From: Megasphaera sp. NM10
GTDB lineage: Bacteria > Bacillota > Negativicutes > Veillonellales > Megasphaeraceae
Length of the DNA stretch: 39,172 nucleotides
Direction of reading: 5' to 3'
Assembly (NCBI RefSeq): GCF_000417505.1
Contig: NZ_APHY01000060.1
Span: 1-39,172, forward strand
Made by a program: the position numbers and the translations under genes. Positions 1 through 39,172 of the stretch are shown piece by piece. Numbering within the stretch: position 1 is the stretch's first letter; every line of letters starts with the position of its first letter. The notes under the pieces were generated by a model, which searched no databases, had not been told where the DNA came from, and saw only the letters and a program-made list of their open reading frames with translations.

Positions 1-292
1 ATTTGCGTCCGGCGTGCTGTTTGTTGAGCGCAGCGAGTTTCAGCACGCCAGCAAATGGCACTCTCGGCAAGAGGAGTGGAGCACGCGAACCAGCTAGGGG
101 CCAGGTGGCCGATGCCAACCTCTTCAGAAGAATCCCTCAGACCGCCGTTGGCGGCCAGCTCCCCTTCACAGGGGAGCCTTTTGGTCGCTCCTGCGCCTGA
201 TTTCCAGAGTCTATTGCGGCAAAGCCGCTTCTGAGTCCGAGCAAACCGTCCATGAAGAACGACCATAAAGCTATGATGTTTTTGCATACATA
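1..292. other. Intergenic flank without a convincing gene; palindromic repeats
   Basis: No credible coding region is seen; a 65-codon open frame on the plus strand lacks a ribosome binding site and recognisable protein features. The stretch holds three inverted repeats. The first is a long palindrome at 1-56: ATTTGC (1-6) matches GCAAAT (51-56), and GGCGTGCTG (11-19) matches CAGCACGCC (41-49). The second is a copy of the CTCCCCT/AGGGGAG repeat family at about 122-178. The third is a small GCGGC-aaa-GCCGC hairpin near 218-230. Confidence 0.6.
122..178 (+). repeat. REP-like palindrome, family C, copy 1
   Basis: Contains CCGCC-gtt-GGCGG followed by GCTCCCC-ttcaca-GGGGAGC. It aligns, in opposite orientation, with 9401-9452 and 30340-30388. 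The shared pattern is an A/G-rich start, CCCTC, a variable small stem, then CTCCCCT-4 nt-AGGGGAG. The three copies and paired arms are seen directly; the element type is inferred. Confidence 0.7.
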
Positions 293-332
293 AAAAGAGC
301 CTGTGCACGATTACGTGCGACAGGCCCTTTTA
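293..332 (-). terminator. Rho-independent terminator of the OPT transporter gene
   Basis: On the minus strand, directly after the stop codon at 337, GGGCCTGTCGCAC pairs with GTGCACAGGCTC around a short loop, followed by TTTTTA. It sits where a terminator for the transporter gene is expected. Confidence 0.8.
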
Positions 333-336
333 TTAT

Positions 337-2271
337 TTATACTTTCTTTACCTTGCAGGCTACGGTGTAGATGACGGCACACATGACTAAGTAGGCGACG
401 ATGCCGAGGTAGGTGGCTCCCGGCGTGACGACCCAGTCTTTGAGGAACCAGTCGATGCCGCCGATGTGCAGGACGGCGCTGATGAGGCTGCCGATGGCGC
501 CGCCGGCGACGAAGCCCGAAGCGACGGTGCTGCCTTCACTGAGGCGCAGGGCGTTGAGGGCATCGTCTTTGCTGCTGTGGGAGACGAAGTACGATACGAG
601 GCCGCCGATGAGGACAGGCGTGTTGATTTCCATGGGCAGGTAGGCGCCGAGGGCAAAGGCCAGGGGCGGGACCTTCATCATCCACAGGAGGAAGGCGAAG
701 AAGGCGCCGGCCATGTACAGCGGCCAGGGAGCGGCACCGCCGTCCATCATGGGTTTGACGATGGCTGCCATGGCGTTGGCCTGCGGCGCTGCCAGGGCGC
801 CCGGTCCCGTGTAGCCGTAGGCGTGGTCGAGGAGGAAGATGACGCCGACAGCGATGAAGCTGGAGACGATGATGGACAGGATCTGCCACTGCTGCATCTT
901 CTTCGGCGTTGCCCCGGTCAGGTAGGCGACTTTCAGTTCCGACATGAAGTTGCCGGCTACGGCCAGGGTCGAGCAGAGGAAGGCGGCCATGAGCAGGATG
1001 GCGATGATACCGGAGCTGCCGCTCATGCCGGCATTGCCCATGAAGACGGCCGAGACGATGATCATGAAGATGGTCATGCCCGAAACGGGTTCGTTCCCCG
1101 TAAAGGCGATGGAGCTGATGCCGACGACGGAGAGGAGGAACGAGAAGATGAGGATGATTGCCCCGGCCAGCAGGGTCTGGGTGATGTTCTGCGAGCAGGT
1201 GACGTGGAAGAAGAGCGTGAACAGGGCGCACATGGCCAGGGTTCCCGTGACAATCTGGCTCATGGGCAGGTCCTGCTGGGTCCGCAGGAGGCCGGCCGAC
1301 GAAGCCGGGCCCGACGTGAACAGGTCCGAAGCGGCCCGGCGGATGACCCGGCCGACGACGCCGGACATGGAGACCAGGCCGATAATGCCGGCCATGGCCA
1401 GCATGCCGATGCCGATGTGACGGACGTACTGCGAGAAAACGGCGTCGATCGGCGCATCGGCCAGGAGGACGGCCTGGCCGTGGAGGGTCATGACGTGTTC
1501 GCCGCCGAGGTAGTAGACGACGGGGATGCAGACGAACCACGAGAAGAACGAGCCCGCTGCGATGATAGCCGCGTAGCGCAGGCCCGTGAAGTAGCCGATG
1601 CCCAGGAGGGCGGCGTCGTTATCCAGGCTGAAAGCCAGCTTGTATTTCGCCGCCGCGGCCTGGCCCCAGGAGAAGGTCAGCGTCGACAGTACTTCCTGCC
1701 ACCAGCCCAGGGTGTTGAGGACGAAGTCATAGGCCATGGCCAGGAGACCGCTGAAGACCATGACATGAGCTTTGGAGCCTTCGTTACAGGTCAGGACTTC
1801 GGCAGCGGCCCGGCCGGACGGGAAGGGGTAAGCCGCATCCATTTCTTCACAGAAGTAGCGGCGGAACGTCGTCGCCAGGAGGACGCCCAGGACGCCGCCG
1901 AGGACGATGGGGATGACCATTTCCGTATAGGTCAGCTGGCTGTCGAGCTGCAAGATGAACAGGGCCGGCAGGATGAACATGACGCCGCCGATGATGTTGG
2001 TCCCGGCACTGGCGATGGCCTGGATGTGGACCGTTTCCGGGAAGGCATTCTTGCGCTTGAAGAGGACGGCCATGCCCATGGCCAGGACGGAGACGGGCGC
2101 AAAGGCATCGACGGTCTGGCCGATTTTCAGGCAGAGATAGCCGACGGCCAGGGAGAAGAGGGCGGCGAAGAACAGCCCCCAGCCGACGACATAAGCATTG
2201 ATTTCAACGTAATTCTGGTCCGGAGACATGGGCGGATCATAAGGGCGCCGCTCCGGATGGGATTCAGACAT
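337..2271 (-). CDS. OPT family oligopeptide transporter
   Basis: Predicted 644-residue polytopic inner-membrane protein with roughly 14-16 hydrophobic segments. It belongs by sequence character to the bacterial branch of the oligopeptide transporter (OPT) family, proton-coupled importers of small peptides or related compounds. Supporting features are the N-terminal motif NYVEINAYVVGWGLFF entering the first membrane segment, the conserved stretch YPFPSGRAAAEVL near residue 150 and a late segment with LPMEINTPVLIGG typical of the family. The start ATG at 2271 is preceded by GGAGG (complement of 2280-2284) with 8 nt spacing. It is monocistronic: its own promoter upstream diverges from the etfB promoter, and a hairpin terminator follows. 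The substrate cannot be read from sequence, and some OPT relatives move metal chelates rather than peptides. The family call is firm. Confidence 0.9.
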   Translation of the reverse strand: MSESHPERRPYDPPMSPDQNYVEINAYVVGWGLFFAALFSLAVGYLCLKIGQTVDAFAPVSVLAMGMAVLFKRKNAFPETVHIQAIASAGTNIIGGVMFILPALFILQLDSQLTYTEMVIPIVLGGVLGVLLATTFRRYFCEEMDAAYPFPSGRAAAEVLTCNEGSKAHVMVFSGLLAMAYDFVLNTLGWWQEVLSTLTFSWGQAAAAKYKLAFSLDNDAALLGIGYFTGLRYAAIIAAGSFFSWFVCIPVVYYLGGEHVMTLHGQAVLLADAPIDAVFSQYVRHIGIGMLAMAGIIGLVSMSGVVGRVIRRAASDLFTSGPASSAGLLRTQQDLPMSQIVTGTLAMCALFTLFFHVTCSQNITQTLLAGAIILIFSFLLSVVGISSIAFTGNEPVSGMTIFMIIVSAVFMGNAGMSGSSGIIAILLMAAFLCSTLAVAGNFMSELKVAYLTGATPKKMQQWQILSIIVSSFIAVGVIFLLDHAYGYTGPGALAAPQANAMAAIVKPMMDGGAAPWPLYMAGAFFAFLLWMMKVPPLAFALGAYLPMEINTPVLIGGLVSYFVSHSSKDDALNALRLSEGSTVASGFVAGGAIGSLISAVLHIGGIDWFLKDWVVTPGATYLGIVAYLVMCAVIYTVACKVKKV

Positions 2272-2348
2272 GATAAAAACCTCCTAACCTCCTAAAAGTA
2301 TAAAGATTAGCTGGAAAATCAAACGATTAACCTGTTTAATACTATTTA

Positions 2349-2377
2349 ATTTTAAAAGAATAGCCTAGGGCTGTCAA
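2349..2377 (-). promoter_or_regulatory. Sigma-70-type promoter for the OPT transporter
   Basis: On the minus strand TTGACA (complement of 2372-2377) and TAAAAT (complement of 2349-2354) are 17 nt apart, about 80 nt upstream of the transporter start. The −35 is a perfect consensus match. Confidence 0.7.
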
Positions 2378-2425
2378 TGGGAAGATACGTTAGATATAGA
2401 TTCTGTAAATAAAAATAATTATCCG

Positions 2426-2454
2426 TTGATAAATTGTTGAATATGGAGTATAAT
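2426..2454 (+). promoter_or_regulatory. Sigma-70-type promoter for etfBA
   Basis: TTGATA (2426-2431) and TATAAT (2449-2454) with a 17-nt spacer lie 37 nt upstream of the etfB start. A strong AAGGAGG site follows just before the ATG. It is back to back with the transporter promoter. Confidence 0.8.
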
Positions 2455-2490
2455 AGGTGACATAAGAAGACGAAAAAAGGAGGCTTACTT

Positions 2491-3273
2491 ATGAATATTG
2501 TAGTTTTGGTAAAGCAGGTTCCTGCGATTTCTGATATCGAAATCGCCAAAGACAACAACTTGGTCCGTGTCGGCGCTCCGTCGATGCTCAACCCGGTTGA
2601 TAAACACGCCATCGAAGCGGCCGTAGCCGTCAAGGATGCCATCGGTGGTACGGTGACGATCCTGACCATGGGCAACGCCCTGGCTGGTGAAATGATGCGT
2701 GATGGCATTGCTATCGGTGCCGATAAAGGTGTCCTCGTCTCGGACGAACGCATGGCTGGCTCCGATACGCTGGCAACAGGCCTGGTATTGGCCAAGGCCA
2801 TTGAAAAATTGGGCGGTGCCGACCTGGTCTTCACGGGCAAGCGCTCGACGGATGGCGATACGGGGCAGATCCCGCCGGCTATTGCCCAGCGTTTGGGTAT
2901 GGCCCTCATTTCCTATGCCAATTCGGTCAGTGTCGACGGCACGACGGTAACGGCTACGCGCCTAAACCACGACGGCATTGAAACGGTACAGGCTCAGCTC
3001 CCGGCTGTCGTCTCGGTTACGGAAAAGAGCAATACGCCGCGTTCTCCGAAGATCCGCGGCAAGATGGCTGCCAAAAAAGCCGTCTTCGATGTCTGGAAAG
3101 TGGAAGACCTGGGCCTCGATGCAGCAAGTGTCGGGAAATCTGGTTCGGCGACGAAAGTCACGGAACTCTTCGCACCGGAACCGAATCCGGTCGGCGTCAT
3201 GATCGAAGGGGCTACGCCGGCAGACGCTGCGGCTAATCTCGTCAAAGAACTGACTGCCAAGAACTTGCTGTAA
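2491..3273 (+). CDS. etfB: Electron transfer flavoprotein subunit beta
   Basis: Beta subunit (260 residues, normal family length) of the soluble cytoplasmic electron transfer flavoprotein, which binds flavin/AMP and shuttles electrons between acyl-CoA or lactate dehydrogenases and the respiratory or ferredoxin pool. The N-terminus MNIVVLVKQVP is diagnostic. ATILTMG-like and DLVFTGKRSTDGDTGQ stretches (about residues 50-130) match the nucleotide-binding fold. A TEKSNTPRSPKIRGKM segment (near 180) matches the recognition loop region. The start ATG follows AAGGAGG at about 2477-2483. The gene leads a two-gene operon with etfA 13 nt downstream. In anaerobes of this group EtfAB can be bifurcating with butyryl-CoA dehydrogenase. 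No bcd gene is adjacent here, so the partner dehydrogenase is unknown. Confidence 0.96.
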   Translation: MNIVVLVKQVPAISDIEIAKDNNLVRVGAPSMLNPVDKHAIEAAVAVKDAIGGTVTILTMGNALAGEMMRDGIAIGADKGVLVSDERMAGSDTLATGLVLAKAIEKLGGADLVFTGKRSTDGDTGQIPPAIAQRLGMALISYANSVSVDGTTVTATRLNHDGIETVQAQLPAVVSVTEKSNTPRSPKIRGKMAAKKAVFDVWKVEDLGLDAASVGKSGSATKVTELFAPEPNPVGVMIEGATPADAAANLVKELTAKNLL

Positions 3274-3286
3274 GGAGGGCTGAATT

Positions 3287-4288
3287 ATGGAATTGAAACA
3301 GAACATCTGCGTATATATAGAAATCGCCGGCGGTGCCCTGAGCCCGCTGAGCATCGAATTGTTGGGTAAAGCCCGTCAGCTGGCCGATGCCAAGAGCAAA
3401 CAGGTCGTCGCCTTCGTCGCCGGTGCCGATACGGCCAAAGCCAGCCAGGAAGCCATTTCCTATGGCGCTGATGCCGTCGTCGCTGTCGAAGACAGTACCC
3501 TGGCTGCCTACGATTCCGTCTTGTACACCAAAGCTATCGCCGCTTTGGCTGAAAAATATGAACCCAGCGTCATCCTCATCGGCGGTTCGCCCGATGGCCG
3601 TGACCTCGGCGGCCGCCTGTCGGCTCAGCTCGGCGTCGGCCTGGTCGCAGACTGCACGGACGTCCGCTTTGAAGGCGATGACGATACGCTGACCTGGATC
3701 CGTCCGGCTTATACGGGCAAGCTCTTCGTCAAGATCCAGACGACGACGCGCCCCCAGCTGGCTACCATCAGCGACAAGATTTTCCACGGCACGCCGGCTG
3801 ACCCGGCCCGGAAAGGCGAAATCATCAAAGAAAGCGTCGACTTCGCCGGTGCTGCTCCGTCCGTCAAAGTGACGAACTTTGAACCGGTCGAAAAAGAAGC
3901 GGAAGAACTGACCATCACGACAGCCGATATCGTCGTCGGTGCCGGCCGCGGCGTCCAGACTGAAGACGGCATGAAAGCCGTTCAGGCCTTTGCCCAGCGC
4001 ATCGGCGCAGCCTTCGGCGTATCCAAGCCTCTCGTCGACAAAGAATGGGCTCCCTATGAATGGCAGATCGGCATTACAGGCAAGAAAATCGCCCCGAAGA
4101 TTTACATCGCCCTGGGCATTTCCGGCGCCATCCAGCACAAACTCGGCATCCAGGACGCCGGCCTCATCATTGCCGTCAACAAAGACCCGGATGCACCGAT
4201 CTTCAAATTCGCTCACTACGGCATCGTAGGCGACCTCTTTGAAGTCATGCCGGAACTGGAAAAACAAATTAAAAAGATCCGTGGCTAG
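3287..4288 (+). CDS. etfA: Electron transfer flavoprotein subunit alpha
   Basis: Alpha subunit (333 residues) of electron transfer flavoprotein, partner of the EtfB encoded just upstream. The N-terminal nucleotide-binding-like domain spans about residues 1-200. The C-terminal FAD-binding domain shows the family hallmarks VVGAGRGVQ (about 219-227), the serine-bearing FGVSKPLVD, the QIGITGKKIAPKIYIALGISGAIQH stretch (described in parts: QIGITGK, APKIYIA, GISGAIQH) and a final NKDPDAPIF motif that contacts FAD. A GGAGGG site precedes the ATG. The gene ends next to a copy of the AGTTTGTAG repeat family and an intrinsic terminator, closing the etfBA operon. The assignment is secure; whether the complex bifurcates cannot be decided here. 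Confidence 0.96.
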   Translation: MELKQNICVYIEIAGGALSPLSIELLGKARQLADAKSKQVVAFVAGADTAKASQEAISYGADAVVAVEDSTLAAYDSVLYTKAIAALAEKYEPSVILIGGSPDGRDLGGRLSAQLGVGLVADCTDVRFEGDDDTLTWIRPAYTGKLFVKIQTTTRPQLATISDKIFHGTPADPARKGEIIKESVDFAGAAPSVKVTNFEPVEKEAEELTITTADIVVGAGRGVQTEDGMKAVQAFAQRIGAAFGVSKPLVDKEWAPYEWQIGITGKKIAPKIYIALGISGAIQHKLGIQDAGLIIAVNKDPDAPIFKFAHYGIVGDLFEVMPELEKQIKKIRG

Positions 4289-4291
4289 AAA

Positions 4292-4352
4292 ATAGTTTGT
4301 AGTACGGAGTTTGTAGTTTTTAGTGAAAACCTTTAAATTTAAAACCATCCGC
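4292..4352 (+). repeat. AGTTTGTAG palindromic repeat, family A, copy 1
   Basis: Starts 4 nt after the etfA stop. The left arm contains AGTTTGTAGTACGGAG and repeated TTTGTAG words, followed by the self-complementary core TTTAAATTTAAA. The right arm has decayed compared with copies at 9464 and 24791. It is followed by a hairpin terminator, as in three other copies. Confidence 0.75.
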
Positions 4353-4366
4353 TAACTGCTAAAAAA

Positions 4367-4398
4367 AGGTGCTGTCTTCATGCGACAGCGCCTTTTTT
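4367..4398 (+). terminator. Rho-independent terminator after etfA
   Basis: AGGTGCTGTC pairs with GACAGCGCCT around TTCATGC and is followed by TTTTT. The loop sequence recurs in the terminators at 9548 and 24877, which suggests the terminator is part of a repeated cassette. Confidence 0.85.
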
Positions 4399-4399
4399 A

Positions 4400-4408
4400 T
4401 GTTATAAT
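4400..4408 (+). promoter_or_regulatory. Extended −10 promoter element before the TPR gene
   Basis: TGTTATAAT matches an extended −10 (TGn followed by TATAAT), 48 nt before the next start codon. No clear −35 is present because the position falls inside the preceding terminator, consistent with an extended −10 promoter. Confidence 0.5.
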
Positions 4409-4456
4409 ACCCTTATCATATACGAAAATGTTGTGAAAAAATACGGAGGTGGTTCC

Positions 4457-5743
4457 ATGGATTCTTTTGCTGCCCGCCAGGCCTGCCGCGACGGCCGCTA
4501 TGACGAGGTACTGGCTATGTATGGCAAGGCGGCACCGGACCGGTCTTGGACGTGTTGGGATTATTATTACTATGCCTATGCCCTGCGCAAGACGAAGCAG
4601 TACAAGAAGGGGCGGGAAATCGCCCGGGCCGGCATGATCGCCTTCCCCGATTTCATCAATCTCCACGGGATTTACTGCTGGTGCCTCTATTATTTATATA
4701 TCCAGAAATTCGATGAACGGACGCAGGCACCGGAGGATTTCCGCCGCGCCGTCGACGCCATCTTGAAATACAGTCAGCAAGGGCCGTATACGCCGTATGC
4801 CCTGGCCGTGTGGCGCATGGTCGATGTCCTCAAGAACCAGCCCGGTCAGGCCGGACTGATGGGGTCCTACTTGTGCCGCCTCGACCCGGACCAGCTGCCG
4901 GACCAGGAGAAGACCGTGACTTTGAAGGGGCGGGAACGGGTCATTGCCTCGGACCGGGAACGCTGGTATTCCCTCATGAGCCGCATCCTGGTCAAGGAAG
5001 AGAAGTACGACGACTGCATCACCTTGTGCCGGCAGGCCCTGAACTATTTCCCTCAGCTCCATCATGACAACGACATCTGGTTTTCTTACCGCATCGCCCT
5101 CTGCCTGCTGCGCCAGGGCCGCGTCGGGGAAGGGCGGCAGCGCCTGGAGAACCTGCTGAAGTACAAGCAGCACTGGATTCTTTTCCGGGGCCTGTTCTTT
5201 GCCGCCCAGGCCGAGGGCGACAGCGCGGCCATGCGCCGCTATGGGGCGTCGGCCTTCCTGGCTGGCGGCGAGTTCAAGGCCAAGGTCAATTTCATGGTCC
5301 AGTTCGCCCAGGCTTTGGAGAATATGGGCGGTTATGAGAAGATGGCCTATTTCCATTACCTCCTGGCCAAACGGGTCCGCATGGACCAGCATTGGAAGGT
5401 CAAGGCCGAACTCCTGGCCAAGACCGACAGCTATGCTTTTCCCGAACCGGACCGGCAGGAGCTGATGGACGGGCTTCATAGATTCTGGATGGACGAGAAG
5501 CATGCCGGCCAGACGCGCCACAAGGGGACCATCGAAAAAATCCTGCCCGGCAGCAAGGCCGGCTTCCTGCGGGAATACGGCGGCAATCAGTATTATTTCC
5601 GTACCGCTTCGCTGTACCGCGTCCGCCCGGAGGAAGGGGAGAAGGTCACGTTCTATGTAGAGGACTTCTTTGAGACAGGGAAAGAAAAACCGGCTCATCG
5701 CGCCGTGGACATCGAACCGGTTTTGCTATATGATAAGAAGTGA
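4457..5743 (+). CDS. TPR-like repeat protein with a possible C-terminal cold-shock/OB-fold domain
   Basis: Predicted cytoplasmic protein of 428 residues, function unknown. I chose ATG 4457 because GGAGGT lies 6-8 nt upstream; an in-frame earlier start at 4433 would place that site inside the gene. Residues 1 to about 340 are helical, rich in aromatic and alanine positions spaced like degenerate tetratricopeptide repeats (for example YDEVLAMYGKA, YDDCITLCRQALNYFP, GEGRQRLENLLKY). The last 70 residues (about 355-425) change character: KGTIEKILPGSKAGFL, then NQYYFRTASLYRV, then VTFYVEDFF and a final AHRAVDIEPV. This order of short beta strands resembles a cold-shock/S1-like OB fold, so RNA or DNA binding is possible. 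It lies 27 nt upstream of dcd on the same strand and may be cotranscribed. The repeat reading is fair; the OB-fold reading is tentative. Confidence 0.75.
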   Translation: MDSFAARQACRDGRYDEVLAMYGKAAPDRSWTCWDYYYYAYALRKTKQYKKGREIARAGMIAFPDFINLHGIYCWCLYYLYIQKFDERTQAPEDFRRAVDAILKYSQQGPYTPYALAVWRMVDVLKNQPGQAGLMGSYLCRLDPDQLPDQEKTVTLKGRERVIASDRERWYSLMSRILVKEEKYDDCITLCRQALNYFPQLHHDNDIWFSYRIALCLLRQGRVGEGRQRLENLLKYKQHWILFRGLFFAAQAEGDSAAMRRYGASAFLAGGEFKAKVNFMVQFAQALENMGGYEKMAYFHYLLAKRVRMDQHWKVKAELLAKTDSYAFPEPDRQELMDGLHRFWMDEKHAGQTRHKGTIEKILPGSKAGFLREYGGNQYYFRTASLYRVRPEEGEKVTFYVEDFFETGKEKPAHRAVDIEPVLLYDKK

Positions 5744-5770
5744 ATTTACTAGAGAAAGTGAGTGGCACTC

Positions 5771-6298
5771 ATGATTTTATCAGGCAAGGAAATTGTCAAG
5801 CATTTAGGTAAGGAAATCATCATTGAACCTTTCCATCCGGAACGGGTCAATCCCAATAGCTATAACCTGTCTTTGTACAATGAACTGATGGTCTATGACC
5901 ACCAAGAACTGGATATGGCCAAGCCCAATCCGGCATCGACCATTTATATCCCCAAGTCGGGCTACGTCTTGCAGCCTAACAAGCTCTATCTGGGCCGGAC
6001 CAATGAATATACCCGGACTGACGGCTATATCCCCATGCTCGAAGGCCGGTCGTCCGTCGGCCGCCTGGGCGTCTTCATCCACGTCACGGCTGGCTTCGGC
6101 GACGTCGGTTTTGCCGGTTACTGGACGCTGGAAATCTTCTGTGTCCAGCCCATCCGCATCTATCCGAACGTGGAAATCTGCCAGATATACTATCATGATA
6201 TCGACGGCGAATACGATACGTATCAGCACGGCAAGTACCAGAACAATACGGGCATCCAGCCCAGTATGCTCTGGAAAGACTTTGAAAAGATGAAATAA
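5771..6298 (+). CDS. dcd: dCTP deaminase
   Basis: Deaminates dCTP to dUTP as the first step to dUMP for thymidylate synthesis; a cytoplasmic homotrimer. The 175-residue product carries the family motifs: N-terminal MILSGKEI, the catalytic-site stretch EGRSSVGRLG (about 97-106), HVTAGFGDVGFAGYWTLEI (about 113-131) containing the catalytic glutamate, and a C-terminal YQHGKYQNNTGIQPS that closes over the triphosphate. A GTG nine bases upstream (5762) is in frame, but the ATG matches the usual N-terminus and is preferred. Whether it is a simple deaminase or also has dUTPase activity, as in some Dcd homologues, cannot be told from this reading. It stands between the TPR protein and the P1 peptidase, with a 14-nt gap to the latter. 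Confidence 0.93.
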   Translation: MILSGKEIVKHLGKEIIIEPFHPERVNPNSYNLSLYNELMVYDHQELDMAKPNPASTIYIPKSGYVLQPNKLYLGRTNEYTRTDGYIPMLEGRSSVGRLGVFIHVTAGFGDVGFAGYWTLEIFCVQPIRIYPNVEICQIYYHDIDGEYDTYQHGKYQNNTGIQPSMLWKDFEKMK

Positions 6299-6312
6299 AG
6301 GGAAGTGTCTTC

Positions 6313-7290
6313 ATGAAAGAAATAGATATGTTAGCCATGGCCCGGACGAACGGTTTCCGCCTGGGCAATGCCCAGGACCGCCAGGGCGGCACGGGCTGCA
6401 CGGTCCTCGTGTTCCCGGAAAGTGCGCCCTGTGCTGTCGACGTCCGCGGCGGCGGCCCGGCCAGCCGGGAATCGGAACTGCTCAGTCCTATGGCGGCTGC
6501 GTCGGGCATCCACGCCATCCTGCTCAGCGGCGGCAGTGCCTTTGGCCTCAATGCCTCGACTGGCGTCATGCAGTATTTGGAAGAACAGCACATCGGCTTC
6601 GATACGCGCATCTGCAAGGTGCCCCTCGTCGTCGAATCGTGCATCTATGATCTGGGCTGCGGCGACAACGTCCGCCCTGACGCCGCCATGGGCTATGCGG
6701 CCTGCCAGGCGTCGGAAAGTGGGGACTTCCGCCAAGGCTGTTACGGTGCCGGTACGGGGGCGACGGTCGGCAAGCTCTGCGGCCCGGACTATATGATGAA
6801 ATCCGGCCTCGGCGCCTATGCCGTCCAGGTCGGCGACCTTCAGGTCGGTGCCGTCGTCGCCGTCAATGCCGTCGGCGATGTCCTCGACGAAAACGGCCAG
6901 ATCCTGGCCGGTATGCGCAGCCGCGATGGCCAGGGCTTTGCCGATACGCGGCGGGTCATGCTCGAAGAAGCCGGCCAGACGCCGACCCTCTTTTCCCAGC
7001 GCGCCGTCGGGACGACGACCAATACGACTATCGGTGCCGTCGTCACCAATGGGCAGTTCGACAAGGCCCAGCTGAAAAAAATCGCCGCCCTCGGCAGCAA
7101 CGGCCTTGTCCGGACCATCCGTCCCGTCAATACGACGGCGGACGGCGATTCTCTCTATGCCGCCAGTGTTGGCAGCGTTTCGGCCGAATTGAGCCTGACC
7201 GGGACCATCGCCGCCTACGTCGTCGAACAGGCCATCCGCCGCGCCGTCCGCCAGGCCGAAAGTATGTACGGCGTGCCGGCGTACCAGTAA
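6313..7290 (+). CDS. P1 family peptidase (DmpA/NylC-like aminopeptidase)
   Basis: Predicted 325-residue N-terminal nucleophile hydrolase of peptidase family S58/P1, related to DmpA L-aminopeptidase/D-esterase and nylon-oligomer hydrolase NylC. These enzymes cut themselves into two chains and then hydrolyse small amides or N-terminal residues. Visible motifs are the early GNAQDRQGGTGCTVLVFP, the glycine-rich LLSGGSAFGLNA (about 76-87), GAGTGATVGKL (about 143-153) and the TNTTIGAVVTN segment (about 236-246), whose second threonine is the probable autocleavage nucleophile. No signal peptide is seen, so it should be cytoplasmic. It follows dcd by 14 nt, and a GGGAAG site lies upstream of the ATG. 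The substrate is not predictable. Confidence 0.9.
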   Translation: MKEIDMLAMARTNGFRLGNAQDRQGGTGCTVLVFPESAPCAVDVRGGGPASRESELLSPMAAASGIHAILLSGGSAFGLNASTGVMQYLEEQHIGFDTRICKVPLVVESCIYDLGCGDNVRPDAAMGYAACQASESGDFRQGCYGAGTGATVGKLCGPDYMMKSGLGAYAVQVGDLQVGAVVAVNAVGDVLDENGQILAGMRSRDGQGFADTRRVMLEEAGQTPTLFSQRAVGTTTNTTIGAVVTNGQFDKAQLKKIAALGSNGLVRTIRPVNTTADGDSLYAASVGSVSAELSLTGTIAAYVVEQAIRRAVRQAESMYGVPAYQ

Positions 7291-7442
7291 AAGGGTAGCC
7301 CCTTACGCCAGGCCGGGTTTGTCCTGCCGGTTGTAGTATAGAGTTTGTAGTTTGTAGTGGGGGTATAACTGCGAACTGCGACCTGCGGCCTGCGAACCAG
7401 GGATTCCCGCAGGCCATTAATAACGAAATGAGGAACTAAATT
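7291..7442. repeat. Degenerate repeat patch between the P1 peptidase gene and glf, including family A copy 2
   Basis: Holds a left half of the AGTTTGTAG repeat at 7331-7359 with no right arm. It is followed by a run of CTGCGA-type words (7368-7397) and an inverted repeat GGCCTGCG...CGCAGGCC ending near 7411. The GGGATTCCC inside the latter also occurs near the right ends of the family B elements at 30547 and 32880. No promoter with two good boxes is visible for glf. Confidence 0.55.
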
Positions 7443-8558
7443 ATGTACGATTACGTCATCGTCGGCAGCGGCCTCTTTGGCTGTGTCTTTGCCCACGAGA
7501 TGCATCAGGCCGGCCAACAGTGCCTGGTCCTGGAACGTCGGGGCCATGTCGGCGGCAATGTCTATTGTGAAGAGAAGGACGGCATCCATGTCCATCGCTA
7601 TGGTGCCCACATTTTCCATACGTCGGACCGCCGGGTCTGGGACTATGTCAATCAGTTCGTCGAATTCAATCATTTTATCAATGCGCCCATTGCCAATTAT
7701 AAAGGCGAACTGTACAATCTGCCTTTCAATATGAATACCTTTGCCAAGATGTGGGGCATCATCACGCCGGAACAGGCGGCGGCCAAGATCGAAGGCCAGC
7801 GCCGGGCGGCAGGGATTACGGAGCCTAAGAATCTGGAAGAACAGGCCATTTCCCTCATCGGCACGGATATTTATACAAAATTAATCAAAGGCTATACGGA
7901 AAAACAGTGGGGCCGGAGCTGTACGGACCTGCCGGCATTCATCATCAAGCGCCTGCCCGTGCGCTATACTTTCGACAATAATTATTTCGACGACTGTTGG
8001 CAGGGCATCCCCGAAGGGGGCTACAATGTCCTCATCGACGCCCTTCTGGAAGGCATCGAAGTGCGGACTGGCGTCGATTATAACCGCGAACGGGCGTCGT
8101 ACCTGGATATAGCCCGTAAAGTCGTCTATACCGGTCCCATTGACGAGTATTTCGGCTATCGCCTGGGCCATCTGGCCTATCGGGGCCTGCATTTTGAAAC
8201 GGAACGTTATAACGAGGTCAACCATCAAGGTGTGGCCGTCATGAACTATACCGACCGGGAAACGCCGTACACGCGGACGATTGAACACAAGCATTTTGAA
8301 TTTGGCAGGCAGCCTGTGACGTATGTCACCAAGGAATACCCGGCTGAATGGCAGGCCGGCGAAGAAGCCTATTATCCTGTCAACGATGCGGTGAACCAGA
8401 ATTTATACCATAAATATGCGGCCTTAGCCCGCCATGAACGCAATGTTATATTCGGCGGCCGACTGGCAGAATATACGTATTACGATATGGACGATGTCAT
8501 CGCCGGCGCCCTGGCTGCTGTAGAAAAGGAAGGATACCATGCAGAAACGAATTCGTAA
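7443..8558 (+). CDS. glf: UDP-galactopyranose mutase
   Basis: Flavoenzyme that interconverts UDP-galactopyranose and UDP-galactofuranose, the donor for galactofuranose in surface polysaccharides. The 371-residue length is typical. The N-terminal dinucleotide-binding motif VGSGLFGCVFAHE (about 6-18) binds FAD. HRYGAHIFHTSDRRVWDYVNQF (described by its parts HRYGAHIFHT and VWDYVNQF) is a Glf signature near residues 52-75, followed by NLPFNMNTF. Later motifs are YTEKQWGR (about 151-158) and GRLAEYTYYDMD near the C-terminus. A GAGGAAC site precedes the ATG. The gene overlaps galU by 20 nt, so the two are probably translated together; both act in nucleotide-sugar supply. No polysaccharide glycosyltransferase lies nearby. 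Confidence 0.95.
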   Translation: MYDYVIVGSGLFGCVFAHEMHQAGQQCLVLERRGHVGGNVYCEEKDGIHVHRYGAHIFHTSDRRVWDYVNQFVEFNHFINAPIANYKGELYNLPFNMNTFAKMWGIITPEQAAAKIEGQRRAAGITEPKNLEEQAISLIGTDIYTKLIKGYTEKQWGRSCTDLPAFIIKRLPVRYTFDNNYFDDCWQGIPEGGYNVLIDALLEGIEVRTGVDYNRERASYLDIARKVVYTGPIDEYFGYRLGHLAYRGLHFETERYNEVNHQGVAVMNYTDRETPYTRTIEHKHFEFGRQPVTYVTKEYPAEWQAGEEAYYPVNDAVNQNLYHKYAALARHERNVIFGGRLAEYTYYDMDDVIAGALAAVEKEGYHAETNS

Positions 8559-9411
8559 GGCCGTCATCCCGGCGGCAGGCTATGGGACGCGCTTTTTGCC
8601 GGTCACCAAGGCCATCCCTAAGGAAATGATTCCCATTGTCGACAAACCGGTCATCCAGTACATCGTCGAAGAAGCCCTGCAGAGCGGCATCGAAGAAATC
8701 CTCATCATCACGGGCCACGGCAAGCGGGCCATTGAAGACCATTTCGATACCAATATCGACCTGGAGCTGCAGCTGCGCCAGCAGGGGAAGGACCAGCTGC
8801 TGCATCTGGTCCAGGACATTTCGTCCATCAATATCCATTATATCCGCCAGAAGCACATGCGCGGCCTGGGCGATGCCATCCGCTGTGCCGAATCGTTCAT
8901 CGATAACGAGCCCTTTGCCGTCCTCTTGGGCGACGACGTCGTCTACAATCCTGAGCAGCCGGCGCTGAAACAGATGATGGATGCCTTCAGCCGCCTGGGG
9001 GCTACTATGCTCGGCTGTCAGGAAGTGCCGCAGGAACTGGTATCGCGCTACGGCATCGTCCAGGGCCAGCCGACGGACGACGACCGCGTCGTCAAGCTCA
9101 TCGACATGGTCGAAAAGCCGGCTGTCGACGAAGCGCCGAGCCGCCTGGCCGCGCTGGGCCGCTATATCCTGACGCCGGATATCTTTGAAATCCTGCGCCG
9201 CGTCCAGCCCGGCAAGGGCGGGGAAATCCAGCTCACCGACGCCCTGCGCCTCATGGCCGACCGGGAAGCGGTCTACGCCTACACCTTCAGCGGCCGCAGC
9301 TACGACACGGGCAACAAACTGGGCTTTTTGAAAGCCACCGTCGAATACGCCCTGCGCCGGGAAGACTTGGGCGAAGCCTTCCGGGAATACCTGCGCCATA
9401 GCCTCCCCTGA
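8539..9411 (+). CDS. galU: UTP-glucose-1-phosphate uridylyltransferase
   Basis: Makes UDP-glucose from UTP and glucose-1-phosphate in the cytoplasm, feeding surface polysaccharide synthesis and UDP-galactose. At 290 residues it has family length. The N-terminal AAGYGTRFLPVTKAIPKEM (about 9-27) is the nucleotidyltransferase signature, with VDKPVIQYIVEEA next. VLLGDDVV (about 134-141) contains the metal-binding aspartates, and VEKP lies near residue 193. GKGGEIQLTDAL precedes a GRSYDTGNKLGFLKATVEYAL block (in parts GRSYDTGNK and GFLKATVEYAL) typical of GalU. The start lies inside glf with AAGGAAGG upstream. The last codons, S-L-P-stop, fall inside a copy of repeat family C, so the C-terminus may have been reshaped by that repeat. 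Confidence 0.95.
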   Translation: MQKRIRKAVIPAAGYGTRFLPVTKAIPKEMIPIVDKPVIQYIVEEALQSGIEEILIITGHGKRAIEDHFDTNIDLELQLRQQGKDQLLHLVQDISSINIHYIRQKHMRGLGDAIRCAESFIDNEPFAVLLGDDVVYNPEQPALKQMMDAFSRLGATMLGCQEVPQELVSRYGIVQGQPTDDDRVVKLIDMVEKPAVDEAPSRLAALGRYILTPDIFEILRRVQPGKGGEIQLTDALRLMADREAVYAYTFSGRSYDTGNKLGFLKATVEYALRREDLGEAFREYLRHSLP

Positions 9412-9452
9412 GAAGGGGAGGTGGCCTGAAAGGCCGGAGGGGTTCTTCACGG
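9401..9452 (-). repeat. REP-like palindrome, family C, copy 2, containing the galU stop codon
   Basis: GCCTCCCC and GGGGAGG pair around TGAGAA; the TGA in the loop is the galU stop. A second stem GGCC-tgaaa-GGCC follows. It aligns in inverted orientation with 122-178. Confidence 0.75.
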
Positions 9453-9463
9453 AGCGAGTCTTT

Positions 9464-9545
9464 ATAGTTTGTAGTACAGAGTTTGTAGAAGATGGCTTTA
9501 AATTTAAAAGCATTCACTACAGACTACAAACTGCAAACTTAAAAC
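9464..9545 (+). repeat. AGTTTGTAG palindromic repeat, family A, copy 3
   Basis: Full-length copy. The left arm AGTTTGTAGTACAGAGTTTG, core TTTAAATTTAAAA and right arm ACTACAAACTGCAAACT could fold into one long hairpin. It is followed immediately by the hairpin at 9548. Confidence 0.8.
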
Positions 9546-9547
9546 TT

Positions 9548-9582
9548 CCCAGAGGCTGTCTTAATGCAACAGTCTCTGGGAT
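9548..9582. terminator. Bidirectional hairpin shared by galU and tadA
   Basis: CCCAGAGGCTGT pairs with ACAGTCTCTGGG. T-rich sequence follows on both sides, weakly on the plus strand. It lies between convergent galU and tadA, and the tadA stop codon (complement of 9561-9563) falls in the loop. Confidence 0.6.
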
Positions 9583-10034
9583 TTCTTCCTCCTTTGACGG
9601 AAGAAACTCTTCATCAGGGCCGCACATTCTTCGGCCCGGACACCGGCTGTGACTTCGGTCCGGTGGTTGAGGCGATCGTTGTCGACGAGCTGGAAGAGGG
9701 AGCGCACGGCACCGGCTTTCGGGTCGTCGCAGCCGTAGACGACGCGGTCCAGGCGGCTGTTGACGATGGCGCCGGCACACATGGGGCACGGTTCGACGGT
9801 CACGTAGAGGGTACAGCCTGTCAGGCGCCAGCGATTGAGGGCGCGGCAGGCTTTTTCAATGGCCAGCAGTTCGGCGTGGGCCGTTGCACAGGGCAGGCTT
9901 TCGCGCAGGTTATAGGCCCGGGCGACGACTTTCTTTTCATAGACGATGACGGCGCCGATGGGGATTTCTCCGACGGCATAGGCCGTCTTGGCTTCGGCCA
10001 GGGCTTTGCCCATATAAAATTCATCTTTAGTCAT
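9561..10034 (-). CDS. tadA: tRNA(adenine34) deaminase
   Basis: Zinc-dependent deaminase that converts adenosine to inosine at the wobble position of tRNA-Arg(ACG), letting one tRNA read several arginine codons. The 157-residue product starting MTKDEF has the two zinc motifs H53-A-E55 and P82-C83-P-M-C86 of the cytidine-deaminase fold; Glu55 is the proton shuttle. A longer in-frame start at 10076 exists, but AAGGAG (complement of about 10048-10053) supports ATG 10034, which also matches the family N-terminus. The last codons and stop lie inside the terminator hairpin shared with galU. An extended −10 element is upstream on the same strand. Confidence 0.93.
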   Translation of the reverse strand: MTKDEFYMGKALAEAKTAYAVGEIPIGAVIVYEKKVVARAYNLRESLPCATAHAELLAIEKACRALNRWRLTGCTLYVTVEPCPMCAGAIVNSRLDRVVYGCDDPKAGAVRSLFQLVDNDRLNHRTEVTAGVRAEECAALMKSFFRQRRKKSQRLLH

Positions 10035-10071
10035 AGTGGATGGAGTCTCCTTAGCAAAAAAATTTATGTCT

Positions 10072-10080
10072 ATCATAACA
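10072..10080 (-). promoter_or_regulatory. Extended −10 promoter element for tadA
   Basis: On the minus strand TGTTATGAT fits TGn plus TATGAT, 38 nt before the tadA start. No clear −35 is seen. Confidence 0.45.
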
Positions 10081-10105
10081 CGAAAACAGGGAAGGGGAAA
10101 CTATT

Positions 10106-10768
10106 ATGGATGCCATTTGGTGGCAGATTTTCGACTTATTAGGGACGACGGCCTTTGCCGTATCCGGCGTCTTCGCAGCCATTTCACGGCGCATGGACCT
10201 CTTCGGCATCTTCGTCCTCAGTGCGGCGACGGCTGTCGGCGGCGGTATCATCCGCGACATCCTCATCGGCAATATCCCGCCGGCTGCCTTTAAGAACAGT
10301 ATCTATTTGTGGATCATCCTCGGCTCCATGGCCGTCATCACGATCATCGTCCGCTATTTCAATATCCGCATGTGGCGCCGCGTCGTCGGCAAGCTCTCCA
10401 TCTGGTATCTCGTCTGCGACGCCATCGGCCTCGGCTCCTTTACGGTTACCGGGACCCTTTTGGGCTGCTTCTATTATCCCGACTACTGGATCCTCGACAT
10501 CACCCTCGGCGTCCTGACAGCTGTCGGCGGCGGCGTCATCCGCGACGTCCTGGCCGGGCGTATCCCCGGCGTCCTGCGCAAGGAAGTCTACGCGACGGCG
10601 TCCCTCCTGGGCAGTATCTTCTTGTACGGCGCCGTCATCCCCTTTGAGGTCCCCTTGGAAGTCGGCGCCATCGTCGCCTTTTCCGTCACCGTCGCCATCC
10701 GCCTGGTGGCCATCCGACTGCACCTCAATATCCCAAGGATTCGCCGGGCCCACCATCGGAGGGCGTAG
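10106..10768 (+). CDS. UPF0126/TRIC-type membrane protein
   Basis: Integral membrane protein of 220 residues with about seven hydrophobic segments, of the UPF0126 (YadS/YicG-like) family now grouped with trimeric intracellular cation channels. It contains the expected internal duplication: TAVGGGIIRDILIGNIPPAAF (seen as AVGGGIIRD and LIGNIPP, near residues 40-58) and TAVGGGVIRDVLAGRIPGVL (AVGGGVIRD and LAGRIPG, near 138-155). These GGG-IIRD repeats are the ion-path helix breaks. By family its role would be conducting potassium or another cation; some bacterial relatives have been linked to amino acid uptake, so the substrate is open. AAGGGGAAA precedes the ATG. Its stop codon is part of a short GTAGGGCGCCCCTAC palindrome. 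Confidence 0.9.
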   Translation: MDAIWWQIFDLLGTTAFAVSGVFAAISRRMDLFGIFVLSAATAVGGGIIRDILIGNIPPAAFKNSIYLWIILGSMAVITIIVRYFNIRMWRRVVGKLSIWYLVCDAIGLGSFTVTGTLLGCFYYPDYWILDITLGVLTAVGGGVIRDVLAGRIPGVLRKEVYATASLLGSIFLYGAVIPFEVPLEVGAIVAFSVTVAIRLVAIRLHLNIPRIRRAHHRRA

Positions 10769-10779
10769 GGCGCCCCTAC
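10765..10779. repeat. Minimal family B palindrome containing a stop codon
   Basis: GTAGGGCGCCCCTAC is the outer tip of the GTAGGGGC element family in inverted form. The TAG at 10766-10768 ends the upstream membrane protein gene. Confidence 0.6.
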
Positions 10780-10796
10780 AAATTTTCCCAGGGCCG

Positions 10797-10805
10797 TGAT
10801 ATAAT
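10797..10805 (+). promoter_or_regulatory. Extended −10 promoter element before the DUF4127 gene
   Basis: TGATATAAT, 39 nt before the GTG start, matches TGn plus a perfect TATAAT. The −35 region is weak. Confidence 0.5.
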
Positions 10806-10844
10806 AAAGGGTACAATTTTTTTCTTCATAATAGGAGTGATAAC

Positions 10845-12683
10845 GTGAATCTGTTACAGAAAGCAGTCAGCCTGGCCGTAGCCTCTTTCTTTTTATGTGC
10901 CTCGCCGGCTGCACTGGCAAAGACGATTTTATATGTACCCCAGGATGACCGGCCTGTCGATTATGAATACACGGTCAGTACGGCCGAAGCGGCGGGCTAT
11001 CAGGTCCTGACGCCGCCGGCCCAGTATCTGTCGGGCATGAACTTCCACGGTTCGCCGGATAAGCTCATGGCCTGGGTCAATGCCAATGCCGGCAAGGCCG
11101 ATGCCATGGTCCTGTCCATCGATTCCCTGGTCTATGGCGGCCTCGTCGATTCGCGCAAGCATAACCTGCCGATGGAAACGCTGACAGCGCGCCTGGAAAA
11201 GGTCGAAGCGCTGCATAAATCGCACAAGAACGTGCCCATTTATGTCTTCAGCACGGTCATGCGCAGTCCCTGGGCCGGCGGCAAGGGCGTCGAACCGGAC
11301 TATTACCTGACCATGGGCTCCGACATCTATCAGCTGGCATCGCTCCAGGCCAAGATGGACGAAGAAGGCCTGAATCCGCAGGAACGCAATGACTGGTTCG
11401 CCATCATGCGCCGCGTGCCCATGGAATACCTCCAGGACTGGTATAACCGGCGCCGCAAGAACATGAGCATCAATTACCGCCTCATCGATGATGCCCGCAA
11501 AGGCGTCTTTACCTATTACAGCCTGGGGCACGACGATAATTCCGTCAGCACCCAGTCGTCGCTGGAATCGAAGTACCTGAAAATGGCCGGTACGGGCATC
11601 CCCAAGACGGTTTTCGGCTCCTTCCCCGGTGCCGACCAGCTGGGCCTGCTGCTCATCACGCGGGCCAGCAACGATTTCAATAATTATCATCCCAAGATCA
11701 CCGTCATCTATCCCTTGGGCGGCGGCGAAAAGACCGTGCCCCGCTATGACGGCCAGGCCATTGGCAAGACCATCGCGTCCCACGTCGAAGCCATCGGCGG
11801 CACCATGGTCGACAACGAACGGCCGGACCTCTTGCTGGCTGTCAACACGCCGCTGACGACGTCGACGACGGAATCGGCGAACTTTGAAAACTTCCCGATC
11901 ATGCTCCAGTCGACGCGGGATTTCCTGACGCAGATCGAAAAGGCCGTCAACCTCGACATCCCGGTCAGCATCGTCGATATGGCCTTTTCCAACGGCTCCG
12001 ACAACACCCTGGTCTACGGCCTCTATCAGGATAAGATGATGTACCGCCTGGCTGCCTACAACGGCTGGAATACGGCCAGCAACTCCGTCGGCTACGGCAT
12101 CGCCCAGGGCGTCTTGTCCAAGTATATGACGGCCGATGCCCACCGCGACATGCTGACCACGCAGTATCTCGACAACTGGGCGTACCAGGCCAATGTCCGC
12201 GATTACATCTACCGTATGCAGCAGAAACTGGAAGCCGGCGTCGTCACTCAGTATTACCCGACGCTCAACGAAGAACTCCAGAGCCGCACGAAGGAACAGC
12301 TCCAGCGCTATGCGTCGACGTATCTCGGCATCGACCCCAAGACCGTCGATGTCACCCTGCCGTGGCAGCGCCTGTTCGAAGTCTATGTCGATGTCAAGCC
12401 GACGCCGTCTGTCCCCCTGGAAGCCGACGTGCGCCACAATATGAATGACCGCGAACTCCAGAACCTGGCCAATGAAGTCTCGGCCGCCCAGGCCCAGCTC
12501 GATGCGGCCCAGACCGTCAATGCCGACGGGACGGTCACGCAGGCCGACCCGGCCGTCCAGGCCCAGCTCCAGGCCGCCAAGGCCGCTGCCCAGGCCCGTT
12601 ACGAACAGGAAAAACAGGCCCAGGCCATCAATCACAGTGAAGAAAAAGCCCAGCAGAGCCGTACCTGGGCTGCACAGAAATAG
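10845..12683 (+). CDS. Secreted DUF4127 family protein
   Basis: Predicted exported protein of 612 residues, function unknown. The GTG start follows AGGAG. Residues 1-25 form a signal peptide: a lysine, a hydrophobic stretch, and a probable cleavage after AALA. Directly after it comes TILYVPQDDRPVDYEY, the opening motif of the DUF4127 family (aspartate-rich DDRPV), then repeated D-x-x-(V/L)-YGG-like motifs such as IDSLVYGGLVDSR (about 89-101) and a VNTPLTT segment. The family fold is not known to me, so no reaction is claimed. The last 80 residues are an alanine/glutamine/lysine-rich low-complexity tail (AQAQLDAAQ, QAQLQAAKAAAQARY) likely to be a coiled coil. It lies 8 nt upstream of mltG and may be cotranscribed with it. 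Confidence 0.85.
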   Translation: MNLLQKAVSLAVASFFLCASPAALAKTILYVPQDDRPVDYEYTVSTAEAAGYQVLTPPAQYLSGMNFHGSPDKLMAWVNANAGKADAMVLSIDSLVYGGLVDSRKHNLPMETLTARLEKVEALHKSHKNVPIYVFSTVMRSPWAGGKGVEPDYYLTMGSDIYQLASLQAKMDEEGLNPQERNDWFAIMRRVPMEYLQDWYNRRRKNMSINYRLIDDARKGVFTYYSLGHDDNSVSTQSSLESKYLKMAGTGIPKTVFGSFPGADQLGLLLITRASNDFNNYHPKITVIYPLGGGEKTVPRYDGQAIGKTIASHVEAIGGTMVDNERPDLLLAVNTPLTTSTTESANFENFPIMLQSTRDFLTQIEKAVNLDIPVSIVDMAFSNGSDNTLVYGLYQDKMMYRLAAYNGWNTASNSVGYGIAQGVLSKYMTADAHRDMLTTQYLDNWAYQANVRDYIYRMQQKLEAGVVTQYYPTLNEELQSRTKEQLQRYASTYLGIDPKTVDVTLPWQRLFEVYVDVKPTPSVPLEADVRHNMNDRELQNLANEVSAAQAQLDAAQTVNADGTVTQADPAVQAQLQAAKAAAQARYEQEKQAQAINHSEEKAQQSRTWAAQK

Positions 12684-12691
12684 GATACCCC

Positions 12692-13750
12692 ATGGAACAA
12701 CAGAATCATACAACGACACAACTTCATGAGAAACGCCGCGTTCCGCTTGGAAAGAAGGGCCGCCGTATCGCTGCTGCCGCAGCCGGGCTGGTCTGTCTCG
12801 GCATCGCCGCCGTGGCTTACGGCTATTTCGGCCCCAATTTCCTCCTGCCCTATAAGAGCGGCTACGTCCACGTCCGCAGCGACATGACGGCTTCGGAAGT
12901 CGGCGATGTCCTGACCGATGAAGGCTATATTGCCAGCCCCTTGTGGTTCCGCGCCGTAGCGACCGTCACGGGACAGGCCGGTGACATCCATGCCGGCGAG
13001 TATACCTTCGATTCGCGCATGAGCCTCCATACGCTGCTGGAAAAACTAACCAGCGGCAAGTCGGAAGCGGACCGCCTGGTCGTCCCCGAAGGCTATACGG
13101 TCCGTGAAATCGCCAAGGCCGTCGCCGCCAACGGGCGCATCAGCGAAGCCGATTTCCTCAAGGCTGCCTCGTCATCGGACCAGCTCCTGCCGTATATGAA
13201 GGGCAATCGCAAAGTGACCTTCCCGACAGAAGGCTTCCTCTTCCCGGACACGTATTTCATCCCTTATGACGCGACGGCCGACGACGTCGTGGCCATGATG
13301 CTCAAGAACTTCGACGCCCACTTGACGGATGCCATGAAAGCGGGCATTGCCAAGCAGAACCTGTCGATCTACCAGTTCGTCACCTTGGCCTCGCTCATCG
13401 AAAAGGAAGCGAAATACGAAAAGGACCGGCCCCTCATCGCGTCGGTCTTCGAGAACCGCCTGAAGATCCACATGAAACTCCAGTCCGATGCCAGCATTTC
13501 CTATGCTATGGGGACCCACAAGGCAGCCTACAGCATCAACGAGACGCAGTACGATTCGCCGTACAATACGTACCGCTATGAAGGCTTGCCGCCGGGACCG
13601 ATCGGCAATCCCGGCATGGACTGCATGGAAGCCATCCTCGAGGCACCACAGACGAACTACCTCTATTTCGTCGCCGATAAGGACGGCCATAATTACTTCG
13701 CCGCCACCTATGAGGAGCACATGAAGAACGTCCAGGAGCACATGCCATGA
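12692..13750 (+). CDS. mltG: Endolytic transglycosylase MltG
   Basis: Membrane-anchored lytic transglycosylase that cuts nascent peptidoglycan and is proposed to end glycan-strand growth. The 352-residue protein has a basic cytoplasmic N-terminus, one membrane segment at about 25-46, a LysM-like region and a YceG catalytic domain. Visible catalytic-domain motifs are PEGYTVREIA (about 131-140), EGFLFPDTY near residue 184, SLIEKEA (about 234-240) holding the catalytic glutamate, and the end block YNTYRYEGLPPGPIGNPG (about 289-306). The ATG follows AGGATA close to the DUF4127 stop. It overlaps trmR by ATGA. The order mltG-trmR-trhP matches the yrrL-yrrM-yrrN/O order in Bacillus. Confidence 0.94.
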   Translation: MEQQNHTTTQLHEKRRVPLGKKGRRIAAAAAGLVCLGIAAVAYGYFGPNFLLPYKSGYVHVRSDMTASEVGDVLTDEGYIASPLWFRAVATVTGQAGDIHAGEYTFDSRMSLHTLLEKLTSGKSEADRLVVPEGYTVREIAKAVAANGRISEADFLKAASSSDQLLPYMKGNRKVTFPTEGFLFPDTYFIPYDATADDVVAMMLKNFDAHLTDAMKAGIAKQNLSIYQFVTLASLIEKEAKYEKDRPLIASVFENRLKIHMKLQSDASISYAMGTHKAAYSINETQYDSPYNTYRYEGLPPGPIGNPGMDCMEAILEAPQTNYLYFVADKDGHNYFAATYEEHMKNVQEHMP

Positions 13751-14340
13751 TGGAGGCATTGTTCCAGGATATGAAAGCCTGTGCCCGCGAGCGGAACCTG
13801 CCCATCCTGCGCGACAGCGAGCTGCCCTTGTTCACGGGCATCGCAGCGTCGTGCCGGCCGAAACATGTCCTGGAAATCGGAACCTGCATCGGCTATTCGG
13901 CCCTGCAGATGGCACCGTTCCTGGCACCGGGCGGGACGATCACGACCATCGAGCTCGACCGTGAGCGCTATGACCTGGCCTGCCAGTTCTTCCGGCGCTC
14001 ACCCTATGAAAAGGTCATTACGGCTATCCACGGCGATGGGACGGCGCTGGCGGAACAGCTTCCCGGTCCGTGGGACTTCGTCTTCCTCGACGGGCCGAAA
14101 GGGCAGTATGTGCGCCAGCTGCGATATCTCCTGCCCAAGCTCCTGCCTGGCGCCATCGTCGCAGCGGATAATATCGACTACCACGACATGTTTTATATCG
14201 AAGGGACCCTGCCGCACAAACACCGCACGGCCGTGACCCGTTTGCGGGAATTCATGGACCTCGTCGGCGACCGGTCCCTTTTTGAGACTGTATTTTTTGA
14301 AAATGGCGACGGCATGACCGTTTCGCAATGGAAAGGATAA
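13747..14340 (+). CDS. trmR: O-methyltransferase, probable tRNA 5-hydroxyuridine methyltransferase
   Basis: A 197-residue class I SAM-dependent methyltransferase of the O-methyltransferase family 3 (caffeoyl-CoA/YrrM type). Motif I, VLEIGTCIGYSAL (about 39-51), binds SAM. TTIELDRERY (about 63-72) is motif II. DFVFLDGPKGQY (about 111-122) and VAADNID (about 137-143) provide metal- and substrate-binding acidic residues. In Bacillus the orthologous YrrM methylates 5-hydroxyuridine at tRNA position 34 to 5-methoxyuridine. The same neighbours here, mltG upstream and the U32 protein downstream, support that role. The start overlaps the mltG stop (ATGA), and only 4 nt separate it from the next gene. 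Confidence 0.85.
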   Translation: MMEALFQDMKACARERNLPILRDSELPLFTGIAASCRPKHVLEIGTCIGYSALQMAPFLAPGGTITTIELDRERYDLACQFFRRSPYEKVITAIHGDGTALAEQLPGPWDFVFLDGPKGQYVRQLRYLLPKLLPGAIVAADNIDYHDMFYIEGTLPHKHRTAVTRLREFMDLVGDRSLFETVFFENGDGMTVSQWKG

Positions 14341-14344
14341 GAGA

Positions 14345-15583
14345 ATGGGAAAAATGGAATTGCTGGCTCCGGCCGGCAGTATGGATAAGATGAAGATGGC
14401 CTTTTTATACGGCGCCGATGCCGTATACCTGGGAGGGAAGTCCTTCGGCCTGCGGGCTTTCAGCGACAACTTTTCCAATGAAGAACTGAAGGAAGCCGTC
14501 GACTATGCCCATGCCCGGGGCAAGCACGTCCACGTGACGGTCAACATCTTCCCGCATAACGACGACCTCAAGGGCTTGCCGGAATACCTCGTCTACCTGC
14601 GCGATATCGGCGTCGACGCCATCCTCATCGCCGACCCGGGCATCTTCGCCCTGGCCCGGCAGCTCGTGCCTGACCTGCCTGTCCACATATCGACCCAGGC
14701 CAACACGACCAACTGGGCATCGACGAAATTCTGGCGCGATAACGGCGCATCGCGCGTCGTCATGGCCCGCGAAGTGAGCCTACGCGACGTCAAGGAAATC
14801 CATGCCAAAGTCCCCGATATCGAACTGGAAGGCTTCATCCACGGCGCCATGTGCATTTCCTATTCCGGCCGCTGCCTGCTGAGCAATTACTTCACCCAGG
14901 GCGACCGCGACTCGAACCGCGGCGAATGTGTCCAGTGCTGCCGCTTCAAGTACAACGTCGTCGAAGAGAAGCGGCCAGGCCAGTATTTCCCCGTCGTCGA
15001 AGATGAACGGGGGACGTATATCTTCAACTCCAAGGACCTCTGTCTCCTGCCGTACCTGCCGGACCTCTACGACGCCGGCTTTACGAGCCTGAAGATCGAA
15101 GGGCGCATGAAGAGCATCCACTACGTCGCCACCGTGACCAAGGTCTACCGCCAGGCCTTCGACGCCTACGAAGCCGACCCGGAACACTTCACGGTCCGCC
15201 AGGAATGGCTCGACGAATTGGAAAAGATTTCCCATCGGCCCTACACGCGGGGCTTCTCCGTCTCCCGGCCGACGGCGGCCGACCAGGTCTATAGCCAGTC
15301 GAGCAATACCCAGACACATGATTTCATCGGCCTCGTCAAGTCCTATGATGAAGAAAAGGGCCTGGCCTGGGTAGAACAGCGGAACCACTTCAAACTCGGC
15401 CAGACCGTAGAATTCCTCCAGCCCAAGGGCCATCTGGTCCGCTATACCATCGACCGCATCGTCGATGAAGACGGGCAGGAACTCGACGCCGCCCGCCACG
15501 CCCAGCAGCTCGTCGGCCTGGCCGTACCGGAACGGCTGGAACCATATTCCATGATGCGCCGCCAGGTGAAGAGCCATGTTTGA
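14345..15583 (+). CDS. trhP: U32 family peptidase/tRNA hydroxylation protein TrhP
   Basis: Predicted 412-residue cytoplasmic protein of the peptidase U32 family. Members named TrhP (YegQ-like) are needed for prephenate-dependent hydroxylation of uridine 34 in tRNA and show no proven protease role in that setting. The N-terminus MELLAPAGSMDKMKMAFLYGADAVYLGG (in parts LLAPAGS and GADAVYLGG) is diagnostic. The central segment EGFIHGAMCISYSGRC (about 160-175) continues to a C-V-Q-C-C cluster (about 199-203) that could hold a metal or iron-sulfur centre. SLKIEGRMKS (about 249-258) is a further signature. A C-terminal beta-barrel follows. Bacillus has two such paralogues; only one is present here. 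It stands directly after trmR, which would act on its product. Confidence 0.88.
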   Translation: MGKMELLAPAGSMDKMKMAFLYGADAVYLGGKSFGLRAFSDNFSNEELKEAVDYAHARGKHVHVTVNIFPHNDDLKGLPEYLVYLRDIGVDAILIADPGIFALARQLVPDLPVHISTQANTTNWASTKFWRDNGASRVVMAREVSLRDVKEIHAKVPDIELEGFIHGAMCISYSGRCLLSNYFTQGDRDSNRGECVQCCRFKYNVVEEKRPGQYFPVVEDERGTYIFNSKDLCLLPYLPDLYDAGFTSLKIEGRMKSIHYVATVTKVYRQAFDAYEADPEHFTVRQEWLDELEKISHRPYTRGFSVSRPTAADQVYSQSSNTQTHDFIGLVKSYDEEKGLAWVEQRNHFKLGQTVEFLQPKGHLVRYTIDRIVDEDGQELDAARHAQQLVGLAVPERLEPYSMMRRQVKSHV

Positions 15584-15818
15584 TGAAGACTGGGTCTACT
15601 TCCAGGCCCTTCCGTCGGAAATGACCTTCATCAACCGCATCATCGAAGGCTGTGACTACCTGGGCGTGGTCACGGCCCTGGACGGCAAGAAGGGCATAGG
15701 CTTCGTACGGACGACGAAGGACACGGCAGGCGAGACGATTGAGGTACTCCAATCGCTGCCCATCCCGGTGCGCATCCTGAGCCGCCAGGAAGCCTTAGCG
15801 CAAGCTGAACAAAAGTAG
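15576..15818 (+). CDS. Small DUF4911-like protein
   Basis: An 80-residue protein without signal peptide or membrane segment. It overlaps the end of trhP by 8 nt, which argues for translational coupling. The central block NRIIEGCDYLGVVTALDGKKG (parts: IIEGCDYLGVV, ALDGKKG) followed by a short acidic/beta segment and VLQSLPIPVRI resembles the small DUF4911 family, often seen beside U32 genes in Firmicutes. Function is unknown; a link to tRNA hydroxylation is only suggested by position. An intrinsic terminator follows, closing the cluster that begins with DUF4127 or mltG. Confidence 0.75.
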   Translation: MFDEDWVYFQALPSEMTFINRIIEGCDYLGVVTALDGKKGIGFVRTTKDTAGETIEVLQSLPIPVRILSRQEALAQAEQK

Positions 15819-15861
15819 TGTATGAAATTTACAAAATTTATAGTTATACGATTTAGTGAAA

Positions 15862-15890
15862 AGTGCTGCCCCTGACGGCAGCGCTTTTTT
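15862..15890 (+). terminator. Rho-independent terminator after the trhP cluster
   Basis: AGTGCTGCC pairs with GGCAGCGCT around a 6-nt loop, followed by seven T. A family B element starts at the next base. Confidence 0.85.
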
Positions 15891-16001
15891 TGTAGGGGCT
15901 TCCACGTGGGGAGCCCGCGTGAATCCCGGGCATAGCTCATACTGGTCATGCTGTTTGTCGTCCCCATAGTCTGACGGGCGCCCCACGTGGGCGCCCCTAC
16001 G
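15891..16001. repeat. MITE-like element, family B, with long inverted ends
   Basis: About 111 bp bounded by near-matching inverted ends of about 28 bp: the left end TGTAGGGGC then CCACGTGGGGAGCCCGC, the right end GACGGGCGCCCC then ACGTGGGCGCCCCTAC. No coding capacity. Part of the interior (TGGTCA...CCCATAG) recurs in the copy at 28364. Confidence 0.75.
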
Positions 16002-16118
16002 ATAGAGCAATTCCATGCCGGTTCAAAACGTTACATTTTAAAAGATAGCAGTCCTTGTTGTAATGTGTAAAATAGTTGTTTCTGCTAATCATTTTTTGGC
16101 GGTTAGCCCTTTAAATTC

Positions 16119-16148
16119 TTGACAGAATTGGTGTATAATTAATAATAT
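16119..16148 (+). promoter_or_regulatory. Candidate promoter for the glycogen cluster
   Basis: TTGACA (16119-16124) is a perfect −35. The best-spaced −10 is TAATAT at 16143-16148 with an 18-nt spacer; the better-looking TATAAT words at 16134 and 16146 have spacers of 9 and 21. The intervening leader to glgC is about 150 nt. Confidence 0.55.
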
Positions 16149-16164
16149 AATCATAAAATACTTT

Positions 16165-16198
16165 ATAGCGTATATTATATGCGTATACGGTACGCTAT
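16165..16198 (+). promoter_or_regulatory. Palindromic site in the glgC leader
   Basis: ATAGCGTA (16165-16172) and TACGCTAT (16191-16198) form a perfect inverted repeat. A second nested pair, CGTATA (16169-16174) and TATACG (16184-16189), lies inside. Position just downstream of the promoter suits an operator or an RNA hairpin; the regulator is unknown. Confidence 0.4.
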
Positions 16199-16299
16199 TG
16201 AATCCAAGACCCGCCGTCTGACGACACGATGTCCATTATCATACATACTGAAACCATAAGCGAAGCGGCCGGGTCCCAGTCAAGTGAGGAGGAGCTTCT

Positions 16300-17460
16300 A
16301 TGAAAAAATCTAATTGCCTGGCCATGATTTTGGCCGGCGGGAAAGGAAGCCGTTTGGGCGTCCTGACCAAAGACCAGGCTAAACCGGGCCTTTTGTTCGG
16401 CGGAAAATATCGCATCATCGACTTCCCACTGAGTAACTGCCGCAATTCCGGCATCGATACGGTCGGCATCCTGACCCAGTATCAGCCGCTGGAACTGAAC
16501 TGGTACATCGGCAACGGCAGCTCTTGGAACCTCGACTCGACCAAGGGCGGCACGTACGTCCTGCCGCCGTATCAGAGCGACGGCGGTTCCAACTGGTACC
16601 GCGGCACAGCCGATGCTATTTACCAGAACTTGAACTTCGTGGAAATGGTCGGCGACGATTACGTCCTCATCCTGTCGGGCGACCACATCTATTCCATGGA
16701 CTACGACAAGATGCTCAATTTCCACAAGAAACACCACGCCAAGGTCACCATCGGCACGATCCGCGTCCCCTGGGATGAAGCCAGCCGCTTCGGCATCATG
16801 GTCGCCAATGAAAACATGCGCATCACCAAGTTCCAGGAAAAACCGGCCAAGCCCGAAAGCAACCTGGCGTCCATGGGCATTTACATCTTCGACCGCGACG
16901 TCCTGGAATCGTACCTCAAGGCCGATGCCAAGGATGAAAAGTTGGAACACGACTTCGGCAAGAACGTCATCCCGGCGATGCTGGCCGACCAGGTCCCGCT
17001 GTATGCCTATCCCTTTGAAGGCTACTGGAAGGATGTCGGCACCATCGACAGCCTGTGGCAGGCCAACATGGACCTTATCGCCGACGAACCGCCTATCGAC
17101 CTGCGCGACAGCAAGTGGCGCATCTATTCGGGCAACCAGAGTTTACCGCCGCACCTCATCGGGCCTAACGGCTCGGCTAAGAGTTCCCTCATCGCTGAAG
17201 GCTCGGAAATCTTCGGGACTGTCAGCAATTCAGTCATCTTCTACGGTGTCACCATCAAAGAAGGGGCGAAAGTCACCAATTCCGTCATCATGCCCGGCTC
17301 TGTCGTCGAAGAAAATGCCGTCGTCGACAAGGCCATCCTGGGCGAACGCTGCCACATCTATCCCGGCGCCGTCCTCCACAATGAAGACGGGTCTGTCGCC
17401 GTACTGGGACGCAAAGGGGAACTGAAACCAAAACAAGTTACAGCGAAAGGGGAACACTAG
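16300..17460 (+). CDS. glgC: Glucose-1-phosphate adenylyltransferase
   Basis: Catalytic ADP-glucose pyrophosphorylase subunit (386 residues): glucose-1-phosphate plus ATP to ADP-glucose, the committed step of glycogen synthesis. The nucleotidyltransferase domain shows [14 protein letters not shown] (about 11-24), the [19 protein letters not shown] region (in parts [18 protein letters not shown]), [10 protein letters not shown] (about 127-136) and FQEKP (about 177-181). The C-terminal part from about 290 carries left-handed beta-helix hexapeptide repeats ([24 protein letters not shown]), the usual site of allosteric control. A strong GAGGAGG site precedes ATG 16300. It opens the glycogen cluster, and glgD starts 2 nt after its stop. 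Confidence 0.96.
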
Positions 17461-17462
17461 TT

Positions 17463-18584
17463 ATGAATAGTAATATGATCGGCCTCATCAATATGCGCGA
17501 AGACCATCCCTTGCAGGAAATCAACGACACGCGCCCGCTGTCGACGCTGCCCATCGGCGGCAAATACCGCCTCATCGACTTCACGCTTTCCAATATGGTC
17601 AACGCCGGCATCGAAAACGTCGGCCTCCTGCTCTCCAGTCAGTCCCGGTCGGTCCTGGACCACATCCGGTCCGGCAAGGAATGGGGTCTGGCCCACAAGG
17701 GCGACGGCTTGTTCTATCTGCCGGAAGAACGGGCGGACATCGAACATCCCGTAGAAGGGGACATCAGTGCTTATTATAAGAACCTCATCTTCGTCCAGCG
17801 GGCCAACAAGCGCTACGCCCTGCTGTCGGGCTGCGACATGGTCCAGAACATCGACTATGACAAGGTCCTCCACTTCCATCGTCATCACAACGCCGACGTC
17901 ACCCTCATCTATCAGCAGCAGAAATACGACTTCGACCGCGAAGGCTATGTCCTGACCATCGACGATGTCTGCCCGGACCGGGTCACGGCCATCGAAGCCA
18001 AGCCGGAAGTCAAAGCTGGCGATAATTTATACCAGCGGGGAATCCTCATCGACTGCGATGTATTCCAGCATTGCATACGTCGGGCCTATGCCCGGGGATA
18101 TACCCATTTTATTACCGATGTGCTCCAGCGCAATGTAGACCGCCTGCGGATTTTCGGCTATAATTATCAGGGATATGCAAAACGGATCGATTCCGTCAAT
18201 TCCTACTTCCAGGTCAACATGGACCTGCGCGACAGCCGCATCTGGCATGAACTGCTCCTCAAGGATATGGATCACCGCATCTATACCAAAATCAAGGACG
18301 AAGCGCCGGCCAAATACATGGAAGAATCGCATGTCTCCAATTCTCTCGTAGCTAATGGCTGCATCATCGAAGGCCGCGTAGAGAATTCGATTCTTTTCCG
18401 CCGCGTCAAGGTCGGAAAAAATGCTGTCATTCGCAACAGCATCATCATGCAGCACTCGGTCGTCGGCGATGACGCTCAGCTCGATTACGTCGTATGCGAC
18501 AAGAATACGGTCATCCAGCCGGAAGCTGTGTTGAGCGGCAGCCACGACAACCCGTTGTGCATTGGTAAACGTTCAGTCCGCTAA
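17463..18584 (+). CDS. glgD: Glucose-1-phosphate adenylyltransferase regulatory subunit GlgD
   Basis: GlgC paralogue of 373 residues that in Firmicutes pairs with GlgC to give an active heterotetramer with altered allosteric behaviour. The fold is retained (PIGGKYRLIDFTLSNMVNAGI in parts IGGKYRLID and LSNMVNAGI; YALLSGCDMVQN; LbH repeats near 285-345). The N-terminal glycine-rich nucleotide loop and the sugar-phosphate motif seen in GlgC are degenerate, as expected for the non-catalytic subunit. It begins 2 nt after glgC with AAAGGGG upstream, so the two are cotranscribed. The glgP reading starts 28 nt after its stop. Confidence 0.92.
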   Translation: MNSNMIGLINMREDHPLQEINDTRPLSTLPIGGKYRLIDFTLSNMVNAGIENVGLLLSSQSRSVLDHIRSGKEWGLAHKGDGLFYLPEERADIEHPVEGDISAYYKNLIFVQRANKRYALLSGCDMVQNIDYDKVLHFHRHHNADVTLIYQQQKYDFDREGYVLTIDDVCPDRVTAIEAKPEVKAGDNLYQRGILIDCDVFQHCIRRAYARGYTHFITDVLQRNVDRLRIFGYNYQGYAKRIDSVNSYFQVNMDLRDSRIWHELLLKDMDHRIYTKIKDEAPAKYMEESHVSNSLVANGCIIEGRVENSILFRRVKVGKNAVIRNSIIMQHSVVGDDAQLDYVVCDKNTVIQPEAVLSGSHDNPLCIGKRSVR

Positions 18585-18612
18585 ACGCAACTATGAAGGG
18601 GTTAGAGACAAT

Positions 18613-18735
18613 ATGAAAAAATGGCAGGATAAGGAAGAATTCAAAAAGTTATTTACCGAGAAAGCTCACATCTTGTGGGAAAAAGATCTGCGGGACATGA
18701 CCTTGAATGAAGTCTATCAGACCATCGCTATATGA
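18613..18735 (+). pseudogene. glgP: N-terminal fragment of glycogen phosphorylase, out of frame with the rest
   Basis: A 40-codon reading frame that begins MKKWQDKEEFKKLF, with GAAGGGG about 12 nt upstream, and ends in TGA at 18733-18735. Its sequence is what one expects ahead of the phosphorylase core (helix with LNEVYQTIA running into Y-M-I-R-D). One missing T near 18728-18731 (GCTAT where GCTTAT would restore frame) separates it from the 773-residue part. The stop overlaps the next ATG as ATGA. It is either a sequencing/assembly error, a real mutation, or a coupled two-part gene. Restored, the protein would have 813 residues, normal for the family. Confidence 0.75.
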
Positions 18736-21053
18736 TCCGCGATCTGGTAAGTGAAGATTGGATCCGCACGAATGAAATCTATGCCGAACAGAAGGTTAAG
18801 CAAGTCTATTATTTCTCCATCGAATTCCTCATCGGCCGCCTCCTGGAATCGAATCTCCTGGGCATCGATATGGACGACATCTGTCGCCAGGGCCTGGAAG
18901 ACATGGGCTGGGACCTGAATAAGGTCATCCCGGCCGAACGCGATCCGGGCCTGGGGAATGGGGGACTGGGCCGGCTGGCTGCCTGCTTCATCGATTCCCT
19001 GGCAGCGCTGCAGCTGCCGGGCCATGGCAACAGCATCCGCTATCAGTACGGCTTGTTCAACCAGCGCATTGTCGACAACCAGCAGGTCGAACTGCCCGAT
19101 AACTGGCTGGTCAACGGCTATCCCTGGGAAGTCAAGAAAGTCGACAAAGCCGTCTATGTCCGCTTTGGCGGCAACGCCTACATGCGTCCTGACGAAGACG
19201 GCAACCTGGAATGTGTCCACGAAAAGTATTCGTCTGTCCGCGCCGTACCGTACGATGTGCCTATCATCGGCTACCACAACAATACGGTCAACACGCTGCG
19301 CCTGTGGCGGGCGGAATATTCGCGGGAACAGCTCTACCAGGAATTGTCCATCGGCGACCGGCGCCGGGCCTTCCGCTACAAGGACAGTGTCCAGCAGATT
19401 TCCCGTTTCCTCTATCCTGACGACAGCAATGAAGACGGCCGCCGCCTGCGCCTGATGCAGGAATACTTCTTCGTATCGGCCGGCCTCCAGAGCATCGTCC
19501 GCCATTATAAGAAGAAATATCACGAAAGCATCTATAAATTCGACCGCTATGTGGCCATCCACATCAACGACACCCATCCGGCCCTGGTCATCCCGGAACT
19601 GATGCGCATCCTCATGGATGAAGAAGGCATATCGTGGGATGCGGCCTGGAACATCACCGTCCGCACCGTGGCCTATACGAACCACACCATCCTGCCGGAA
19701 GCCATGGAAAAATGGTCTATCCCCATGTTCAAGGAACTGCTGCCGCGCATTTACCTCATCGTCGAAGAAATCAACAACCGCTGGCTCAAAGAAGTCCGCA
19801 GCCTCTATCCGGGCGATGAATCGAGAGCCCGCGACGTCGCCGTCCTCTGGGATGGCCAGGTCCACATGGCTCATCTGGCCGTCCTCGGCAGCCACAGCGT
19901 CAACGGCGTCGCCGAAATCCATTCGCAGATCCTCAAGGATTCGACGCTGCACCAGTTCTATACGTGCTTCCCGCACCGCTTCTCCAATAAGACCAACGGC
20001 ATTTCCCATCGCCGCTGGCTCATCGAAGCCAATCCGCAGCTGGCGTCGCTCATCGACGATACCATCGGTGACAGCTGGCGCCGGACGCCGTCAAAGCTCC
20101 AGGACCTCATGCCCTTTGCCGACGACCCGGCCTTCCAGGAACAGCTGACGCGGGTCAAAAAGGACCGCAAGGAAATCCTGGCCCGCTACATCCGCGACCG
20201 CTACGATACGGACGTGCGGACGGACTCGATCTTCGACATCCAGATCAAGCGCATCCACCTGTACAAGCGCCAGACCTTGAACATCCTGCACATCCTGCAC
20301 TTGTACTACCTCTTGAAGGACAACCCGAAACTCAAGATCACGCCGCGGACCTTCCTCTTTGGCGGCAAGGCCGCTGCCGGCTACGGCGAAGCCAAGGAAA
20401 CGATCCGCCTCATCAACGTCGTCGCCCATATGGTCAATTCCGACCGTAAGGTCAACAAGCAGATGAAGGTCCTGTTCCTGGAAAACTACAATGTTTCCTT
20501 AGGCCAGCTCCTCTTCCCGGCTGCTGACGTGAGCGAACAGATTTCGACAGCCGGCAAGGAAGCGTCGGGCACGGGCAACATGAAGTTCATGATGAACGGT
20601 GCCATCACCCTGGGGACCATGGACGGGGCCAACGTCGAAATCCACCGCAAGGTCGGCGACGAAAACTGCGTCATCTTCGGGCTGCGGGCTGACGAAGTCA
20701 TGAACTACTACATCCACGGCGGCTACTCGTCGTGGCAGATGTACAGCGACGCCGCCGCCATCCGCCGCCTCATGGATGCCCTCGTCGACGGCTCTATCGA
20801 CGGCTCTATCGGCGGGGACCACTTCGGTATGCTCTACTCGGCCTTCCTCGACCGGAACGACGAATACTTTGTCCTCAAGGACTTCCAGCCCTACTGCCAG
20901 GCCCAGCAGGAAATCGCCAAACGCTACGGCGACCATACGAAATGGTGTCATTCGAGCGTCGTCAACATCGCCCAGTCCGGCTACTTCTCCAGCGACCGGA
21001 CGATTCAGCAGTACGCCGATGACATTTGGCGCATCAAGCCGGTCAAACACTAA
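18732..21053 (+). CDS. glgP: Glycogen/starch/alpha-glucan phosphorylase (frame broken near N-terminus)
   Basis: PLP-dependent enzyme that releases glucose-1-phosphate from the non-reducing ends of glycogen. As read from ATG 18732 it has 773 residues and lacks the first 40, which lie in another frame (see 18613-18735). The catalytic core is intact: YFSIEFLIGR near residue 33, the ERDPGLGNGGLGRLAACFIDS block (parts DPGLGNGGLGR, LAACF), HINDTHPAL (near 277), RIHLYKRQTLN and EASGTGNMKFMMNG with the PLP lysine at residue 618, then TMDGANVEI. There is no good ribosome site of its own at 18732, so translation would rely on coupling through ATGA if the sequence is right. It is followed by glgB after 22 nt. 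Substrate may include maltodextrin as well as glycogen. Confidence 0.9.
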   Translation: MIRDLVSEDWIRTNEIYAEQKVKQVYYFSIEFLIGRLLESNLLGIDMDDICRQGLEDMGWDLNKVIPAERDPGLGNGGLGRLAACFIDSLAALQLPGHGNSIRYQYGLFNQRIVDNQQVELPDNWLVNGYPWEVKKVDKAVYVRFGGNAYMRPDEDGNLECVHEKYSSVRAVPYDVPIIGYHNNTVNTLRLWRAEYSREQLYQELSIGDRRRAFRYKDSVQQISRFLYPDDSNEDGRRLRLMQEYFFVSAGLQSIVRHYKKKYHESIYKFDRYVAIHINDTHPALVIPELMRILMDEEGISWDAAWNITVRTVAYTNHTILPEAMEKWSIPMFKELLPRIYLIVEEINNRWLKEVRSLYPGDESRARDVAVLWDGQVHMAHLAVLGSHSVNGVAEIHSQILKDSTLHQFYTCFPHRFSNKTNGISHRRWLIEANPQLASLIDDTIGDSWRRTPSKLQDLMPFADDPAFQEQLTRVKKDRKEILARYIRDRYDTDVRTDSIFDIQIKRIHLYKRQTLNILHILHLYYLLKDNPKLKITPRTFLFGGKAAAGYGEAKETIRLINVVAHMVNSDRKVNKQMKVLFLENYNVSLGQLLFPAADVSEQISTAGKEASGTGNMKFMMNGAITLGTMDGANVEIHRKVGDENCVIFGLRADEVMNYYIHGGYSSWQMYSDAAAIRRLMDALVDGSIDGSIGGDHFGMLYSAFLDRNDEYFVLKDFQPYCQAQQEIAKRYGDHTKWCHSSVVNIAQSGYFSSDRTIQQYADDIWRIKPVKH

Positions 21054-21075
21054 CTAAGAATCAGGAGGATAAGAT

Positions 21076-22986
21076 ATGAAACTCAGTGCAATCGACGAGT
21101 ACAGTACCTTCTTGTATCATCAGGGTACGAACTACGCCAGTTATCGTCTGTTCGGGGCCCATTTCACGGTCCTGCGCCGCAAGCCCTGCGTGCGCTTTGC
21201 CGTCTGGGCGCCTCACGCCCAGCAGGTCAGCGTCGTCGGTGATTTCAATCACTGGGACGCCGATGCCAATCCCATGGAGCGGAGCAGCTGCGGCAACGGC
21301 ATTTGGGTTATGCATATTGCCGGCCTCCAGGAAGGGGACATCTACAAGTACGCCATCACGACGGCGTCAGGCGAACGCATCTTAAAGAGCGATCCCTATG
21401 CCTTCTGGTCGGAAGTACGTCCCAATACGGCATCGAAACTGACCAAGCTCCACTACACGTGGCGCGACAAGAAATGGATGGACAGCCGCAGTGCTTACGA
21501 TTCGTACCGTAAGCCCATGCTGACCTACGAAGTCCATCTCGGCTCGTGGCGCCGCGGCGAAGACGGCGAAATGTTGTCGTACCGCGATATCGCGCCCCAG
21601 CTGGTCGATTATGTCAAACAGATGAATTATACCCACATCGAGCTCATGCCGCTGTGCGAATATCCCTTCGATGGTTCCTGGGGCTACCAGGGGACGGGGT
21701 ATTTCTCGGCGACCAGCCGCTATGGCAGCCCGGAAGACTTCATGTACCTCGTCGACCTCTGCCACCGCAACGGCATCGGCGTCATCCTCGACTGGGTACC
21801 GGGGCATTTTTGCCGCGACGCCCACGGCCTGCGCCATTTCGATGGCGAACCGTGCTATGAATCGGGCAACCCCATGCTGGCAGAAAACAAGGAATGGGAC
21901 ACGATGAATTTCGACTACGGCCGGACGGAAGTCCAGTCCTTCCTCATTTCCAGTGCCCTGTTCTGGATCAGCCAGTTCCACATCGACGGCCTGCGCATCG
22001 ACGCCGTCGCCAACATGCTCTATCTCGATTACGGCCATGCCGACGGCGACTGGCAGCCCAATAAGTACGGCGGCCGGGAAAACCTGGAAGCCATCGACTT
22101 CCTGCGCCATCTCAATACGGCCGTCTTCAAGGAATACCCTCAGGCCCTGATGATTGCCGAAGAATCGTCGGCCTGGCCTCTCGTGACCAAGCCCGTCGAC
22201 GTCGGCGGACTGGGATTCAATTACAAATGGAACATGGGATGGATGAACGATATGCTCCGCTACATGTCGCTGGACCCGCTGTTCCGCAAGGACAATCACA
22301 ACCTGATTACGTTTTCGTTATGCTATGCTTTTTCAGAAAACTTCATCCTGCCCTTGTCGCATGATGAAGTCGTCCACGGCAAACATTCCCTCCTGGACAA
22401 GATGCCTGGCGACTACTGGCAGAAATTCGCCGGCCTGCGCGCCTTTTACGGCTACTGGATGTCCCATCCGGGCAAGAAGCTTCTGTTCATGGGCAGCGAG
22501 TTCGGCCAGTTCATCGAATGGAAATACGATGACAGCCTGGACTGGCACCTCCTCAAGTATCCCATGCACAAGGCCATGCACGACTACGTGCGCAGCCTGA
22601 ATACGTACTATGTGGACCATCCGGAATTCTGGGAAGAAGACTGCGACTGGTCGGGCTTCTCGTGGATCAGCTGCGACGACTGCGACAACAGCGTCATCGC
22701 CTTTTACCGTACGGGTAAGGACGAAACGGACATGACCGTCGTCGTCTGCAACTTCACGCCGGTTGTCCGCCATTCGTACCGCTTCGGCGTCCCCCGGAAA
22801 GGGACGTACGTCGAAGTCTTCAACAGTGACGCCACGGCCTTCGGCGGCTCCAACGTCCTCAATGAAGGCGAATTCGAGGCCCAGGATGTGCCCATGCACG
22901 GCATGGACCAGTCCCTGGAACTGACCTTGCCGCCGCTGGCGACGATTTACCTGCAGCTGACAGGGAGTGTTAAAAAAAAGCAGTGA
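21076..22986 (+). CDS. glgB: 1,4-alpha-glucan branching enzyme
   Basis: GH13 branching enzyme of 636 residues that makes alpha-1,6 branch points in glycogen. An N-terminal CBM48-like domain (about 30-125; AVWAPHAQQVSVVGDFNHWD) precedes the barrel. Barrel motifs are ELMPLCEYPFDGSWGYQ (about 190-206), LDWVPGHF, GLRIDAVANM with nucleophile D309, IAEESSAW with acid/base E362 and LSHDEVVHGK with D430. The C-terminal all-beta domain ends in TLPPLATIYLQL. AGGAGG precedes the ATG. The length fits the shorter branching enzymes that lack the extra N1 module. The stop overlaps the start of a small basic gene (GTGA). Confidence 0.96.
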   Translation: MKLSAIDEYSTFLYHQGTNYASYRLFGAHFTVLRRKPCVRFAVWAPHAQQVSVVGDFNHWDADANPMERSSCGNGIWVMHIAGLQEGDIYKYAITTASGERILKSDPYAFWSEVRPNTASKLTKLHYTWRDKKWMDSRSAYDSYRKPMLTYEVHLGSWRRGEDGEMLSYRDIAPQLVDYVKQMNYTHIELMPLCEYPFDGSWGYQGTGYFSATSRYGSPEDFMYLVDLCHRNGIGVILDWVPGHFCRDAHGLRHFDGEPCYESGNPMLAENKEWDTMNFDYGRTEVQSFLISSALFWISQFHIDGLRIDAVANMLYLDYGHADGDWQPNKYGGRENLEAIDFLRHLNTAVFKEYPQALMIAEESSAWPLVTKPVDVGGLGFNYKWNMGWMNDMLRYMSLDPLFRKDNHNLITFSLCYAFSENFILPLSHDEVVHGKHSLLDKMPGDYWQKFAGLRAFYGYWMSHPGKKLLFMGSEFGQFIEWKYDDSLDWHLLKYPMHKAMHDYVRSLNTYYVDHPEFWEEDCDWSGFSWISCDDCDNSVIAFYRTGKDETDMTVVVCNFTPVVRHSYRFGVPRKGTYVEVFNSDATAFGGSNVLNEGEFEAQDVPMHGMDQSLELTLPPLATIYLQLTGSVKKKQ

Positions 22987-23183
22987 CCAAACCGCGGCGC
23001 CGCCGGACAGTGAAAGCCGATAAGTCTGCCGACGATACGGTAAAGAAAACGGCCAAGGCGCCGGGAAAGAAGGCGACGACCCGTGGAAAAGGGAAAGCCA
23101 AGACGGCAGCGTCTGAAAAGAAGACTGCTGCAACGAGAAAGAGAAGAACTGGGCGTCCTGCCAAAAAGGAAGCAGACGCCTGA
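22983..23183 (+). CDS. Small lysine/arginine-rich protein, histone H1-tail-like
   Basis: A 66-residue frame starting at GTG that overlaps the glgB stop by GTGA and ends 31 nt before glgA. Sixteen lysines and nine arginines make up about 38% of the residues; nearly all the rest are Ala, Thr, Pro, Gly and Asp. The pattern (KKTAKAPGKKATT, GKGKAKTAASEKK, TGRPAKK) resembles histone H1/HC1-type tails, and GRPAKK near the end resembles an AT-hook core. It would be disordered and bind nucleic acid or another polyanion. No dedicated ribosome site is visible, so translation would be coupled to glgB. Presence between glgB and glgA is unexpected. It could also be non-coding spacer with a chance frame, but low-complexity basic coding of this length without stops and with operon-like junctions favours a gene. 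Confidence 0.6.
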   Translation: MTKPRRRRTVKADKSADDTVKKTAKAPGKKATTRGKGKAKTAASEKKTAATRKRRTGRPAKKEADA

Positions 23184-23214
23184 TACGGTACTTAGGGAAA
23201 GTGGGGGACATACG

Positions 23215-24651
23215 ATGAATGTATTATTTGTGGCCTCAGAAGCAGTGCCATTTATCAAAACAGGCGGGCTGGCCGATGTCATGGGCGCACTGCCCAAGGC
23301 TTTAGCCAAGAAGGGCATGGACGTCCGCCTGGTCATTCCGAAATACAGCCGCATCGCTGAAGAAGCGAAGAAGCAGATGAAAGAAGTGACGACAGGCATC
23401 GTGAACCTGGTCTGGCGCCAGCTCTACTACGGTGTCGAAGAAATCAAGCAGGACGGCGTGACCGTCTATTTCATCGACAACGAATGGTATTTCAAGCGCG
23501 ACGGCCTCTACGGCTACGGCGATGACGACGAACGCTTCGCCTATTTCTGCCGCGCCGTCCTGACCATGCTGCCCAAGATCGGCTTCAAGCCGGACATCAT
23601 CCACTGCAACGACTGGCATACGGGCCTCATGGGCGTCTTCCTCAAAGAAGATTTCTGGCACGATGATTTCTACAAGGGAATCAAAGTCATCTATACCATT
23701 CACAACCTGAAATACCAGGGCATCTATCCGCCGTCGATCATGCGCGACATCATTGGCCTGCCGCAGGAACTCTTCGACAACGGCAGCCTGGAATGTGACG
23801 GCTGCGTGAACTACATGAAGTCGGGCATGGTCTACGCCGACCACATCACGACGGTCAGTCCGTCGTATGCCCAGGAAATCACCTATCCGTACTTTGGCGA
23901 AGGCCTGGATGGCTATATCCGCGACAATGGGGAAAAGGTGACGGGCATCATCAACGGCCTGGACATCGACGTCTACAATCCGGAAACGGACCCGTATATC
24001 AAGCGCCAGTATTCCGTCGCCAACGCCCGGGCTGGCAAGCGGGAAAATAAAGATGCCCTGCGGGCCGAACTGGGCCTGCGCATCAAGCGGGGCGTCCCCA
24101 TGATCGCCATGGTCACGCGCCTCGTCGAAGACAAGGGCCTGGACCTGGTCACGCGCATCATGGATGAACTCGTCGACGACGACGTCCAGCTGGTCCTGGT
24201 CGGGACGGGCGATGCCGGCTATGAAGAAGCCTTCCGCGAACTGGCCCGCCGCCATCCGACCAAGGTATCGGCGAACATCACCTTCAACGAAGCCCTGGCC
24301 CACAAGGTCTACGCCGCTGCCGACATGTTCCTCATGCCGTCGCGGTACGAACCGTGCGGCCTGAGCCAGCTCATCGCCCTGCGCTACGGCGCCATTCCCA
24401 TCGTCCGCGAAACGGGCGGCCTCAAGGATACGGTCCATCCCTTCGATAAATACAGCAAACAGGGCAGTGGCCTGACCTTCCCGAACTTCAACGCCCACGA
24501 ACTGCTGTTCACGACGAAACGGGCCATGGGTTACTATGAAGACACGGCCCTGTGGGATATCCTCGTCCGCAACGCCATGACCAGCGACTACAGCTGGGAC
24601 CGCTCGGCCGAAGCCTACCAGAACCTGTACGAAAAAGTATTACAACAATAA
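23215..24651 (+). CDS. glgA: Glycogen synthase (ADP-glucose)
   Basis: GT5 glucosyltransferase of 478 residues that extends alpha-1,4-glucan chains from ADP-glucose. I start it at ATG 23215 (MNVLFVASEAVPF) rather than at the upstream in-frame ATG 23083, because family members begin here and GGGGGA lies about 8 nt upstream. K15-T-G-G-L-A-D is the KxGGL ADP-glucose motif. PDIIHCNDWHTGL (about 128-140), YTIHNLKYQG (about 160-169) and TVSPSYAQEI (about 215-224) are GT5 landmarks. In the C-terminal half, RLVEDKGLDL (about 301-310), the nucleotide-binding MPSRYEPCGLSQLIALRYG region (parts RYEPCGLSQ, ALRYG) and TGGLKDTV complete the active site. It is the last gene of the glg run before the repeat-terminator region. 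Confidence 0.96.
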   Translation: MNVLFVASEAVPFIKTGGLADVMGALPKALAKKGMDVRLVIPKYSRIAEEAKKQMKEVTTGIVNLVWRQLYYGVEEIKQDGVTVYFIDNEWYFKRDGLYGYGDDDERFAYFCRAVLTMLPKIGFKPDIIHCNDWHTGLMGVFLKEDFWHDDFYKGIKVIYTIHNLKYQGIYPPSIMRDIIGLPQELFDNGSLECDGCVNYMKSGMVYADHITTVSPSYAQEITYPYFGEGLDGYIRDNGEKVTGIINGLDIDVYNPETDPYIKRQYSVANARAGKRENKDALRAELGLRIKRGVPMIAMVTRLVEDKGLDLVTRIMDELVDDDVQLVLVGTGDAGYEEAFRELARRHPTKVSANITFNEALAHKVYAAADMFLMPSRYEPCGLSQLIALRYGAIPIVRETGGLKDTVHPFDKYSKQGSGLTFPNFNAHELLFTTKRAMGYYEDTALWDILVRNAMTSDYSWDRSAEAYQNLYEKVLQQ

Positions 24652-24655
24652 AAGA

Positions 24656-24740
24656 CAGTTTGTAGTTCAGAGTTTGTAGTTTGTAGAAATTGGCTTTGCA
24701 TTTCCAGCTATTCACTAAAAACTAAAGACTGCAAACTCAA
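24656..24740 (+). repeat. AGTTTGTAG palindromic repeat, family A, copy 4
   Basis: Begins 5 nt after the glgA stop. The left arm CAGTTTGTAGTTCAGAG plus TTTGTAG words is intact. The core has diverged, and the right arm contains ACTGCAAACT. It is followed by a hairpin (24742-24774: AAAGGGACT...AGTCCCTTT) without a T run. Confidence 0.7.
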
Positions 24741-24790
24741 AAGGGACTGTCGCATGAAGCTTCTGCCATTATGCATAGTCCCTTTGACTT

Positions 24791-24875
24791 ATAGTTTGCA
24801 GTACGGAGTTTTTAGTTTGTAGCAGATGACTTTAAATTTAAAACCATTCACTACACACTGCAAACTTAATACTCA
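24791..24875 (+). repeat. AGTTTGTAG palindromic repeat, family A, copy 5
   Basis: Left arm TAGTTTGCAGTACGGAG, core TTTAAATTTAAAACCATTCA and right arm CTACACACTGCAAACT. It closely matches copy 3 at 9464 and leads straight into the terminator at 24877. Confidence 0.75.
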
Positions 24876-24876
24876 A

Positions 24877-24907
24877 AAAGAGGCTGTCTTCATGGACAGC
24901 CTCTTTT
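24877..24907 (+). terminator. Rho-independent terminator just before the GH13/GH77 gene
   Basis: AAAGAGGCTGTC pairs with GACAGCCTCTTT around TTCATG, then TTTA. Only 28 nt separate it from the next start codon, which leaves no room for a full promoter. Confidence 0.8.
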
Positions 24908-24935
24908 ACTTTCCCCAACCACGAAAGGACCGCTT

Positions 24936-27900
24936 ATGGACTTACGATTGTACCACAACTCTCACGAATTCTATTACCGCTCGTCTTTTGGGGCCGTTCC
25001 TTCCGGGAGCCGGCTCATCCTGCGCCTCCGTGCCAGCGGCAGCGATGCTCAGAACTGCCGGGCCCGCATCCGCCTGTGGCAGATCAATGTCGGCGAATCC
25101 TTTGTACCCATGAGTTATGAAGACGGCATCTTCACGGGCATCGTCACCATTCCGCCCAAGGGCTGTCTGCTCTGGTATTATTTCATCATCGACGATGGCC
25201 ATAGGACCTTCTACTATGGCAACAACTACGACCGCCTCGGCGGCGAAGGGGCCAAATATCCCGACGTGCCGCCGGCCTATCAGGTCACGGTCTACGATAA
25301 GGACGCCCATACGCCGGACTGGTTCAAGCACGCCATCGTCTACCAGATCTTCCCGGACCGCTTCCGCCACGGTACCCATACGTCGGGCCGCCTCTACGGC
25401 AAGAAGGGCGCCGTCATCCACAGCGACTGGGACGATGTGCCCTATTACTGCAAGCGCGAAGGCCAGGGCGACATCGTCTATTACGACTTTTTCGGCGGCA
25501 ACATCGCCGGCATCCGGGAAAAATTGCCCTATCTCAAGGAACTGGGCATTACGGCCATTTACCTCAACCCGATTTTTGAAAGTTCCAGCAATCACCGTTA
25601 CGGCACGGCCGATTACTTCCGCGTCGACCCCATGCTGGGGACGAATGAAGAGTTCGCCGAATTCTGTCAGGCTGCCAGGGAAGAAGGCATCCATATCATC
25701 CTCGACGGCGTCTTCAGCCATACCGGTGCCGACAGCATCTACTTCAACCGCTTCGGCAACTATCCCGGCGTCGGCGCCTACCAGTCGAAGGAGTCGCCGT
25801 ACTATGAATGGTACCGCTTCAAGCATTATCCCGACGACTATGAATCGTGGTGGGGCGTATCGGACCTGCCGGACGTAGAAGAAACGACGCCGTCGTACAT
25901 GGATTTCATCATCAACAGCGAAGACAGCGTCCTCAAATACTGGCTGAACGAAGGCATCAGCGGCTGGCGACTGGACGTCATCGACGAGCTGCCCGTACCC
26001 TTCCTGCGCCAGTTCTACCATACCCTGAAAGAGGAAAAGCCCGATGCCGTCCTCATCGGCGAAGTCTGGGAAGATGCGTCGAACAAGGTCAGCTACAGCG
26101 AACAGCGGGAATACCTCTGCGGCTACGATATCGACAGCGCCATGAACTACGCCCAGCGCTCCCTGATGATCGACTTCATGACCGGCGCCAAAGATGCGCG
26201 GCGCATGAATGCCGAACTGACGCGGCTCATCGAAAATTACCCGCCTGAAAATTTCTATGCCATGCTCAACCTCATCAGCAGCCACGATATCGAACGCATC
26301 CTGACGGTCCTCACCCGGGCCGGCGGCACCGACGTGGCCACAGCTGAAGAAACAGGCCGGAAGCGCCTGAAACTGCTGGCAGACTGGCAGATGACCATGC
26401 CCGGTGCGCCGTGCATCTACTACGGCGACGAAGTGGGCGTCACGGGCGGCAAGGACCCGGACAACCGCCGGACCTATCCCTGGGGCCATGAAGACCTGGA
26501 CCTCCTGGCCTGGACCAAGGCCCTGACGCGGCTGCGGACAGCACACGACGCTTTACAGACGGGCCGTTTCATCCCGCTCTACGCCGATGGCGACGTCTTT
26601 GCCTTTGCCCGGGTCATCGAAGGGGGAAAGGATGTCTTCGGCAAGCCCGCTGAAGACGGTTTCTTCATCATCGCCATGAACCGCAACCCGTCGGCCCTGC
26701 GGAACATCAGCCTCTATACGGACGGCTTGGCCTACGGCAAACTGACCAATGCCCTCCATCCGCGCATGACGCCGGTCACGACCGTGAACAGCCGCTTCAC
26801 CCTAACTTTGCCGCCGTTGAAAGCGGTCATCCTCCAGGGGAAAGATGCCGGGACCAAGCGGGCCGGTGTCCTCCTGCATCCGACGTCCCTGCCGGCTGCC
26901 TGCGGCAACGGCGTCTTAGGGCCGGCAGCGTACCGCTTCGTCGACTTCCTCAAGGCCGCCGGCCAGCGGGTCTGGCAGATCCTGCCCCTGACGCCGCCTC
27001 TCATGGGCGATTCGCCGTATCTGTCGGAATCAGCCTTTGCCGGCAACGAAGCCTTCATTTCCCTGGAAGTCCTGCGCGACTGGGGCTGGCTGAAACAGGA
27101 AGCCTTAGACGATTTCCTGGCACAGGGGAAAAAGACGGCGTCCTGGCACAGCCTGGCAGCCTATAAGGCCAAACTCCTCTGGGATATGTCACATGATCCG
27201 GACCTGACCATTCCCTGGGAACCGTTCCGGGCCTTCTGTGAAAAGAATGCCTACTGGCTCGATGACTACGCCCTCTTCCGGGCTGTCCGCGACTTCTTCG
27301 GCGGCCGTTGCTGGACGGAATGGCCCGAAGACATCCGCCATCACAGCCGGGAAGCCCTGGCCCAGTATGGCAAGGAGCTGGCCGGCGCCGTATCGCATGT
27401 CAAATTCATGCAGTACATCTTCAGCCGCCAGTGGCACGATGTCCGGGCCTATGCCGCTGAAAACGGCGTGTCCATCCTCGGCGACGTGCCCATGTTCGTC
27501 GCCCATAACAGTGCCGACTGCTGGGCCCATCAGGACCAGTTCGACCTCGATGAAGCAGGGAATCCGTCGTCCGTCGCCGGTGTCCCGCCTGACTACTTCA
27601 GTGCCGACGGCCAGCTCTGGGGCAATCCCCTCTATGATTACCAGGCCATGGCCAGGGACAACTACCAGTGGTGGACTGACCGCTTCCGCCGCATGATGGA
27701 CCTCGTCGACGAAGTCCGGGTCGACCATTTCCGCGGCTTTGCCGCTTACTGGGCCGTACCGGCCGGTTCGGAAACGGCCAAGAGCGGCGCTTGGAAAGAT
27801 GGCCCCGGCCTGGACCTCTTCCGGGCGGTCTATCAGAAAATCGGCAGGATCCGCCTGGTCGCCGAAGACCTGGGCGTCATCACCGACGATGTGTGCACCT

Positions 27901-28334
27901 TGAAAGATGCCCTGCACCTGCCGGGCATGAAAGTCATCCAGTTCCACCTCAAGGACCGGGCCGACGGCCGCCTGGCCTTCGATACCGAGCCGGACTGCAT
28001 CGCCTATACCGGGACCCATGACAACAACACTATCCGCGGCTGGTATGAAGACGACCTGACGCCGAGCCAACAGCTCCACGTCCGCCAGATGCTAGGATTG
28101 TCCGATGAAGCGGCACCGCAGGAAATCGTCGGCGCCCTCATCGCCTATACCTACTGCCGCCGGGCCGAAACAGTCATCATCCCCATGCAGGACCTCCTGG
28201 CCCTGCCGTCGTCGGGACGCATGAACACGCCCGGCGTCGCCGACGGCAACTGGCACTGGCAGCTCAAAGAAGGCCAGACGACCTTCGACATCGCCCATTG
28301 GCTGGCCAAAGTGTGCCGCGAAAGCGGCCGTTGA
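24936..28334 (+). CDS. Fused alpha-amylase-type GH13 hydrolase and 4-alpha-glucanotransferase (GH77, MalQ-like)
   Basis: A 1132-residue two-enzyme fusion for breaking down glycogen or maltodextrin. Residues 1 to about 125 resemble the beta-sandwich that precedes neopullulanase-type GH13 enzymes. The GH13 barrel (about 126-630) has YQIFPDRF, GWRLDV with nucleophile D347, IGEVWED with E376 and SSHDIERI with D451. From about 645 a full GH77 domain begins with GVLLHPTSLPA. Its catalytic residues are D930 (RVDHFRGF), E977 (VAEDLGV) and D1029 (TGTHDNNT). MalQ moves glucan segments between chains, so the fused pair could trim limit dextrins left by GlgP. AAAGGA precedes the ATG. No signal peptide is seen, so it acts in the cytoplasm. 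The gene lies 284 nt after glgA, behind repeats and a terminator. The exact GH13 specificity is unknown. Confidence 0.92.
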   Translation: MDLRLYHNSHEFYYRSSFGAVPSGSRLILRLRASGSDAQNCRARIRLWQINVGESFVPMSYEDGIFTGIVTIPPKGCLLWYYFIIDDGHRTFYYGNNYDRLGGEGAKYPDVPPAYQVTVYDKDAHTPDWFKHAIVYQIFPDRFRHGTHTSGRLYGKKGAVIHSDWDDVPYYCKREGQGDIVYYDFFGGNIAGIREKLPYLKELGITAIYLNPIFESSSNHRYGTADYFRVDPMLGTNEEFAEFCQAAREEGIHIILDGVFSHTGADSIYFNRFGNYPGVGAYQSKESPYYEWYRFKHYPDDYESWWGVSDLPDVEETTPSYMDFIINSEDSVLKYWLNEGISGWRLDVIDELPVPFLRQFYHTLKEEKPDAVLIGEVWEDASNKVSYSEQREYLCGYDIDSAMNYAQRSLMIDFMTGAKDARRMNAELTRLIENYPPENFYAMLNLISSHDIERILTVLTRAGGTDVATAEETGRKRLKLLADWQMTMPGAPCIYYGDEVGVTGGKDPDNRRTYPWGHEDLDLLAWTKALTRLRTAHDALQTGRFIPLYADGDVFAFARVIEGGKDVFGKPAEDGFFIIAMNRNPSALRNISLYTDGLAYGKLTNALHPRMTPVTTVNSRFTLTLPPLKAVILQGKDAGTKRAGVLLHPTSLPAACGNGVLGPAAYRFVDFLKAAGQRVWQILPLTPPLMGDSPYLSESAFAGNEAFISLEVLRDWGWLKQEALDDFLAQGKKTASWHSLAAYKAKLLWDMSHDPDLTIPWEPFRAFCEKNAYWLDDYALFRAVRDFFGGRCWTEWPEDIRHHSREALAQYGKELAGAVSHVKFMQYIFSRQWHDVRAYAAENGVSILGDVPMFVAHNSADCWAHQDQFDLDEAGNPSSVAGVPPDYFSADGQLWGNPLYDYQAMARDNYQWWTDRFRRMMDLVDEVRVDHFRGFAAYWAVPAGSETAKSGAWKDGPGLDLFRAVYQKIGRIRLVAEDLGVITDDVCTLKDALHLPGMKVIQFHLKDRADGRLAFDTEPDCIAYTGTHDNNTIRGWYEDDLTPSQQLHVRQMLGLSDEAAPQEIVGALIAYTYCRRAETVIIPMQDLLALPSSGRMNTPGVADGNWHWQLKEGQTTFDIAHWLAKVCRESGR

Positions 28335-28363
28335 TCGTAGGTCGTTCGTCGTAGGCCATTCAT

Positions 28364-28440
28364 CGTAGGGGCGACCACGTGGGGCGCCCGCCAAAGATTG
28401 GTCACATCGTTTTTCACGATGTTTGCTGAACCCATAGGCC
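28364..28440 (+). repeat. Family B element, left half only
   Basis: Left end CGTAGGGGCGACCACGTGGG with GCGCCCGCC, then an interior that resembles 15927-15972 (TGGTCA...CCCATAG). The inverted right end is missing. It is preceded by CGTAGG/TCGTTCGTCG words at 28336-28363 that resemble, in inverted form, the ACGAACCACGA words at 30503 and 32921. Confidence 0.6.
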
Positions 28441-28474
28441 GTTCATCAAACCATGAACGATACGTAAAAGGAAT

Positions 28475-28514
28475 AACGCGCTGCTCTCTAAAAGAAGGGA
28501 GTAGCGCGTTTTTT
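28475..28514 (+). terminator. Rho-independent terminator of the glycogen region
   Basis: AACGCGCTGCTC pairs with GGGAGTAGCGCGTT around an A-rich loop, followed by TTTT. It lies between the fusion gene and the OLD nuclease. Confidence 0.85.
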
Positions 28515-28559
28515 GTCGAATACGTATAGTAAAAGTAATGTTGAAAAGGATGTGATTTT

Positions 28560-30221
28560 GTGTATATTACTTACATGCGTATTCAAAATTACCGGAATCT
28601 ACAAGACGTCGAAATGACTTTCCACGAAAGGGCCAACTACATCGTCGGTGAAAACGCCATTGGCAAGAGCGGCCTGCTGCGCCTCATTTCCTACATGAGT
28701 GCCGGCCGCAATGTCGAAGAAGACGACTACGCCGACGTGACCCGGCCCATCATCATCACCTTAGACCTGCACCTGCTCCAGAGCGAGAAGGAGTATTTCG
28801 CCGATACGCCGGGCGAGCACCGTCAGAGCCTGCGCGTCCGCATGGAAATGCATGTCAGCGACATGTATCCCCATCTCTACGACGACAACAGCGGCGAAGA
28901 ACTGCCGTTAGAACTCATCCGCCGCCTGCGCTACGTGTCCTATTCGGCGGCCATGCCGGAAGAACAGCGCGTGCCGCCGCGTATTTACCGCGCCCTGGAA
29001 CAGAAGCTCTCCCAATGGAGCGAAGCTCACTGGGACGGCCTGTCGGAAGAAGCCAAGGCCTTCATCCATCACGAAGTCGCCGTCGGCAGCCTCGATTCAT
29101 CGTATTTCGTCAACATCTTCCTCTTGTCCCGCATGCTCTGCCGCATGGACCGGCCCAGGGCGGACAACATGAAATTCATTTCCCTGGCCGCCCTGTGCGT
29201 CATCACCCAGGTCTACATGATGTCCATCAGCCGCGCTGTACCGTTGGAACACAACGTCATCGTCGACGAAGAAGGGAAGCGCTACCTGCCCCTCATCATC
29301 TCCATCGATGAACCGGAAATGCACCTCCATCCCTACATGCAGCGCTCGGTCCTGCATTATTACCAGCAGCTCCTGAACAATGAAGACCCGCAGTTCTGTG
29401 CGCTCCTCAAGGACCTTTTCAACCTCGACGGCCTGCGGGGGCAGTTATTCGTCGTCACCCACTCGACGGATTCCCTCATCGACGACTACCGCCACATCAT
29501 CCGCCTGTACCGCAACAAGCAGGGCCTGGTCAAAGCGGCCTGCGGGGCTGGCTTCCACTTCAGCGAAGAAATCGAAAAACACCTGATCATGCACTTCCCG
29601 GAAGTCAAGGAAGCCCTCTATTCGCGGAGCGTCCTCATCGTCGAAGGGGAAACGGAATACGGCTGTTTCCAGCACTTCGCCAAGACTCTGGACCTGCCCT
29701 TCGACTACTACGGCATCTGCCTCATCAATGCCCGCGGCGAAAGTTCCATCTCCAAGATCAAGAAACTCCTGGAATACTTCAAGATTCCCGTCGTCGCCCT
29801 CTACGATGCCGACGTCAAGGGCAGCCACAAAGGCAAACGGGGCGTCTACTTCACCAACGAAATCTGCTTTGAAATGGACCTGGCCAAGACCATGATCGAC
29901 CACGGCCAGCGCCGCGACCTGGACCGCATCATCAACACGGCCTGCGGCGAACACGCCCGGGCCACGACGGACATGATCAAAAAGGCCTGCCGCAAACTGG
30001 ACGTCAACTTCCACGATTACCCGGCTCGCCTCTTGTGGCACGTCAACCCGCGTAATAAAAAGGCCCTGTACATCTATTACTTCGCCTGGCTCTACAGCAA
30101 CAAAGGCGTCATCCTCGGCCGCCTCATCGGCCAGTCCCTGAAAAAAGAAGACATCCCGCCGGCCTTCGTCCAAGCCATTGAAGCCGCCGGCCAGCTGGCC
30201 AAAGTCACCAAAGCCGTGTAA
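28560..30221 (+). CDS. OLD family ATPase/TOPRIM nuclease
   Basis: Predicted 553-residue ATP-dependent endonuclease of the overcoming-lysogenisation-defect (OLD) type. The GTG start at 28560 has AAAAGGA about 9 nt upstream; an ATG five codons in is less well placed. The N-terminal ABC/SMC-like ATPase shows Walker A G30-ENAIGK-S37, Walker B-like IISIDEPEMHLHP with D250/E251 and an H-loop VVTHS with H301. The C-terminal TOPRIM domain has LIVEGETE with E362 and DAD at 416-418, the metal-binding acidic residues for cleavage. OLD enzymes include P2 Old and the GajA half of Gabija, both tied to phage defence. No UvrD-like GajB gene is next door, so this is a solitary (class 1-like) member. A defence role is inferred; repair is also possible. 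Its stop lies in a perfect hairpin (30201-30237). Confidence 0.88.
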   Translation: MYITYMRIQNYRNLQDVEMTFHERANYIVGENAIGKSGLLRLISYMSAGRNVEEDDYADVTRPIIITLDLHLLQSEKEYFADTPGEHRQSLRVRMEMHVSDMYPHLYDDNSGEELPLELIRRLRYVSYSAAMPEEQRVPPRIYRALEQKLSQWSEAHWDGLSEEAKAFIHHEVAVGSLDSSYFVNIFLLSRMLCRMDRPRADNMKFISLAALCVITQVYMMSISRAVPLEHNVIVDEEGKRYLPLIISIDEPEMHLHPYMQRSVLHYYQQLLNNEDPQFCALLKDLFNLDGLRGQLFVVTHSTDSLIDDYRHIIRLYRNKQGLVKAACGAGFHFSEEIEKHLIMHFPEVKEALYSRSVLIVEGETEYGCFQHFAKTLDLPFDYYGICLINARGESSISKIKKLLEYFKIPVVALYDADVKGSHKGKRGVYFTNEICFEMDLAKTMIDHGQRRDLDRIINTACGEHARATTDMIKKACRKLDVNFHDYPARLLWHVNPRNKKALYIYYFAWLYSNKGVILGRLIGQSLKKEDIPPAFVQAIEAAGQLAKVTKAV

Positions 30222-30237
30222 CGGCTTTGGTGACTTT
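30201..30237 (+). terminator. Perfect 17-bp hairpin spanning the OLD gene stop codon
   Basis: The 17 bases 30201-30217, starting AAAGTCACC, are exactly complementary to 30221-30237, with loop GTA. The TAA stop (30219-30221) spans the loop and the first base of the right arm. Only TTT follows, so it is a 3'-end hairpin more than a classical terminator. Confidence 0.6.
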
Positions 30238-30339
30238 CGTAGGGGCTCCCCGTGGGGAGACCGCTGTGAATAATGGGAATAAACGCGGACCGCAGGCCGC
30301 CGCGGTCCCATGGACCGCAATCGTAGGCGTCCCGCCCAA

Positions 30340-30388
30340 GGCTCCCTTTATAGGGGAGCTGTCAGCGTCAGCTGACTGAGAGGTTGAA
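30340..30388 (-). repeat. REP-like palindrome, family C, copy 3
   Basis: GGCTCCCT-ttat-AGGGGAGC followed by a GTCAGC-gtca-GCTGAC stem and TGAGAGGTT. Same layout as 9401-9452 in the same orientation. Confidence 0.7.
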
Positions 30389-30409
30389 TTTGCATTCACG
30401 TGTAAGGTT

Positions 30410-30495
30410 CAAGTTTGTAGTTTTTAGTTTGTAGACCATGGTTAAAAATTTAAAACCATCTCCTGCAAACTACAAACTCCGTACTACAAACTATA
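30410..30495 (-). repeat. AGTTTGTAG palindromic repeat, family A, copy 6 (inverted)
   Basis: Read on the minus strand it gives TATAGTTTGTAGTACGGAG, then TTTGTAG, a TTTAAATTTTTAA core and the closing CTACAAACT arm. The orientation is opposite to the other copies. Confidence 0.75.
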
Positions 30496-30607
30496 AAGAG
30501 AAGGACCACGAACCACGAGCCCCTAGCCACGAGCCACGATTCGACGGGATTCCCACAAGCGGGCCGCCTTTACAGGACGGCCCCTACTAGCCACTAATCC
30601 CCAACCA

Positions 30608-30616
30608 TGGTATGAT
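30608..30616 (+). promoter_or_regulatory. Extended −10 promoter element for topB
   Basis: TGGTATGAT fits TGn plus TATGAT, 36 nt before the topB start. It is placed just after the repeat mosaic, with no convincing −35. Confidence 0.45.
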
Positions 30617-30652
30617 ATAAGGTACAGTCTATTTCAGAAAGAGAGATGCCTT

Positions 30653-32788
30653 ATGAAACTTTTTATTGCCGAAAAGCCGAGCATGGCCCGGGAATTGGCG
30701 AAGTGCCTGCCTGATCCGCACCAGCGGGGGAACGGCTGTATCCGCACGGGCGGCGGCATCGTGACCTGGGCTTATGGCCACGTCCTGCAGCAGGCCGAGC
30801 CTCAGGATTATGATCCCAAGTACAAGCGCTGGAACGCCGACGACTTGCCGATTATCCCCAAGCAGTGGAAGCTCCTGGTCAGCCCGGCCAGTAAGGACCA
30901 GTTCAAGGTCATTACGGACCTCATCGCCAACCCCGACGTCGATACTATCGTCAACGCCGGTGACCCGGACCGGGAAGGGCAGCTGCTCATCGATGAGATC
31001 CTCGATTACGTCGGCAATAAGAAACCTGTCGAACGGATCCTCTTGAATGCCCTCGACGAGAAGAGCATCCACGAATCCCTCGACGATTTGCGCAGCAACG
31101 GCGATTTCGTCCATCTCAAGGAATCGGCCCTGGCCCGCAGCCGCGCCGACTGGCTCATCGGCATGAATCTGTCCCGGGCCTATACCCTGGCCGCCCGCCG
31201 TCAGGGACACCGCGTCGTCTTTCCCATCGGCCGCGTCAAGACGCCGACCCTGGCCCTCGTCGTCCGCCGTCAGCGGGAATTGGACAACTTCGTCCCCGTC
31301 ACGTATTACGTCGTCAAAGCCGATTTCCTTCATAAGAACGGCCTCATCCGCGCCCAGTGGCAGCCCAGGGATACCCAGAGCGGCCTCGACCCGGAAGGGC
31401 GCTGTGTCGATGAAAAGACGGCCCAGTCCATCCTCGAACGCCTGCAGGAACGGCCTGACGGAACCATCGTCGAGCATAAAAAGACCAAGAAAAAAGAAGC
31501 CCAGCGCCTGCCCCTGTCCCTGTCGTCCCTGCAGGTCCTGGCAGGCAGGCGTTATGGCTATACACCGCAGCAGGTTCTCGATACGGCTCAGGAATTATAT
31601 GAACGGAAACTGACGACCTATCCCCGGTCGGACTGCGAATACCTGCCGGTGAACCAGCGCAAGGATGTACCCCATATTTTGGCCAATCTCGGGAAACTGC
31701 CGGCAGGGAAGCTGGCTGAATGGGTCGCCGGTGCCGACGGCAAGATACGCAGCCGCGCCTGGAACGACAGCAAGATCACGGCCCATCACGCCATCATTCC
31801 GACGACCGTAGCCTGTCCCTTCGATAAATTGACGTCTATGCAGCAGCATATTTATTACCTCGTCGCCCAGGCCTATATTGCCCAATTCTATCCCATCCAT
31901 GAATATGACCAGACGCGCATGGTCATCGAAGCGGCTGATGAACGCTTCGTCGCCCATGGCAAGACGGTCACCGTGCCGGGCTGGAAGGTCCTCTATCAGA
32001 GCGACAAGCACGATGACGACGAAGAAGAGAAGGGGACCCTGCCGGCTGTCCGCAAGGGCGATGGCGTCCATTATCAGAACGGCCAGGTCGACAAAAAGGC
32101 GACTAAGCCGCCGCCGCGCTTCACGCCGTCGACCCTCTTGGCAGCCATGAAGGAAATTTATAAGTACGTCAAAGACGAGAGCCTGAAGAAGAAATTGAAA
32201 GAAGTCCAGGGCATCGGCACAGAAGCGACGCGGGCGACGATTATCCAGGAGCTCATCCAGCGCAAATTCCTGACGACGGAAGGCAAGAAGAAGTACCTCA
32301 AGCCGACAGATGACGCCTACCTCCTCGTCGATTCCCTGCCCGATGAAATGCTCTATCCCGACGAAACGGCTGTCTGGGAAGAACGGCTCTATCAGATGAG
32401 CCTGGGCAAGGATAAACTGGACACCTTCCTCCACGACCAGCTGTCCTTCCTGGATACCCTGGTCACGGCGGCCCGGAAAGTCGTCATGCACATGGCCGGC
32501 ATCAAGACCTGCCCCGTCTGCGGCAGTGCCATGGTCAAGCGCCACGGCAAATACGGCGACTTCTACGGCTGCAGCAACTACCCGTCGTGCCGCCACACCG
32601 AACCCGTCGACGGAGAAAAGAAACGGCCCGACGCCAAACCGTCGCCGTACCCGTGCCCGCGCTGCCACAAAGGGACCTTCCAGAAACGCAGCGGCCCCTA
32701 CGGCCCCTTCTGGGTCTGCAGCCAGGAAGGCTGTAATACCAAATGCGCCGACGTCGACGGCGTACCAAGTTACTATGCCAGACACTAG
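30653..32788 (+). CDS. topB: DNA topoisomerase III
   Basis: Type IA topoisomerase of 711 residues that passes single strands and decatenates DNA. FIAEKPSMAREL at the N-terminus contains the first TOPRIM glutamate (E7), and DPDREG holds D104, D106 and E108. The active-site tyrosine is Y323 in TTYPRSDCEYL, and the gate domain includes a QGIGTEATRATII motif (about 520-532). Two C-terminal zinc-ribbon modules follow: C-x2-C...C-x4-C with CPVCGSAMVKRHG and GCSNYPSC, then CPRCHKGTFQKR with VCSQEGC. TopB can be chromosomal or carried on conjugative elements; there is no other element gene here, so a housekeeping copy is likely. The stop codon TAG (32786-32788) lies in the loop region of a 16-bp perfect inverted repeat. 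Confidence 0.95.
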   Translation: MKLFIAEKPSMARELAKCLPDPHQRGNGCIRTGGGIVTWAYGHVLQQAEPQDYDPKYKRWNADDLPIIPKQWKLLVSPASKDQFKVITDLIANPDVDTIVNAGDPDREGQLLIDEILDYVGNKKPVERILLNALDEKSIHESLDDLRSNGDFVHLKESALARSRADWLIGMNLSRAYTLAARRQGHRVVFPIGRVKTPTLALVVRRQRELDNFVPVTYYVVKADFLHKNGLIRAQWQPRDTQSGLDPEGRCVDEKTAQSILERLQERPDGTIVEHKKTKKKEAQRLPLSLSSLQVLAGRRYGYTPQQVLDTAQELYERKLTTYPRSDCEYLPVNQRKDVPHILANLGKLPAGKLAEWVAGADGKIRSRAWNDSKITAHHAIIPTTVACPFDKLTSMQQHIYYLVAQAYIAQFYPIHEYDQTRMVIEAADERFVAHGKTVTVPGWKVLYQSDKHDDDEEEKGTLPAVRKGDGVHYQNGQVDKKATKPPPRFTPSTLLAAMKEIYKYVKDESLKKKLKEVQGIGTEATRATIIQELIQRKFLTTEGKKKYLKPTDDAYLLVDSLPDEMLYPDETAVWEERLYQMSLGKDKLDTFLHDQLSFLDTLVTAARKVVMHMAGIKTCPVCGSAMVKRHGKYGDFYGCSNYPSCRHTEPVDGEKKRPDAKPSPYPCPRCHKGTFQKRSGPYGPFWVCSQEGCNTKCADVDGVPSYYARH

Positions 32789-32804
32789 TCTGGCATAGTA
32801 ACTG
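32769..32804 (+). terminator. Perfect 16-bp hairpin spanning the topB stop codon
   Basis: AGTTACTATGCCAGAC (32769-32784) is fully complementary to GTCTGGCATAGTAACT (32789-32804), with loop ACTA that carries the TAG stop. No T run follows; a family B element begins at the hairpin's end. Confidence 0.6.
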
Positions 32805-32920
32805 TAGGGGCTCCCACGTGGGGAGCCCGCCGCGAATCCTGTGAATAACGCAGCCGCGAATAATGGGCCGCCAGCAAACGGGATTCCCACAAGCGGGCCG
32901 CCCTTTGGGACGGCCCCTAC
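32803..32920. repeat. MITE-like element, family B, intact
   Basis: A 118-bp element with left end TGTAGGGGCTCCCACGTGGG and right end CGGGATTCCCACAAGCGGGC continuing to GGACGGCCCCTAC. The outermost GTAGGGGC/GCCCCTAC bases are inverted. No coding capacity. It is followed by ACGAACCACGAACCCCTA-type words to about 32955. Confidence 0.75.
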
Positions 32921-32961
32921 GAACCACGAACCCCTAACCCCTAGCCACCAACAACTACCTA

Positions 32962-32998
32962 TGGTATTATAAATAATAGGCTATTTTTTATAGCTATT
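32962..32998 (+). promoter_or_regulatory. Extended −10 element and leader hairpin before the cysteine desulfurase gene
   Basis: TGGTATTAT (32962-32970) fits an extended −10. Just downstream AATAGGCTAT (32975-32984) and ATAGCTATT (32990-32998) form a near-perfect inverted repeat that could be an operator or a leader hairpin. Confidence 0.4.
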
Positions 32999-33025
32999 TT
33001 GTCAACTTTGGAGTCAAAATCATCA

Positions 33026-34174
33026 ATGAAACGAATTTATTTAGATAACGCGGCAGCGACGCCGATGGACCCGCGCGTCCTGGACGTCATGATGCCGTAT
33101 TTGACGACGGCTTACGGCAATCCGTCGAGCCTTCATTATTTCGGCCAGCAGGCCCGGTCTGCCGTCCAGACGGCGCGCAGCCAGGTCGCCCACTGCCTGG
33201 GCGTCAAAGGGGAAGACCTGGTCTTCACCAGCGGCGGCACGGAAGCGGACAACCTGGCCATCCTCGGCTTCCTGCGGGCCAATTACCCCCACGGCGGCCA
33301 CCTGGTCACGACGGCCGTAGAACACCACGCCGTCCTGCGGACTTTCCAGGCCCTGGAAGGGAAGGGCTATGACGTGACTTATGTCCCTGTCGAAGCCGAC
33401 GGCCGGGTCACAGCCGACGCTGTGGCCCAGGCCCTGCGCGATGATACGGTCCTTATTTCCGTCATGTATGCCAATAATGAAACGGGCATGGTCCAGCCCA
33501 TCGACGCCATCGGCGCCCTGGCCCGGCAGAAGGGCATCGCCTTCCACGTCGATGCCGTCCAGGCCTTTGGCTACGTGCCTATCCGGCCGCTGGAACAGGG
33601 CATCGACATGCTCACGGTCTGCAGCCATAAGATTTACGGCCCCAAAGGTGTCGGCGCCTTGTACATCCGCCACGGACTGCAGGTCGCTGCCGAAGCCTAT
33701 GGCGGACCCCAGGAACACCGCCTGCGGGCGGGCACGGAGAATGTCGCCGCCATTGCCGGATTCGGCAAGGCTGCCGAACTCCTGGAGGCCGAACGGGACG
33801 ACCGCGTCCGGGCGGCGCGGCGCCTGACCGATGCCGTCCATGACCGGCTCATCAAGGGCGACGCCCGCTTCCACCTCAACGGCCGGCGCAACCACGTCCT
33901 GCCCAACATCATCGACTTCAGCGTCGACGGCGTGGACAGCGCCATCCTGCTTATCGCCCTCGACCTGCAGGGTCTGGCCGTATCGGCTGGTTCGGCCTGC
34001 GAAGCCGGCGCCGTCGAAGCGTCCCACGTCCTCCAGGCCATGGGCGTTGAGGACAAATGGCTGCGCAGCAGCATCCGCCTGTCCGTAGGCAAAGAAAATA
34101 CCTTAGATGAAATCGAAGCAGCCATCGCCATCATCGGCGACGCTGTCCGTAAAAGCAGAGGAGAGTCACTATGA
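33026..34174 (+). CDS. Cysteine desulfurase (IscS/NifS family)
   Basis: PLP enzyme of 382 residues that takes sulfur from cysteine and passes it as a persulfide to acceptor proteins. I start at ATG 33026 (MKRIYLDNAAATP), preceded by GGAG at 33010-33013; an in-frame TTG at 32999 gives a non-family extension. LDNAAATPMDPRV opens the fold, TSGGTEADNLAI (about 69-80) binds PLP, HVDAVQAFG near 175 contains the PLP-stacking aspartate, and CSHKIYGPKG carries PLP lysine K202. The catalytic cysteine is C325 in AGSACEAG, in a loop of class I length. The gene overlaps mnmA by ATGA, so it most likely supplies sulfur for tRNA thiolation, with iron-sulfur assembly also possible. Confidence 0.93.
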   Translation: MKRIYLDNAAATPMDPRVLDVMMPYLTTAYGNPSSLHYFGQQARSAVQTARSQVAHCLGVKGEDLVFTSGGTEADNLAILGFLRANYPHGGHLVTTAVEHHAVLRTFQALEGKGYDVTYVPVEADGRVTADAVAQALRDDTVLISVMYANNETGMVQPIDAIGALARQKGIAFHVDAVQAFGYVPIRPLEQGIDMLTVCSHKIYGPKGVGALYIRHGLQVAAEAYGGPQEHRLRAGTENVAAIAGFGKAAELLEAERDDRVRAARRLTDAVHDRLIKGDARFHLNGRRNHVLPNIIDFSVDGVDSAILLIALDLQGLAVSAGSACEAGAVEASHVLQAMGVEDKWLRSSIRLSVGKENTLDEIEAAIAIIGDAVRKSRGESL

Positions 34175-35250
34175 AACGAGTTGCCGTAGCTATGAGCGGC
34201 GGCGTCGACAGTTCGGTCACGGCCGGCCTTTTGAAGCAGCAGGGGTATGACGTCATCGGCATTACCCTGCGCCTGTGGGAAGAAGACCCGGCCTGCACCA
34301 TCGACAACGTCCACGCCTGCTGCTCCCTCAGTTCCGTCGACGATGCCAAAGCCGTCGCCTCGGTCCTGGGGATTCCCCATTATACCCTGGATTTCCGCGA
34401 TATCTTCCGGCGCGACGTCATCGACTACTTCGTCGATGCCTACGTCCACGGCAGGACGCCCAATCCCTGCATTGCCTGCAATAAATTCATTAAATTCGGT
34501 CTGCTCTGGGAAAAGGCCAAGCAGTTCGGTGCCGACTTCCTGGCGACAGGCCATTACGCCCGCATCGTCAAGGACGAAGGGACGGGAATCTATTCCCTGC
34601 TCCGCGGCACAGACCGCCGCAAGGACCAGTCCTATGTCCTCTATCAGCTGACACAGGACCTGCTGCCCCATCTCTTATTCCCCATGGCCGGCCTGGAAAA
34701 GGTCCATACGCGGGAACTGGCTAAAGAATGGGGCCTGCCGGTCTTCAACAAGCCTGAAAGCCAGGATATCTGCTTCATCCCGGACAACGACTATAAGGGC
34801 TTCTTGCAGCACGAACGCAAGGGCATCTTCAAGCCCGGCGACTTCGTCGACCAGAGCGGCCGCGTCATCGGCCGCCACAAGGGCATTGCCGCCTATACCA
34901 TCGGTCAGCGGCGGGGGTTGAACCTCGGCGGTCCCGGCGGTCCGTATTATGTGACGGCCCTCGACGTGGCCCATAACCGGGTCGTCGTCGGCTCGGAACA
35001 GGATTTGTTCTCGAAGACTGTCCATGCCGGTGAAGCGACGTGGGTCGAACAGGCACCGTCCGCACCGTTCCGGGCCCTGGGCAAGATACGCTATGCTGCC
35101 CGTGAAGCGGCCTGCACGGTCTATCCCGACGGCGACAGCCTGCGGGTCGAATTCGACGATGCCCAGCGCGCCGTCACGGCCGGCCAGGCCCTGGTACTTT
35201 ACGACGCCGAAACAGGCGAACGCGTCCTGGGCGGCGGCGTCATCCAATAG
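34171..35250 (+). CDS. mnmA: tRNA-specific 2-thiouridylase
   Basis: Adds sulfur to C2 of uridine 34 in tRNAs for Lys, Glu and Gln, using ATP and a persulfide. The 359-residue length is typical. The ATP-binding PP-loop is S9-GGVDSS (residues 9-15). The two conserved cysteines are C100 in [11 protein letters not shown] and C201 in [22 protein letters not shown] (about 50-63), [11 protein letters not shown] and [10 protein letters not shown] complete the signature. The C-terminal beta-barrel starts with [13 protein letters not shown]. The start overlaps the cysteine desulfurase stop (ATGA), a common arrangement for sulfur supply, and lepA follows after 20 nt. Confidence 0.96.
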
Positions 35251-35270
35251 GAAAAAAGAGGAGGATTCCT

Positions 35271-37072
35271 GTGTCTACAGATCATATCAGAAACTTTTCA
35301 ATCATCGCACATATCGACCATGGCAAATCGACGCTGGCCGACCGGATGCTGGAAATGACCGGCACCGTGCCCAAACGGGAAATGGAAGACCAGCTCCTCG
35401 ATACGATGGATCTCGAACGGGAACGGGGCATTACCATCAAAGCCCAGTCGGCCCGTCTCATTTACGATGCCAAAGATGGCAAACAGTATACGCTCAATCT
35501 CATCGACACGCCGGGGCACGTCGACTTCAACTACGAAGTATCGCGCAGCCTGGCGGCCTGCGAAGGGGCCCTGCTCATCGTCGATGCCACGCAGGGCGTC
35601 GAAGCCCAGACCCTGGCCAACGTCTACCTGGCCCTGGAACACGATCTGGAAATTATTCCCATCATCAATAAAGTCGACCTGCCCAGCGCCGACCCGGACC
35701 GGGTCTGCAAGGAAATCGAAGACGTCATCGGCCTGGACGCATCGGACGCCATCATGATTAGCGCCAAGACGGGCTACGGCGTCGACAAGGTCCTGGAAGC
35801 CATTGTCCAGCGCATCCCGGCACCGGCTGACGAAGGGGACAAGCCCCTGCGGGCCTCATCTTCGATTCCCATTTCGATGCCTATAAAGGGGCCATCGCCA
35901 ATATCCGCATCATGGAAGGCAGCGTCAAGCCGGGCCAGCGCATCCGCATGATGGCGTCGGGCAAAGAATTTGAAGTCATCGAAACGGGCGTCTTCCTGCC
36001 CCAGATGCATCCCGTCCCGTCCCTGGAATGTGGCAGCGTCGGCTATCTGGCAGCCAGCATGAAGAACGTCCGCGACTGCCGCGTCGGCGATACGGTTACC
36101 CTGGCTGACAATCCGGCCAAAGAAGCCCTGCCGGGCTACCGCAAGGCTGTGCCCATGGTCTACTGCGGCCTCTACCCGGTCGAAACGAACGACTACGACA
36201 ACCTCCGCGATGCCCTGGAGAAGCTCCACCTCAACGATGCGGCGCTGCTCTTTGAACCGGAAACGTCGTCGGCCCTGGGCTTCGGCTTCCGCTGCGGCTT
36301 CCTGGGACTCCTGCACATGGACGTCGTCCGCGAACGGCTGGAACGGGAATACAACCTGTCCCTGATCACGACGGCGCCGTCGGTCATTTACCACGTCTAC
36401 TGCACGGACGGCACCATGGTCGAAGTGGACAACCCGTCGCAGATGCCGGACATGACGAAAATCGACCACATCGAAGAACCGCTGGTCAAGACGACGATCA
36501 TCATCCCCAAGGACATGGTCGGCACGGTCATGGAAATCTCCCAGAACCGCCGCGGTCAGTACGTCACCATGGATTACCTCGACGACACGCGCGTTTCTTT
36601 GATCTACAACCTGCCCCTGTGTGAAATCCTCTACGACTACTTCGACGTCCTCAAGTCGGCGACCCGCGGCTATGCGTCCCTCGATTATGAGCTCAACGGC
36701 TACCAGGCCTCGCCTATGGTCAAAATGGACATCCTCATCAACGGCGACGTCGTCGACGCCCTGAGCGTCATCGTCCACAAGGATTTCGCCGCCCGCCGCG
36801 GCCGCGCCCTGGTCGAAAAACTGCGCAGCCTCATTCCGCGCCAGCTCTTCCAGATCCCCATCCAGGCCGCTGTGGGCAATAAGATCATTGCCCGCGAAAA
36901 CGTGGCAGCCCTGCGCAAGGACGTCCTGGCCAAGTGCTATGGCGGCGATATTTCCCGTAAGCGCAAGCTCCTGGAAAAACAGAAGGAAGGCAAGAAGCGC
37001 ATGAAACAGTTCGGTACCGTCGAAATCCCGCAGGAAGCCTTCATGGCCGTCCTCAAAGTCGACGAAGAATGA
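35271..37072 (+). pseudogene. lepA: Elongation factor 4 (LepA), interrupted by an apparent one-base deletion
   Basis: Translational GTPase that back-translocates or remodels stalled ribosomes. The GTG start at 35271 follows GAGGAGG. The first frame gives HIDHGKST (G1, about 14-21), DTPGHVD and NKVDLPSAD, and is sound until residue 195. After GCC at 35853-35855 the frame moves: a CC pair stands where CCC would keep it. The second frame (from about 35855; its first ATG is 35912) continues with the expected [30 protein letters not shown] and a [18 protein letters not shown] tail. The joined protein would be 600 residues, the family norm. As written, only a truncated 226-residue product (30 wrong residues at its end) would be made. 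No slippery site is evident. A sequencing error in a homopolymer is the simplest cause; a true pseudogene is possible. Confidence 0.9.
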
Positions 37073-38193
37073 CGCTGGGCCTGTACGTCCACATCCCGTT
37101 CTGCCGCCATAAATGCCTGTACTGCGACTTTCCGTCCTATGCCGGCCTGGAGCGATACTGCCAGGGCTATGTCGAAGCCCTGTGCCGGGACATCGCGGCC
37201 TCGCCCTATACCGGGGAAGGGGCTGATACGGTCTACGTCGGCGGCGGTACGCCGTCAATGCTGGAAGCCGGCGACGTCAGCTGCATCCTGAAGACCCTGC
37301 GGCAGACCTTCTGCATTGCCAGCGATGCGGAAATCACGATAGAAGCCAATCCGGACAGTCTCGATTATGATAAGGCCGCGGCTCTGGCCGATTGCGGCGT
37401 CAACCGCCTGAGCCTGGGCGTCCAGTCCTTTTCCGACGCCATGCTGGCCTTTCTGGGCCGGGTCCATACGGCAGCCCAGGGCGAAGCGGCCATCCAGGCG
37501 GCCTACGCGGCTGGCATCCATAATTTGTCCCTGGACCTGATGTACGGCCTGCCCGGCCAGCACCTGGCCGACGTCCGCCGCGACGTAGAGCGCCTTTCCC
37601 AGCTGCCCGTGGTCCACGCGTCCATTTACAGCCTCATCGTCGAAGACGGGACGCAGCTCAAGGCGGGCCTGGAAAAGGGGACATGGCACCTGCCGCCTGA
37701 CGGGACGGTCGAAGCCATGGGGAAGGCCGTCCACGACGCCATGCACGGTTATGGCTTCCATCACTACGAGATTTCCAGCTATGCCAAAGGGCCTTTCGAG
37801 TCGCGCCATAACAGCAAATACTGGACTTATGAGCCTTATATCGGCTTCGGTGTATCGGCCCATTCCTTCGATGGGACGACGCGCTGGGCCAATATAGCCA
37901 ACATCCCGGCGTATATCCATAAGGCCGGCAGGGAGAGTGTCGTCGCCGAATCCGTCGCCATCGACGCCAAACGGGCCGTCGAAGATTACTGCTTCCTGGC
38001 CCTGCGCCGCCGGGTCGGCATCGATTACGGCGATTATGCCAGACGCTTCGGGAAATCCATCGAAGCCGACTTCGGTCCTGTCATCGACGGCCTCATCCGC
38101 CAGGGCCTCCTGGAACGCACCGAGCGGGGCTGCTGCCTCAGTGAAGACGGTTTAGGATATGGCAATTATGTATTCAGTAAATTTATACGCTGA
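37069..38193 (+). CDS. hemW: Radical SAM heme chaperone HemW-like (coproporphyrinogen oxidase-like)
   Basis: A 374-residue radical SAM protein of the HemN/HemW family. The iron-sulfur-binding C12-x3-C16-x2-C19 motif is in [25 protein letters not shown] (about 63-71) and [11 protein letters not shown] (about 96-106) follow, then RLSLGVQSF (about 117-125), [10 protein letters not shown] (about 157-166) and HYEISSYAK in the second half; a C-terminal HemN winged-helix region ends the protein. The short N-terminus and the C-x3-C-x2-C spacing point to HemW, a heme-binding chaperone, more than to true oxygen-independent coproporphyrinogen oxidase, and many such genes follow lepA. The start overlaps the lepA stop (ATGA). 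Confidence 0.92.
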
Positions 38194-38206
38194 ACCTCAG
38201 AAATTG

Positions 38207-38235
38207 TTGACAAATGACACTAATCTGAGTATAAT
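38207..38235 (+). promoter_or_regulatory. Consensus sigma-70 promoter for rpsU-yqeY
   Basis: TTGACA (38207-38212) and TATAAT (38230-38235) with a 17-nt spacer: a perfect match to consensus at all three features, 57 nt before rpsU. High expression fits a ribosomal protein gene. Confidence 0.9.
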
Positions 38236-38291
38236 TTCATTGTGTGCAGTAAAAGCACTCCCTATCATACCTTGGAGGGAGGGATAATAGA

Positions 38292-38471
38292 ATGGCAGAA
38301 ATCAGAGTTGGTAAAAACGAAACGTTAGACAGCGCACTTCGCCGCTTCAAACGTTCTTGCCAAAAGGCAGGTGTTCTTTCCGAAGTACGGAAACGTGAAC
38401 ACTACGAAAAACCGAGTGTACGGAGAAAGAAAAAATCCGAAGCAGCACGGAAACGGAAGTACAGAGCATAA
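38292..38471 (+). CDS. rpsU: Small ribosomal subunit protein bS21
   Basis: A 59-residue, strongly basic ribosomal protein of the 30S platform that helps in initiation. The translation begins [20 protein letters not shown] and contains the family block [20 protein letters not shown] (in parts [17 protein letters not shown]), then a lysine/arginine-rich tail ending RKRKYRA. GGAGGGAGGG lies before the ATG. The pairing rpsU-yqeY is common in Firmicutes. A perfect promoter precedes it. Confidence 0.96.
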
Positions 38472-38497
38472 TCGTCAAATGTAAGAAGGGTGATAGC

Positions 38498-38944
38498 ATG
38501 TCTCTTAAAGAAGAACTGCTTCAGGACATGAAAGCGGCCATGAAAGCCAAAGAAGCCGGTAAAACGGCTTTATCCGTCATCCGCATGGTCCGTTCGTCCA
38601 TCCGCAATACGGAAATCGACGGCAAATGCGAACTCGATGACGCTGGCGTCGGTGCCGTCATTGCCAAAGAAATGAAACAGCGCAAGGAATCGTTGGCAGA
38701 GTTTGAAAAGGCAGGCCGCAGCGACCTCGTCGAAGAAACGAAGGCCGAAATGGCCGTACTGGAAAAGTACATGCCCAAACAGCTCACAGCCGATGAAATC
38801 CACCAGATCGTCAACGATGCCGTTGCCGGTCAGAGCGGTCTCAAGATGGGCGACGTCATGAAGCTCGTCATGCCCAAGGTCAAAGGTAAGGCCGACGGCA
38901 AGCTTGTTTCACAGATTGTTCGAGAAATTTTACAAAATAATTAG
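38498..38944 (+). CDS. yqeY: GatB/YqeY domain protein
   Basis: A 148-residue cytoplasmic protein of the YqeY family, related to the C-terminal tRNA-binding tail of the amidotransferase subunit GatB. Landmarks are SLKEELLQDMKAAMKAKE, LSVIRMVRSSIRNTEI (about 26-41), IAKEMKQRKESLAEFEKAGRSDL (in parts EMKQRKES, FEKAGR) and the conserved YMPKQLTADEI (about 87-97). It starts 26 nt after rpsU, with AAGAAGGG upstream, and is probably cotranscribed with it. The exact role is unknown; tRNA or ribosome association is inferred from the domain. Confidence 0.93.
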   Translation: MSLKEELLQDMKAAMKAKEAGKTALSVIRMVRSSIRNTEIDGKCELDDAGVGAVIAKEMKQRKESLAEFEKAGRSDLVEETKAEMAVLEKYMPKQLTADEIHQIVNDAVAGQSGLKMGDVMKLVMPKVKGKADGKLVSQIVREILQNN

Positions 38945-38971
38945 TTTTGTTAGATTTTTCTAAAAAATCTA

Positions 38972-39000
38972 TTGACAAATAGACTGATTGATTGTATTAT
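38972..39000 (+). promoter_or_regulatory. Sigma-70-type promoter for the last gene
   Basis: TTGACA (38972-38977) and TATTAT (38995-39000) with a 17-nt spacer lie 106 nt before the ATG at 39106. Transcripts from it would have to pass the hairpin at 39048-39088. Confidence 0.75.
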
Positions 39001-39038
39001 TTTAGCATGATTTGAAAATAAAATAGGTCATGAAACAA

Positions 39039-39088
39039 GAGTCAAAGAAGACTCCGAACCTTAACCACAGGGGCGGAGTCTTTTTTTT
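39039..39088 (+). promoter_or_regulatory. Leader terminator with alternative pairing (possible attenuator)
   Basis: A terminator is formed by AAGACTCCG (39048-39056) and CGGAGTCTT (39074-39082) followed by T residues to 39088, between promoter and start codon. GAGTC at 39039-39043 can pair with GACTC at 39050-39054, which would block the terminator. GACTCC (39050-39055) can also pair with GGAGTC in the ribosome binding site (39100-39105). The competing pairings are seen; regulation is inferred. It may instead simply terminate yqeY. Confidence 0.5.
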
Positions 39089-39105
39089 CACCCAAAGGAG
39101 GAGTC

Positions 39106-39172
39106 ATGATGGCTAAAGATGATTTAGTATATGTAATCCCTGCAGGTCAATATGGTAAAGAAGGTGTGCTGG
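39106..39172 (+). CDS. Start of an unrecognised gene (cut by the window end)
   Basis: A very strong AAAGGAGG (39094-39101) precedes two adjacent ATG codons at 39106 and 39109. The reading MMAKDDLVYVIPAGQYGKEG continues open to the end of the window, about 22 residues. The fragment is too short to identify. The leader with its own promoter and competing hairpins suggests a regulated gene. Confidence 0.7.
   Translation, partial: MMAKDDLVYVIPAGQYGKEGVL

Follow-up and report, generated by a model that had tools for sequence, protein, structure and literature searches.

A histone H1-like C-terminal tail of the Megasphaera branching enzyme GlgB, probably split by an assembly error, as a possible glycogen-nucleic acid tether

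The glycogen gene cluster of Megasphaera sp. NM10

The window, meaning the whole stretch of DNA that was analyzed, comprises 39,172 nucleotides of Megasphaera sp. NM10 (assembly GCF_000417505.1, contig NZ_APHY01000060.1, positions 1 to 39,172 of the forward strand); the assembly is labeled G000 below, and G002 is the closest relative found. The window carries a glycogen gene cluster in the order glgC, glgD, glgP, glgB, and glgA, followed by a gene for a GlgX/4-alpha-glucanotransferase-like protein (NCBIfam). The features of concern here are the following.

18613..21053, plus strand: glgP; the start listed at 18732 is an artefact, and the NCBIfam phosphorylase match begins at profile position 36
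21076..22986, plus strand: glgB, 636 aa as it stands in the window; a 1,4-alpha-glucan branching enzyme with a CBM48, a GH13 catalytic domain, and an alpha-amylase C domain (NCBIfam and Pfam)
22972..22979, plus strand: A8 run at the junction (A9 in loci L002, L006, L007, and L008); the absent base shifts the tail out of frame
22983..23183, plus strand: reported 66-codon frame plus stop, read here as the C-terminal H1-like tail of GlgB, equivalent to residues 637 to 702 of the 702-aa G002 GlgB
23142..23168, plus strand: RRTGRPAKK (RRPGRPAKK in G002), degenerate AT-hook-like tail end with no Pfam AT_hook match
23215..24651, plus strand: glgA, 478 aa (NCBIfam GlgA), without a tail in the window

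The reported frame opens with a GTG at 22983 that overlaps the TGA stop of glgB (22984-22986) and closes with a stop codon at 23181-23183, 31 nt before the ATG of glgA at 23215; the C-terminal end of its product is RRTGRPAKKEADA. Counted by eye, 25 of its 66 residues (38%) are K or R. An initial annotation of this DNA had described the stretch as a basic, H1-tail-like protein within the glycogen cluster, and its placement between glgB and glgA, the overlapping GTG start, and its basic composition are all borne out, as is its disordered appearance, which is also predicted for it as part of the G002 GlgB. On reading the sequence upstream of the GTG, no Shine-Dalgarno-like site was seen at normal spacing, the nearest candidate being AGGGAG at 22962-22967, about 15 nt away. 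The sequence is compatible with translation of the 66-codon frame that may be coupled to translation of glgB. Elsewhere in the window, NCBIfam gave no match at E 1e-20 for a 553-aa frame (28560-30221) that is flanked by the glg cluster on one side and a gene for DNA topoisomerase III on the other.

The reported frame as the probable C terminus of GlgB

The window GlgB scores over the cut-off of the NCBIfam GlgB equivalog family, and its body matches GH13 GlgB over the whole length. A search of the genus with GlgB gave a match in 10 of 15 genomes, including the window's own. The GlgB of G002 (locus L002) is 98% identical to that of the window, and its open frame runs to 702 residues, the last 66 of which match the reported frame; the poly-A run at the junction is A9 in G002 versus A8 in the window. 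Because G002 has this stretch as an in-frame part of its GlgB, the 66-codon frame is very unlikely to encode a separate protein, and we regard it as almost certainly the C-terminal tail of GlgB. The small-protein claim of the initial annotation therefore falls, and the frame is of value for having drawn attention to the H1-like tails of glycogen enzymes.

The initial annotation had proposed looking for the frame in related genomes, and the answer was divided. A basic tail is fused in frame to GlgB in six of the nine other GlgB-bearing genomes of the genus (L002 and L006-L010), with lengths of 45 to 98 residues in L006-L010, and no free ORF of this kind was found in other members of the genus. 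In the remaining three (L003-L005), which are the next-closest relatives at 91-92% identity, GlgB ends in a short acidic stretch and has no basic tail; in the sister genus (L011 and L012) and the related record L013, it ends in 12 unremarkable residues, likewise without a basic tail. The tail is therefore dispensable.

Two further observations were made during this comparison. An Arg-rich frame lies about 140 nt before glgA in L003-L005 and is open into glgA in all three (in L005 on the reverse complement), and it was considered as an N-terminal extension of GlgA. It was rejected, as its dN/dS of 0.83-1.92 and its even spread of changes over codon positions indicate no constraint. The five genomes of the genus (g1) with no GlgB match (G003, G005, G007, G008, and G011) are all 1.6-1.9 Mb in size, which suggests a loss of glycogen synthesis in these small genomes.

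A missing base and constraint on the tail

Sampled stretches of G000 and G002 were compared, and ORFs were counted if they were covered at 85% or more. Nine of the 103 testable G002 ORFs, glgB among them, are broken into two frames in G000. In the reverse direction, 4 of 99 G000 ORFs are broken in G002; two of these four sites coincide with breaks of the first count. Eight of the nine G000 breaks were inspected base by base (the exception is L133:5949-6611), and one of the nine, which lies in an ORF of 401 aa, is a gained rather than a lost base. An alignment over 68 kb gave 30 frame-changing gaps in coding frames, many of which are alignment noise, and the ORF-split comparison was relied on instead. 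The genes rpsL and rpoC of G000 (L123, contig C11, 11971-17195) have each suffered a clean one-base loss, and G000 has no copy of either gene other than the broken one. A bacterium in which both rpsL and rpoC are broken is not expected to live. Within the window, glgP lacks one base near 18728 relative to G002, and the N terminus from the ATG at 18613 is lost; this missing base is what makes the start listed at 18732 an artefact.

Because G000 carries these other single-base indels, the missing A at the glgB junction is most simply an error as well, and the A9 run would be an obvious place for one. We consider it very probable that glgB was split by a one-base deletion in the A9 run during sequencing or assembly. 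The reported 66-codon gene call is spurious and is corrected here, and users of the G000 assembly should be warned that it has frame-breaking errors in essential genes.

The initial annotation had also proposed a check for purifying selection, for which the window was compared with G002. The dN/dS ratio is 0.28 in the frame of the tail versus 4.4 and 0.8 in its other frames and 0.036 in the GlgB body; there is coding constraint, but the tail has a dN/dS about eight times that of the body. There are 7.5 synonymous and 6.5 nonsynonymous changes in the tail, distributed by codon position as 3, 3, and 8, and the contrast between the two classes is modest (Fisher p of 0.011 or 0.055, depending on the rounding of half counts). 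The composition of tails was also compared with that of bodies for the 45 of 65 distinct tails that had enough body sequence. Tail GC3 tracks body GC3 (rho of 0.74), whereas K+R content does not (rho of -0.07 against body GC3), with p-values that ignore kinship. Such a pattern would be expected if charge rather than letters is being kept.

An open frame with codon constraint could also mean that the split is real, with the stretch encoding either a separate small protein or an optional part of GlgB, present or absent according to slippage or frameshifting at the A run, and the recurrence of the junction A run in L002, L006, L007, and L008 is in keeping with this. However, errors of the same kind lie in essential single-copy genes of G000, the other members of the genus offer no free counterpart, and the GTG has no ribosome-binding-like site at normal spacing. 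Programmed slippage was rejected for the A run in particular, as the run is no longer than expected: in six tails, 9-77% of synonymous-codon shuffles reach its length. We therefore give a real split hardly any weight.

Distribution of basic tails on GlgB

A basic tail was defined as a 30-residue stretch within the last 60 residues that has at least 30% K+R, few hydrophobic residues, and a clear net charge. By this definition, H1-like tails are present on 37 of 92 GlgB loci (12 genus and family matches and 80 best contig-search matches, including near-duplicates such as L011-L013), whereas among the remaining ORFs of these loci that reach 150 aa, 5 of 471 have one. The preference holds within the Negativicutes (14/29 GlgB versus 4/98 other ORFs) and in the rest (23/63 versus 1/373). 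Over nine threshold settings the Fisher p ranged from 1e-14 to 3e-27 for the full set and for the non-Negativicutes and from 4e-9 to 5e-6 for the Negativicutes. The definition is also selective in larger samples of genomes. Only 2 of 469 ORFs pass it in 550 kb of G002 (about 22% of the genome), one of them being GlgB, and 6 of 324 pass in 400 kb of the Selenomonas-like G183 (about 17% of the genome), one of them again GlgB (798 aa) and the other five judged by eye to be arginine-rich or chance frames.

Across the class, 286 of 380 genomes have a GlgB match, and among the matches listed, frames of family f24 reach 898 residues. A further set of 58 GlgB loci (18 automatic best matches and 40 picked by hand, mostly one to three per genus and some for their long frames) has basic tails in 30, with charges of up to +39; several of the 58 duplicate members of the first set (L152 is L014, L162 is L015, and L181 is L017, among others). 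Tail-bearing GlgB proteins occur in many Negativicutes and in Clostridia such as Ruminococcus. The tails are rich in lysine, alanine, and threonine and range from 33 to 269 residues among tailed loci.

On a tree of 110 GlgB rows, in which the row of the window was set to "tail," the label requires a minimum of 13 changes, 8 or more of which are forced by well-supported branches, versus 36 changes in shuffles. The tail is clustered on the tree, yet it has been gained or lost repeatedly. This repeated change, the wide variation in length, and the existence of close relatives without a tail could be taken to mean that the tail is a tolerated, functionless low-complexity extension that comes and goes by repeat slippage. 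We rate this as quite improbable in view of the strong preference for GlgB over neighboring genes, the clustering on the tree, the independence of K+R content from GC3, and the separate occurrence of a tail on GlgA.

Composition, motifs, and predicted disorder

The 65 distinct tails consist of 24% K, 20% A, 12% T, 9% E, and 6% R. The motif [TAP]AKK occurs in 33 of them against a shuffle mean of 18. The AT-hook-like pattern [KR]RGRP.?[KR] occurs in five, all of them GlgB tails of family f24, whereas the mean in 2,000 shuffles is 0.01 and none of the 2,000 reaches five. A Pfam scan of the window and G002 tails gave no match to HC2 (PF07382, the chlamydial H1-like family) or AT_hook (PF02178), and no Pfam family reached its cut-off in any of the tails scanned, a set that left out the 205-residue tail of L196. 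Weak likeness below the cut-off was seen in two relatives, L166 and L179, which score 19.6 and 17.0 bits against HC2 (cut-off of 40), and L166 scores 12.3 against AT_hook (cut-off of 17.4). Formal membership in either family was therefore rejected: RRTGRPAKK of the window lacks both a canonical RGRP core and a Pfam match, the best relative for the AT hook falls under the cut-off, and the two best relatives for the H1-like nucleoproteins are far under theirs.

In an AlphaFold model of the G002 GlgB the body is confident and residues 637-702 have a pLDDT below 50, a value lowered in part because the other rows of the alignment mostly have no residues in the tail. The tail is accordingly predicted to be disordered. 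The solved structures that match GlgB represent 25 distinct sequences, none of which matches beyond query residue 631, so that this search gave no solved counterpart of the tail at 637-702.

Since GlgB bodies are acidic, the tail might simply balance charge. More broadly, it could work on proteins, either by offsetting the acidic body of GlgB or by holding GlgB together with other acidic glycogen enzymes. In eight members of the genus and family, the computed body charge is -21 to -32 (-28 in G002), and the four of these that are tailed have tail charges of +11 to +24. However, the bodies of tail-less relatives are equally acidic at -24 to -32, and in other genera tails attain a charge of +39 and a length of 260 residues, which is more than balancing would call for. 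A protein-directed role is, in our judgment, improbable.

Basic tails on glycogen synthase

Two of the five non-GlgB control ORFs that carry a basic tail are glycogen synthases of Succiniclasticum. Basic tails are present on 3 of 55 complete GlgA proteins from the contig-search loci, on 8 of 9 later ones from relatives, and on 0 of 1 in G183, a total of 11 of 65 in which L015 and L231 are the same sequence. GlgB and GlgA can thus both be tailed, and a basic, partly AT-hook-like tail therefore occurs on two different glycogen-building enzymes. The tailed Succiniclasticum-like copies are as follows.

L014 7028-9028, L029 1642-3714, L224-L226, and L228-L230: Succiniclasticum-like GlgA with a tail of about 160-230 residues

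These tails are ordered as an acidic block, an H1-like block, and a conserved AT-hook-like KKRGRKPG end; they are near neutral overall because the acidic block precedes the basic one. The end reads KKRGRKPG(S/T)K or similar in eight of the nine complete Succiniclasticum-like copies (KKRGRKPGTKI in one) and is missing from L231; one further copy, cut off by the end of its contig, falls outside this count. The AT-hook-like motifs in the GlgB and GlgA tails of some relatives are no more than suggestive of DNA binding.

A possible tether between glycogen and nucleic acid

The body of GlgB can be assumed to be bound to the storage polymer, given the known activity of the enzyme on glycogen and its CBM48 domain. 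The intact Megasphaera protein of about 702 aa would thus join a glycogen-acting body to a tail, disordered and about 66-74 residues long, that carries a net charge of about +24. We propose that the body is seated on the glycogen particle as it grows and that the tail binds nucleic acid without sequence specificity, most likely the DNA of the nucleoid. The cationic tail would then form a bridge from the surface of the glycogen to the nucleoid, or else to RNA, and counter the piling up of glycogen at a pole, such that glycogen would be distributed along the nucleoid and passed to both daughter cells at division rather than coalescing at one end of the cell. The guess of the initial annotation at a polyanion-binding or nucleoid role was a reasonable one. 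For the explanation as a whole, that is, a GlgB tail that was split by an assembly error and that acts as a glycogen-nucleic acid tether, we estimate a probability of roughly 0.42. That tailed GlgB ties glycogen to DNA specifically, which we argue by analogy, is possible but somewhat short of an even bet.

The analogy is with proteins of other storage polymers. PhaF of Pseudomonas putida and PhaM of Cupriavidus necator are described in part of PMC13052382 as tethers between PHB granules and the nucleoid, in which a lysine-rich, histone-like C-terminal region binds DNA nonspecifically. Tailed GlgB resembles them as a storage-polymer protein with such a C-terminal region. PhaF and PhaM differ in being granule-associated proteins of PHB/PHA, whereas GlgB is a branching enzyme for which DNA binding is only proposed here, and the GlgB tails of the genus lack a long KPAA array. 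A yardstick for PhaF based on the phasin family PF05597 was tried and set aside: G000 gave no match, and controls matched in only 2 of 14 genomes, one of them over the cut-off. In Pseudomonas aeruginosa, AlgP has an H1-like, disordered C-terminal domain that is needed for the spacing of polyphosphate granules (from part of PMC9239181). The likeness to tailed GlgB lies in that domain. AlgP differs in the length of the domain (195 aa), in its 25 perfect KPAA repeats, in its alpha-helical N-terminal domain, and in its polymer, which is polyphosphate and not glycogen. The composition of the 65 tails and the low pLDDT nevertheless give the disordered, Lys/Ala-rich, H1-like C-terminal tail that marks tethers of the PhaF, PhaM, and AlgP type. 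Glycogen has 0 mentions in the searched text of PMC13052382 and of PMC9239181.

The polyanion bound by the tail might instead be ribosomes or other RNA, or polyphosphate, in which case tailed GlgB would act at the border between glycogen condensates and ribosome-rich cytoplasm. Tails rich in Lys, Ala, and Thr are general polyanion binders. AlgP, with its H1-like tail, sits on polyphosphate granules according to part of PMC9239181, and glycogen demixes from a ribosome-rich phase in crowded extracts (work cited in the portion of PMC12706056 consulted here). However, the AT-hook-like motifs in some GlgB tails and the end of the Succiniclasticum-like GlgA point to DNA, in some lineages only, and we regard RNA or polyphosphate as an unlikely target, though one to be taken seriously. 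For a tether of glycogen to nucleic acid in general, the sequences also hold features that would count against it: relatives do without the tail, the tail evolves faster than the body, no curated DNA-binding family is reached by any tail scanned, the AT-hook-like pattern of GlgB is limited to f24 among the tails sampled, and the Succiniclasticum-like GlgA tails have almost no net charge.

The glycogen condensates of Escherichia coli arise where DNA is absent, and they accumulate at the old pole, pushing the nucleoid (PMC12706056). We more tentatively suggest that the H1-like or AT-hook-bearing tails of GlgB, and in some lineages of GlgA, could be a repeatedly evolved third class of storage polymer-to-nucleoid tether, after those for PHB and polyphosphate, that is built into the biosynthetic enzymes themselves. 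Glycogen of the Negativicutes and of Ruminococcus-like Clostridia might then lie on the nucleoid and be inherited evenly, unlike the polar, DNA-excluded condensates of E. coli. If true, this would provide a nucleoid-attachment mechanism for bacterial glycogen. A literature search of titles and abstract openings, in which subscription papers are thinly covered, gave no report of such a tail on GlgB or GlgA, and the opening 300,000 characters of a review of alpha-glucan enzymes in Chem Rev do not contain "histone," "disordered," or "nucleoid." PMC10395257 names Megasphaera elsdenii, Selenomonas ruminantium, and Ruminococcus albus as bacteria that store glycogen, and on that basis a comparison of tailed with tail-less GlgB is feasible in glycogen-producing cells.

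A different kind of C terminus was seen on the GlgB of two Ruminococcus metagenome-assembled genomes (L088 and L068), which carry very long mixed acidic and basic repeats, with EEVKAAPKAE in L088.
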